DNA of 64,000 nt from Alloascoidea africana (lineage: Eukaryota > Ascomycota > Alloascoideomycetes > Alloascoideales > Alloascoideaceae): positions 124,001 to 188,000 of the forward strand of contig JAKTTT010000024.1 in NCBI GenBank assembly GCA_030581615.1, read 5' to 3'. This document shows, one piece after another, positions 1 to 64,000 of this stretch. The translations under genes and the position numbers were made by a program. The number at the start of each line of letters is the position of its first letter. Within the stretch, counting starts at the first letter, position 1. The notes beneath the pieces were generated by a model. It saw nothing but the letters and a program-made list of their open reading frames with translations, searched no databases and was not told where the DNA came from.

Positions 1-785
1 ACACCGAGATCCAGATCTTGCAAACCTGTGTAATCGGACTTGCTTGCCGGGAATACAGAGTATAAGGGCTTTACAGGCATACCATTGTGGAGGTTTGGAT
101 GACGTGGTGCGGTATCGCTTGTTGTACCATTGACATTTGTTGAGCTTGGCACTGAGGAAATTGCATTTGCATTTGCATTTGCCGCAACCTCTTCATGTTG
201 GACCTCGACTTCATTCGTGTCGGCCGGGGTTGCATTGGAATGGATTCTGTTCTTGTCTTTATCTTTCTTGTCCTTGCCGCCTCCTAGACCGAAAAACGAG
301 CCTCTTTTGGGTGTATCCTTTTTATCAGCACCAGCACCAGCACCAGCACCACCAGCAGCTTCTGTTTTGCTCTGTTCCGAAGCAGCGTTCGCAGCCGCGT
401 TCGAAGCAGCATTTTGAGTAGCCAGGATGAAAGGATGAGTTTTCATCCCTTTGACCTCTGATTTTCGAGGACGTTCTTCAAAGTCTCGAGGCTCGGGATA
501 GGAGAGAACCTTGTCTCTTAGAGGTTTTGTGTAGTAAAGGCATTGGAGGATTGAGTTACAATAGCAAGAAGCGCCGAAATTTTCCATTCCAAAGATTTGG
601 CTTCCTGCTTTGTTTTCAATCTCCGAGGAGAAGCTTGAGTTGATGGAAAGGTGGTGGCTGGGGTTGGAAGATGAGAAGACGGCGTCATGATGGAGTAATG
701 GGGCATGGGTATGGGAATGGCTCAGAGGCTGCTCGCCTGGAGGGTTTGAGTGGAGTTGGGGCTGTAAGGGCTGGAGCACCGCCAT
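1..785 (-). CDS. Ubiquitin-specific protease, UBP9/UBP13 (USP12/46) type, amino-terminal part
   Basis: This reading frame runs open from an ATG at 785 on the minus strand off the left edge of the window, giving about 261 residues. It encodes a thiol protease that would remove ubiquitin from proteins. The Cys box starts near residue 66: [20 protein letters not shown], with the likely nucleophile at Cys74, followed by [14 protein letters not shown]. That is the layout of yeast Ubp9/Ubp13 and animal USP12/USP46. The usual GNTC is GASC here, while the Asn five residues before the Cys is kept. Residues 1-60 are low-complexity (Gln, His and Ser rich). After about residue 115 comes an Ala/Asn/Gly-rich and Lys/Asp-rich insertion, which is common at this place in fungal members. 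The catalytic His box lies outside the window. The family is clear; which of UBP9 or UBP13 it matches is not. Confidence 0.85.
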
Positions 786-2740
786 GGCATCAAGGCAGAC
801 GTAGGGACGAGGCGAGAAGAGACAAGAGGGCTGTGAGGTGAAGAGAAGAAGAAGAAGAAGCAGAAGCAGACATCCACGGCGGACACGATGTTGGTGGGTG
901 TGCAAGAGGAGATGGAGATGGAGATGGCTGTGGAGCCAGAGGAGAAAACACGAAGGCTCGAAAAAGCGGGCTGCAGAGTGAGGGTGTATGGGTGTGGATG
1001 TGTGTATGTGTCTATGGAGGGTTCCAACGAGCAGCCGTCTGGGCTACTGGCTGCTACGGTGCTACGGTGCTACTCTAGTCGGGACTGGGGCGATAGGTGA
1101 AGGGCAAAAAGGGCAAAAAGGGCAAAAGTGGTGTCGGCTCGGGAAACTGGTCCGTGGGGGTGCAAGAAACAGGCGGGAGAGTTTATTTATAATCGGGTGG
1201 ATGGGACAACCATGTACCACACACATATAGCCAGGATCGGATCAGAATTGGGGTTCAAGAGTGTAATGGAACAACAGGTTAGGCTATAGCGGTGTCGATG
1301 TCGATGTTGAGGGTAACAAAAAAGAAAGAGAAAAGGTTGTGGAGTGAAGACAAAAGACGGTGGGTAGATATCATTTACAATTACAATTACATTTACAATT
1401 ACATTTACATTGTTGGTTTGTAATGTTTGATGAAAGGCGAAACATTTGTCCGAGAGGTCTTCTCGGGTCTTGATTTCCAAACAAATGAATGTAAGTGAGT
1501 GTTCAGTTCCATTCGAAACTTGGAAGTAAAGTGTAGATAGATAGATACGTGCAAGCGCCCATGGCCATTTTAATGTGCAAGTTTATAAACCTCTAATATT
1601 ATATTTGGATCCAGATAAGCGTTTAGGGACATGGCGGTGTGTTACCCGGAGATAGTATGTAGTATGTATGTATTTTTGTGTCCACACGATTGATAATAAT
1701 GGAACCAAGGTGAATAGAGTATTCTATGTGCGAAATGAACGGATAGTACCAAAACGTAACGATGAATTGAGTAAAACGAATGGGGTATATGGAGATAACG
1801 TGGATGTCCAAGAGGGATTGCAAGAGTGTTGTACTTATGATGAAGATGATGCAATGGTGTATGAATTCACAACCAAGTGGTATTATTTGTTTCTAGAATA
1901 GGAGTTTTTCCCAGATACGGCTTTCTGGAAACTTGAAGATTGAACATCTGAACATCTGAACAGGGATTGAAGTTGAAATTGAAATTGCAATGGGAATTGA
2001 AACTTTTGCCCTTTTCGGAGACGGAGGGAAGAAAAGGGACGAAGATCCAATTAATTGAAGTTGCGAGTGTGAAATTGTGTACGGAAATGAGATCTACGGA
2101 ATCTTGGAAACGAATCGAGTGATTTCTTTTTATTCTAGAAAGAAAAGAAAAAAAAATAGCACTTTAAACGTGAATTGAATTGAATTGATCTCGCAGATTT
2201 GTTTTCTGCGCAGGCCAGTTGGGGCCGATTTACACAACTGAGGTGCATTTGTATTTACAGCGATACTAATACTTGCAAGGCAGATGGATAGCTCTGCTGC
2301 CAGGATCCAGGATTTCGCCACAGAGTCGAAGCAGCGCCCGCGGTTTCTCCGAGAAAACAGAAAAGAGAAGAGAAAAGAGCACCTGCCAGGATTTGCTTTG
2401 TTCCGCACAAGTCATGTGCATGGCGGGCGTGTGGGTGCACCGCTGGGGCTGGACCCACGTTCCATTGCAGCCGTGCTGGGGACCACGGTCTGCGGTCTGT
2501 GGTCTGTGGTCTGTGGCTGTGGCTTGTCTGCGAGAATATCGCCGGATGGAGCACGCTCGATGGAGATTTCCGAGGGATCCTTTGGATCCGAGGGATCACT
2601 GCTCTGCTAACTGGGACAGGTGTGCTTGGAGACGGTGTAGCGTGTGGGTGTGGGTGTAACAGATCTTCCCGGGGCCGTGGAATGGCACTCGCACTCTCTC
2701 AGAGCCACGGCTAAGAATAGCCCAGGAGCCCAGGAGCCCA

Positions 2741-2762
2741 GGATCCCAGGAGCCTGGGATCC
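2741..2762. repeat. Perfect inverted repeat, 10-bp arms with 2-bp spacer
   Basis: GGATCCCAGG at 2741-2750 and CCTGGGATCC at 2753-2762 are exact reverse complements separated by AG. The element lies among CCCAGGAG and CAGTCC tandem units, so it may be a by-product of repeat expansion rather than a regulatory hairpin. Confidence 0.8.
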
Positions 2763-3189
2763 CAGTCCCAGTCCCAGGCCCGCAACCACCGCCCAACACC
2801 ACCACAGCCACAGCCACAGCCACGGCCACAGTCTCCACCACCACAGCAGTCACCGCCCCCAACCAGTCTCTTCGACCCCATCGCAGTGGACCTCTCGTCT
2901 CGATGTTCGAAGCGAGAGCGGGCTCGAATCGCAGGTTCGAGAACAGCCAGCGGTTCTAGAATGCTTCCGGTGCAGCGCGGTTCCATTGCAGCGCAGATGC
3001 AGCGCAGATGCAGATGCATCTGCAAATGCAACGTCTGCACGCTGCGTCCCAATGCAACCCAAACCCGCCGCGTCTGCAATCCGGTCGTGTGAAAGGCACG
3101 TGATGCCGACCAAGTACAACGTTGCCGCCAGGCTTGCCTACACAGGCTGTTGCGTTGCTGTTGCGGTTGCTGTTGCACGCTACACAACA

Positions 3190-3242
3190 GGGTCCCACGG
3201 GATCCCGTTGGGATCCCGTTGGAATCCTGTTGGACCCCGTTG
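3190..3242. repeat. Degenerate tandem repeat, unit about GGATCCCGTTG
   Basis: About four copies of an 11-bp unit (GGATCCCGTTG and variants GGAATCCTGTTG, GGACCCCGTTG) lie about 200 bases before the sugar kinase start. They are in GC-rich DNA unlike the AT-rich leader that follows. Confidence 0.8.
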
Positions 3243-3448
3243 TGCTCTGCACTCTGCACTCTGCACTCGGCGCTCTCAGCTTGTCTAACTACTTAAACAA
3301 TGCCATCTTCTTCTTTTCTTCTCCCTCCGTTTTCATATTCATATTCAAGTATCTCCATATCAACATCAACATCCTTCTCAACATCCACATCAACATCCAG
3401 CTATACAAATATATCTATACCCTCTCCAGCATCACACAGCTCCTCGTC

Positions 3449-5347
3449 ATGCTCAACCTCAATCTAAATCAGCTTCAAAGCCCCAACCAGGCCTCAAAAC
3501 TCAACTCGAACCACCACCACCATCTGTATACACACCCTCTTTCTCCTGCCTCCTCCCATACGTCACTGAGCGGTGGTGATAACGATGACCTCGACACTCT
3601 CCCTTCAACAGATACTGATTTCGCCACTCCCCCGGCCTTATCTCCATGCTCCTCTGCCTCCAAACGCAAACAACAAGAACAACAACAACAACAAAACATA
3701 TCCGAAGCCTTACCTCCCCAAATGTCCACTCCGACTCCGACTCCTCGAAATCTGTCCCCCGAAGCCGCTCTAATCCTCAACAAATTCACCTCCCAATTCT
3801 CAACCATATCCAAATCCCCGCCTCTAATCTCCCATTTCACCCAATCTTTACAAAACAAACTACATTCAAGATTGGCAAATTCTTCAATAACCATGATCCC
3901 ATCTCCCGATACCCATGCAACGGGCAATGAACAGGGTAAATTCCTCGTTATGGATCTCGGTGGTTCCACTTTAAGACTCGCAATTGTAAATTTAAACGGT
4001 AGAAAAAATTCAAAAATAATGATTGAACGAACTTGGCATATTCAAGACCATGATAAAGTCCTAAATCTCGATTTTTTCAAATGGGTCGCCACTCTAATCC
4101 AAAAGGTAATTGACGAATTCACTTCTTTATACGATCCTTCTTTTTTCAACTCGGAAAAATCAAAAGACACCGGAGAACTTGTATTACATACTGGTATAAG
4201 TTGGAGTTTCCCAATAGAACAAATCTCAACAAATAGTGCAACTATTGAAAACGTGGGCAAAGGTTGGCGTTTCGAACCAAGCGCCCATAAAAAAAATCTA
4301 AAAGTTCTATTGGAAACCGTTGTTTATGAAACAATCAATTTAAAATTGAACGTTGAGGCAATTATTAATGATTCGGTCGCTGTTTACATTTCCGGAGTCT
4401 TCAACAATAGTACAACGAAATTGGGCCTTGTATTGGGCACAGGTACAAATTGTTGTGTTCGAGCACCTTTGAAACATTTATCCGAATCGAAAAGAAACAG
4501 AACCGAATATACGAGAAATACAGATCCCGAAATTGGTTATGCTTTGTTTAACACGGAATTATCCACTTTCGGTGATAGTTTTGTCGAGAGTGCTACCCAT
4601 TGGGATTCTATAATTGACCCTCGATTCTCTCCAGGTGTACAAATATTGGAACCTGAAGATCAAGTTGCCCAAGGACAGGTCATTTTCCAATTGTTGGAAT
4701 ATACAAGTAGTGGTCGTTACGTTTCCGAATTGACTAGGTTACTAATGGTCGATTTTATTAAAACTGGTGATTTTTTAAAAGGCAAAATGCCTCGAAATTT
4801 TGATAAACCTTATGATTATTTCAGTGGAGAATTGACATGTTTATTAAGTGAAGCAGCGGGTATCTCAGACGCAAGGAAAATATTCCAAAATAGTGAATTC
4901 GGAGTCGATTACAACGGTGAGGAAATAGAGGTTTCCGATAATGATATTGCTTTGATCAGATACGTTATTGATGTGGTTCTCACCAGAGGTGCACTCCTAA
5001 TTGCATGTTGCATAGTGGGGATTTCAAACTGGTTAGAAACAATCAACCATTCCAGCAGTACCAACACCAGCAATGATAATGATAATGATGAGGAAGAAGA
5101 GGAAGAAGTTTGTGTTGGCTTTGTGGGATCCGTACTTCAATATTTTTTAAATTACAAGGCAAAAGTGGAAGAATTCTTATCAAAAGATGGATTACTCGAT
5201 ACAACATTAAGCAACGCAAAAGTTGAAGGAATGAAACAACGACATTATACTTTGGATTATGTTAGAGATAGCAGTGTATTGGGTCCTGCTATTGCCGCTG
5301 CTGTTAACCTCAAGTCCAGTTCCTCCAGTTCCTCCAGTTCCTCATGA
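3449..5347 (+). CDS. Hexokinase-family sugar kinase, N-acetylglucosamine-kinase-like
   Basis: From the ATG at 3449 this encodes 632 residues of the hexokinase fold, which phosphorylates a hexose or amino sugar with ATP. The phosphate-1 loop is MDLGGSTLRLAIV (near residue 165). The sugar-binding strand is TGISWSFPIEQ (near 247). The catalytic base is Asp308 in NDSVAV. The phosphate-2 loop is LVLGTGTN. WSFPIEQ and FNTELSTFGDS resemble fungal N-acetylglucosamine kinases and atypical hexokinases more than classical Hxk2, so the substrate is uncertain. Residues 1-90 are Gln/His/Ser-rich and unlike the fold. An in-frame ATG at 3722 would give a more typical 541 residues and could be the true start. 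A Glu-rich insertion (GATGAGGAAG-type repeats near 5090) precedes the last catalytic segment. The frame is open further upstream to 3122, but only through GC-rich repeat DNA. Confidence 0.85.
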   Translation: MLNLNLNQLQSPNQASKLNSNHHHHLYTHPLSPASSHTSLSGGDNDDLDTLPSTDTDFATPPALSPCSSASKRKQQEQQQQQNISEALPPQMSTPTPTPRNLSPEAALILNKFTSQFSTISKSPPLISHFTQSLQNKLHSRLANSSITMIPSPDTHATGNEQGKFLVMDLGGSTLRLAIVNLNGRKNSKIMIERTWHIQDHDKVLNLDFFKWVATLIQKVIDEFTSLYDPSFFNSEKSKDTGELVLHTGISWSFPIEQISTNSATIENVGKGWRFEPSAHKKNLKVLLETVVYETINLKLNVEAIINDSVAVYISGVFNNSTTKLGLVLGTGTNCCVRAPLKHLSESKRNRTEYTRNTDPEIGYALFNTELSTFGDSFVESATHWDSIIDPRFSPGVQILEPEDQVAQGQVIFQLLEYTSSGRYVSELTRLLMVDFIKTGDFLKGKMPRNFDKPYDYFSGELTCLLSEAAGISDARKIFQNSEFGVDYNGEEIEVSDNDIALIRYVIDVVLTRGALLIACCIVGISNWLETINHSSSTNTSNDNDNDEEEEEEVCVGFVGSVLQYFLNYKAKVEEFLSKDGLLDTTLSNAKVEGMKQRHYTLDYVRDSSVLGPAIAAAVNLKSSSSSSSSSS

Positions 5348-6746
5348 AATGAAGAAGAAGAAAAAATATATAAAGTATTGAAGATTGTTATTATTAGCCA
5401 TTTCATTTCATTTCTTATACAGTATTCTTGATTGTTCTATTTTGTTTTTGTTGTTCATTGATGATGATGATAAAGAAAAGAAAAAAAAAACTAAAAGATT
5501 ATGAATCCATATAGTTCGTTTATGTTTGTTTACATTTACATTTTTATCATATTTTTAGTTTTTCTTTTTCTTTTTTTTTTTTGGTCTTTTTTTGGTCTAC
5601 ACTATGGGTGGTGATTGTAACGTAGTGGTAATGGTAATGGAGGAAATACCACCCGATCTTCTTACACCACACACCCCACATTGACCCAAAAGCTTGACAC
5701 AAAACTATATCTTTGTGTTCGACGGTGGCATGGACATATACATAGACATTAGACATATACATATACATAGGCATTTATGGAATTGGATTTGAGTGATTGC
5801 ATTGTGCAACCTTTCACTGTGTGTGGGTTTGAATCCGAATCGGATTCCGCGTTGGGGTCTCTTTCCAATATGAAGCCGTTGTACCGTTGCCTTCACACTC
5901 ACAGGCGGGAAGTGGAAGCCTTGCAATGGACGAGAACGACCACCACATGGAGAAAAGGAAACCTCTTGGGTGTTACCGGACTGGCACAAATGGCACAAAT
6001 GGCACAAATGGCTTCACCTAGAATCCCGATTCCCAATCGGAATCCTAATCCTAATAGGGAATCCGATGATTCTGTGTGCGTCACGTCACTTAAAAGTCGC
6101 CATTTGCTTATCATCATTCCACCCATATACACAAATGAAGGTTTTTGTTTGCAAGTAGGGTAAAACATATTTATTGTGTTGTGCGTTCTTTTCTTTCCCG
6201 TGCAAAATCCATCAATGACTTGAAATAGAAACACCAAAATGAAAAAAAAAAAAAAGAATATTGCATGGGATAATGATCATAAAATATCCCCAAACATTTT
6301 TTATAAGATGTTCAAGGTTTTGATTTGATCTATTCTTTTCCAAAACAAAAATATCCAATAATTTATGCTTTTTGTTATATCTATCCCACCAATTCCAATA
6401 ACTTATATATACCTCTTGGATTACAACAAAAGATTTCAATTGATTAGAAATGATTTCAACACAAATCCCCAAACGTTTTATAAAACCATACATATCCATC
6501 TCTTTTATCAATAAACCTCACAACCCATAAATAAAATCAAAAATCTTTTGTCGTAATAATTATTATCCCCATCCCCATCCCCATCTCAATTTTGTAGTTG
6601 TTTTCTTTCTAGCTCTAGCTCATTCTTATTCTCTCCCACCCAAACACCCAAACACCCATCTCAACCCAGATAATGATTTCTCCACGTATAATGAATGAAA
6701 TGTTGCCTTTACACACAAAATCTACACTGGTTAAGTAACCCTCATC
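5348..6746. other. Intergenic region between sugar kinase and SEC18
   Basis: No supported gene. It contains poly-T and GATGAT tracts after the kinase stop (5455-5580), a tandem GGCACAAAT repeat (about 5980-6010), and AT-rich leader sequence before SEC18 with CCCCAT and CACCCAAA repeats near 6567-6660. Short open frames on both strands show no recognisable protein. Confidence 0.6.
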
Positions 6747-9116
6747 ATGTTCAACAATTTCAGAAGCAATAACAGTGGTAGTGGAGGTGTGAATCGATCT
6801 CGCCCTCCACCTCAAAACCCCATGCCTGTTCCTCCACGCGGTGGTGGTGGCGGTGCTCCTCCTCCAAGAAGAGGAGCAAGTGGCCAGCGACTTTTGGCAG
6901 TCTGCAACATGACGAACAAAGCCGGTGCACTTTCAAATCGAATTGCTGTTTCTCCTTCGGATTTCGAATCTGGAACATATATCATAGGTAGAGAAGAACA
7001 CAGCGCATTGGATTATGTATTCATGACTGTTGCTGATCCAGAGGTTGCACCTGGCACAGTTGGAGCCAGTGGTGCACATCGACAATGGGCTCAATGGGGG
7101 CTTAATGATAAGGTTTTATTTCAAAATTTCGATATATTCAGATATACAAAACAACCATGGTTGAAAACTTTGAATTTGGATATCAAATTCAGAGTTAAAA
7201 AGGGAATCACTCCAACTGTTTTCAAACAGGCGGATCTTTCAAATGTTTTTTTAGCACAATTTGAAAGTTTGATTTTATCTCCTAGACAGGTCATGTTTTT
7301 CGATTTTAAAGGAACGCTGTTTGAAGCTCGTGTTTTAAACATTGCATGTTTGGATATTGATACAGGGAACAGTTCAGATTTGGTGAATGATCCCAATTCC
7401 CGTGGTATTTTGTTCAAACAAACAATCATTTCATTTTCATCTGGAGATGGACTCGTTAAATTGGAAGCTTCAAGTACAACTGCACGTACAAATGCCATAA
7501 TCAAACCGGATTTTAAATTCGAAGATATGGGGATTGGTGGATTGGATAATGAATTCAATGCAATTTTTAGAAGAGCTTTTTCAAGTCGGATTTTCCCCCC
7601 AGGAATAATTGAAAAATTGGGAATTCATCATGTTAAAGGTATTCTATTGTATGGACCTCCAGGAACAGGTAAAACTTTGATTGCAAGACGTATTGGTATA
7701 ATGTTGAATTGTGATGAACCCAAAATTGTTAATGGACCCGAGATTTTATCCAAGTATGTTGGTTCCTCGGAAGAAAACATTCGTAATTTGTTTAAAGATG
7801 CAGAAGCAGATTATAAAAAAGATGGTGAGGCTTCGAAATTACACATTATTATATTTGATGAATTGGATTCAGTATTCAAACAACGTGGAAGTAGAGGTGA
7901 TGGAACCGGTGTTGGTGATAATGTCGTGAATCAATTGCTTGCTAAAATGGATGGTGTTGATCAATTAAACAACATTCTTGTGATTGGTATGACAAATAGA
8001 AGAGATTTGATCGATGATGCCTTGTTAAGACCCGGTCGTTTCGAAGTCCAAATTGAAATATCTTTACCTGATGAACATGGTCGATTCCAGATTTTGGAAA
8101 TTCAAACGAAAAAAATGAGAGAATCCAAAATGATGGATAAAGATGTGGATTTGAAAGAAATGGCAACATTGACGAAAAACTTTTCAGGTGCTGAAATTGA
8201 AGGATTGGTCAAATCCGCAACCAGTTTCTCAATGGAACGTCATATCAAAGTCGGCTCTAACGTTGTTGTTCAAGATAATGTTAAAGATATGAGAGTTGCA
8301 AGAGCTGATTTCATACATGCATTGGATGAAGTGAAACCCGCTTTTGGTGCCAAAGAAGAAGAATTGGGGGCTCTTATGGAAGGTGGAATCATCAATTTTT
8401 CACCCCGAATTGCAGACATTTTCACAACCGGTGGGAAATTTATAGAAACTGTTCGAGTTCATGAAAATCATAGGTTGACCTCAATTCTAATGTATGGACC
8501 AGCAGGTGCAGGAAAATCAGCATTGGCTGCTTCTTTGGCCCTTGGTTCCACATTCCCATTCATCAGACTCATTTCTCCAATTGCCGTTGCTGGAATGTCC
8601 GAACAACAAAAAATTGGTTACATTAGAGATACTTTCAGTGATGCCTATAAATCACCTTTGAATCTGCTTGTTATCGATGGAATTGAACAAATGATTGAAT
8701 GGAGTCCTATTGGACCTCGTTTTTCAAATGCAGTTACCCAGGTTCTTCATTCTTACATTACAAATAAACCTCCAAAAGGTCGTCGTCTGGTCGTTATTGC
8801 AACGTCAAGTTCTTACAGTGTATTACGGAAACTTGAAATGACGGATTGGTTTTCTACCAAAATCGCAGTTTCGAATTTGACAAACTTGATGGAATTTGGT
8901 AATGTTATGAAAGAGGTTGATTTTTTGAAACAATCTCAAAGAGATCAAGTTTTGGAAAAATTGAGGATTTTAAATGATAATCGAGATGATATCAATGTAA
9001 GTATTAAAACTGTACTTAATAACATTGACGTAGCGGAAACTACAAAGGATACAAATCCAGTTGAAGAGATTGTGGAATTGATGGGAGATTCGATTAACGA
9101 GGGGAAATTCAATTAA
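6747..9116 (+). CDS. SEC18: SEC18, NSF-type AAA ATPase for SNARE disassembly
   Basis: A 789-residue uninterrupted frame. With alpha-SNAP (Sec17) the family takes apart used cis-SNARE complexes after membrane fusion, acting on cytosolic faces throughout secretion and endocytosis. The amino domain (residues 47-260) begins after a Gly/Pro-rich leader and has the double-psi-barrel motifs typical of NSF. D1 has Walker A GPPGTGKT at 303-310 and Walker B IIIFDE ending at 371-372. The arginine-finger region reads MTNRRDLIDDALLRPGR. D2 has the P-loop GPAGAGKS at 584-591 and a Walker-B-like LLVIDGIEQ, in which the second acidic residue is displaced, as expected for the weakly hydrolysing D2. Length and order match the family. 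No introns are needed. Confidence 0.97.
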   Translation: MFNNFRSNNSGSGGVNRSRPPPQNPMPVPPRGGGGGAPPPRRGASGQRLLAVCNMTNKAGALSNRIAVSPSDFESGTYIIGREEHSALDYVFMTVADPEVAPGTVGASGAHRQWAQWGLNDKVLFQNFDIFRYTKQPWLKTLNLDIKFRVKKGITPTVFKQADLSNVFLAQFESLILSPRQVMFFDFKGTLFEARVLNIACLDIDTGNSSDLVNDPNSRGILFKQTIISFSSGDGLVKLEASSTTARTNAIIKPDFKFEDMGIGGLDNEFNAIFRRAFSSRIFPPGIIEKLGIHHVKGILLYGPPGTGKTLIARRIGIMLNCDEPKIVNGPEILSKYVGSSEENIRNLFKDAEADYKKDGEASKLHIIIFDELDSVFKQRGSRGDGTGVGDNVVNQLLAKMDGVDQLNNILVIGMTNRRDLIDDALLRPGRFEVQIEISLPDEHGRFQILEIQTKKMRESKMMDKDVDLKEMATLTKNFSGAEIEGLVKSATSFSMERHIKVGSNVVVQDNVKDMRVARADFIHALDEVKPAFGAKEEELGALMEGGIINFSPRIADIFTTGGKFIETVRVHENHRLTSILMYGPAGAGKSALAASLALGSTFPFIRLISPIAVAGMSEQQKIGYIRDTFSDAYKSPLNLLVIDGIEQMIEWSPIGPRFSNAVTQVLHSYITNKPPKGRRLVVIATSSSYSVLRKLEMTDWFSTKIAVSNLTNLMEFGNVMKEVDFLKQSQRDQVLEKLRILNDNRDDINVSIKTVLNNIDVAETTKDTNPVEEIVELMGDSINEGKFN

Positions 9117-9577
9117 TCTTTGAGCTCTTTTTTTTTGTTGTTTTGAATTGGTTGTTGTTTTCGCATTGTATCTATCGGATGGATTTATTAGTTTTAGATA
9201 TATGATAGATATTATGGTAGTTTCTATGCTTTATTTTTTTTTTTTGGTTTCGTTTCAAGATTTAGATATGATTGTCGATTTAGATTGTAAAGAAACCAGA
9301 AAACAAAAGTGGCAAAAAAAAAAAAAAAAAAATGGAAAAAATGAATAGAGAACAAAAGGTTCATGTATTTTAGATTCTAGAGTATGTATCAAGTTAGACA
9401 AATCTCAGGCTTTTTACAATTATGTTCAACTTAGTACAGTATCAATTCTTGATTGAAAAAGATGGGACTTTTACCCTAGTGAGATAGCTTTTATGGCATA
9501 CTCCATCTTCACATATATATCTTGTTAAAAGTTGCTGCTGGGTGAAGCGTTCTTCTACTTTTTGATGAATCATCAAC

Positions 9578-9739
9578 ATGGAGAAGCATCATGCCGAAAA
9601 CGGCAAAATTGACACCACTGTTGCCATGGTTCCTGAGAAATTAGGCGCCCAGCCAATCACCGCGCAGAATTGCTTTTTTTCTTTTGTTCTTTTAGACACT
9701 CGATTCTCGAATTTCGAAATTCACAGAGGCGGATAAATC
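9578..9739 (+). other. Short exon-like open frame, product unknown
   Basis: From the ATG at 9578 the first 30 or so codons read like a genuine soluble protein start (MEKHHAENGKIDTTVAMVPE, then KLGAQPITAQN), with balanced charge and good codons. The frame then turns Phe-rich and stops after 53 residues. No partner exon was found downstream. It could be the first exon of a decayed gene or simply chance. I do not recognise the peptide. Confidence 0.25.
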
Positions 9740-11933
9740 CAGCGTATGATATTACAAAAAATCAATAATAATAATAATTTTGTTAACGCTCGCTGGTTTT
9801 ACTTCCTCTTTCGGATCTGCAAAGCGCGATATCTGCGAGTTCCATTGTGATGCTGCATATGCACATGCACAGGTACACATTTGTTAGTTCTTCCTGGATC
9901 CACGTTACATCGGGGCTCAGGCCATTTCTCTGGTTTTGGCCCAAGAGGAAAAAGTATGGCCCCTGCCTTATCGTATACCTTGATAACAAGTTTTATTACA
10001 ACGTTCCCAACTCAATTGGCCAATTGGTGGGGAGCAGATCACGCCGGGTAATGCTGTTTCTCAGGGCTCACAGCAGTGTTGCTTTTGTGTCCGTATGTAT
10101 GCATACGATACAAATTACTCAATACTGTCATTGTCAAATATGAGCCCCAAAGCTTTCATTTGGCTTTGGTGCGAATAAGAGAACATCCATCAGTTTCGGG
10201 TTTGAAAAGCAAATTTCCAACAAGGCAAGGGGGAACCAGTAAAGCAAAAGTGCATCAAAAAACGGCGTAAATAGTGTTTCCATTTGTCTCCCCAATACCA
10301 TCGTGAATCAGATCATTCTGTTTCTGGTCCATAAATTTGCAATTTATGCTGCTAAAAATTATAAAGAATGACAGGTTCACAGGTAGTCACTGTTACATTC
10401 ACAATTACCCTTTTCGATCATATATTTAATTGTTGAAAATGGCCAGAGTTTTGGAGTGTTTGAATTGAAGAAATTACACTTCCCTCAGCTCTCGTCCCTT
10501 TCGATTTAGGAAAGAAAAAAAGAAACAAAACAAAAACAAAAACAAAAAAAAAAACAAAAAAAAACCCGGATGAGAAGAAACGGGAAATATTGGATTAACA
10601 AAAAATTTTGGTTTGTTTACTTGTTTTTGGTTGGCCTGGGCTGTGTCGGAACCGTGTTACCAAGAGGAGAAAGTAAAGACTTTTTGGCACATTTCCCGAG
10701 ATGGACCTGATTGCTTATAGAATTTGGTAAAGTTTCCACTATTCGTAACCTCAGCAGTCAATATTTTGGATATTGATTGCTTTTATATATCTATCACTGA
10801 TGTAGGGGGAAAAAATCCCTTATGCTAGTAAAGCGATAGTATTGGAAAATTGGGAGGTGAGATTAATAGATTTCTGTTACAGTTGGTGAATCACTTTCTT
10901 TAAACAGTAAAGAAATCACACAAATGTTTGTCACCATCTGATTGATTGTTGTGCGACTTTTGTAGATCCAACATCCAATCCAATCCAATCCTTCAAGTTC
11001 CGTCCCAGTACTAAAGAGTTTGGAACATGCAATAAAGCCACAACGGCTTTGATCATGGAATAGACATCACGCAACATTAACAAGTGGTTCAGTTTGGTCA
11101 TTGAACTCATGGAAATGGAACATGATCACAACAAACACTGGGTTCAGTATGTGATAAAGTCGTCTAAGTGCTTGTAAACTTGATTAATAGGTATATCTAG
11201 TTCAGGTATAAAATGATAAATGAATCCATGGTAAAAAAGGTCTCCTGGTATGATATTCCAGACTTTTCAAAATAGAAACTTCGTCTTCCCAACGTACTCT
11301 GCTTATTCCAGATATGTAAATGATATTCAAATTAATCCATTTCATTTTGTGTCCTGTTTGCCAAACCAGAATAAGCATAAAGTTAGCGAGAAAAAAGAAA
11401 AAATGCCCACAATTTAAAATCATGTTGGGAAAGCAACAGAAGCCTGTTTACGCTTTCTAGGATCGCCTTTTTCACTGTTAATTTAGTCGTGAACAACTAT
11501 CCCTATCAGAATAACAAAAAATCTGGAATCATATCGCAAGCGGAAACAAATTGACCTAGAACACAAATAGAAAAATGCCCCCTAAAGCGAATTAATCTAG
11601 AACAAAACTGTTTTACCCAAAACAATGTTTTCTAATAAAGGCATGGGACTTATGTTCAACTAATACCAAAGACACTGGTTTTTGCCGCTTGACTGGGCGA
11701 CACAAAACGGATTTCCAAATATTCTCTCTACTGGAATTTATGTAAATGTTCTTGAAATTCATGTTCTCGAAAACTGCCAATTACAACGCTTACAATCCTG
11801 AACATCCTTTGCAAAGATGCAGAATGTGATCCCCGCTCACTTAAGACAACAAAAAGAAAGAAAGAAAATGTCTTGGAACTTCTTTTCCTAAAGGGCCTGG
11901 TTGTTATTATTCAAAACGCCGCCTCCACAACAG

Positions 11934-11961
11934 CCACCACCACCACCACCACCACCACCAC
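11934..11961. repeat. (CCA)n microsatellite
   Basis: About nine uninterrupted CCA units inside the gene desert. No open frame uses it convincingly. Confidence 0.9.
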
Positions 11962-12107
11962 GGTCCTGAAACTGTGGTATGTGTGCATGACCGTGAAATA
12001 TTCCTTTTAAAGCTTTGTCTCACGGGAATAAATAGAAAGAAAAAAAAAAAAGATTAAAGACTTTTATAAGGGATTAATCTCAAAGTAGAGGTTTAAAAGT
12101 CGGAGGA

Positions 12108-12175
12108 TTGGCAAAACAAGTAAGACTCCCCAACTTTTGGAACTTCTTCCAATTTGGGCCTTCTTGTTTTGCCAA
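12108..12175. repeat. Inverted repeat, perfect 13-bp arms, 42-bp spacer
   Basis: TTGGCAAAACAAG at 12108-12120 and its exact reverse complement CTTGTTTTGCCAA at 12163-12175. The spacer contains one copy of the 15-mer TTTGGAACTTCTTCC. The arms would form a stem in RNA, or a dyad in DNA. Confidence 0.85.
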
Positions 12176-12540
12176 CACTTGGTTAAAAACATAATAATGT
12201 GAAATAGAAACGTAAAAAGGTCCAAGCTAGATAGAAAATATACGAGTACAATAAGTAAACGTATGCCGGTGATTAACAACAACTACTGGCTCAAGATTCG
12301 AAAACTGTGCATTCCTTTTTTGTTGTTTTCCCGGTTTAAGGGAACGACACAACTACATGGTGGCAGACTCGGACTTTGATTTTACTATTTGGGAATTTGA
12401 ATACTATTTTTTGTATTTATTTATTTCTTGGTTTTTGGTATCCGTGAAACTGACACAGGCAAGTTGATTATTGGAGGGCGACGATCAAGAGCATTATAAT
12501 AGTCCTGGAACGGGAGATGCAAAACTTTGGAACTTCTTCC
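12136..12540. repeat. Dispersed 15-mer TTTGGAACTTCTTCC, two exact copies
   Basis: Exact copies lie at 12136-12150 and 12526-12540, both in the same orientation. A diverged copy, CTTGGAACTTCTTTTCC, lies just upstream near 11872-11888. They fall within about 670 bases of the gene desert and nowhere else that I noticed. Confidence 0.75.
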
Positions 12541-15500
12541 TTAGACGGAAATCTTTTATCAAACATTCGAGAAACCAACAACAACAAAAGACAAAATAAA
12601 ATATAGATTGTTAGATAGGATTAGAAAAAAATACCCCCCAAAGAATGGAATCAATCAGAAAGTTATCTCAAGATTGTTTAAAATACGCCGTTGTGTGATG
12701 CACAGTTCTACTGAGAAAGAACATAAAAACAAAAGAACTTTCCAATTGCTTTTTGAATGCACATTCAAGAGAAAAAAGCAACAACAATAATGCTCTGCTC
12801 TTGGCCCGAGAAAGAATCTTGGACTGAGAAGCCACACATACGATATATATGGACAACAACGAGCATCATGACCGTGGATTTCTGTGGCGCTGAAAGAAGC
12901 CTCGGGGTCTAGAACTGTGGACAATGTAAAAAGTTTTTCTTTTCCCCCTTAATAGGAATATCATAATGGGCAATGTGTAATTGTTTTCGTTGCTTGAGTA
13001 CATCACAGATACACAGATCTATGGCTATGGCTATGGCGTTTGCAAAGGGCGTGGTAAAGAATAAAAATATCTCGAGTTTCTGTCAACTCCGACAAGAGAC
13101 CCGTTCAGTGATACTCGCCAGAACTAATTATCAACCATTAGTATCGATTCTAACAATGCCAAAATACTTGGACCAGCAAATATGATAGGGCTTTTTCGTC
13201 CCCTAACAGGTGTTAAAAGTATAGAGTTGCTCTTGAAAGACCGTCCCATCCACAAACATGAAGCCGAAACCTTGCCCCTGTTCCCGTTCTAAATATCCTT
13301 ATCCTAATCCTTGCTCACTAGTATTGTCATTGATGCTGAATCAGATTCATCAGTTGCAACTTGATGAACAGGCATGTGGATAAAGAAATTATCCTCAAAA
13401 ACTCGGCATTTACATACTAACCAACCGTCTTGATAGCTTTTAGTATATGCAAAGACAAGAGAAGAAAAAAAAAACATTCATTTAAATCCCCTTTGGTAGA
13501 TTGACCTATCCATATTTCCAGAATGCATAAATGATTGACACTTCTTCAAGACATGGATCAAGAAAACGGAAGCACACACAGTTTCCATTAAAAAAAAGTA
13601 TGGCTCAGGAAGGATTAATTCGACGGTGTCAAATCATGAACTGGTCCGGAATGGTAGAATCTCCAACATTAATTAGCTGGACCCTTGACAGATGAGATTA
13701 AAGCAAAGAGTAACATCGCTAGGATGTACTTTATGCCCTTACCAATATATCAATAATGCAAACCAACGAACCTTGCTCAAAAAAATTTGATTATGCTAAT
13801 GTTTTATCGTGTTTGTATTCAAGATTATAGGTTACATTGTGTTGGAAATCAGCGTCCAAGACCTGGACCAGTGCATGCCACAAACCGGTGATCTTGATCA
13901 ACTCAAGGGAATGTAAGAGTTTTCAAGCCAAAACCAAGTTCAGATCTAAGCTCTCAAAGAAAATGGGCATTTTCTTACCCCCTGAACTCCGGACATAAGG
14001 GGATAATGTAGTACTTGATTGTAATTACTTTGTATATCTCTGCCGAATTCACCGCATTCACATTTCATGATGAAATGCGCCACAAGTGAGGACAATCATG
14101 GATGGAAATAGCGAAAAAAAAAAGTTGAAAATTTGTTCTTGTAAATCACATATCTTACTCATGATAAGTGATAATTAATGAGAGGTATACCGTTTGAGAG
14201 TATTGAAATTGGGTTTACTTAAAACGCCTTGACATTACTATCGTAAGCCGAAAACACAAACTAACGTTGTCTTTCAAATTCTAATAATGTTTGGTTTTAC
14301 TTTGCAGTTTTCTAAATGAACTAGATAATTTTTTTATTTTTTTTAATCAGGTATATTAAGTAACCTGTAGCAACACCTAAACATTTCAAGGAAGAAGTCA
14401 CTGTCAATGAAAGCAACTGCTACAGCCAATTTTGAGGTCAGATAGAAACCTAGTTCCAAAAACCTTCATAGTTACACATTTCTTTGCTTTTGTAGCATTG
14501 GAGATGGCCAACTCCTCAACTCTCATGCAACAAAACAAAACAAGGGATGTTGATGAAATCAAACTGACCCGTTGCAATCCCCAGGCCTACTTTACCACAG
14601 TAAACAACCCCATGCAAGCCTATCGGAAATAACGAAAGAATATGTTGCAGGGGAGAAGCTTTGCTTTTAATGGAAAATGATCAGTCATGTAAGAGTTTTT
14701 TAGATGTGTCACTTTCTTTTGTTGCTAATCCCAACAAAATGGGGGTATCTTCATCCTCAAAAAACAAAATACTTCGCCAAGGTATTCTAACTTTCAACCA
14801 ATATATGATATCTTTTCCAGGCACTCCAACACCCAGGGACCCAGCGTTAAACTCAAAATTCAACTGTCTCAGAGACGAGGTTAGTCGACAACAGGGTCCA
14901 GTGGAACGATGACAAGATGACAATCTTCTCCAAAATAGTGCACAAAAGTGAACAAGAACAAACCCTTGAATAAAGATAGAATGCGTTTGAAGTAATTCCA
15001 ATTCACAGATGGCTGGCACAAAAATAAAAAGATAAAAGTAATAGAAATACAAGTCTTAGAGCAACAAAAACCATCTTAAAATAGCATTGTTTTTACAATC
15101 ATCATTATCGCCATCAAATATTTCGATATGACAAGTTAAATGCACAACCATGGCTTTATTCAATCTTAGTCAAATCCATATTTATATCCAAAAGCCCATT
15201 CAGGACAACTCCAAAAAACAAAATTCTCAAAACTAATCAGTTTCTCACTGCTATGTCACAATACTAAAGATTAATATTTGCTATTTTTTCTCTTATCCCA
15301 AAAATTAAACAATTGAGTTCCATTTTTCTGGGGGGTAAATTCAAAATGCATGGCCGGGTTACACCACACTTACAATAACAAACCGTTAAGCTTTCCCCAT
15401 ACTTTCACCCATAAAAAACCAATGAAATGAAGAAAACTTGAATAAATTAAAATAGATATTTCCCTAGCAAACACAACCAATAATGGGAATTTGCCGCATT

Positions 15501-15634
15501 GGAAACTAATCAAACGACTATGAAGCTAACCGCTCGCTTCAACAGTAAAAGAAGTTCTTATCACGTGACCATACACCTCCAACTTTTTTTTTTTTCCCTG
15601 TGGACAAAAGTTTATCTAACCTTTTAAAATGGCT

Positions 15635-15642
15635 TATATAAC
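15635..15642 (+). promoter_or_regulatory. TATA-like element before the NDT80-type factor
   Basis: TTATATAA about 165 bases before the ATG at 15806, with the CACGTG at 15562-15567 about 70 bases further upstream. Confidence 0.4.
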
Positions 15643-15805
15643 TTTAATACCATTAGAGATTCTGTGGCTTTAAAACCTTCTCTCTAAACTAGCCATTTGC
15701 ACCATCCATTTTTGGTTTATCAATTTCTAGCATTAGCAAAACTAACAATAGCTTTCAATCCCCAGAATATTAACAGGCTCTTCAAGGGAGGTTAACGGAT
15801 TGGAA

Positions 15806-18631
15806 ATGAACCCTTCTATCGACGATGAATTTGCATCACTGCTTCTTCCTGTGCTTGAGTACGGTAGCGATCCAACCTTGATTCCCAATATGGGAAAGAC
15901 GCTGTACCACTCGTCTGTGGCTAATGAACAATACAGCCAAATGCACCAGATATCCAAACAAGAGCCGAACGGAAACCGTTTAATGGCGAGAGTTAATACC
16001 AGCGGTCCCGTTGCTGGAATTGAATTACGAGCGGATAACAATAACACCAATGGATACTTCTACAACCAGCAGCAGGCTAATAAAATCCCAAACTTTCACT
16101 ATCAGAGTCTGGTTCCTGTTGAAGCATCCTACTTCCCTCCCAATTCCGCTGGTTATACAAACGTTGTCGCGAGCCCGTTCGAGGCTTGTATTGTTCCCGG
16201 CTCTAACGAAATCGCCACTGCCACAGACAATGTTCAACCCCATGCTTTCAATGCAAATCAGAGTGTGTCCGGAGCAGCATTTCAGAGAAAGATGGAGCCT
16301 ACACAATCTCCACAAATCGAAAAGACGGCCGTTTTGTCACCGTCACACTCTTCATTCAGTCCGCTGGCTCCTGACATTCCTCCACATGTATATCACCCCC
16401 TACAACCACCACAACCACAACCACAACATCTTCGAGAGAAATCGCAATCAGAGCAGAGAGGACTGTCTACTTCAGCCGTTCACAACCTTCAAGCCGGCCC
16501 GCTAGAGCGAGGAAACCCACCTTCATATGACATCAAGCTCGACAGTAGGATTCAGAATAGTCCTGGGTTTGAGCTCCCAGTATCTGCAACACAGCCCAAC
16601 TCAGGGCCAAACGAATACCCGAGGTATTCCCAACACAACGAGTTCAAGATCAACTCGTCTATTCATACCGTTGGTGGACAACAGCTTCCGCAAGAGCATT
16701 TATTGAGCGAGCATCCAACAGCACATCAATTTAATGTGGCCAATCATATGCAACCAGTCGCTGCAAATGGTGACCGCCAGGGTTATTACTCTCTAAATAG
16801 CCGATTCGAAAACCCCAGCGACAAGTCAAAGTTGCCGGTTGAAAACTCTTTGCCCTTCAATAACGGAAAATATGGTGTAATTGAGAATCAAGAGTGTATC
16901 GTTAAACCAGAAATACAGAGTAAGAAAAACAGCTTGACAAACAAATCGTTGAGTACTCCAGATGCTTTTCTACCATTAACAAGCGCCGGCATTCATAACG
17001 CAAAACCTGCAGGTAGTGCCAATGGTGAATATGGGTATTATCTCGATTTCTTGCCTGCTGAATACTTTAGCACCTTGTATTCAAAAGATGGTAAACCGGT
17101 TTCGTTCCACATGTCGGGGGATGTTGATGGTCGTTTTTTTTTAACCGAAAGCGTCACAATTGGATCTTACGATTCAACCACAAGCGATTCAGGTAGCCCC
17201 GTGGTTGCCAGTGATCTTGGTAGCTCTCCAGGTTCGAACCCAAAGGCGTCTGGCGGGTGGTGTCCCAGCACAAAATCATTCACTTTGGCATGCTATAGGA
17301 GAAACTTTATCCAGATATCGGCGACTGTAACGTTTCCCGAGATGCCCTTCCAGGTTAGTAGTGCAGGCACGCATTCGGGATCTCCTATACCCATTGACGG
17401 GTTCAGACTTTCTGTTTGTGCGACCCATAACTTTTCATCAAACGAGATTGAACTTTTATACTTCCCCTTTAATTCTGAAATTTTGGGGAGTTCGCATAAT
17501 AAAAACAGAAATAGCAAAATAACCCAGACGCCTCAAGTTCTGGAGATTCCTATTTTCCAAGGAGAACAGACATTGGAATGGAAAAGACTTCAATTCAAGT
17601 CTGCGACTGCAAACAACGGCAGAAAGACGATTTTCCAGCAATATTATTCCGTTGGTGTTTGGCTACAGGCGGTGTTGGCGAATAATGAAGTTGTCAATGT
17701 TGCAAGTGTCAAATCAAGGCCAATTATCGTTCGTGGGAGGAATCCATCTTTTTACACCGAGCGTGACGAGGTGTTGATTACCAAAGCGAATAGTTGTAAT
17801 GGGTCAAATACAGCAACTGGTGCGAATGATAATAGTGGGACGACGAGTGCTAATGTAATTACCGCAAGTGACTTTGCATCTTCCATAATAATAAATCCTG
17901 ATGAAAAGCACCACCCACCATTAGTGAGAGGAGGACAATTGCAAAAAAACTTGTCACCCAGTCCTCAACCAGTTCTAAATGCCGATGATAGATTGCAACA
18001 TCATGAGCACGGCAGCGGGGTTGGGTTCCAATGGCAGTCTGAACAAGGGTCCACCAAGATTCTGGCAAAACCCGAGTTTGAGCAGTCCGGGAGGATCCAA
18101 GCGAAAAGCCGCATTAATTTGTCTTTGGCGTCTTTGCCAGTGCATGAGTCGGAGAAAGTGTCTTCTCAAAGGTCTTCAATAGCCTCGTCAACTTCGTTAT
18201 CCACAAGCAAACGCGGTAGCACACAAGAGAGCAAATCGTCAGCAATAGTTGTTTCATCAGTGACTCCACACAAAGCGCGCTCAAAAGGAGGAGGAGGTTA
18301 CAATTATTTTCGGCATGATCCTTCGTACTACATGCCTCCGGTTGAAGTGGTATATTTTCCCCATAGTGAGCATCATCCTCGTCAAAGTTTAATAGCAGAG
18401 AAACGGAAAATCATGGTTGCACATAGTAAAAAAATGCACAAAGAAGAGGCTTTGAGAAGGAGCGAATCCAATTCTGAAAATAAAGGAAGCACGGGTATTG
18501 GTCTGGATCAAAGAGAAGATAAAAGTCGAGGGAAGCCACAGTTCGGTAGCTATCAATCACAACATTGGGGATGGACCAGACATAGACGATCCGGTACGAG
18601 TAGTTATAACTACTTTCTCAAGTATGGATGA
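15806..18631 (+). CDS. NDT80/PhoG-domain transcription factor
   Basis: From the first ATG (15806) this encodes 941 residues. Residues of about 485-650 match the Ndt80/PhoG DNA-binding domain: KSFTLACYRRNFIQISATVT near the start, EWKRLQFKSATANNGR in the middle, and PIIVRGRNPSFY at the end. Family members are sequence-specific nuclear activators: Ndt80 in meiosis, Vib-1/XprG types in nutrient starvation. Which branch this one belongs to cannot be told here. The amino half is a long Gln/Pro/Asn/Ser-rich, probably disordered activation region. The carboxyl part has basic stretches (KRKIMVAHSKKMHKEEAL near 870) and ends with a Tyr/Arg-rich tail. Upstream lies a 6.7 kb gene desert, the longest in the window, as seen for heavily regulated master regulators in other yeasts. 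Confidence 0.85.
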   Translation: MNPSIDDEFASLLLPVLEYGSDPTLIPNMGKTLYHSSVANEQYSQMHQISKQEPNGNRLMARVNTSGPVAGIELRADNNNTNGYFYNQQQANKIPNFHYQSLVPVEASYFPPNSAGYTNVVASPFEACIVPGSNEIATATDNVQPHAFNANQSVSGAAFQRKMEPTQSPQIEKTAVLSPSHSSFSPLAPDIPPHVYHPLQPPQPQPQHLREKSQSEQRGLSTSAVHNLQAGPLERGNPPSYDIKLDSRIQNSPGFELPVSATQPNSGPNEYPRYSQHNEFKINSSIHTVGGQQLPQEHLLSEHPTAHQFNVANHMQPVAANGDRQGYYSLNSRFENPSDKSKLPVENSLPFNNGKYGVIENQECIVKPEIQSKKNSLTNKSLSTPDAFLPLTSAGIHNAKPAGSANGEYGYYLDFLPAEYFSTLYSKDGKPVSFHMSGDVDGRFFLTESVTIGSYDSTTSDSGSPVVASDLGSSPGSNPKASGGWCPSTKSFTLACYRRNFIQISATVTFPEMPFQVSSAGTHSGSPIPIDGFRLSVCATHNFSSNEIELLYFPFNSEILGSSHNKNRNSKITQTPQVLEIPIFQGEQTLEWKRLQFKSATANNGRKTIFQQYYSVGVWLQAVLANNEVVNVASVKSRPIIVRGRNPSFYTERDEVLITKANSCNGSNTATGANDNSGTTSANVITASDFASSIIINPDEKHHPPLVRGGQLQKNLSPSPQPVLNADDRLQHHEHGSGVGFQWQSEQGSTKILAKPEFEQSGRIQAKSRINLSLASLPVHESEKVSSQRSSIASSTSLSTSKRGSTQESKSSAIVVSSVTPHKARSKGGGGYNYFRHDPSYYMPPVEVVYFPHSEHHPRQSLIAEKRKIMVAHSKKMHKEEALRRSESNSENKGSTGIGLDQREDKSRGKPQFGSYQSQHWGWTRHRRSGTSSYNYFLKYG

Positions 18632-21394
18632 GATGTTGATTTGATTTAAACTTTTGCCTTGGTGGTTGTATTTTTTTTTGTTTTTTGTTTTCGCATTCAG
18701 ACGCTGTCTTTTTTTTTGCCCAGTGTTTTTTGTCTTGTCTTTGTCTTTTTTTTTTGTTTTTATGAATCTTTGGCCTTTACAATTGGGACAAATGAACAAA
18801 GTAGCATGACAAATGTCAACATTTCACCAAGAACGGGCAGATCACTGAATAGGGGAAGATAGAATTGTGTAGTTATATAGCATCGGAAATATATATATGG
18901 GGTGGAGTAGCAACACAGAGCACAGAGAGTGCTTTTATATAGGACTGTACACTTTCCAGTTTCCCTGTCTCTACAACAATTAAAAATTAATTGCAAAACA
19001 GCTGATGCGATTTGCCATGCGCCTGGCATTTGGCATTTGGCATTTGGCCTTTGGCATTTGGCCCGAGTTGTGGGAGAGAAATGTGGCCCGAGTTTGCAAG
19101 CTTTCGAGATCTCAGCGGCGAGCCTCCAGATTTATAATTTATACGGTACCGGTCATAATTATGCCTTCATTGCCGCATCGGAGCAGATGCAGACCTGGCG
19201 GTCCTTCCAGGATTTTGCATGCGCGACTAGAAGCTCCTAAAAAGTGCAAGTGCAAGTCCAGGTTCAAGCTTCGTGCTGGAGTTTAGTTTTAGTCGCACGG
19301 GGCTTGCCGTAGGGGCGCGAGAAATGGCGTTGTTCCGTGTTTCGTGTTCCGTGTTTCGTGTAAACGCCCAGGGCAGACAGGTCCCGGCGGTTCAGAGCCC
19401 CAGTGTGATTAGTGCCAATTGGCTTGGTGCCCGCCTAATCAACTCCAGACTATTGCACATAATAGAAGACTCGCGAGATATCTTAGAAACGGCTAATGCA
19501 ACGTTACATGGGAGGTTGTTCCTTCTCTCCAGTATTATTACAATTACAATTACAATCATCACAATTGCAGTTCCCAATTACAATTCTCAACTACAGAAAA
19601 CGCTGACCTTACAGCACATCGAACAAAAAAAAAAAGAAAAATGTAAAAAATGGCCTTGCTTCAAGGTATATCTTCCTGGAGGTCCAGTACTCGCTCGCTA
19701 TTTGCTCCCGTTGGTGCGGCTTTACCGGTAGCTACCGGTAGCGCCTCGTGGAGAAAAAAGCAGAGTAAAAAAGATTTGCCCCCATTTCTTCGTTACAAGG
19801 CTGGTCAAAACCAAAAAACCAAAATAATAATGGTGCCCTAGATATGACGGATTCTCAAATATTTAGGAATACTGGCACTTTTTTCTAAAGATTTCTTGGG
19901 CAAAAAGTTCTGTTCAACGTATATATATACCAGACTGTTGTTGACCCAGTAAATATTGTTGAAACGTGAAAATAGCACAATCGTTTCTCTTTCTCCCTAA
20001 TTATTTATCTATGCATTTTTTTATATTCGAATGCCATTATTCTTTTGTTCTAGTACATTTACCGGAAGATCAATTCTCGGCGCTGTTGGACATGAGATCT
20101 GAGGGTTGTTGACTCTACATGGCGGTGGCAATGACAATCACAATGACAACAGCAACGTTTGTATCGGTTTATAAAAAACAATAAACGGTGTACACATTCT
20201 CAGTCGGCGAAAATGGATATCTTTAACCAGTATTCCCTTGGAACATAAAGTAAGGAATGAGAACTTGTCGGTCGCAATGTATACACTTGTATTCATATCA
20301 TATTTGCTTGCACTGTGTGTACACTACCACTTACTTCCCAAATCTCCTGCACTGCTAATATCTAAACAAAATATAATATGAATAAACTATCTTATATCGT
20401 TTACTTAGCAAAGTCTGGTGGCGTTGAAAAGATGGTTTTGTCTGAATCACGTGACACCCACCCACCATGTGTCTTTTCATAGTGGTAGTAAAGAAACCCT
20501 TTTTCTTGAGTGTTTCCACATCAGAAGTTGAAGAGATTTGGCTCCACAAAAGTTCAAAGTTTATTCAATTGGCCTTTCACCCCAAGTAGAATGAATATTT
20601 TTGACCATATATGCCGTAGCATTTATGCTAGACTGTTTAGATAAATAGAGCGATTCTCCTGGGTTTTAAAAATGTGTCTTAGTCCAAGGCCAAGCTGTGC
20701 TAAAAGTACCAGAGTGGGGGTATGAAAGCATACCTGTTTAAAGCACAAGAAAAAAAAAATCCCACTACTCTCCCCTTTTTTCTCGCCCACTAATTTTTCC
20801 TCACTTGTGAACTGACCCTATCTGATCACCGATGGAAAGTACGATGTTTCACCGTTCTGTTGTGGTTCTTACTGCCATAGTACGATGCAGCATCCAAAAG
20901 TAAACTTCCACACCTCTTGATCCCGCCAGGCTCGCACCAACAACACTGATGGATGGTCGACTTGAGGATGGCAATGTTCACAATGGAGACGAAGTAAACA
21001 AATTCCCATTTGCCAGCAGCCATTTATCCCCCACAAGACCCTGAAATCTACACTGGGAACTAAACTGATACCTGCGAATTTCCAAACAGCACCCACGTTC
21101 TCCGAAAGCCAGCACACCAGGGCCAAAACCTACATTTTCCTACGGATCTGTGGCGTCTTGTCGTTGAGTCGTGAAGAGACTGCTGAGGTGGTTTGTTTTC
21201 CCACGGCGTGCTGTGATTGGCCGATGGCGACACCACGTGACACATTACTCAGTTATCAGCACCAGTTTTCCCCCAGAAGGCTTTTTTGTGAAGGAAAAGC
21301 AGCAGACAACGTGTGGATTATTCTGTCTGTGCAATAGTGGTGCAATCTATTTTTGACTCTGTTCTCGCCTCTGTATCCTTTTTAGTTGAGTCCA
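18632..21394. other. Intergenic region between the NDT80-type factor and YTA7
   Basis: No supported gene. The left part has poly-T and TTTTGTC tracts. There is a 7-bp tandem repeat at 19025-19062 and a repeated GTTCCGTGTTTCGT motif near 19334. CACGTG sites lie at 20448-20453 and 21234-21239, the second about 155 bases before the YTA7 start. The longest open frame (19273-19731) has no protein-like features. A minus-strand frame at 20826-21023 has a hydrophobic start but is not recognised. Confidence 0.55.
19025..19062. repeat. Tandem repeat of GGCATTT
   Basis: Five adjacent 7-bp units (GGCATTT, one of them GGCCTTT) in the non-coding gap. Confidence 0.9.
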
Positions 21395-24300
21395 ATGGTG
21401 GCAGCCAGGAAACGGTTACGTCGGGCCTTTAACAACTCTGACTCTGAAGATGACGAGAGTACACACCCACGAAAAAGACTCTCTTCAAAAAGCCTTGGGA
21501 ACCCTGAACCAAACGACGAAAATGACAATAGTCAAGACAAAATCGTTGGATCCCATCATATAAGGCGAAGACCACGGCCTAACTATGCTGTTGATTTGGA
21601 TGACGATGATGAGGACGACGAATTTGAAGATGAAGTGCAAGAGAAAGAACAAGAACAAGAACAAGAACAAGACTTGGAAACTGGGAATGAGAACCATGAA
21701 AGTAAGTATTCACTGATTTCTGTAATTCTGCCCTTACCCCCAAATCTTCTTTTTCTTTGATTGCACATTGTTTTTGCTTTTGGTTTCTTGTTTGTTGCTC
21801 GCCGTCTGTTCATCGGTAGTTGTCTCTTCTCTTGATTATATTATAGAACACGCGTTTGGTAACATGTCTATTCGGTAAAGGTGAACGGAAACAAATGGAA
21901 GAGCTTGCTTCCTCTTTAAACAACAACATTAATGATGACCCTATTGAAAATGAAGATACCGCTCAGACACCCTCGTGCCATGTCATTCTTAAAATCAGCA
22001 AAGAATTGTTAACCCTGAAACAAAACGGAAAAGAAAATGGATACCACACAATCATTGCTGAGAAGGAGGAATCATACGAACATGTAAATGTGAATGTGAA
22101 TGGAAATGGAAATGAACACGATAGATTATTGTCTGCAACACCAGTTATCGAAGTGGAAGAAACAGATATAGATGAACATGATAAAGGTACAAATCCATTC
22201 TCCTTCTCTTTTATCTTCTATGTCTTTCTTCTTTTTCCTGTCAAGTGTGTTTCCAAGGCGCTAACTTTACTACTTTTTTTACTAGAAGAATCTGAGCAAC
22301 CAGACACAGAGGATGATAGTATAAGAACAACACGATCGTCAAGGAGGCGTTCTCTAAGGTCTGCTGCAATGTCCAGTGTCGCAAAACCAGATCAAACAAA
22401 ATCAAAAAAGTCCAAAAAATCAAAGTCCCATAAAGCAACCCGATCAAATTCTCAAAAGGCAAATGAATCAGAGGATGAATACATAGAATCTGATTCTGAA
22501 GAAGAAAATGATGGAATGGAGGATGAAGACCTGTACTCTGAAGAAGAAGCTGTACGTGATCGCCAAAAAGATAAGTTTATTGAGGATGATAACGACGATG
22601 AGGACATTGATTATGAAGAACATTTGAGACGTCCAACTAGACGCTCTGGTAGATTACGTTCACGGGGAAGATCAGCAAAACCTGAGGATGAACATGACCA
22701 TGATTCGCGACCAATGTCTCTTCGAGATGAATTGGCAGAGTTAAATCCAGCAAGTTCAGCACCCAGAAAGCTTCACTTACGATCAAGAAAAGTGGTAAAC
22801 TACGAGCTTCCACCCCCCATCACAGATAACTATCAGCTAGAAGAAATGGCAATTGAGGTGGCAACTCCAAAAGCAAGGAGAAATGGAGGACATGTAAATC
22901 TAAGGAGATTGTTCCCCACAATTGGCCCATTTGGCGGTAGCGGCGTGACATCAATATTTGGTCCGAATGTTCCAGGAGTGAATATGGCAAACAAGCCAAT
23001 AGATGATGACGACGACGATGATGATGATGATTTGATTCCTAGTGCTTTAAATCAAGTTGGCGGAGGTGGAGGACTGGCCACACCTTCAACAAATGTTGGG
23101 AAACTCAAAAAGAATAATCTTGCCGATTCAGACCCATTGGGTGTTGATATGAACATTGATTTTTCAGTGGTTGGCGGCCTTGATAACTATATCGATCAAC
23201 TGAAGGAAATGGTGGCTCTTCCTCTACTATATCCAGAAGTTTATCAAAGGTTTGGAATTACTCCTCCAAGAGGTGTTCTTTTCCATGGTCCTCCTGGCAC
23301 AGGTAAAACTCTAATGGCACGAGCTTTGGCGGCAAGCTGTTCAACTGGGGGTCAAAAGATTACTTTTTTCATGCGTAAAGGAGCCGATTGTCTCTCCAAA
23401 TGGGTGGGAGAAGCTGAAAGACAACTTCGACTGTTGTTTGAGGAAGCGAAAAATCAGCAACCCAGTATCATTTTTTTCGATGAAATTGATGGTTTGGCGC
23501 CAGTGCGATCTTCAAAGCAGGAACAAATCCATGCCTCTATTGTTTCAACTCTTTTGGCACTGATGGATGGTATGGACAACCGTGGGCAGGTTATTGTCAT
23601 TGGAGCGACAAATAGGCCGGATTCAGTTGATCCAGCGTTACGTAGACCTGGAAGATTCGATAGAGAGTTTTATTTCCCTCTTCCAGATGAAAAATCTCGC
23701 AAACGAATACTGGAAATCCATACGCGAAAATGGGATCCTCCTCTTACTTCTGACTTTTTGGATAAAGTGGCAGCAATGACAAAGGGATACGGTGGTGCTG
23801 ATCTAAGAGCTTTGTGTACCGAGGCAGCACTAAACAGTATCCAGAGAAAGTATCCTCAGATTTATCAGTCCAAAGAGAAACTGGTCATTGATCCAAATGA
23901 AATTACAGTCGCTGCAAGAGATTTTATGACTGCTATTGGTAAAATCATTCCATCATCTGCCAGGTCTACTTCAACTTTGGCAGCTCCACTTCCTAATCAT
24001 GTTCGGCCACTTTTGTCTGAAATAGTGGAGTCTCTAAACAACACTGTTGATCAACTTGTGCCTGTGAAAAAGAAACCATCTTCTTTAAAAGATGCACAGT
24101 ACGAAGGTGATATCGATGGCGAAGCGGACTTTGAGAAACAGGAGATGATGAAACATATTCAAGATTCACGGATATGCCGGCCACGTTTACTTGTAACAGG
24201 AAATGGTGGCCAAGGGCAACAATACATTGGTGGAGCGATTCTGAACCATTTAGAAGGATTCCAGGTACAATCATTTGATTTGGGGACGCTTTTAGGGGAT

Positions 24301-26058
24301 TCAACTCGAACGCCAGAGGCAGCGATTATTCAACTGTTTGTCGAGGCTCGAAGACATAAACCAAGTGTTATCTATATCCCGAATGTCGAAATATGGTGGA
24401 CTGCAATTTCGGATTCTGCCAGGCTTACGTTTGCTACGTTTCTACGGACGATTTTACCAACGGAACCAGTATTGCTACTTGCAATAGCAGATGTTAAAAG
24501 CGAGGAGCTGGACCCTGGCATTCATGCATTATTTGGATACGAGAGACAGAATAATGTAGAGCTTATTCCTCCTACAGCGAGCCAGAGGAAAGAATTCTTT
24601 GAATCATTTTTGAAAGTTCTAAGGATGAAACCTACGGACTATGATGATTATAAAAGCAAGAAGAAAAGGCTACCGCCTAAATTAGCTATTGCTCCAAAAC
24701 CTGCAGAAAAGATCTTGGGAAAACAGGAGTTGAGGTTACAAGAGCGGAAGGATATGAGACTTAAAAACCTGTTAAAAATCAAACTTAGCGGGCTTATGGA
24801 CTTGTTCAAAAATCGATATAAGCGGTTTAAGAAACCACCTATTGATGATGCTCTTCTTGTACATCTTTTTGAGAGACCTCCACCATTGCTACCTTTGCCC
24901 GATGGGACAATACCCGAGCCTCCTCAGTATGCCTATGTTCTAGACGGTGACATGATTTTACAAGTTTTGACAGGTAAAAAATTCTTTAATATGGATCTCG
25001 ATATTGTGGAGGAAAGACTGTGGAATGGGTTTTACTCGGAACCCAAACAGTTTTTGAGAGATATTGAGATGATCTACCTCGATTCGGTCACTTTGGGTGA
25101 CCGAGAAAGACTGTTGAAGGCCAGTGAGATGTATGCGAATTGTCAAGTTGCGATTGACGAGATTGGTGATCCACAGTTTTTGGCCGATTGTCGTAGTCTG
25201 CATTCAAGAGAGAAAGAACGTCAAAAGAGGTATTTGGAAGAGCAGTCAAAAAAGCCACAACAAGAAGATCAACAGGATACCACTGTGACGCTAACAGAAA
25301 TTGAACCTGAACCTGAACCTGAACCTGCAAAAGTGGTTGTGCCGCCACCACTACTGCTGATCGAAGCCACAAACAAGGATTCTGGAAATTCCAAAGTGTC
25401 TAAGACTACTACAAATGGGGATGGTTTGGTTCAGGAGAACAATGCTACAGTTCCAAGTGATAGGATGAATATTGATCAACTTATATCCCATGATACCATA
25501 ATGGAAGATGGTGTTTCATCGTCAGTAACTGGGAAAGTTTTCTCTGTGAATGGCGGAATCAATGCGGTTGCTGATGCAAAGCCGACTGACACAACCCCTG
25601 TTGATCAACAAAAGCCAGAAGAACAAAATAATGAAGCTATAATTCAAGGTGAGGCGCCGCCTAATGACAAAGAGGGAAATTCTAAAGTAAATGTTGAAAA
25701 ACCAAAGTTGGCTGATTGTTGTCCCCCATCGCCAGCATCTTCAAACAAAGATGAAAAAGTTCCTAATCAGGTAGACGTAGTAGGCGACAAGGAGAAGCAA
25801 GATGAGGTTGAAGATGAAGACGAGGAACTGGAAGCAAACAATCCTGAATACAATTTTGACGAAGAAAAGTCTAAGCAATTTGTTGATGAGCTAATTACAA
25901 AGACGGATGGTTTTACAGTGGAAGAACTAGAGCAAGTGAATTCAAAGTTGGTTGAGATAATATGGGAGAACAGGAGCAGTTGGAATCGTACTGAGATTCT
26001 AGAAATTGCAAAAGAGAAGATTTACAGTGTTTTGACCATGATTAACAGAAGCAAATGA
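21395..26058 (+). CDS. YTA7: YTA7, ATAD2-type chromatin AAA ATPase with bromodomain-like region
   Basis: Three exons, 21395-21701, 21881-22186 and 22286-26058, join in frame to 1,461 residues. Yta7/ATAD2 proteins act on histone H3-H4 in the nucleus, limiting nucleosome density and marking chromatin boundaries. The amino third is acidic with basic Arg/Ser blocks and a nine-Asp run. AAA1 has Walker A GPPGTGKT at 539-546, Walker B IIFFDEID with Asp603-Glu604, and GATNRPDSVDPALRRPGRFD. A degenerate second AAA unit follows, then a bromodomain-like helical region near residues 1100-1185, and an acidic tail. Intron 1 starts GTAAGT and must end at AAAG/21880 to keep the frame; the nearer TATAG would give a stop. 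Intron 2 (22187-22285) starts GTACAA, has GCTAAC, and is 99 bases with no stop, so it could be read through. Start chosen at the first ATG. Confidence 0.93.
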
Positions 26059-27849
26059 GAACACACACTAAAACTAAAAGTTTTACTACTACCACTGCCA
26101 CTGCTGCTCACTTTTGTATGATAGATTGTTTTAAAATTTTCTCATCTTGTTAGATCATCACTTTATTTACATGGCTACGATTATGAAATGATACTTGATT
26201 ATATTTTTTTTCTTTTTTGGGTGTGTGTAATGAGTATATAGAGTGCTTTATGTGAGAGCCATAGCACCAAAATGAGTCTGCCTCTCTCGTATGAGCTCAA
26301 GAGAGGAATTGTTATAAACAACAACACAAATCAAATTTAACCTATTCAGTATTTTATTTTTATTTTTATTTTATTTTTCCTAATTGTTTCCAGTCACCGT
26401 TTGAAATGTTTTTGAAATGTGTAGATTTTGCGTTTAAACATTATAGTGATGGATCATCATCGGTTATGGTGGTGGTATGGCGCTTAATACAATCCAGAGA
26501 GTTTCAGAGCTTGGTTTGGATTTGGAGATCCAGTTTTCCCTTCCCTTTGTCTATGGACATGTTGAAAAGTAATTGATTGATCAAATAGGTGGTTGTAATA
26601 CGGTTTGGTTCACTCGGAAACTGTTGGTTAGACTTGAACAGAAAAACTGCATTTCATCTACTAGACTAGACTAGAAACTGGTTGGGTAAGAAAGAACCCA
26701 AGAAGCCACTAAGAAGTCATTTGGGCTTTCTATTATTATTACTACAAGATATATTCTAGTATGTATCTATTCTCTAAAGACCTAGAATTTTATTTCGAAT
26801 CCAAAACACTTCATATGGAGGTCATCGGTCTGATCTGAATTTATTCAGTCCTTTTCTTTTTTTGACTGTACGGTAACTAATCTCTCAGTATATCATTTTG
26901 AACCCCACCCTCTTTGATTGAATCTTTTTCCAATTTCAACGATGACGAAGAAAATCTAGAAATTGAAAGACTTTTCTTGACCCACCACCACCGACCGACG
27001 ACCGACCTTCAAAATGGTGTGTGGGTTGAGAACGTGAGATAAGCTTCTTTTTTCAACTTTATCCCACAAAAAGAAATTTCCAAGTTTTTACTCGCTTTTT
27101 CTTAACCTTACGCAGATAAAGCATCCCTTGATCGATGATACACTTTGTAAAAAGAATATAAACTAGGTTCAATTTTTTTATTTTTATTTTGTACTTGTTA
27201 TGAGAGATGTTTTTGGGACGATGCAAAACGCCAATCCTTACTTACTCATTTGATATCCAACACAACCCCGTTTAACATTATTTCATGGGAAAAAAGGAGC
27301 AGTATATAACACACACACACACACGATATAGCTAGAATAACAGGTGTATCACTATGTGGGAGTGAGTTAAAACTATACCAATAATTATCTCAATTTGATG
27401 ATTCCTGAGATATACACCCTACATTGTCAATCTGAAATACCAAGCCATATTCAAATTTGAAATTGGAAAGGATTGGATCTAGGAGAGGGAACATCTCTTT
27501 TTTTTCTTGTTTGAAATCTGGACTATTACTATTTCATCGTTCAAAAAACATATAACTTGGATTGGAATCAAAAAAAGAAAAAAATGCAAATGCTAACCCA
27601 AGCATTTTAGGTATATTGTTTGTTTAAAACATAAATAAAAACGTAAAGAAAACAAAACGTATAGATTTTGAGTGATTGATTTGATTTGATTTGATTTAAG
27701 AGAGAAAAACAAAAAATCGGGAAATCATTGTTGTTTTGATGCATACAATTTCAAACTTGACAAAACATTACTACGCACGCTATATCTTTCCTTTCCTTTT
27801 CTTTTTCCCCCCCTTCCTTTTTAATACTTGTCCAAAATTATCCCCCCTT
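26059..27849. other. Long convergent intergenic region between YTA7 and the FAD-fold gene
   Basis: No supported gene, although 1.8 kb is long for a tail-to-tail gap. AT-rich, with TTTTA tracts near 26350, an (AC)n run at 27309-27324 and GATTT units near 27675. Short frames only. No tRNA-like B box was found. Confidence 0.55.
27309..27324. repeat. (AC)n microsatellite
   Basis: Eight AC units within the convergent gap. Confidence 0.9.
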
Positions 27850-29493
27850 TTACAACTTGTACTTGACCTCGGTCTTGGAAGCAGTTCCAGGACCAATTTC
27901 GGTCTGGGTGATTGAAATTGGTGCAAATGGAGCAAAAGGCCCCGTGGTTGGGTATTTCCCAACAACTGGTCCAACAGGTGCAATTCCCTTGGGGAATTTG
28001 TGGATTGGTGCACCATCTTCTGGAGTCCAATGCTTGGAGAAAGATTTGTTAAAGAATTCATCACCGTATTCAACAACATTTGCAATGTACTTGCCAATTG
28101 CAGGCAAGTTTTCAATGCCGAATTGGGCTTGACCGGTTCCCAAAATAAGGTTCTTGTACTGTGGGTGCTCACCTAACAAGAAAGGTGTTTCCAAAGTAGC
28201 AGAAGGTGCAAAAGATGCAAGCTTGGGAGCAGTTGGAGCAGGGAGAGTTGGAACGAGAGTAGGAGCAACGGGGAAAGGCTTTGCTGGAGCCACTGGAGCA
28301 GGTAAATCTGTGGAAGAGCTATAAACAACCTTGGGTTCTGCTGCGGTGGTTGTAGTAACCTCGACCTTTTTCTCAACATCACCGTCGGCTTGAACAGTGG
28401 TGGTTTCAACCTGAACAGCAGCAGGGGCAGGGACGGGGGCAGGGACAAGAGGAATTTCGATTCCAACATCTCTAGCATCACCAGAAATCACGGTCTTTTC
28501 AGCTTCTAGCTTAACGCCATGCTCGGTGACAACACCTGTAACAGCATTGTTTTCATCGAAAACCAGGGTCTGAACCTTATCTGGAACAAACTTTGCGCCT
28601 AATTTCTGCAATTCGTTGTAAACCACAGTCAACTTATCACTGGGCTTTGGACCCTCATAGTACTGGTAATTGGCACTGAGTTTCTGATCACCATCAACGT
28701 TATTCCACTTGTAACTTGTGTATTTCTCTTCTGGAGTTTCGTACTCATCGGAGGCCTGGAAAGTGCCCTTGAAGACAGGGTCCGATGTCCACAGCTTCGT
28801 GGACTCCTCTGTAAGGGCCTCGACCACAGCGGGCTCGGGCGTGGGCAGACTGACATGGGGTGGATGTGCGTAGCTTGTGGTTGTTTCCTCCTTCTTGACA
28901 GTGCCTCCTAGAGCAGAAGTGGTGGTTGTGGTCTCTTCCTTGACCAGGGCGGCTGGAGCAGTGGGGATAGGGGGCTGGATATAGGTGGTCTCTTCCTTGA
29001 CAGCGTACTCGGGAGCACCAGCGTAGACGGTGGTTTCTTCCTTGACGGTAACAGGGGCCGCTGGAACGGGCTTTGTTGGGAAATCAAACTCCACGGGGGT
29101 TCCATCTGGATAAAAAGCCACGGGCACTGGAGCAGGCACTGGAGCAGGAGCATCTGGATAGAACGGAGTAGGGGGCAATGGGGGCTTCACCTCGGTGCTC
29201 ACAGTCTCCTTTGTCACGTAGGCCGGGTGTATCTGGACGGGCTGTGGCTGCTGTTCCTGCTCGGTTTTGACGGTGGTGGTCTGAGCACCAAATGGCCCTG
29301 TTGTGGTGGTTGTCTCGGTGGTGGTGGTCTTGACCTCATCGACGGAGTCAATCACGTCGGCGGCATTGGGGTCGACGATGGTGACGTTTTTGTAGTCGTT
29401 ACGGAGCAGCCACAGGGCGGTGGACAGGCCGTAGGAGCCGCCTCCGATGACGAGGATGGGGGCGTTTTTGTCTGCGGGAGGAGGAGTAGACAT
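27850..29493 (-). CDS. DAO-fold FAD-oxidoreductase-like protein disrupted by KEETT low-complexity repeats
   Basis: A 547-residue intronless frame. Residues 11-42 form a Rossmann FAD-binding start (APILVIGGGSYGLSTALWLL, then VTIVDP) as in D-amino-acid and fructosyl-amine oxidases. About 240-345 keep a mid-domain (LGAKFVPDKVQTLVFDENN). About 448-480 keep the closing FAD segment (LILGTGQAQFGIENLPAIGK). Between these, two long Thr/Pro/Val/Glu-rich stretches replace most of the expected catalytic and substrate region. One holds at least four VKEETT-type repeats, the other Pro-Val-Ala runs. The carboxyl end is KYKL, a non-canonical PTS1-like tail. Codon use is strongly biased, like HSP60, which suggests high expression. 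It may be a pseudo-enzyme turned structural or scaffold protein. The function is not known; the fold assignment is fairly firm. It shares a divergent promoter with LRA1. Confidence 0.8.
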   Translation of the reverse strand: MSTPPPADKNAPILVIGGGSYGLSTALWLLRNDYKNVTIVDPNAADVIDSVDEVKTTTTETTTTTGPFGAQTTTVKTEQEQQPQPVQIHPAYVTKETVSTEVKPPLPPTPFYPDAPAPVPAPVPVAFYPDGTPVEFDFPTKPVPAAPVTVKEETTVYAGAPEYAVKEETTYIQPPIPTAPAALVKEETTTTTSALGGTVKKEETTTSYAHPPHVSLPTPEPAVVEALTEESTKLWTSDPVFKGTFQASDEYETPEEKYTSYKWNNVDGDQKLSANYQYYEGPKPSDKLTVVYNELQKLGAKFVPDKVQTLVFDENNAVTGVVTEHGVKLEAEKTVISGDARDVGIEIPLVPAPVPAPAAVQVETTTVQADGDVEKKVEVTTTTAAEPKVVYSSSTDLPAPVAPAKPFPVAPTLVPTLPAPTAPKLASFAPSATLETPFLLGEHPQYKNLILGTGQAQFGIENLPAIGKYIANVVEYGDEFFNKSFSKHWTPEDGAPIHKFPKGIAPVGPVVGKYPTTGPFAPFAPISITQTEIGPGTASKTEVKYKL

Positions 29494-29563
29494 TGGTGGA
29501 TTGACGAGGGCAGGTGGTGGGAGAAGAGGAAGAGAAAGAGAAAGAGGAAGAGCTGGAAATGGT

Positions 29564-29570
29564 TATATAT
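29564..29570 (-). promoter_or_regulatory. TATA box of the FAD-fold gene
   Basis: TATATAT on the minus strand, 71 bases before the ATG at 29493. Confidence 0.55.
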
Positions 29571-29930
29571 GAGGAATGGGCGAGACGGGGTGGGCCGCCC
29601 TCTGTTTACTGTTTACCCTTTCCTGAAGCCGCTGTTTGGGCGAGAGCTGGCCCCCTCGAGCCGCCAGCGCTGGCTATTTTCGTATTGCCCGTTGCGGGCT
29701 GCGCCAGCCACGCCGATTCTGCGAGGAGCGGGCCCGGCAGGGCAGAGCGGCAGGGCAGAGCGGCAGCGAAGGCGAGAACGAGAGCGAGCGCGAGAGCAAA
29801 GGCAAGGGCAAGGGCAAGGGCCCAGCAGGAGCCGGAGCCAAACCTCCAGAACAGGCCGGTGGTGAAGCTGAGGGCCCATTTCTGGAGGAGCAGAGCTGGG
29901 CCCCGTTGCAGCCAGGTGTCGGGGTCCCAC

Positions 29931-29952
29931 CAACTCTGTTCCAACTCTGTTC
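29931..29952 (+). promoter_or_regulatory. Tandem CAACTCTGTTC, candidate upstream activating element of LRA1
   Basis: Two abutting exact 11-bp copies about 45-65 bases before the TATA of LRA1. TCTGTTCC also occurs on the coding strand of the LRA2 promoter (32171-32178). A regulatory role is inference only. Confidence 0.35.
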
Positions 29953-29993
29953 CTGCCCGGGCAGAGTTTGCCCCGAGCCCCTGGCCCCGGGTT

Positions 29994-30002
29994 CTTTATA
30001 AG
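29994..30002 (+). promoter_or_regulatory. TATA box of LRA1
   Basis: CTTTATAAG about 65 bases before the LRA1 ATG, the usual yeast spacing for a regulated gene. Confidence 0.5.
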
Positions 30003-30036
30003 ACGGGGGTCCTCCGCACCAGAACAGGGAGAGTAG

Positions 30037-30063
30037 GATCAAGATCAAGATCAAGATCAAGAT
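30037..30063 (+). repeat. (GATCAA)4 hexamer repeat abutting the LRA1 start codon
   Basis: Four GATCAA units followed by GATC run straight into the ATG at 30065, so the repeat forms the immediate 5' leader. Confidence 0.9.
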
Positions 30064-30064
30064 C

Positions 30065-30877
30065 ATGACTTTTCGTCTGCTGCTGGACAAGACCGTCGTC
30101 GTCACCGGCGGGCTCACGGGCATTGGCCGCGCCATCGCGCTCGGCATGGCCCGCCACGGCGCCAACGTGGTCGTGAACCACGAGCCCTCCCGCGAACAGG
30201 CCGCGCTGGCCGTGGAGATGGCCAAGGAGATCGCCAGCGAAACCGCCAGCGAAACCGCCAGCGAAACCACGAGCGGCCGCTTTCTGGCGGTGCCGGGCGA
30301 CATCTCGCAGCCCGAAACGTCGCGCGAGCTGATCCGGCTGGCCGTGGAGCGGTTTGGCGAGGTCAACGTGCTCGTGTCCAACGCTGGCATCTGCCCGTTC
30401 GCCCAGTTTCCCGAGATGCCCGCGGAGACCTACTTGAGGACCAGGGCCGTGAACCTGGACGGGGCCTTCTTCGTGGTCCAGGCCGCCGCGAAGCAGATGG
30501 TCCAGCAGGGCAAGGGCGGCAGCATCATCGGCATCTCGAGCATCTCGGCTCTCGTGGGCGGCTCGCTCCAAGCCCACTACACGCCGACCAAGGCCGGGGT
30601 TCTGTCGCTGATGCAGTCCGTGGCCTGTGCCCTGGGCAAGCACGGAATCAGAGCGAACGCCATTCTGCCGGGCACGATCGAGACGGCCATCAACAGAGAC
30701 GACCTGGCCGACGCCGGCAAGAGGAACTACACCATGGGACGAGTGCCCCTGGGCCGGTTGGGCAGTCCTCACGACATTGTGGGGCCTGCCGTGTTTCTGG
30801 CCTGCGACGAGCTGTCCTCCTACGTGAACGGAGCCCAGATCTTGGTCGACGGCGGCCTGTTTGTGAACTTACAATAA
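30065..30877 (+). CDS. LRA1: L-rhamnose 1-dehydrogenase (SDR family)
   Basis: A 270-residue short-chain dehydrogenase that would oxidise L-rhamnose to L-rhamnono-lactone with NAD(P), the first step of the non-phosphorylated fungal rhamnose pathway. The coenzyme loop is TGGLTGIG at 14-21, NAG lies at 106-108, and the catalytic residues are Ser159 or Ser161, Tyr172 and Lys176. The stretches GKGGSIIGISSISALVGG, YTPTKAG and the ending VDGGLFVNLQ are very close to the Scheffersomyces stipitis enzyme as I recall it. A repeat insertion (EIASETASETASETTSG, residues 56-71) comes from a 12-bp tandem. The gene is strikingly GC-rich for the window, especially at third positions. This could reflect transfer or expression-driven codon bias. 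It ends 26 bases before the end of LRA2, which faces it. Confidence 0.88.
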   Translation: MTFRLLLDKTVVVTGGLTGIGRAIALGMARHGANVVVNHEPSREQAALAVEMAKEIASETASETASETTSGRFLAVPGDISQPETSRELIRLAVERFGEVNVLVSNAGICPFAQFPEMPAETYLRTRAVNLDGAFFVVQAAAKQMVQQGKGGSIIGISSISALVGGSLQAHYTPTKAGVLSLMQSVACALGKHGIRANAILPGTIETAINRDDLADAGKRNYTMGRVPLGRLGSPHDIVGPAVFLACDELSSYVNGAQILVDGGLFVNLQ

Positions 30878-30903
30878 TAGATAGATAGATGGAAGTAGCA
30901 TCT

Positions 30904-32017
30904 TTAGTATATATTGTATGCCTGTAATGCGTTGAAGAAAACAATCTTATCTATTTGCATCCTATTGAGACCACACATTTCGAAAACTCGTCTAGTCAAT
31001 TCACCCCAACAGTCAAATCCATCTTGTCTCGTGGCGTTACAAATGGGCCAATCACTGCCCCAAACCACCCGATCTGGGCCCCAGAGCTCAAGACAAGCCT
31101 GAACCCAAGGGTACGCTTTGATAGCTAGATTCTGCACATTATCCGTTGGGAAAGGAAACTCTGAAAGCAGACCTGAGAGCTTTATATAGGAGTTTGTATG
31201 TTGGCTCATAATCTCCATAGCTTTGCGCCATTCCAAAAACTTTGGACAATAATTCTTAGTTTCCGACAATTGTGCAACTTCAATTTCAATTTCAATTTCA
31301 AAATCAGGCTTGCTCAAATGGTTGATTATATACCGAGTCTGTCTCGTTGCCGCCATCATTTCAATTGTCTCTTCAAATTGCCATAATCCGCCTCTGTGGA
31401 TGTCAATCCCAAGCTCAAATGCGTAGCCCTGTTCTCCAAGCCATTGAAGCGAATCGATAAAATTCGCACTCGTCATGGTCCCACAAGGTTTGTCCTGGAC
31501 GAGATATCGAAACCCTTTCACAAGACTGAAACCGGTTCTATCCGCATTTGCTAATTCTCTAACATAGTTTTGTACTTGTCTGCGACCACCAGGAATAGGC
31601 GCCCAGGGCATCATCGCTTTCACAAGCCGATGTTCTGATCTTGAATAGTATTGACGTTAGTAATAGATGAGATTGTAACGGCAAAAACAAAATGGACCCA
31701 TACCTCGCGTTCATCTCTGCAACAGTGGCATATTCTTTAATTGCCAAATCCCATCCTTTTTCATCATCGTTATTGGGACTTGCACTGGACTTGACGTCCG
31801 CCTCGATCCACACAATTCCAACGATCTTGATTTTGATTTTGGTCTCGTCCGTTTCCAATTCCCCTTTTCCTTCCCCTTCCCCTTCCCCGCACCTGTTTTG
31901 AACAATATAATCTTCAAGAGTATGACTCTTGAACAGAGGATGTTCTCTGGTCATCCAGTTCAGATCAGACAATTGGGAGGCTTTGAAAAGATGAACATGG
32001 GTGTCGATTGTGGACAT
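30904..32017 (-). CDS. LRA2: L-rhamnono-gamma-lactonase (amidohydrolase-2 family)
   Basis: Two exons, 31704-32017 and 30904-31639 on the minus strand, give 349 residues. The 64-base intron starts GTATGG, has a perfect TACTAAC branch site and ends TTCAAG. Joining gives EMNARSEHRLVKAMMPWAPI across the junction. The family hydrolyses sugar lactones; here the product would be L-rhamnonate, the second pathway step. Signs of the fold are the metal-binding DTHVHLF at residues 5-11, the strands INHLSKPDF and IKLSGLLSEF, and the closing motif WGSDWP. Two charged or alternating insertions, GEGEGEGKG and EIEIEIEV, come from six-base tandem repeats. The start is the ATG just before THVH; upstream codons look like leader. 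Substrate assignment rests on pairing with LRA1. Confidence 0.82.
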
Positions 32018-34705
32018 GGATTTGCTGTACAAGTGATCAACTTTGTCAACAACAGCAGAATCAATAAAAGAAAAAAAAAAAAGAGGAGAATCAAAAGACA
32101 AGACCGCTCGCTCATCTTGGCTTATGATGATATCCCGGCGAATACAGATATAGGCACAGATACAGGAACAGGAACAGATCAATTTGATCACAGATGCATA
32201 ATAAAACAAATGGGAGAATGTTGAGCCGAAAGAGAAATCGGATTCGAAACAGGGATTCCGAATAATCCTCAACTTATCGGATATTCATTTCTCATCCATT
32301 TTTCCATCTTCTGTGGTCGTTTTTGTCCTTGGAAAACCGTAAACCTCCCCCTCCCGTGTGACAATCATGGTTCCCAAACAACGACACACAAGAGGACTGG
32401 AATCCAATTAAATCAAACCTTTAGAGAAAAATGAAACCAAGAGGAAGAAACGGACATCCATGTAAACCGCACGGGAATTAGCATTATAATTAATTATAAA
32501 AAAGTAGATATTATCATGACTTTTTTTTCCCCCGATTAAAAAAGAAAATCAGAGGAATAATAAAAGAGCGGGGGGATGGGGGATGTGGAGAAAAGAAAGA
32601 AAAGGACATTTAACGGTTCAACAAAATAAAACAGACATGTCTATAAACAAAAAAATCAAAAGTGGCAAAACGTGGATTTGCCTCTGGATTTGGATTTTTG
32701 CAATTGCGACATTTTTACTTTGTAGTTTGATTCACCTTCCCCTCCCCCGCTGGGAATGTCATTACAACAGGTTGCTCAAATTAACAAAATGATTAAGATT
32801 TTCTTGGACATGTCACAGACAGACAGGTATACAAGAAGCCTAAAACACAGACTTGAACCTATCCATTGACATCATCAACATAAAGAAAGAAAGACATGGA
32901 AAACCCCCCACGCACACATGGCTTTGTGAAACTTTGTGATTTTTGATTTGGTTTCTACAGATTTGTGGAATGAACAAAATAAAGAAAGCCCCGTTGTTGT
33001 TTGTACATGATTATACAAAAGTTGGGATATAGTTGCTATGTTACGTTGAACAAGGTATCAAGTGTAAAATGATACTTTTGATTTGTCATAAAGCAAAAAC
33101 AGAACACGCAAAAGAAAAAGAAAAAGAAAAAGAAATAGAAATAGAAATGCACAATTAGTATCTAGTATTGATGATGATTCAATTTTGTTCATATATATGG
33201 AGAAAAAGAGCGATTTTTATAAAGATACCAAAATACATAATAAATACTCTCAACCCAATCTCTTCACCTTTAATTCATTTTTTTTTTTTTTTTGCCCTTA
33301 GAACATAAACACGAGGAGGACTCTGGCGTTCAAAAAAAATTCGGCTGAATTGTGGAAACTCTAAATTAGGCTAGGCCAGGTGCAGCGGCAGCGTCAGTCA
33401 AAAAACAATCAAAACAAAACAAAACAGTCAGAAGAAAAAGGCTACTTAAGGGTTCTTGCAAGTAGAGACAGATTTTGAAAATGCTTATTGTGGTACAACC
33501 AACACAAGATAAGCTTAAATGAGATACGGCATTTCAACAAAACATGCTTGTATGTGATGTCCAACCCAGAACCAGGTAGCTTCTAGAAGGTGGATAGATT
33601 AGAGGACTGGAATAGATCCGCGAACCGAATTTCAATCTCTTAGTCACAATCTCAATTTTAAAATACAATGAATGATCCAAGTACAAGGTATTATCATTAT
33701 CATTATCATCATTATTTTTATTTTTATTGTTTCTTGTTTCTTGTTTTTCCCATTGCCAACCCAATCGCCAATTCCTCTCCCCCCAAAAATGATACTCACC
33801 GATTCATGTGTGGCGGCAGTGTGTCTTCCCTTTCTCCTGAACCATAACCTTGATAGAGACATCCATCCAGTGTGTATATCCCAAATTCAAAAGATCAGAA
33901 ATCTTGTTTGCTTAATTAAATGCGCGCGACAATTAGAATCTCGGGTGACTCCAAAATTTAGGTTCTTTTCAGGCCGACGACAGAGCACGATTTTGTATAC
34001 TTTTTTTTTTTTTTTTTTGGTTTTGGTTTCACTTAGAATTAATTGTATGCTTATTGAAATCATGCTTCTTTTTAACATTACATCCATTTCAACCATAATC
34101 CAGGATATATTCACCGAGTAAACCTTCCTCGGCGTCTCAGCTCCTCCATAGCCGCCCATGCTGCTGCTTCTTCACCAACCAACCATCGCCAATAGGGAGC
34201 CCCCGGACAAGCGAAAAAGCGAAAAGGCGAAAAAGCGAAAGCGCCAGCTGCACGCAGCCCAACTCGGCAGAGCCCTTTTCTTTGATTATATTGTCAACAT
34301 TTGGGGGGTCCGTTACCCTATTTATTTCCTCTTCTCCACAGCACAGCAGGGCTCTTTTTTCCTCTTCTTCTTTCTGCTTCTGCTTCTGCTTCTGCTTCTT
34401 TCCCTTTCCTGTCAATTGGCCCGGCCTTTCTTACTCCCTTTTTCTAGTTTTTTTCTTTTTTCGCGTGTGCTGCTCGGCCCTTTTCTCCGTCTCCGTCTCC
34501 GTCTCTTCTGGCTATTTTACCCCCCGAACTGCGTAATGGGCTGTAGACGTTCCATCATTTCCTGCTAGCTTATGTCCCTGTCCTGTCCTGTCCTGTCCCC
34601 CAGAAGAAATACCAAAAGAGAAAAAGAAAAGAAAAACAAAACAAAACAAAACAAAAAAAATAATAATAAATAAATAAATATTAATTACTGCTAAAAAAAA
34701 AAGGC
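32018..34705. other. Divergent intergenic region between LRA2 and the zinc-cluster regulator
   Basis: No supported gene in 2.7 kb. Near LRA2 it has AGGAAC tandem units (32160-32178) with TCTGTTCC on the LRA2 strand. The middle holds AAAAAG, TTTTTATT and ATCATT tracts. Near the regulator there are (TTCTGC)n at about 34374-34398, (CGTCTC)n near 34486-34504 and a CCTGT tandem near 34574-34596, then an A-rich leader before the ATG at 34706. Confidence 0.55.
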
Positions 34706-37700
34706 ATGACGGATCCTTTCTCCTCCTCTTCTTCTTCTCCCACTTGCTCTTCCGCGCCTGACCAGACGAATTCTGCCCCAAATTTCAGCAGATCAACTGC
34801 TTCGTTCCTAAGGAGCAGTACCAGTACCAGCACCACCACAGCCACCCCCACAAGTCAAAAGGAATCTGCATCTTCTAGCGATTTCGGGCAGCAGCAGCAG
34901 AATCAGCACAATCAATCTCAATCTCAATCTCAATCTCATTCTCACAATCACAATCACCCGCAACTGCAGAAAGGAACTGCGACTGTTCGAAACGACCTTT
35001 CGAAAATTGTAAATAACCTATCCGACTTTTCTTCTTCTCTCGATAGTAGCACAACCAGTACGACTTTAGGCTTGGCAACCCCTACTTCCTCCTCCTATAC
35101 TGCCACTGCTGTTGGTGCTGGTGCTTGTGCTGCCGGCTCGTCCACCCCCGACAGCATGGCTCCTTCGTCCATGATAGGAGATCGAAAGAGGAAAAGACCA
35201 TCTCATGATAACACGAGCAAGTCCACAAGTACAACAACCACTTCTAACGATACAGGTGTTCGAATTTCAAGATCGTAAGTCTTTTTGTCCTACTCTTACT
35301 ATTACTATTTTGGTCTGGTCTGGGGCTGGGGCTGGGGCTGGCCGGTCCAAAACTATACAGATGATCCTCAGACATAAACAACTAACATTTTGTCCTCCCC
35401 TTTCTCAAGTTGTGACGCTTGTAAGGCAAGAAAAGTCAAGTGTAACGGACTTAAACCTTCCTGTGGTCACTGTGTTAAAAATGGTAATTTTACAACTCTT
35501 TTGTTATTGGTTTTTCATTTGCAGAGACTGGACTTTCAAAAACCTCTATTTCTGTTCTAGTCATAACTAACCAAAAAATTGGAAATGTTATTCCCAGGCG
35601 TTCAATGTGTTTATAGTCCCATGAAGAAACCTGGACTTCAACCAGGCTTCGGCAAGAAATACTCTGAAAGATTAGGTTTGTATTTACCTTTTTTTTTTTC
35701 TTTCTTATTTTTTTGTTTTCTGTGTCTCTCTCTTTAATACGGGATTTTAACAAAATGGTAACAACATCCGAAAACTAACTTTTTTTTTCCTCCTTGGCCT
35801 TTCTTATTTTTATTTGGCTTTTTTGCGAAATATCCAGATCATCTTGAAACCTCCATGTCAAGACAGGATAATGATATATATTGGGTTAAAAATGAACTGA
35901 TACAGTTAAAAGAGCAATATCAACAGTTACAATTCAAGTTCCAAACTTCGATCACGGTCCAACAACAACAACAACAACAACAGCAGCAGCAGCAGCAGCA
36001 GACGATGATTCAACAGACTCAGAATCAAAATCAAAATCAAAATCAAAATCAGCATCTACAGAAGCCAGACATTAATCATTTCCTCACAACAAGAACAAGC
36101 TTAAGCCCAACAACCTCAACTTCAAACAGCGCTCAAACTCAAAAGTCAATCCTCCCCTATCCTCCCCTACTCTACTCCAATACCAGTAATGTGGTCGCTC
36201 AGGGAGACAACTCTCTATATACCTTACATTTGCCCCCAAATTCAAGTGAGAAATTTCGATCTAGAGCACCTTCGATTTCAAATCTTGTTGAAAGCCCAAC
36301 CCCTTTCTCAAATGCCCCAACTGCTCTCGCATCATCATCGTCCACCACCACCACGACGAATACAAACAACAATACTACTATCCAACAGTTCAACCCCCAA
36401 GCTCTGGCTTTATCGACCACAGAAACCCTTAAATCATCAAATGACGATTACTTGGCGCCTTGGGCCGGTCTCCCAATGGTCAAAGATATACGGCGCTTAG
36501 TGGAAGTTTATTTTAAAAGAGTACAGCCATATTTCCCCATACTCCATCCAGCACATACTATTCAAGTGATCTTTGCAAAGGGCGGTATCGGCAGCATCGG
36601 CGGCAGCATCGGCGGCGGCGATGCGAGCTTTCGAACAACTTTGGGTTCGGACTTGGGCTTGAATTCGGATTCAGACTCGCCCTGTTTACTCTGGGCCATA
36701 ATTCTCGCTTCTTTACGATACGTTGACGATTCGATAATCCCCAAGCACGAGAAACAAAGGCTTCATGAGGAGCTTAAAAACAGAATTTTGGTCAGCTGCT
36801 TCAGCGTAACGAACTTGAAACAACTCCAGGCCATGACCATCATGGCATTTGATCTTTTTGGAATCTCAAATAATCCAGATGCCTGGAGTGTCATTTCTCT
36901 CATATGCGGTGGAGCCATGCACTTGGGGTTGTGCAAAGAGCACGGAGCTGGATCGACAAGTTCCACTGGGGTATCGAATAGGAGCTCGAGAAGGAAAGGC
37001 AGAACAATCCGGACCAAAAGCGCCAGGTTGTTGAGTAAGCCCGACAGCTGGGTCGAGCACGAAACGCGGAGAAGGTTGTTTTGGGCGATATTCATGATTG
37101 ATCGGCTATCTGCAGTGGCCAACTCTTTCCATCTAAAACTGCCTTCAACCGAAATCAAAAAGCTCCTGCCTGTGAAAACTTCAACCTGGACGAATTTCGC
37201 CTCAGAGGATGATTCCACAAGTGTTGTATCCTTTGACCAGTCACCACCTAATGAACCGCTCACGAATCAATGTCGATGGTTGAAAACTCCACTGCACCAG
37301 GAACTTCCTGTTGCTATAGATTCGACCACAGAAGAAACATACGACTCTTTTTCCTTCCTCATGGAAATATGTAACATCCTAGGAAGCATACATGAGTTTC
37401 TAAGAATCCCTCTCGACATTCTAAAATTGGACGAGGTAATTGCTTGGCAAATGCAATTCTGCAAGCTGGACAACGAAATTGTGGAGTGGAAAAAAACACT
37501 GCCCGCCCGGTTTCAAATGCTTTTGGACGATGACAGACTCGATTTATTTTACAAAGAGGAGATTGGTAAACAAAATGACCTTACTCCCGTCCTTCTCCAT
37601 GCTCTATATTTGACCACGATAATCAGACTTCACTCGACAGCGGCTTACCCGAACACCAAATCAGAGTATTTCTTACCTTCTAAAACCGCTAGAGAACGAT

Positions 37701-38956
37701 GTCTTTCTGCCACAGCCAGTATTATCGGACTTGCTCGGAACTTGCAATCGTTGGATGCCGAGCTGCTGGCAATGATGGGTCCGCAGTATGCATTTTGTCT
37801 TTGGGTAACTGCACGGCTGGTATTGGTAGATTCGGCGCTTCAAGGGAAACCATTTGGAGACGATTTACAATTTTTGATTGAAACATTGTACAAGATGGGA
37901 AAATATTTGGAATGTGCTGAAAAATATGCAAATGTTTTGAGCTTTGTCAAGAATGAAGAAATGGAGTTGAAAAAACAGTTGAATAGCCGCGTTGGAGATG
38001 AGGAAAAGCAAAGACAACGACAACGACGAACAGGAATGGAAAATGTCGTAGGCACAGGCAATGCAGACGAAGATGAAGGGAATGAAGTTGGAGATGACGA
38101 GGATGAGGACGAAGACGAAGAGGACGAGGAAGACGAAGATGACATTTCCGAGCTTAATTCCGATGGTACGAATACGGCGGCTATACGGGATAAACGAAAA
38201 GGTTCAAGAGCTCCACAGACCCATTCTTCAAGTACGAGGCTATTAAGCGATATGAGACACAATGCATATGCTCTAGACTTTATTCTTTCGAAAAGGATGT
38301 CCAAGTCCAGTCCCCCAGCCTCATCAAAGAGCGCCTCACCGCCAAATATGACAATGACGACACCCGATGTTCTTCGAATGGTTGGTGAGAATACGAGTGG
38401 TGGTCGTCATCAACTTCAGAATCAACAATTTCTTCAAAGACATTTTGAGCCACGAGAACAAAACTTGAACAGAGAATCCAAACAGCTGGCTTCCTCCTCT
38501 CCTTCATCTTCCTCTACGTATGTTCCAGCGGCAACATCCCTCACGCTGGATGATTCTATGGAAAACATTTTTGAATGGTTCAAGTTCCCCAAATCCGTAA
38601 ACCCAGGCGTTGCTGATTCCTTTGAGCCTTTTGGATCAGGAGCAGAATCGGCCAGTTTTACCGGCGTGCTGTCCTCGCTGAACGACTTTCGGACAGGCAT
38701 GCCTCGAAGCCAAGGACATCATCCTTCCCAATCGCAATTGGATTCCCAGCCAGCGCAAAACGAGGATTGTTCAACCTCGGCTGGCAAACACGAAGCAGAC
38801 CTGCGTCCTGTAGGCAGCGGCACGGAGACCAAAGAGGCAAGAGGAATTTACTCTCAGGGTCTTCAGTTGGGCGGCAGCAGTGGCAGCGGCAGCGGCAGTG
38901 CCAGCAGCGACTGGTTGATGAACAAGAACTTCAACCTCAACAATATGAATGGATAG
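34706..38956 (+). CDS. Zn(2)Cys(6) fungal transcription factor, candidate regulator of the rhamnose genes
   Basis: Four exons, 34706-35274, 35410-35483, 35598-35675 and 35838-38956, encode 1,279 residues. The zinc cluster starts right after intron 1 and has spacing C-x2-C-x6-C-x6-C-x2-C-x6-C (CDACKARKVKC, then CGHC). Intron 2 splits it just before the last cysteine. Introns use GTAAGT, GTAATT and GTTTGT donors and ACTAAC-type branch points. A Gln-rich stretch with (CAA/CAG)n and (CAAAAT)n follows a probable coiled coil. The fungal_trans middle homology region runs about 430-800 (LVEVYFKRVQPYFPILHP; HETRRRLFWAIFMIDRLSAV). An Asp/Glu run (near 970-1000) and Ser-rich tail follow. It would bind CGG-type sites in the nucleus. 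Its position beside LRA2 and the aldolase suggests pathway control, but this is only a contextual inference. Confidence 0.85.
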
Positions 38957-39291
38957 CTTATAACTGTAGATTATTACATTACGAGACGATAATCTTTGTC
39001 TTCTACTCTCTCCACTTATCTTGGCTTCTTGTTATTGCTTTGTGTTAATGATAACTATATTTTTTTTGTTTCTGTACTGTACTGTCTGTGTCCCCAATAT
39101 GGTCCTTTTATTTATTTGTCATAGAACCCTGAATGGAAAACTCGAAGCTTTCCCTTCGAATAATGATCCTCTTTTTGAAAAAATAAAAATATATTTATTT
39201 AACGGAATCTCTCTCATATATTTTTACACTTTGATGAAGCGTATTATTATCTAGAAAAAATAGATACAGATTTTTTTTGTTCTACTAATCA
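38957..39291. other. Short convergent gap between the regulator and the aldolase
   Basis: AT-rich 3' flanks of two facing genes; no gene or notable element seen. Confidence 0.6.
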
Positions 39292-40251
39292 TCAAAGTGA
39301 TGCCTCCAGCTTTTTAATCTCTTCGAAAACCGAGTCAAACTGTGACCATGTCGAAGATACTTGAGTGTCCTGACTCAAAGGAGGTCTCCCAATCCAGGAC
39401 TGAATCAACCCAGGAACTGCCTCAAACACCGCCTTCTTCACTCCAAGTGGTCCATACTTGACAACAATCTCCTCGGCTCTGCTTACAATAAGCTGAAGTC
39501 TACGAGCCTCCTCGTATTCACCCTGTTTCGAAAGCGTATACAGCCGGACCAAGGTTTTCGGAAACGCAGCGGAAAGTGCGTCTATAGCACCATGGCCCTG
39601 TAGTACAATCGAGGGGAGCAAGATTTGCCCAAGACCTGTAAAAGTAACAAAGGATCGGTCTCTGACTGTTTGATCCAGTGATATCTGTGCAAAGTGGCTC
39701 ACATCACCTTCAGACAACTTTGTACCCACAATGTTTGCGTGCTTGCTGAGCTCTGCGAAGGTTTCCGCAGCAATGTAGACCTGATTGGATACTCCGGGGT
39801 AGTAGTAGATCAGAATGGGCAAGGGGCTTTGATCCGCAACAAAGGTAAACCAGTCCAAAAGACCCTGTTGTGAGGAACTAACACCGGACGCAAAGTAATT
39901 GGGAGCAAGAACCATCGCAGCTTTGGCTCCAAGGTCTTTCACCGCTTTGATTTCTTTCAGCACGTCCTCTGCCGAGTTGGAGACCACCCCTGAGATGAGA
40001 GGATACTCTTGTGGAAGCGCTTGGCGGAGGGTTTTGAAAACATTTAGGCGCTCTTCCAATGACAGATGGACTCCCTCTCCAGTGGATCCCATAACTACAA
40101 GGCCCGTAATGCCATTCTGTGCCAAAAATTGTGCGTGTTTAACCTGTGATGCCAGATCAACTTCAAATGTCTGGCTCTGGTTGGCGGTCTCGGAACGTTT
40201 GAAGAACGTTGGAATTGGAGTCCAAACTCCTGCTTCTGGGATATATGCCAT
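39292..40251 (-). CDS. DHDPS/NAL-family keto-acid aldolase
   Basis: A 319-residue class I aldolase of the dihydrodipicolinate synthase / N-acetylneuraminate lyase barrel family. Visible signs are GSTGEG at 55-60, the catalytic tyrosine within LIYYYPG (149-153) and the Schiff-base lysine Lys178 in VGTKLSEGD. Fungal members include 2-keto-3-deoxy-sugar-acid aldolases that split the acid into pyruvate and an aldehyde. Close to LRA1 and LRA2 it could serve the last step of the rhamnose route, giving pyruvate and L-lactaldehyde. However, I cannot confirm that the known yeast LRA4 belongs to this family, so another substrate (for example a deoxy-hexulosonate or hydroxy-oxoglutarate) is possible. 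A TATATATAA box lies about 70 bases before the ATG. The frame is intronless and of normal length. Confidence 0.85.
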   Translation of the reverse strand: MAYIPEAGVWTPIPTFFKRSETANQSQTFEVDLASQVKHAQFLAQNGITGLVVMGSTGEGVHLSLEERLNVFKTLRQALPQEYPLISGVVSNSAEDVLKEIKAVKDLGAKAAMVLAPNYFASGVSSSQQGLLDWFTFVADQSPLPILIYYYPGVSNQVYIAAETFAELSKHANIVGTKLSEGDVSHFAQISLDQTVRDRSFVTFTGLGQILLPSIVLQGHGAIDALSAAFPKTLVRLYTLSKQGEYEEARRLQLIVSRAEEIVVKYGPLGVKKAVFEAVPGLIQSWIGRPPLSQDTQVSSTWSQFDSVFEEIKKLEASL

Positions 40252-40750
40252 TCTTGTTTCTCTGAGTATCTATCTAACAGTGGTTCGAAAAAAACCAAAG
40301 ATGTGTATTCAAACGGCTTATATATAAAGAGATCAGAAAGAATCGGATGAATCTTCGTATACTGCATCGTCTCTCCTTGCCAATTGCTCTGTTTCCACGG
40401 CTCGGATCCGATCACACAAAACAAATCCTTGATCTCCGCGACTGCACGGACTAAAGAAACTCCGTAAGGGAAGAAATACATATACACAGAGACAAAAGAG
40501 TAACAGCCTGTGCGGCGGGATACCCTTCATCAAAATCGGAAATACACTAGTTGCGTCCCCTTTTCGCATTATATTCGAACCGAGATGCACTCACTCCTCC
40601 CTATACTTTCTAGAATTGAAACGAGTAACGTCTCCCTCCCCAAAAATAAATACCAAAAAACAACAAAATAAAATAGGTTATAAATCTAAGCATATACACC
40701 CAATCCATTTCCAAGATCAAAGCAATAAAGAAAAGCACAGAGTTGTGTTT
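40252..40750. other. Intergenic region upstream of the aldolase
   Basis: Contains the aldolase promoter (TATA at 40319-40327) and, further right, the 3' flank of the PIN-like carrier gene. CTCTGTTTCC near 40386 resembles the repeat in the LRA1 promoter with one extra T. No gene seen. Confidence 0.55.
40319..40327 (-). promoter_or_regulatory. TATA box of the aldolase gene
   Basis: TATATATAA read in this stretch, about 70 bases before the ATG at 40251 on the minus strand. Confidence 0.55.
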
Positions 40751-42337
40751 TTAATTTTGTACACCATTCAAATTCCCGCCCTTGGCCCAATTCAAAACTT
40801 GCAAACTGCAAACAACTGTGATAATGGTGGTAGGCAGGGTCAAGATAACGTAACCCCAGAAAAGCACACCTGACATTTCCCTCTCAAAGATTTCATTAAG
40901 TTGGCAAATCTGAGACAGTTGAATGGCTGGTGGAGATATTGTTAAAACAAACGCAACAAGTAGGAAAACGGGATCATCGAGGATTGATATCGGCACAAAT
41001 CGTGCACAAAACGCCACGAATGGTAGAATAATGAGCGGTGGGAGGATCATTCGCGATATTACCGATCCCAAAACAATCTTGCCATAGTTTCTGCTGGCTG
41101 GAGCAGTGTTTTCAGGCACGAGACTGCTACCAAGTATGACGAGAATCAGAGGGATCGAAAGGTCTCCAAGCTGCTTTGTTGCAGCGCTAACAGTGTGCTG
41201 GAGAAACCCCTTGTTCTCAAAAAACTCTCTCTGAAGAGGAGGAACCGAGGCAATAATGACCGAAATCAACATGGCCCAGAGCGGTGGGTTCATGAACGAG
41301 CAAAATACATTAAAATAATTCAATGCTGGCTCTTTTGCACTTCTCAACCTCCACAATACTCTGCGAATTCTGCTCTCGTCATATCTCCCACTTCCGAAAT
41401 TTGGGTTCGTGCCGTCCTGGGCCCGCTCTGCCCGCTCTCCCTGTCCTTGTTCATGCACCCCGGGATTCGCCAACAACCCTTGTGATTGCTCTTCGGCATC
41501 CTCCATGTCAGACGCCATGATATCCGATTGGAAAGACATCTTCTGGGTGCTACTGCCCGTGACAGATTGCGTGATTCTGGAGGTCGCAGCGGCCCGAAGA
41601 TCATCGCCACCACCCGTAGCATAATCATCATCATCCTCAGAGCCCGAGACACTTCGGCGTTCGCCATGTAAAGGTCCTCCTGCACCGGGCACAGATTCCA
41701 GAGAGAAGCAGCTTTCCTCATCCGAGACTGATGAACGCTGATGCTCAAGCTCACTCTCGTCTTTCGAGTCTGGTCGGCACAAAAGCGTGTTGTAACCCCA
41801 GGACCATCGAAGAATTTGTCCCAGTTGTTGAAAAATTAACAGGTACAGAATTCCGCGAGAGGCCACCTTATCTGGCGTATCATCTCCCAAATCCTCCCAT
41901 GCCAAGTGAGGCAAGGTATAGGCTAATGCCACGGTCAGCGACACCGGCAGAGAGTTCGAGTTGCCAAAGACGGCCATCGCAGTGACAAAGTTGGCTTCCC
42001 GTTTGCGAAGCCGAAGACATCGGCTGGTGACCCTTGAGCAGAGGTACGACACATATGTTGTGATTGCGTAAAAGATGGGGACGATTAGAACCTCGATGAG
42101 CTTTCCAAGTGAAAGCGACGGCGCAAGCTTGGAGAAAACAAGGCAAGGAGTGAAGATATCTACATTGATTTTCGAAATGTGCTTTTGGACATTTGCTGGT
42201 AATAGCCCTGTCTTGGTGGCTGCAAACCCTGTTAGAGCGATAATCACTACCTCAACGACAGCCTGAAGCGTGAGGAATGAAAGATAGGAATATGAAAGTG
42301 CAGAATCGGACGGCTGGGGGTCTGTGTCGATAGCCAT
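40751..42337 (-). CDS. Auxin-efflux-carrier (PIN/PILS-like) membrane transporter, ECM3/YNL095C type
   Basis: A 528-residue membrane protein. Four to five hydrophobic helices (residues 15-165, including ATKTGLLPANVQKHISKINV and FGNSNSLPVSL) precede a long hydrophilic loop (about 190-330) with acidic and Ser/Gly-rich stretches. A second helix bundle follows (340-525, including VILGSSLVP and LTISPPAIQLSQICQ). This two-bundle plan with a central loop is typical of the fungal auxin efflux carrier family. Yeast relatives (Ecm3, YNL095C, YBR287W) have poorly defined roles, probably in the ER, so no substrate is proposed. Intronless; start at the first ATG. Confidence 0.88.
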   Translation of the reverse strand: MAIDTDPQPSDSALSYSYLSFLTLQAVVEVVIIALTGFAATKTGLLPANVQKHISKINVDIFTPCLVFSKLAPSLSLGKLIEVLIVPIFYAITTYVSYLCSRVTSRCLRLRKREANFVTAMAVFGNSNSLPVSLTVALAYTLPHLAWEDLGDDTPDKVASRGILYLLIFQQLGQILRWSWGYNTLLCRPDSKDESELEHQRSSVSDEESCFSLESVPGAGGPLHGERRSVSGSEDDDDYATGGGDDLRAAATSRITQSVTGSSTQKMSFQSDIMASDMEDAEEQSQGLLANPGVHEQGQGERAERAQDGTNPNFGSGRYDESRIRRVLWRLRSAKEPALNYFNVFCSFMNPPLWAMLISVIIASVPPLQREFFENKGFLQHTVSAATKQLGDLSIPLILVILGSSLVPENTAPASRNYGKIVLGSVISRMILPPLIILPFVAFCARFVPISILDDPVFLLVAFVLTISPPAIQLSQICQLNEIFEREMSGVLFWGYVILTLPTTIITVVCSLQVLNWAKGGNLNGVQN

Positions 42338-42604
42338 CCAAAGAAAAAGTGTTCAAAACCTGCTTGGGAACTAGAGGAAGAAAGAAGAAAAGATAAGGAA
42401 CAGGGTGCGGAAAAAAAAAATACCGGGGCGTGGCGGTGCCTCAAGCAACCCGAAAATATGCAACAATGGGACCCTGGACCCGGGACCCGGGACCAACACC
42501 CAAACACCCAAACACAAAGATAAAGATAAAGAAAAGTTAACCGCCAGTTTAGATTAGAAATATCCCATACGTATTCTATATAGTACAATCGGAGGCTTCT
42601 TCTG

Positions 42605-45286
42605 CTATCGTCTCATCTTCACCGGCCGCGGCAATAGAGATATTGGCTTGTCTGGTTCCTCCTGCCGGAAGCGTTTTCCCAGAACTCCTACATTAGGGTT
42701 GGCTTTGGTGTTGATAGTTTCAGCGACGTTTTCTTTGTTTTCCTCGCCATCTAGAGAATCGTTAAAGGAGGAACACAAACTAGCCTGGTCTTTCATGGGT
42801 TCCTTGTCCTGGTAGATGATCACCGAGCTCGGTGGTTCAGTTTCCTTTAAGGGTGAGCAGGGGACTTTCTCTTGTCCCGCCCATTCGTCATCCGTATTAT
42901 CATCCTCAGTTTCAGCCTGAATAATCTTTTTCACCTTGTAAAACTCGTTGATAGAACAGTCAAGAATCCGGTCAACAACTTTCCCCGTTTCTGTTTCCAC
43001 TCTCGTGTTTCCATCGCTAAGGCGTCCTCCTTGGACCGTCTCCTTCAACTCCAACACAGCCTTATCCAATTGGGTAGCGTGCGTAGAGATTGTATCCCGG
43101 ACCCTGCTTACTTGCTTTGCACCATCCGCTAGTCGTTTTTCGCAATTTGCGTTAAACATCTGTTGGAATTGGCCAATTCGTTGATCTATCCGATTGTTGT
43201 TCTTTGTGTCATACGCATTCACCAAAGAAGCCATTTTGCTAATTAACGCTTTCCGTTCCTTTTCCTGCTCCTCTCTCTCTTTCTCTAACAATTTTGAAAT
43301 GTCAATATCAGTGCTCGGACGAGTTGAATTCAGACTTGTTTCAAGCTTCCGTAGAATTTCGGTTTGACTTTGAACTTGTTCCACAATTTTTCCCTTCAAT
43401 TGCTTCTCAACAATGTTGAACACCTCAGAACAAACGGACTTTTGAGCATTCGATATAGCTTCCGAAGTCATTCTAACCAATTCCTGTCTCGAAGAACTCG
43501 AAAGCCCATTGATGTTCTGTATTGAATGCTCAATTGCCCCAGTGACGTTTTGTAATACAATGTACTGTTGTTTGATCAGTTCATCAACCTGTTGGCTGAA
43601 ATCGTTTGCAATCTTGCCTTCTTCAGAAAGCAGTTGTTCCACGTCTGTTTTCAACTGAGCCACTTTGCCCCTTTCACTTTCCAGTCCCCGATTTAAATCC
43701 GCTATTGTTAATTCCATCGACTTGATTTTGCGATTTCGTTCTTCTATACCCGTTTGCCTGGCCTCATGCTCTGCCATCAACTCTTTGTAATTGTCCTCGT
43801 GCAGTACAATCCCCGCGCCGTGTTCAGCGGCCTCCAAATTCTTTGATATCCGCGCCATTTCCCGACCCATTTCTTTTAGCAGGTTATCCCTACCGACTGG
43901 CGGGTTAAACTGGGGACTAATCCGAATCTTTTTAGCTCTCGTCGCATAGTCCAACGTACTGATAGATTCTTCTAGGTTGATCCTTACAGGGCTCACTGCT
44001 GCTATAATCGTTGTCTTCGTGTGTCCTCCAAGAGAGTCTTGCAGTATTCTCGTCAGCTTTGACTCTCTATAAGGTATATGTGTTTTATTTGATCCGTATA
44101 TCCTTGAGCCAGATTTTGGCTCTTCATTTGTCTTTGACTGGTCAATGTTTGACAACAAGTTTATCACCTTCCCCAGCGATAACAAACTTTGGTTAATCAT
44201 TCCAGCCTCTTTCGCCCTTTTGTTAACCGCGCCTGAAACCTTGACGTTCTCCGATCCCGCAAGATCAACCAAGTTGATCTTTGAAAATCGATATAGCCCT
44301 TTATCCGGTTGAATTCCTCTTGTCGATGATTGTACGTGTTGTCGGACATAGAGTGATATTGTAAATATTGTGTGCGATCTACTTGAAAAGTCGTTCATTT
44401 TCGTAGCCGCTACATGCCTCTTTTTCAATCCTTTTTGAAACGTTTTAAGTCCGTCTAAAGCGCTCGAGATGAATTTTTCTTGAAGTCCACTGACTACTAT
44501 ATTCCCGCTTGCTCCAGCAACTCCTCTATTACTATTAATATTATTATGATTACTATTATTGCTTTCATTGCCATTATTGTTCTTTGAAAATCTGGTATTT
44601 TTAGTTTTTGAACTTTGTACACCCATCCCGAATTTCGATTCACCTCTATAACTACCATTGGCAATTGTGCTTGCACCCCCGTTATTCTCTTCAAAAATTT
44701 GTAGTTTCGGTTTCAAAATCTTTCTACGGTTTCCTTCTTTATCGAAAAGATCTTCTTCGTGTAATAGGTCACGTAGTTCTTCATTGTACAGTTCCAAAAA
44801 AGAACACTTTACCACATAGTCCTCAAACTCTTTTGTTTCTTGTAAAGCTGAAAAAAGACGATACAGTACTCGAGGAATTATACCAGCACCTTCAGTAAAA
44901 GTGCCATTCTTTTCATTCACATCGCCAGACATTGTATACCTAAGAACCTTGATTTAGCCAAAATCGAAGATGCAAAAATACGGATTGGAAACTCACGTTT
45001 TGCCCGCGCCCGTTTGACCATAGGCAAATATGGTACAGTTCACACCAGTGATAAAATCACGAAAGATCGGCTCTACAACCCCACTAAAGATATCCTCTTG
45101 TAACGAATTGGGCCCATATATTCTGTCTAGCACGTACTTCTTGGGTGCTGATTCATCACATGCCTTTAATTGAACTTCATTGTCGTTCAACACGTTTACC
45201 ACAAATTCGCTGTTTGCATCAATCTCCCTCTTGTTCCTCCCACGGCACCGCAGAACCACCTTGATATTTGTACTCTCATCGGTCAT
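42605..45286 (-). CDS. CIN8: Kinesin-5 (BimC) spindle motor, CIN8-like
   Basis: Two exons, 44997-45286 and 42605-44939, give 874 residues. The 57-base intron (GTGAGT...TTAG) interrupts the Thr codon of the P-loop GQTGAGKT (90-97); splicing restores GKTYTMSG. The motor has switch I NDFSSRSH (279-286), switch II LVDLAGSE and the tubulin-binding HIPYRESKLTRILQDSLGG. Loop 8 carries an Asn/Gly/Ser-rich insertion of about 60 residues (about 183-243). Loop 8 is also where Saccharomyces Cin8 carries its large insertion, which is why CIN8 is preferred over KIP1. A coiled-coil stalk follows (about 450-720), then an acidic stretch and a basic tail (KRFRQ, RPVKMRR) that would act as nuclear localisation signal. 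Kinesin-5 tetramers crosslink and slide spindle microtubules. Confidence 0.9.
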
Positions 45287-45419
45287 CGTGGCCGCCGTTC
45301 GTGTTCAAACTTGCAGAATGTATGGGAGTAGAGGAAAAAAAGAAGTTCTGATCTGTACCCAACGTAAACAAAGTTGACCATACAGTGCGTTGCCCCGACA
45401 ACCACAACTACTTTTCCAT

Positions 45420-47255
45420 CTAACTGTTGATAAGTGTCCAGTCGCCGCATTCAGAAAGCATTTTTTCAGCAGCCGGGCGCGAAATCTCGAGCTGGGTGCA
45501 AATCGCATCAAAGTGTTTCACGTCACGACACATCCGGAGCATCTTGAGCACGATCTGCTGCTTTCGGAGTCTTTCGCCCAGGCTGGCGCTGACGATGGAG
45601 TCTGTCTCGTTCCCAGCGGTGGTGGCTGTTGAGATGCCAATCCCCATCGACGAGCTTGGAGATTGAGAAAATCTGGCAATAGGTTTCGAATGTTCTGGTT
45701 TCCCTACTGTGGTGGTGGTCATCATCAGACCCGTGCTGAGTGGGATGGTATTGGTGGTGAATGATCTTTGGAGAGGAGGAAGTCGTCTGCCCGCAACTCC
45801 AGAAGACGAGTCTTTTCGTCCACTGCCCTTGTTCAAGTCACTTGCGCCATTGCCTTTTCCTTCTTTGATTGTGGTTGATGTAAGTGTAGATAGGAATTCA
45901 AGGTTTGTAGCTTCTATCCACGGGTAAGAGTGAACTCTGTAAATCAAGCCTTTTATCACACCAAAGGACAAGAATCTTCGAATGTCAATGTTTTCAAGAT
46001 CTTTTCGGTTCTCCATGTACCAGTCTCTCACGGTCAGTCCTTGATGTAGAGACCGATACAAATAAAACAGTGTGACTTTTGAAGGCAAATCCAGAATCTT
46101 TTTCACAGGTCTTCCAGAAGGGCCAGAATTTGTCCTAGGTTGACTAGAAGAGAGTAAAGCCCCCGTTGGGGAAATGGATACTCCACCCGATTGCATCAAT
46201 GGATTTGCCATCATTGCGCTGCTTCTCGAATTCGAAGACATGATTGATTTCTTCTCTTCTTCCTCTGTGGTTTTCGTAGATGGTAAAACTGCAAGAGGTG
46301 ATGGTGCGACCACGTAGGCCTGGCATTCCCGAGCCATCTCTTCATCATATAAAAAATCGCCAATATTAGAGGTCGGCGCATAAATATTGGAGAACTGGAA
46401 TATATCAACAATTAGAATACAGCCATAGTGCATCAGATGTTGTATACATTGGCATGTCAATCCATAGTCTGCATCTGCCAGTTCGGATATCCTCTTGATT
46501 GAGTTAATACCGTTTATATAGGGACTGATTTTCTCCATTGTTGGATCCCAGTTGACATCAATTAGTGAATCCAGCCGAACAGTTGATATCGGAACATGGA
46601 ATGCCTTCAGCTTGGGAGGAGGCGGGTAAATTGGAAACAGCTTTATGTCGATGTTATTTGAACTATCAATTGGTATTAGACATTCTGAATAGTTGTTCAG
46701 ATCCTGATACACCTGTTGAATAATGTTACTCAAGGAAACAAGTTCCGAATTTGCCAGTTCCTGTTCACTGAGCTGTTGTTGTCTTGAGAGATATTGCGAT
46801 TGTTCCTCTAGAGCTGCAAACATTTTCCCAAGTCTTCGGATCGATGATTCGTAAGGTCCCGAATCCGAATTATAAGGAAACACAAAACAAAAGTTGAAGT
46901 TGTACGAGTTTCTCGCATAGATGGATGAAACAATGTTGCACGGATAACCACACACCCTATAAGCGCCAATTTTCACCGTTATAAGCCGATTACAAAGTTG
47001 TGGCTTTGGTATAATGAAACTCTCAATCGCGTTAAAGTCAAATAACGGCTCAGATAAAGCAGAAGAGTCATTTGAAGATGTTGGCACGATCGAACCCTCA
47101 GGTACCTGATGTAAAACCTTGGGACCTTCAGTAGGATGAAACGAAGCAAAAAATATTGCCGTTATAGGAACAAAACCTGCTCAAATGTCAGATTCAAAAA
47201 CTATGCAGAATTGACAAATACCATAACACTATAACATACCATCAAAATCATTCAT
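45420..47255 (-). CDS. NPR2: NPR2, nitrogen permease regulator subunit of SEACIT/GATOR1
   Basis: A 16-base first exon (47240-47255) and a large second exon (45420-47176) join to 590 residues. The intron is 63 bases, GTATGT...GAGCAG. The joined start MNDFDGFVPITAIFFASFHP followed by TEGPKVLHQVPEGSI is the hallmark amino longin domain of Npr2/NPRL2. With Npr3 and Iml1 it restrains TORC1 at the vacuole when amino acids are scarce. Later segments (GAYRVCGYPC, NFNFCFVF, DADYGLTCQCIQHLMHYGCI, VTLFYLYRSLHQGLTVRDWY) match the family through its winged-helix carboxyl region. A Ser/Thr-rich disordered insertion lies at about 295-345, and another before the end. It lies 133 bases upstream of the kinesin gene, same strand. 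Confidence 0.93.
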
Positions 47256-49396
<2,141 letters not shown>

Positions 49397-49686
49397 CGAG
49401 TTTGTGGACGACACAGACACTCTTGATTGTAAATGTTGTAAATATCTAGATACTAGAAGAGCGATAAGTCAGATATCTCCGCGTCTTACGTAATCTGCAT
49501 GCATGCCGGATCAACCCGCCCGCCGCGCTTCCGAGCGAGACGCAAGTTGATCCTGCTCCCTCCTTCCACCGCCAGTTTTTCCTTGGGCGTGAAGATAATC
49601 CAGAGCAAAAAGTCTGTGTCCAGCCACAGTCCCAACCTCGGCCCCCTCCAAGCTCGGCAGCCCGTCGTTTCCCGTATACCGCCACA

Positions 49687-52032
49687 ATGCCGCTGGAAAT
49701 GGCAACAGAGGCCAGTTTTTCACCCTCGTCTGCCTCTTCGCAAAGCCCTCCGCAAGACAAGTCCAGAGCAAGCGCTAGTAATAGCTCGGGCGCTAGTAAC
49801 GATACTACGGGCTGTAATGTGCCTGATTCATACCTTGACCTGCACGCCCCTGGTATTCCTTCCAGCACGATAGAGTCCCCTCCCAGATCTGTGCCGCCTA
49901 CGGTTTCTGGCTCGCAACCGTTCCTGTTCAGACCTTCGGTATGGCGAACATCGCTGGCTCCAAGCGTACTGAGCGGAAGCGAGATTTCATATGTAAATGA
50001 GGAAGAACGGGGGCAAAGAGATATTCCTACGCAAGAACAAATCGAGAAAACCAAGAAGAAGCAAAATCAGGGCAGATTCGGCAAGTGGCGCAACAATGTT
50101 CTCACTTCATTCTTTAATCCAGAAATGAAAGGTCATGGATCGGATTTTATGTCCATTGTGGTTGGGCTTTTCGCTGCAGTTGGAGGCTTTCTATATGGTT
50201 ATGACACTGGACTGATAAACGGTCTTTTGGCAATGGTGTTTATTAGAGACACTTTCCCGCCAGGCTCAAGGAACTACTTTACCTCAACTGAGACGTCTGT
50301 TCTAACATCGATTTTATCGGTTGGCACTTTCTTTGGGGCCCTGACTGCTCCCCTAATTTCAGAGACCCTTGGGCGGAAACCCGCAATCATAATCTCAACC
50401 ATGACTGTTTTCAACCTTGGCGTTGCTTTACAAGTGGCTTCTACAGATATCCCTTTACTATGCGTGGGAAGACTCATCTCAGGATACGGAATCGGAATCA
50501 TCTCCGCGGTTGTTCCTGTTTATCAATCAGAGGCCACTCCCAAATGGATAAGAGGTGCCGTGGTCTCAACATACCAATGGGCCATCACTTTTGGTCTGCT
50601 CGTCAGTTCAGTCATTGCGCAAGCGACTCACAAAAGATACGACGCCGGTTGCTACCGAATCCCGATTGGCTTGCAATTTTCAATGGCCCTTGTGCTCGGT
50701 ATAGGCATGTTTTTCCTTCCAGAAACGCCCCGTTTCTATGTGAAGAAGAACAAATTAGAAATGGCTGCTAGGGCCCTTTCCCGCCTACGGCGTCTTCCAA
50801 TAACAGATGCAGAAGTGATTGAAGAACTAGTGGAAATAAAGGCAAACTATGATTATGAAATGTCAATGGGCAAATCGAGCGTTCTGGATTGTTTTTCAAG
50901 ACAAAATTCACAACTGAAAAGAATGATTACAGGTCTCACAATCCAGGCTTTGCAGCAGCTTTCTGGGGTCAATTTCATCTTCTACTATGGAACCCATTTT
51001 TTCCAACGTGAAGGAGTGCCTCGCTCTTTTCTTGTCAGTACAATCACAAATATCGTCAATGTCACCGCCACAGTTCCCGGTATTATTCTCGTTGAACTAA
51101 TTGGCCGAAGACCTTTACTCCTGGGAGGTGCAATAGGCATGGCAGCGTCCGATTTTGTGATAGCCATCGTTGGGATGAAGGTATCCAACGTCATAGCAAA
51201 CCGAGTGCTTGTCTCCTTTTCCTGTATCTTTGTGGCCTTTTTCGCTGCGACTTGGGGCCCAGTGACCTGGGTTGTGGTTGGTGAACTCTTCCCTTTAAAA
51301 GTGCGCGGTAAAGCAGTAGCGCTAACAGCAGCCTCCAATTGGCTTTTCAACTTTGCAACGGCCTACGCGACCCCCTATATGATTGACAATGGCCGTTACA
51401 ATGCGAATCTTGGCTCTAAAGTTTTCTTTGTATGGGGTTCGGTAAATGTCATTTCAATTGCGTTCACCTATTTTCTCATTTACGAAACAAGAGGCTTGAT
51501 GCTTGAAGAAATTGATCAGCTCTATGGAACGTTTAAACATGCCAGAGACTCGGTCAATTTTAAACCTGTTCGGTTGGCTACAAATTCTATCATGGCAAGA
51601 GATATTGACACGGAAGGACAAGGAGATGACAAAGCTTATGATATCTATGGTGTACAAGAGCACACATACCAAAACAACTATTTGGAGAATCCAGGATTCC
51701 CTATTGCAAAAGAAGAAACATACCCCAATGACACAATCGAAATGCAAAGTTTTGACACAAATACGGATGGTTCAAGCTTCTTCTACAGACATCCCACCAA
51801 TGCCGAAGCCTCTCAACATTTCAACTTTGTCGACATTGCCAGTAATCAAATGAAGACGATAAGTTACGATGCTTCTTCATCAAGTAATCCTAATCATTTA
51901 ACCCCCAGCATGAATAAATCAGTCCCTGAAAATAGCGATGTTTCAACAGTTTATATAAACACAACTATTAAACATAACAATGGCCCATCAACGTCCTCAT
52001 CTTCATCATCCCCAAATACACATAATCAATAG
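49687..52032 (+). CDS. SNF3: Snf3/Rgt2-type glucose sensor (MFS sugar-porter family)
   Basis: A 781-residue sugar-porter with 12 predicted helices (about 150-615) flanked by a 145-residue Ser/Pro-rich amino extension and a 165-residue Ser/Asn-rich carboxyl tail. Long tails are unlike ordinary hexose transporters and typical of sensors. Core stretches are closest to Snf3 as I recall it: GYGIGIISAVVPVYQSEATP, RGAVVSTYQWAITFGLLVSS, YRIPIGLQF, PETPRFYV and ATWGPVTWVVVGELFPL. Snf3 proteins sit in the plasma membrane and signal glucose through casein kinase and Mth1/Std1 to hexose transporter genes. The tail shows no clear copy of the known LGNGLGLNTYNRGPPS motif; the nearest, NFVDIASNQMKTISYD, is weak. 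A plain transporter with long tails remains possible. Confidence 0.75.
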   Translation: MPLEMATEASFSPSSASSQSPPQDKSRASASNSSGASNDTTGCNVPDSYLDLHAPGIPSSTIESPPRSVPPTVSGSQPFLFRPSVWRTSLAPSVLSGSEISYVNEEERGQRDIPTQEQIEKTKKKQNQGRFGKWRNNVLTSFFNPEMKGHGSDFMSIVVGLFAAVGGFLYGYDTGLINGLLAMVFIRDTFPPGSRNYFTSTETSVLTSILSVGTFFGALTAPLISETLGRKPAIIISTMTVFNLGVALQVASTDIPLLCVGRLISGYGIGIISAVVPVYQSEATPKWIRGAVVSTYQWAITFGLLVSSVIAQATHKRYDAGCYRIPIGLQFSMALVLGIGMFFLPETPRFYVKKNKLEMAARALSRLRRLPITDAEVIEELVEIKANYDYEMSMGKSSVLDCFSRQNSQLKRMITGLTIQALQQLSGVNFIFYYGTHFFQREGVPRSFLVSTITNIVNVTATVPGIILVELIGRRPLLLGGAIGMAASDFVIAIVGMKVSNVIANRVLVSFSCIFVAFFAATWGPVTWVVVGELFPLKVRGKAVALTAASNWLFNFATAYATPYMIDNGRYNANLGSKVFFVWGSVNVISIAFTYFLIYETRGLMLEEIDQLYGTFKHARDSVNFKPVRLATNSIMARDIDTEGQGDDKAYDIYGVQEHTYQNNYLENPGFPIAKEETYPNDTIEMQSFDTNTDGSSFFYRHPTNAEASQHFNFVDIASNQMKTISYDASSSSNPNHLTPSMNKSVPENSDVSTVYINTTIKHNNGPSTSSSSSSPNTHNQ

Positions 52033-52548
52033 TTATTCCTATGCATTTTTAATACTCATTATGGACACGACACTCATAATAAAATGGGAGCACACAGAAT
52101 GCTCTTGGACGGTTTTTTTTGATTTCCATTATGGTTTTGCCTTATTTTCTCAATCATTTTTGTTGACTCTTTTGGGCACTTTTTTTTAACCACTACTTTG
52201 TTTTTTGTACCAAAATTGATCTAGTTTGATTGCTTTATGGTACACATGTTCCCATGAAGCTGGGTTCTATCATGTACAATCTAAAGTTTCAAGTCACCAG
52301 CTTTCATTTTACAAGTTTCTTGTTTGTTTTGGCCTTGTATTTTGAACATAGATGCGTATTAATATATAATATCATTCTTTTTTTTCACTTTCTTTCTTTC
52401 TTTCTTTCTTTCTGTATTTACACTAGCTGCTGCTGCTGAGATAAAAAAGTTGGCAAGAGCTCTACTTACAACAATAATAAGCAATTACAACTCATCTCAT
52501 CAAACAAACAATAAAAAAAAGGGGAGGCAAATGAGATTAGAAAACTGC
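52033..52548. other. Convergent gap between SNF3-like gene and PHB2
   Basis: AT-rich flanks with a (CTTT)n microsatellite at 52388-52412 and a short CTG run at 52427. No gene seen. Confidence 0.6.
52388..52412. repeat. (CTTT)n microsatellite
   Basis: About six CTTT units in the 3' flank of PHB2. Confidence 0.9.
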
Positions 52549-53463
52549 TCATTTCTTTGCAGTTCTACTATCAGTAACAGTATTCAACAACAACGAGTCA
52601 TTAGAAAGTAGAACTCTGTTTGGTGAGTTTGACAATATACCAGCAATCTCTCTTGCAGTGTCCAATCTCTTCAACTCAACGTAATCCTTTGATTTCTTGA
52701 TAGCCTCACCAATCAATTCCGCAGATCGGGCCTCACCCTGGGCTTTCACAATCATACCTTGTTTCTCCTGTCTGGCACGATCAACAATAAAAGCGGCACG
52801 TTGGGCCTCTTGTTGAGCAATCTGCTTTGCTTCAACAGCTTGTGTAAACTCAGGACTGAAAGTCATGAATGTAATCGAGACATCGTCAAGCAAAATATCA
52901 AATTTTGTTGCACGTCTGATTAAATTCTCCTTTACCAGCCTGCTTACTCTCTCACGCTGTGTGATCAATTGAGAAGCATTGAATTGGGCAACAACCGATT
53001 TCAAAACCTCGTTCACAATCGAAGGCAGGATTCTTTCGTCATAGTCTGACCCCAATGTCCTGTAAATGGTAGGCAATGCGCCAACATTGGGTCTAGACAA
53101 AACTCTACAGGTGATGTTAACCATCTGCAAGTCCTTCGTTCCTGTTAAAGAGGAGACATTTCTAGGCTTTGCACGAACATCATAAATTATTGGAGTTTGG
53201 AACCAAGGAATGGCCAAATGTGTACCTTCAGGGTATATCTTTTGCTGAACACCACCAATACGGTTATATATAATCGCACGATGACCACCATCAACATTGA
53301 AAAGTGAAGCATTGACTGTAAGGGCTGCTGCACCGAGCAAAAGTAGAGCTGCCGATCCGCCAATGGCCCCACGAGGTGGCTTGGGTGCTCCACCCTTCAT
53401 CCGAGGACCATTGTTCTTGATCATGGATGTGAACTTATTCCATGACTCCTGAGGGTTTGACAT
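52549..53463 (-). CDS. PHB2: PHB2, prohibitin-2
   Basis: A 304-residue intronless frame. Prohibitin-2 assembles with Phb1 into ring complexes in the mitochondrial inner membrane, stabilising newly made proteins and acting with the m-AAA protease. An amino-terminal membrane anchor (about 32-50, GGSAALLLLGAAALTV) is followed by the SPFH/band-7 domain (VDGGHRAIIYNRIGG, KIYPEGTHLAIPWFQTPIIY) and a coiled coil (EAKQIAQQEAQRAAFIVDRA). Length and order match the family. A 241-base divergent promoter is shared with NAS6; PHB2 and NAS6 have no known direct link. Confidence 0.96.
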   Translation of the reverse strand: MSNPQESWNKFTSMIKNNGPRMKGGAPKPPRGAIGGSAALLLLGAAALTVNASLFNVDGGHRAIIYNRIGGVQQKIYPEGTHLAIPWFQTPIIYDVRAKPRNVSSLTGTKDLQMVNITCRVLSRPNVGALPTIYRTLGSDYDERILPSIVNEVLKSVVAQFNASQLITQRERVSRLVKENLIRRATKFDILLDDVSITFMTFSPEFTQAVEAKQIAQQEAQRAAFIVDRARQEKQGMIVKAQGEARSAELIGEAIKKSKDYVELKRLDTAREIAGILSNSPNRVLLSNDSLLLNTVTDSRTAKK

Positions 53464-53704
53464 TCTGAATCAGATCTAGTTTGTATTGGTGATGATGAAG
53501 TCGAGATCTGGAAAAGCGGAGAGGAGGTGAAGGAAAATTGGCCACCACAGGTGGAGGCAGTGTTACCCGGATGTAAACAGAGGGAGGCAAATCCGGGCTG
53601 ATAATTACCCTGGTGTTCTGAACTTTACTTGCACATGTTCTTGCTGGCATAGTATTAATCCCCCCGCATAAAGAGAGAGTTTGCCCATCTACCTGAAACC
53701 AACA

Positions 53705-54472
53705 ATGGAAGAAGTTGAACAATTGACCTTACACGAGGCTGCCCGTGATGGGAAAGAGTTTCTAGTGAGGTCTCTTTTAGCCAATGATCCCAGTCTCGTA
53801 CTGAAAAAGGATCAGGATGGCCGAACTGCACTGTTTTGGGCCATCTCATCAGATCATCCTGATATTGTGACTATGCTTCTTAATCCAACAAAGGTTTCAA
53901 AAGCAGGAATATCTTCCGGGTCCACGGAAACACAGAATCCAACTAAAAAGAAGAAGATTGAGATTGACCTGGATGAGACAGATGAAGCTGGGTGGACGCC
54001 ACTTCACGTTGCGGCTTCAATTGGAAATCCAGTGGTTGTTGGCGCTTTGTTGTCGTTTGAGCCAGGCCCAGATGTGAACGCTCAGACAAACGCCGGACAA
54101 ACTCCTCTGTTTTACTCGGTGTCAAAGGGTCACTATGATATTGCTGTTGAGCTGGTAACAGAGCACGGAGCGTCTGCACGGATCAAAGACCGGCTTGGAC
54201 AGTTACCACTTCACAGAGCCGCTGCGATAGGGTCCTTACCCATGGTAAAACTGCTATTAGAGAAGGGAAAATCACCTGTGAATGCAAGCGATAGATCGGG
54301 ATCTACAGCACTTCATCATGCCTTGGCAGAGGGCCATGGTGATATTGGATTTGAGTTGGTGAAACATGGTGCGGACACCGAGAAGAAGGATAATGAAGGA
54401 CTGATTCCTTTGGAAGTAACGACAGATGAAAAGGTTAAGAAATATTTTCTAGCTCAGATTGGGAATCTGTGA
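53705..54472 (+). CDS. NAS6: NAS6, ankyrin-repeat 26S proteasome assembly chaperone (gankyrin)
   Basis: From the ATG at 53705 this encodes 255 residues made almost wholly of ankyrin repeats (six to seven). Signs are GRTALFWAISSDHPDIVTML, AGWTPLHVAASIGNPVVVGA, GQTPLFYSVSKGHYDIA, GQLPLHRAAAIGSLPMVKLL and GSTALHHALAEGHGDI. Nas6/gankyrin binds Rpt3 and guides assembly of the regulatory particle base. The repeat spacing and total length fit Nas6 better than a generic ankyrin protein. A Lys-rich insertion (about 75-95) separates repeats 2 and 3. Codons upstream of this ATG are open to 53681 but contain no other ATG. Confidence 0.88.
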   Translation: MEEVEQLTLHEAARDGKEFLVRSLLANDPSLVLKKDQDGRTALFWAISSDHPDIVTMLLNPTKVSKAGISSGSTETQNPTKKKKIEIDLDETDEAGWTPLHVAASIGNPVVVGALLSFEPGPDVNAQTNAGQTPLFYSVSKGHYDIAVELVTEHGASARIKDRLGQLPLHRAAAIGSLPMVKLLLEKGKSPVNASDRSGSTALHHALAEGHGDIGFELVKHGADTEKKDNEGLIPLEVTTDEKVKKYFLAQIGNL

Positions 54473-54771
54473 GATATTGGCTTGATCTGGGTCAATTTTG
54501 GGCTTCTCTTGGCCTGTTCATACGTCAAGCATACTATTATTTTTATTGTTTGCCTTGTAAATGACCTTGAAACGTTTTAAACGATACATGTTTGATTGTA
54601 GATACCTTTGGAGATATGGCTTTTGTGTTAATGTCTCTTCACCCCTTCCACCTTTTTAACCCACCATCATTTAACTTCTGTTTTTTGGCTCTTTCTATTA
54701 ATCCACTCGGCACATCACCTCTTTCGTTCTTGTATTATTGTATTGCTACAAATCATTTTCTATCCGCTGTT

Positions 54772-55752
54772 ATGGGTTTGCTAGATGATGCCAAAGAATT
54801 CATCAACTCGATAACTTCAAATAACCATTATGCCTCTTCGTCTAAAGATAACACAATTACAGGTTTTAGAAACTTTGGACAGTTTATACCTACTGGAAAC
54901 GCTCAAGATCATGGGATTCCTAAATATCGAAATACTACAAATAATCACACAGGTTTAGCTTCTCAAAACAGAGTGCCCTATACTCCAGGAATGCGAAGTT
55001 CAATGGCCTCTCGAGAATCTCTAGAAAAGTATGCATATAGTTTTCAAATGCCTCCTCCATCACCATCAGTATCAATATCGTGGGAAAGAATTATGGTATG
55101 GGCCGAAGATTACCATCCTGAATTGGCAAAACAAATAAGAGAACCCGCTACAGTTGCTGAACTTAAAGAGCTGGAATCAGATCTTGACAATTGCTTACCC
55201 CAAGACGTTCGAAAGTCTTATCTATGCCACGATGGTCAAGAAAGAGACGGTCTCTCCACAGGACTTTTTTTCGGGATTTCATTTCTTGATGTGGAACAGC
55301 TTTTACATGAACATGATGCTTGGACACGAGCATCTGATCGTCTAAACCCAGGAAAAATAATCCTGAAAACAATCCCAGGGCAATCGTCATTTCCTGAAGG
55401 AGCCATTCAAACATCTTATGCACATCGAGGTTGGATCCCTTTGGCAAAGGATTTTTGTGGAAATAACATTGCGGTTGATCTTGCGCCTGGTCCAAAAGGC
55501 ATTTGGGGACAGATTATTCTTTTTGGACACGAACAAGATATTAAATACGTTGTGGCACCGTCTTGGGCGTCCTTCTTGCAAACGTTTGCAGATGATTTAG
55601 AGTCTATGAATTTTATCATTGACAAGACAGATGGTGAGTTGTCATTTGTTACCATGAGAGGACACGGACAAACTGTCAGTTATTTTGATGTCCTAAAGTT
55701 TCGAGCACAACAAGAGTTGAAATTCGAAAACCACAGAAAAAAAGTGAACTGA
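54772..55752 (+). CDS. SMI1: SMI1/KNR4, cell-wall synthesis regulator
   Basis: From the ATG at 54772 this encodes 326 residues. The Smi1/Knr4 core spans about 105-305, with ISWERIMVWAEDYHPEL, KSYLCHDGQERD, YAHRGWIPLAKDFCGNNIAV and DLAPGPKGIWGQIILFGHE. The amino end MGLLDDAKEFINSITSNNHY corresponds to the start of yeast Knr4. Knr4 couples cell-wall integrity and calcineurin signalling and is a hub at bud sites. This copy lacks the long disordered acidic tail of the Saccharomyces protein and ends soon after the globular core. The frame is open 60 codons upstream to 54592 and has earlier ATGs (54616, 54631), but that segment is hydrophobic and unlike the family. Confidence 0.9.
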   Translation: MGLLDDAKEFINSITSNNHYASSSKDNTITGFRNFGQFIPTGNAQDHGIPKYRNTTNNHTGLASQNRVPYTPGMRSSMASRESLEKYAYSFQMPPPSPSVSISWERIMVWAEDYHPELAKQIREPATVAELKELESDLDNCLPQDVRKSYLCHDGQERDGLSTGLFFGISFLDVEQLLHEHDAWTRASDRLNPGKIILKTIPGQSSFPEGAIQTSYAHRGWIPLAKDFCGNNIAVDLAPGPKGIWGQIILFGHEQDIKYVVAPSWASFLQTFADDLESMNFIIDKTDGELSFVTMRGHGQTVSYFDVLKFRAQQELKFENHRKKVN

Positions 55753-55958
55753 AAGCAAACTCATTCATATTTATCAATACTGTAGCTTTACTGGGTTGTG
55801 TTGAGTTTTAAAATCGTTATACAGAATGCATAATTTTTAGCTATTACTATAAACATTATTTTTCAATTGAAATGCTTTGAATAACAAAAGCAAATCGATG
55901 AATTTTCGTACTAGCAAAGTAACTCCTCTGCTGAAAGTCGACTACCTATTGAATAGAT

Positions 55959-57781
55959 CTAGCGAATAGACTCCTTTAATTGATCTCCTTTTTCCACTAG
56001 ATTCACGATTTTACTCCCAAATAAGTTTGAGGTTAGAGAATCTTTAAGCTCCGACCCCTGTTTCCATAGATAATAAAATCTTATAGTTCCATCACTGGCT
56101 GCTATGCACACGGAACAGGAGTCTGGAGAAACGGCAGTTGAAAGCCCTCTAAATGTTTTGGTCATTGGTACTTCTGCTAGCAATTTCATTTTGGGGAAAG
56201 AATAAATAGAAACTAAGCATCGTTTCTCGGCATCTTGAAATCCATGAATTATAGCGAATTTCCTTTCACTTTTAGACCAAACAATTGAAGTGATTTGGGA
56301 ATTGGTTTTAAAGGAATATAAGAGTGTCCCGGATGGTGCGTGCCAAAACCTTACAGAATGAGTATTAATCACTGACAAGACCGAACACGTTAAAAGAAAA
56401 GGGGCAACAAAATAAATAAACAAACCTAATCGTTCGATCTTTAGTTCCACCTCCAGTAGCCAATATGGATTGTGACCATGGACAAAAAGCAATCGCTTTT
56501 ATCGCCGCGTGGTGTTTTAACCGATGAAGAAGCCTTAGATTACCAAAGCCTGAGCTTGTATCCCAAACGGTACAAACATTGTCATTACCCCCAATTGCTA
56601 TAAGATTTCTATCTTCGTTTAGAGCAATTCCTAGAATAGAAACCATTAGCTATAGTTGTCGTTAGAATTAATAGAAAGACCATATATCTACCACAAATCT
56701 GCTGGGTGTGTGCGGATATTGAATAGCTAATAGAGAGTCTGTATTGCTTTTGTTTTATCACATCAACTTTGCTTGGGGATACCTTCACTTCGTAAAGGCT
56801 GATTTGTCCGGATTCATCCCCAGCTATAAACTTTGAATCTGTATCTGGAAACCAGCAAATGCAGCAAATACCGTAACCATGAAGGTATCCAGCTATTTGA
56901 ATGTATTTCTTGGTAGAAAATAGATTGATTGTCCCCTGTCTGGTGCAAACTGCTAGAGTTGATTTATCAGAATAAGAAACGCAGGAAATTATCTCTGGGC
57001 TCCTCATTTCCAACTCTATCAATGGGGAATTTTCAATCCAGACATAGACATGTTCATAAAGTGCTACCGCAAGATGCGAAGTGGTTTTGGACCATGAGAC
57101 CAAGTTCGAGTAGAAATCATTACGCAAACCGGGCGCTTCAAGAATTCTATAACCTTGGAGCGTTTCTGGCTTGGGGTTTTGTTTTGTTGCTCGTTCGGTA
57201 ACGCTTCTTCTTCTCAAAGAATAATTCAAATAATAAGCTCGTTCCTCTGGTGAAAAAGCACCGGCCATTGACGAGGCAATTCCATTAGCCTCCATTTCAA
57301 AAGCCTTGAATCTGTTGAATTCCAACACTCTTGTATCATCTGCCATTCCAGGAATCCCCAAAGATTTTGCAAGGACTCTTTGGTGGTCTTCTACTTGCCG
57401 CTCATGATGATGTGCCTTTGCTTTTTCCTTTGTCGATGTTGGGCTCAAAGTAGGGTGGGGGTTAGAAGTTCCAGTAGAACCTCCAAAACTGAATTGAGTA
57501 GCAGGACCTTGTCCTCGATAAAGATCGGGGAATCGAAGCGGAGGACGAATGTTTACAGACCCTATCACTGAAACAGAATTCTGCATTGTAGCAGCTTGTT
57601 CCGGTGGTGTGTTATTGCCATTGTGTGTAGCTATGCCATTTGGATCTTCCGTCCCCTGTCCAGCGCGTAAAGGTTGAGCAGTTTTGTACTTTTGAGCAGA
57701 CTGGATCATGGGGATGAATCTATCACAGCATCGTGATCTAGAGAAGTTACTCTTCAAGGGAGATGAATGCAAGGTAGACAT
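55959..57781 (-). CDS. AMA1: AMA1, meiosis-specific APC/C activator of the Cdc20 family
   Basis: Three exons, 56692-57781, 56426-56630 and 55959-56349, give 561 residues. The C-box DRFIP is at 20-24 and the protein ends in Ile-Arg, the IR tail that docks on the anaphase-promoting complex. The WD40 propeller is divergent but matches Ama1 closely: AHTQQICGIALNEDRNLIAI, HAAIKAIAFCPWSQSILATG, then TKDRTIRFWHAPSGTLL. Ama1 recruits substrates in meiosis and spore formation. Intron 1 (56631-56691) has a poor donor, GTAGAT, with TTCTAAC and acceptor TCTAG. Intron 2 (56350-56425) has GTTTGT and ends GTAAG. Both ends were chosen because only they restore the propeller. In Saccharomyces, AMA1 splicing needs Mer1, so weak sites here are of interest. 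Confidence 0.92.
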
Positions 57782-58008
57782 GTTATCCTTATAACGATGC
57801 TTGCCGACTAGCTGAGAATTTGGGAGAAGTTGTTCTCTTCTATAGCAGTTGGGAAAACTAGTTCGTTGTTTCGTCTACGGTGTCGCGGGTGGTGTTGGAG
57901 TGTGAATAACCACAATGTTTTTTTTTTAACCCAAGCATTTTATATATCGTCATCATAATCATCATAAATATCGCCCAAACCTTTCCAATAGCTACGCATC
58001 GGATTAAT

Positions 58009-60078
58009 TTACATGCTGAAGGATTCCTCGTGAAACCGTAACTTGTTCTCATCGCACCATGCTTTGGTCTGAGACACAAGTCCCTCGGGGCCGGCGGCTA
58101 TGACCCACAGCCTGGTCTTCAAGTCCTCAGCCAGAACATCGCCTCCGTCTCTACAACACCGTCCTCCATCGTGGCCGCCTAGCCCTCGGCAGCACCCGCG
58201 GTCCATGAACCAGTCGTACAGTCGACAGCCTAAGACTGGTCTGCCTTTGAAGAGAGAAACACCTTGGTCGTGTTTAGGTTTCAAAACTTTAGGCAGCTTT
58301 TTGACATGTCGAGGAATGTTTTTATCAAAATGCCCTTTCGTATCGATATTAACACTAAAGTCTTCCTCACTGTGCTCTTCAATCTCTTTCTCTTCCTCGT
58401 CGTCATCTTCACACTCCACAAGTTTTGCGTCGGTGCCTTGCAGATCAAAACCGCTACTCTTGACTGATCGTAATGGCGTGGAAGTTCCTGGTTGTTCATA
58501 AGAAGTAAAATCGTTTTCGTCATTGAGTTCATCATACACAAGGCTTGTGTTCGATACTCTTGCCATGGATCCATAGTAGCCAAAGCCTCCCACTCCGGAG
58601 AGCAGAGGATCCTTTTCGATCTTTTGTTTAAACTTGCTGGGCGATAAGCTGACCTCGCCCATCGACTCTTCGCAATTGTTGAACTTCATTTCAAGTCTAG
58701 ATATCCTGTAATCCAGATCTTTCTCTGTGATGTAGACTTCAACGTCATTTGTAAGGTTGAAATATGAGATTAGCTCTGCATCTCTTGGATCACGAATTGC
58801 CCAGATTAGCTTATAAGGAATGCCTTTGTATTCCAAAAGCCGTATTAGAGGGATGGCCACGGATATCGAAGATCCTCCACATACAAACAGAACCTTGTTT
58901 ACATCTGAAAACGAGTAGTTCAACGAGTTTGAGCCTTTTGGACCTTGATAAGCTCCTAAGAACTGGTTACCGGGAAAACATTTAAAAGGGCCAAACGTAC
59001 GGTATTTTTTGTTTGATTGTATTGTCCAATGGGTTTTCCTGATGACAAGTTTGACTTCTTGGTCTTTGGGAAGGCTCACGATTGTGTATGGGTGTGATGG
59101 TAACAGCCAGGTAAATGGGTTGAAGAAGCTTGAATTGGCCAATATTCGCAAATGACTGCCGGGCTGAAACGTCCGAGGAAGACAGCTTCTCGGGATGGTA
59201 ACGACGTAAATAGATGGTGAGACATGCTCCACAATGGCGTAGAATGTGCTGGAGTGTGCGATTTTGTAGTAAATCTGGTATGCCAAAATAGACACGTTTG
59301 CAATAGTATAGAAACCTATACTGGGTTTCGCATGTAGCTGTATTGCAATGACCGTAGACCAGGCCAGAAAATAATGAAGACAATAAAAAATGCGATATTT
59401 TCTCCGTTTGACAATGTTCAGGGAAGAAATAATAATAGTGATGAAACAAAATATTGATACAAAGCCCATATAGTTTCGAAGTTTCGCCAGCTTGTACAGC
59501 CTACCAACAACATAATAGAAATAGGTATACATGAGGCCGTGCATAAGCGCCAATAATACCACGATCCGTGAGATCCATTTGTGAAGAGGAAGAAGTCGTA
59601 AATGTAGAGTATGGGGTAAAGGTGAAGGTTTCAGAGTTAAAAACATGAGCAAGGGCATCAGCGAGGTTGCTACACGGCCACATCGTTTCGTCACAAACAA
59701 GAAATCATTAAAATTTTCATGCCACGTTAGAAAGCCCGTTATGACGCAACAGAGAAATATTGTTTTCCAGAGTTTCCAGTTATAAACGATCAACTGATGA
59801 ATCCGCTGTAGATGTCTGTTTGCGGGCTCATATGATATCATCATGTTCAGCAGCGGTAAGCATATGATGAACACAATAGACACGACTGAAGTCATGATTC
59901 CGTATTCGTTTGTTATACACTTTCTCAGCTTTGTATGTGCTCTGCCTGGATCGTGAATGATTTCAAGACGTAACTGATCTCGTATCAGCCGTAAACAACT
60001 TGACGCAAACTGTTCGATGTCATCCATATCTGGAAGTGTCACAGTTACGTTGCGACTTTGTGGTGCGAGCTTGAGCAT
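58009..60078 (-). CDS. AIM14: AIM14/YNO1-like NADPH oxidase (ferric-reductase family)
   Basis: From the first ATG (60078) this encodes 689 residues; the frame is open 30 codons further but begins there without ATG and next to a possible acceptor (TTTTTTTTAG), so an upstream exon is conceivable. Six to seven helices (about 50-280) carry haem-binding histidines in HKWISRIVVLLALMHGL and IFYCLHYFLAW. The FAD motif PSHPYTIVSL and NADPH motif CGGSSISVAIPL follow. WLLPSHPYTIVSL is the Aim14 signature as I recall it. Yno1/Aim14 makes superoxide in the ER and affects actin. An acidic loop sits inside the NADPH domain, then an unusual RGCCRGLGGHDGGRCCRDGG element near residue 640 just before the closing WVIAAGPEGLV segment. 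Intronless as drawn. Confidence 0.87.
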   Translation of the reverse strand: MLKLAPQSRNVTVTLPDMDDIEQFASSCLRLIRDQLRLEIIHDPGRAHTKLRKCITNEYGIMTSVVSIVFIICLPLLNMMISYEPANRHLQRIHQLIVYNWKLWKTIFLCCVITGFLTWHENFNDFLFVTKRCGRVATSLMPLLMFLTLKPSPLPHTLHLRLLPLHKWISRIVVLLALMHGLMYTYFYYVVGRLYKLAKLRNYMGFVSIFCFITIIISSLNIVKRRKYRIFYCLHYFLAWSTVIAIQLHAKPSIGFYTIANVSILAYQIYYKIAHSSTFYAIVEHVSPSIYVVTIPRSCLPRTFQPGSHLRILANSSFFNPFTWLLPSHPYTIVSLPKDQEVKLVIRKTHWTIQSNKKYRTFGPFKCFPGNQFLGAYQGPKGSNSLNYSFSDVNKVLFVCGGSSISVAIPLIRLLEYKGIPYKLIWAIRDPRDAELISYFNLTNDVEVYITEKDLDYRISRLEMKFNNCEESMGEVSLSPSKFKQKIEKDPLLSGVGGFGYYGSMARVSNTSLVYDELNDENDFTSYEQPGTSTPLRSVKSSGFDLQGTDAKLVECEDDDEEEKEIEEHSEEDFSVNIDTKGHFDKNIPRHVKKLPKVLKPKHDQGVSLFKGRPVLGCRLYDWFMDRGCCRGLGGHDGGRCCRDGGDVLAEDLKTRLWVIAAGPEGLVSQTKAWCDENKLRFHEESFSM

Positions 60079-61299
60079 CTCTAAATTTTGATGAATATGA
60101 ATAAAATGCGTTGTGTAAGTGTTGCCGACTTGGTGATCGTCTTCTAAAAAAAATATGATGCTGGACACAAATGGGAGATGGATAGTACCAAACCTCTAAA
60201 AAGAGGCCAAACTGCACGAATAGAAAAAAAAAAAAAGACAAAGGTAAAAAGCTAATGCAAGAAACAGAAAAAACGAAACAATACGCTTCAGGTTATAAAA
60301 TGCCTTGAAGAACGGCAGATGGGACCACGATTTGCCTCCGCAAGGTTTTTTTTTTATTTCAGAGGTCCAAAATTCGAGAAGAAAAGTGGAAGAAAACAAA
60401 TGGGAGACGCTAGCTTATATAAAACTAGGCTAAGTTTAGTTGCGAGTAAGATTTTGAGTGACACAGATAACTTTGCATTAGGAATCTGCAAAGGCTGAAT
60501 GGATAACGAACAACAAATGCAAAAGAAAACAAAACAAGGGTTATTACGCAGATCTCGACGTGCTTAATCCACAAGAACTCACAAAAAAACGGCTCTTGTC
60601 GGTCATAAAAGATTTACCTTTATCTTGCACTTAGCAAAGGCAGGTTACAATGTGTCTACTTGTCTCTAAGCCACTTGCTTCCCTGCCAAAGTTTAGACAG
60701 GAAAACCTTTTTTTGTGTAATCCTTGAGAGGGAGAAAGCGTCTGCATTGGGGATTCGATGCATCCAAGAGGATTTCCAACTGATCTGATTATTTTGATAA
60801 ACAGGGGTTCTGATCATAAGCATTCATGTTTATTAGCTTTGAGTAGATGAGGACGGTCATGCTTGACCAGCTGAAGCTGAGTCTCTGATGTTGCTCTGCC
60901 CGATTAAAAGAAGCCTCCTTCCAGTAACCGGTGTTCTGAATCCGGACATAAAACGTCGGTTGACTCCGATATGGACTGGACGATCCATCAAATCACGTAT
61001 ATTTTACCTCTGGGAAAGCGGCTGAAACACAACCACGAACCATCCCTCTACTCCACAGTTATCCACAGACTCCCCGGCGATGTTGGGGATTCGCGCTCCA
61101 TGACTACCGGACTTGTCTCATTGGCCTGGCTGTTCCCCCACGTCCCAAAACAGAAAGAACGTCACACGCGAACCCTGTTCCAGGGCTCCAACCCTATCGT
61201 GTAATACGCATCACCGCAGTAAACACCATACCGGTGCAATATTCCACTCTCGAAATGATCCTTGACATTTGTCCTACCCTGTTCTCTTAATCATAAGCA
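60079..61299. promoter_or_regulatory. Divergent intergenic region between AIM14-like gene and RPS0
   Basis: 1.2 kb without a supported gene. Poly-A tracts and TATATAAAA (60415-60424) lie on the AIM14 side. The RPS0 side is less AT-rich and holds several short frames without protein-like features. No CACGTG seen. Confidence 0.5.
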
Positions 61300-62314
61300 A
61301 TGTCTCTTCCTGCTACCTTTGATCTCACTCCAGAAGACGCCCAGCTGCTTCTCTCTGCCAACGCCCATCTTGGTGCCAAGAACGTTCAGGTACGTTTCGC
61401 TTTTTGTGATTCAACGGCTTTTTTCTTTTCTTTTTTGCTATTATACGGATCAATTATTATTAAATGTCAACCCGCATTCGAACCAGTGAATTTACACGCA
61501 ACGTTAATGCGAATATTACATGGATATGATTGATTCAACAAGAACCCGTCTGCTGCCTTGATATTGAAAATTTTGCTAACAATGCCGCGAGTTTTAGGTC
61601 CATAACGACCCTTACGTCTTCAAGACCCGTCCAGATGGTGTTAACATCATCAACATCAGCAAGACCTGGGAGAAGATAGTTTTGGCTGCTAGGATCATCG
61701 CTGCTGTCCCCAACCCAGCCGATGTCGTCGCCATTTCCTCTAGAGCATATGGCCAGCGTGCCGTTTTGAAATTTGCTGCCCACACCGGTGCTACAGCAAT
61801 TGCTGGACGCTTTACTCCTGGTTCATTCACAAACTACATCACCCGATCATTCAAAGAGCCAAGACTGATAATTGTCACTGACCCAAGAACCGACTTCCAG
61901 GCCATTAAAGAGTCTTCATATGTCAACATCCCTGTCATTGCTTTGACCGATACCGACTCTCCTTCTGAGTACGTTGATGTTGCCATCCCCACAAACAACA
62001 AGGGTAAGCACTCAATTGGTCTCGTTTGGTGGCTGCTCGCCAGAGAGGTCCTCAGACTGAGAGGAACTCTTGCTGACAGAGAGGCCAAGTGGTCGGTTAT
62101 GCCCGATCTGTACTTTTACAGAGACCCTGAGGAGTCTGAGGCCACCACTGAGGAAACTGATGAAGCCAAAACTGAGGTTGCCGCTGAGGCCGAGGCCACT
62201 GTTGAAGCTGACGCTGAGGACTGGGCTGCTCGGTCTTCTGAGGCTGATTGGGACACCCAACCAACTTCTGACTGGGCTGAAGCCACCGCTGAAGAGAGCA
62301 AGGACTGGAGCTAA
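61300..62314 (+). CDS. RPS0: RPS0, small-subunit ribosomal protein uS2
   Basis: Two exons, 61300-61389 and 61598-62314, encode 268 residues. The 208-base intron (GTACGT, TGCTAAC, TTTTAG) splits after the 30th codon, [16 protein letters not shown]. uS2 sits on the head-body junction of the 40S subunit and is needed for 20S pre-rRNA processing. The globular part (to about 205) is highly conserved ([60 protein letters not shown]). The carboxyl tail is Glu/Ala/Thr-rich with Trp-containing repeats ([20 protein letters not shown]), as in eukaryotic members. An intron near the start is typical for yeast ribosomal protein genes. Confidence 0.97.
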
Positions 62315-63068
62315 ACGTTCTAATACATCTGCATGTATTATAGAAGTGTAATAGAGACTGTAGTGACTTATTTTCAGTTTCCTAATATACTTGTACTTGA
62401 CACACCAGCTTTCATGTTGACACCAACGTTCAAATACATAGATGCATTTCAGATGATAAATCGTTAACTGTGCTCTTCGCAAGGTGGCTACAAGTATCAG
62501 TTTGAATATTGTGCAGAGTGTCCTTGAAGATATGGCGTAACTGTCATGTAGTTTTGGCATAGATCCACTTTTTAAACTGCAGTAGCACTAAAGAATAGGA
62601 TTTTAGGAATGAGCTTGTTATATATCAAACGTGCCATTATTGTGAAATTTGAGCAAAGTACTAGACTAACGGCTCGCTCTAAACGAATTTAAGCAAAGGA
62701 TCCTACGCACACAATACTAACATCTACTTGGGTGTATGGGTGTGTGATTGATTCTCATGTGACATAATTTGGTGTTCTGCCTATGACCTCGATTACGCGC
62801 GTATCAGTAATTTCAGTCATAATAGTAGCTTATATATAGAGGAATATGAAAGCTCCTGGTTCTCTGAGATTTCAAAATTTCTCAGAGGAGTTTTCCGGTT
62901 CTGTTTTCTTTTCTTCTTCGTTTTGCTCTGTTTTCGGTGTGTGTTTTGATTAGGTCTGTTGCAGTTTCTCCCCATCTGCGAAAGCCGATATCATTTACCC
63001 TGCCTTTCTGTTCAAACTTCACCAACCACTTCACAACGAAACTATTGCAAGATTTAGCAGACTTTGGC
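62315..63068. other. Intergenic region between RPS0 and RSM27
   Basis: No supported gene. TATATATA lies at about 62830-62837. The leader after it is pyrimidine-rich. A frame open into RSM27 from 62937 has no earlier ATG and no family match. Confidence 0.55.
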
Positions 63069-63588
63069 ATGTCCTCAATCCTCCCCAAGATGCCTTCAAA
63101 GGCTCGATTACAATCGGTTACAAAGCAGATATGCGAAATATTTAACCAGTCATATAACCCGACGGGTCAAAGAACAGGTGCAGCTATTTTGCGACGGCAC
63201 CTAAAAGGTCCCGCTGTGAGGGAGTACTATGGAATTACAGATTTTGTGACCGCAAGACAACTGAGGAAGACATTTCCCAAGTTTAAATTGGTGGATGAGG
63301 TGGAGCAGCGTCGTCTTGATATGATCAGAGAGTATGTTTTGTTTTACATTTTGTTCTTTCTCCGAGGGGAAGGACACATTTTTCAGTCATTCCTACCATA
63401 GATCCAAAAGAATGACATTTTTCGTCTTGAATACTAAATCTATTTTTACCCGAAATATAGCCGCAAGAGGAGAGGTAAAGGAGCACCAAAGAAGAAATCA
63501 GGTAAGTTTTTTACTGTTTATCATTTCATGAACACCCATATCTAACTCACCATGAATTACAGAGAAAACCGTCAAGAAAAAGAAATAA
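63069..63588 (+). CDS. RSM27: RSM27, mitochondrial small-subunit ribosomal protein mS33
   Basis: Three exons, 63069-63331, 63461-63501 and 63563-63588, give 109 residues. The core (KARLQSVTKQICEIFNQSYN, GAAILRRHLKGPAVREYYG) matches mS33/Rsm27. Introns are GTATGT...AATATAG (129 bases) and GTAAGT...ATTACAG (61 bases). Splicing adds the basic tail DRKRRGKGAPKKKSEKTVKK, which is usual for this family and would be lost by read-through. The last two exons are only 41 and 26 bases. The protein is part of the head of the mitochondrial small ribosomal subunit. It is short, so the exon structure rests on frame continuity and the fitting tail. Confidence 0.9.
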
Positions 63589-63836
63589 TTCATATAGCGC
63601 TCGATTAACTACGTTGTTGTACCTATGGAGCTTTCTAAAGAATGAAAAATTGTACATAATTGCTCTTAATGATACAAGCTCAAGCATAAAGATCTCTCAA
63701 ACTTGTTGAAAAAAGCGTAGAACCTGGCAAATAAGATAAGTCTTAGAAATATATTATATTCATTTATGTTATTTGATTAAGGAGTAGAAAACAAAAATCG
63801 AGTCAAGGCAAAACAGATCTCGCTCCATTTTTTTTT

Positions 63837-64000
63837 TCAAGCAACAGCATCTCCAAGGTTCTGTCTCTGATAAAAAGTTTCCCAAAGTTCAATCCCTTCC
63901 TTTTGTGCCTCAATACAACTCTCCAAAAAGGTTTCCACACTGGACCTAAAGTCGTCGATTTTCTCCATCTCAAACCGGTCAAACTCGGTTTTGATAGTTT
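63837..64000 (-). CDS. VPS5: VPS5/SNX1-type sorting nexin, carboxyl-terminal end
   Basis: The last 53 codons of a minus-strand gene that continues beyond the right edge. The peptide (EFDRFEMEKIDDFRSSVETF, then WETFYQRQNL) fits the end of the BAR domain of Vps5/SNX1 proteins, where RFE-x-EK-x2-DF and a WE-x-F end are conserved. Vps5 forms the membrane-bending part of retromer with Vps17. Only a short piece is visible, so another BAR sorting nexin is possible. Confidence 0.7.
   Translation of the reverse strand, partial: TIKTEFDRFEMEKIDDFRSSVETFLESCIEAQKEGIELWETFYQRQNLGDAVA

Follow-up and report, generated by a model that had tools for sequence, protein, structure and literature searches.

A probable pseudo-enzyme derived from an amadoriase-type oxidase, with repeat insertions in its FAD fold, in the yeast Alloascoidea africana

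What kind of protein is encoded by a gene that retains the FAD-domain pieces of an oxidase and carries long stretches of threonine, proline, valine and glutamate where a cofactor loop and parts of a substrate domain belong? The question is raised by a gene of the yeast Alloascoidea africana that lies within a window of 64,000 nucleotides, i.e., the whole stretch of DNA that was analysed (contig JAKTTT010000024.1 of assembly GCA_030581615.1, positions 124,001 to 188,000). The open reading frame is uninterrupted, with its stop codon at 27850-27852, and its product is here called P0003 (Table 1). An earlier note, based on the letters of the window, had suggested a FAD-oxidoreductase fold taken over by repeats and a possible pseudo-enzyme; the minus-strand orientation, the complete lack of cysteine, the paralogues, the domain logic of the losses, the segment at residues 248-285 and the conservation of the tail are points that it did not contain. 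The explanation that best fits the sequence comparisons given below, and that is probably correct, is that P0003 is a pseudo-enzyme descended from a duplicated amadoriase-type DAO oxidase, having maintained the FAD fold, lost the substrate domain and catalysis, and gained flexible repeats.

Table 1. Features of the P0003 gene and its upstream region (positions are those of the window)
Feature	Residues	Position	Strand	Basis
P0003, whole gene; gutted amadoriase-family protein, 547 aa		27850..29493	(-)	ORF, Pfam, phmmer
Upstream 15-mer GTAAACAGAGGGCGG, common to P0003 and P0002		29595..29609	(-)	Promoter comparison
TATA-like box TATATAA, 76 bases upstream of the ATG		29563..29569	(-)	Promoter inspection
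FAD-domain piece 1a, Rossmann beta-alpha-beta, GGGSYG and Asp41	9-45	29359..29469	(-)	Aligned with 3djd 5-41
Thr/Pro/Val/Glu repeat insertion, in place of FAD-clasping loop	46-220	28834..29358	(-)	Composition, paralogue alignment
VKEETT unit 1	150-155	29029..29046	(-)	Motif count
VKEETT unit 2	165-170	28984..29001	(-)	Motif count
VKEETT unit 3	184-189	28927..28944	(-)	Motif count
VKKEETT unit 4	199-205	28879..28899	(-)	Motif count
FAD-domain piece 1b, TEESxKLWxxDPVFKGTF	221-247	28753..28833	(-)	Paralogue alignment; weak against 3djd
Segment standing in for substrate-domain piece 1	248-285	28639..28752	(-)	35/38 identical to P0002
FAD-domain piece 2	286-345	28459..28638	(-)	Aligned with 3djd 164-218
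Pro/Ala/Thr/Val linker, in place of substrate-domain piece 2	346-430	28204..28458	(-)	Composition
FAD-domain piece 3, flavinylation Lys now Glu461	431-482	28048..28203	(-)	Aligned with 3djd 338-382
Tail, conserved GPFAPFAP and C-terminal KYKL	483-547	27853..28047	(-)	P0002/P0003 comparison

Membership of P0003 in the DAO, or FAD-dependent oxidoreductase, superfamily is indicated by a significant profile match together with FAD-domain pieces in collinear order. The Pfam DAO profile (PF01266) matches in two stretches with E=5.3e-10 and 39.8 bits (cut-off 27.9), and the best match in the PDB is amadoriase II (3djd), to which phmmer assigns a whole-protein E=3.7e-15 over four collinear pieces, with the FAD-domain pieces in the same order in both proteins. 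The contributions of the pieces are uneven, with residues 9-45 scoring 21.3 bits and 431-475 scoring 20.6 bits, whereas 288-339 is weak alone (11.1 bits) and 221-245 amounts to nothing alone (0.3 bits). A two-sequence profile reaches E=3.9e-18 against 3djd, and profile-profile comparison with an alignment of the 434-aa and 930-aa paralogues described below gives a probability of 99.9% over residues 182-484; when the P0003/P0002 pair is compared by hhalign with the 434-aa enzyme alone, the last piece is the only one aligned (87%). Being weak alone against 3djd and unaligned in that last comparison, the middle pieces therefore lean on the 930-aa protein as a bridge. Within the family, a three-piece FAD domain is likewise found in FsqB, an amine-oxidase-family flavoenzyme (PDB 6gg2), for which an excerpt of the published account gives residues 1-97, 183-257 and 419-496 as the FAD domain and 98-182 and 259-418 as the substrate domain (PMC6222107). 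The third piece of P0003, aligned by way of P0001 (820-885 corresponding to FsqB 400-467), begins no more than a few residues from the position that corresponds to FsqB 419, and the profile of the P0003/P0002 pair aligns weakly over the second piece (FsqB 200-250, E 0.31); FsqB differs in having, according to the same excerpt, a full substrate domain and covalent FAD (PMC6222107). The first and last FAD-binding segments and the mid-piece of the DAO fold that the earlier note had proposed are all matched in P0003. Compared with the closest paralogue, P0002, identities amount to 32/37 in piece 1a, 21/27 in piece 1b, 45/60 in piece 2 and 43/52 in piece 3, and the 38 residues of segment 248-285 have the highest identity share among the eight regions counted. 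AlphaFold2, run on the single P0003 sequence, returned a mean pLDDT of 38.6 and a pTM of 0.21, with an average above 70 only at approximately residues 11-40.

The repeat blocks are of low complexity, T/P/V/E/K/A making up 73% of residues 46-220 and 78% of the linker at 346-430. Together, these blocks (175 and 85 aa) come to about 260 residues, in agreement with the approximately 250 estimated beforehand, and the at least four VKEETT-type units then reported are borne out by four occurrences of KEETT, at residues 151, 166, 185 and 201; none of 100,000 shuffles of residues 46-220 contained four, the maximum being one. In the linker, 30 residues are identical to P0002 among 51 aligned and 85 in total. 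The reading of the repeats as an intron is disfavoured, there being no YACTAAC branch site within the P0003 gene, with one GTRHGW donor-like match and five weak CTRAY matches, and in two paralogues the insert is likewise part of the open frame.

What has been lost from the oxidase can be read residue by residue. For the related enzyme PnFPOX, an excerpt of the structural report lists Thr18, Asp41, Ser47, Ser50, Ala51, Lys57, Ile58 and Lys376 as FAD contacts, with Cys343 linking FAD covalently and Lys274 lying at the si-face (PMC5459902), and for FsqB the K448A mutant is described, in the excerpt cited above, as devoid of FAD (PMC6222107). In P0003, the glycine turn and Asp41 remain. However, the FAD-clasping loop (Ser47 to Lys57-Ile58 in PnFPOX numbering) is replaced by repeats in P0001, P0002 and P0003 alike; the covalent cysteinyl FAD site (Cys335 of 3djd, Cys343 of PnFPOX) is missing, both P0003 and P0002 being free of cysteine; the segment with the O2-activating Lys276 and the fructosyl-binding Glu280 (3djd numbering) is absent from both proteins; and the flavinylation Lys368 (PnFPOX Lys376, FsqB Lys448) is a glutamate in P0002 as well as in P0003. 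Both substrate-domain segments are gone from P0003, their places being taken by a segment of 38 residues and a Pro/Ala-rich linker of 85. It is by these losses of substrate domain, covalent Cys, O2-activating Lys and clasping loop, and by the gain of low-complexity sequence, that P0003 differs from 3djd. On the flavin-ring side, DSG has become QAQ and AGA has become GDA, and with the ring-holding residues either missing or altered, P0003 is unlikely to have a functional flavin site or to carry out any flavin chemistry. The ADP half of the FAD site may, at most, survive, and it is possible that an ADP-containing ligand is bound by the GxGxxG/Asp half-site. A ligand sensor, whose Rossmann core would bind FAD, NAD(P) or ADP-ribose without catalysis and whose repeats would signal to partners, is conceivable if rather doubtful; GGGSYG and Asp41 are present in both P0003 and P0002 and the non-synonymous distance over residues 9-45 is 0.065, but the replacement of the clasping loop, the changes on the flavin-ring side and the Lys-to-Glu461 exchange speak against it, and conservation of a glycine turn is equally expected if the fold alone matters.

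The genome (23.18 Mb in 138 contigs), searched for paralogues, places P0003 within a small series. P0002, on contig C3 (gene at L053 952-2457), is 501 aa long, 64% identical to P0003 and of the same plan; the tail GPFAPFAPxSITQT...TEVKYKL is common to these two and was not seen at the end of P0001. P0001, on contig C61, is 930 aa long and has its insertion at the same point as P0003 and P0002, following the first beta-alpha-beta unit; this insert of approximately 520 aa contains six units of YYKH..VKQ..DG.YYKE or near, spaced 72-93 residues apart, whose pattern suggests that they would form hairpins. In alignment, the last P0001 repeat, VVKEETVTTTIDGTVRKEEVY, falls opposite the KEETT units of P0003 and P0002, and the repeats of all three proteins are therefore probably of common origin. 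As for P0003, the best PDB match of P0001 is 3djd. P0001 lacks the FAD-clasping loop, has Gly834 in place of the Cys and is missing the greater part of the first substrate segment, and it keeps the larger second substrate segment with Lys775 and Glu779 (the counterparts of Lys276 and Glu280) as well as Lys867 (Lys368). Because of that larger segment, P0001 looks like a living intermediate, and because of the three retained residues, loss of activity is less certain for P0001 than for the shorter copies. Those same residues speak in favour of an active, unusual oxidase that would work through partner subunits or with non-covalent FAD, a reading that is highly improbable for P0003 given the lack of both substrate-domain segments, the O2-activating Lys, the Cys and the flavinylation Lys.

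The fourth member, on contig C9, is a DAO protein of normal length (434 aa) with no insertion, its best PDB match again being 3djd (over residues 2-393). It is amadoriase/FPOX-like in length and residues, retaining the FAD-clasping loop (NDYNKIIR) and KSCW, with the counterpart of Glu280 being other than Glu (KIATP), and unlike P0003, it has neither insertion nor codon bias. By blastp, it is 25% identical to P0003 over 118 aa (E 5e-5). The earlier note had held that close homologues of normal length would count against its reading; one such paralogue does exist, whereas the two closer relatives found both carry the insertion. Elsewhere in the genome, a DAO-family match with in-frame stop codons (C53:98326-99643) represents either a decayed oxidase gene or an intron-bearing one. 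In a genome contig collection without fungi, queries with the 434-aa protein and the paralogue alignment found no relatives; a plasmid collection gave seven records for P0001, on the DAO part only; and a PHROG search gave no match. Among the papers listed by the literature searches, there was no description of such a repeat-bearing, gutted oxidase, and the KEETT matches listed looked unrelated by title.

Whether the altered protein is maintained can be judged from substitution rates. Between P0003 and P0002, dN in the folded pieces is 0.065 (9-45), 0.10 (221-285), 0.20 (286-345) and 0.11 (431-482; 0.107), as against 0.47 in the repeats (46-220), 0.33 in the linker and 0.34 in the tail. By region, dS exceeds 1 where computable and is not computable in three regions; as it is saturated, dN/dS ratios are unreliable and the argument rests on the dN contrast. 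Being lower in dN than the repeats, the folded pieces are under stronger constraint than the repeats. P0003 is accordingly an enzyme homologue under constraint with its catalytic residues lost, as a pseudo-enzyme is understood to be, and the earlier proposal of one on a FAD-oxidoreductase fold is upheld: catalytic residues and substrate domain are missing and what remains is constrained. That the gene is instead a decaying pseudogene, or an artefact of an intron or misassembly, is scarcely credible. The large domain loss relative to normal enzymes would suit that idea, as would the single donor-like and five weak branch-like matches within the gene, but there is no consensus branch site, the frames are open on three contigs, the folded pieces are conserved, the codons are biased and an upstream element is shared. 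In terms of their sequences, P0003 and P0002 behave as a maintained pseudo-enzyme family and not as products of decay or of an intron artefact.

Other genes bear on the age of the pair. The complex I 49-kDa subunit is present in two copies (contigs C18 and C34) that agree at 417 of 442 aligned residues, have distinct presequences and show a dS of 2.6, and there are also multiple matches for enolase (dS 1.0), TEF1 and HSP70; this genome may have gone through an old duplication or hybridisation on the scale of the whole genome. The closest PDB chains to a complex I subunit of the genome bear the name NUCM, which is that of Yarrowia lipolytica, in keeping with a yeast from that side of the Saccharomycotina. 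Given these old duplicates, the P0002/P0003 pair (dS 2.2) may be part of a wider duplication event. As to a segmental duplication, one other gene pair, of Mem_trans transporters, is found close to both copies, but its order is reversed between them, and a collinear block was thus not seen. Separately, contigs C5 and C51 each carry at one end an elongation-factor-type GTPase match, with the same score and frame length. Either a contig end held in common or a subtelomeric copy would account for this; the two loci differ, agreeing at 1027 of 2134 positions after reverse complementation, ungapped.

The two shorter genes also share an upstream element, GTAAACAGAGGGCGG, which precedes P0003 by 116 bases and P0002 by 187. 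A 14-base core of this element has two exact sites in the 23.18 Mb, one upstream of each gene, compared with none for the reversed control, and in only 2 of 2000 shuffled promoter pairs was any 12-mer held in common. There is no match with fewer than three mismatches in the 900 bases upstream of P0001, nor any with up to four mismatches in the 600 bases upstream of the 434-aa enzyme gene. The 11-base core is not enriched (10 genome sites versus 11 for the reversed control), so no wider regulon is claimed, and a one-mismatch copy at 53573-53587 of the window, between prohibitin-like (SPFH) and ankyrin-repeat genes, is for the same reason likely due to chance. TATA-like boxes lie upstream of the three other genes inspected as well, among them that of the normal 434-aa enzyme. 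Divergent to P0003, at 30065-30877 (+), is a short-chain dehydrogenase gene with a GC3 of 0.88 and an ENC of 35.5 in a window of 42.6% GC, which could be horizontally acquired.

With regard to expression, codon weights were derived from two TEF1 and two enolase genes (both sorts as incomplete frames) and one HSP70 gene, with correction for amino-acid composition, and were used to rank the 31 ORFs with a length of 250 aa or more that lie within the window or within five stretches around the paralogues. P0001, P0002 and P0003 rank first to third, corrected or not, with excesses per codon of 0.54, 0.51 and 0.48, respectively; a chaperonin gene follows at 0.38, the 434-aa enzyme stands at 0.00, and an HSP70 gene outside the weight set reaches 0.72. 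In plain CAI, with weights that also included a TEF1-like copy, P0001-P0003 score 0.65-0.70, eight HSP70 frames 0.47-0.78 and the TEF1-like copy 0.45; several HSP70 copies and this TEF1-like copy thus fall below P0001-P0003, and others above, codon bias being an indirect guide to abundance. The ranking lends indirect support to the abundance that had been surmised from biased codons, pointing to high expression of P0001-P0003.

Where such proteins might act is a further question. If amadoriases are peroxisomal, import inherited from an amadoriase could bring P0003 into a matrix assembly, i.e., a core formed or organised inside peroxisomes as in Ustilago maydis, whose peroxisomal cores of self-assembling enzymes are described in an excerpt of PMC11842775. 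P0001 ends in SKI, which lies within the PTS1 consensus and is the signal of Hansenula catalase, as stated in an excerpt of PMC12316961, and a disordered protein of 1247 residues can enter yeast peroxisomes, as reported in PMC13167868. However, P0003 and P0002 end in KYKL, and the Tyr falls outside the first position of the PTS1 consensus as given in that excerpt (PMC12316961), so that the YKL end does not qualify as a PTS1 and a peroxisomal role, which is unlikely overall, is kept as a rival and not as the main claim. The normal paralogue likewise ends outside the consensus (TLK), and a loose tripeptide match often arises by chance. That P0003 is a disordered septal-plug protein of a hypha-forming yeast, like SPA of Neurospora or SPP of Aspergillus, is very unlikely. 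The disordered regions of SPP/SPA are biased, according to an excerpt of PMC10023807, toward Arg and His and against Lys and Gly; P0003 is opposite in its bias, with 2 Arg and 7 His versus 39 Lys and 32 Gly among its 547 residues, and nowhere does the main text of PMC10023807 use the word 'oxidase'.

Returning to the pseudo-enzyme explanation, the paralogues suggest an order of events in which a hairpin-like repeat insertion would have come first, giving the P0001 state, and loss of the substrate domain second. The retained pieces might then fold into one small core, a scaffold or anchor from which the repeats would project, those of P0001 being hairpin-like and those of P0003 more disordered. 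An abundant protein of this kind might self-assemble or join with partners, a change of role comparable to that by which eIF5A gave rise to Hex1, and architecture and composition together suggest both a scaffold role and self-assembly. The Woronin body protein Hex1 derives from eIF5A and is of a different fold. Crystals of Hex1 are mentioned in an excerpt of PMC11842775. The likeness is one of idea only, namely that a soluble fold can become a structural protein of high abundance, and P0003 differs in its domain loss and repeat gain. Lens crystallins derived from enzymes are a second parallel, as enzyme folds recruited to bulk or structural roles, though they mostly retain the whole enzyme and P0003 is gutted. 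Repurposing of P0003 as a structural or phase-forming protein, as the earlier note envisaged, is plausible. The more specific path would lead from an amadoriase to a structural protein that is abundant and self-assembling, through two steps both of which are still represented in the genome: Tyr/Lys/Pro hairpin repeats would have entered the FAD loop of an oxidase that was nearly complete in other respects, and the substrate domain would then have been removed, so that a bare Rossmann core displaying flexible repeats was left. It is offered as a speculation that, taken whole, is rather unlikely.

Pseudo-enzymes typically drop a few catalytic residues and retain the whole fold. In contrast, P0003 has had a whole domain removed near its boundaries and a disordered or hairpin repeat inserted, and three paralogues together with the normal enzyme make up a readable series of steps within one genome. 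For annotation, a DAO label on a gene of the P0003 type implies an oxidase that is probably absent. If P0003 is as abundant as its codons suggest, it would be a major yeast protein without an assigned function, and if the two-step path is true, this lineage would have a structural body or matrix of its own, made from a flavoenzyme fold, much as filamentous ascomycetes have Woronin bodies made from eIF5A.
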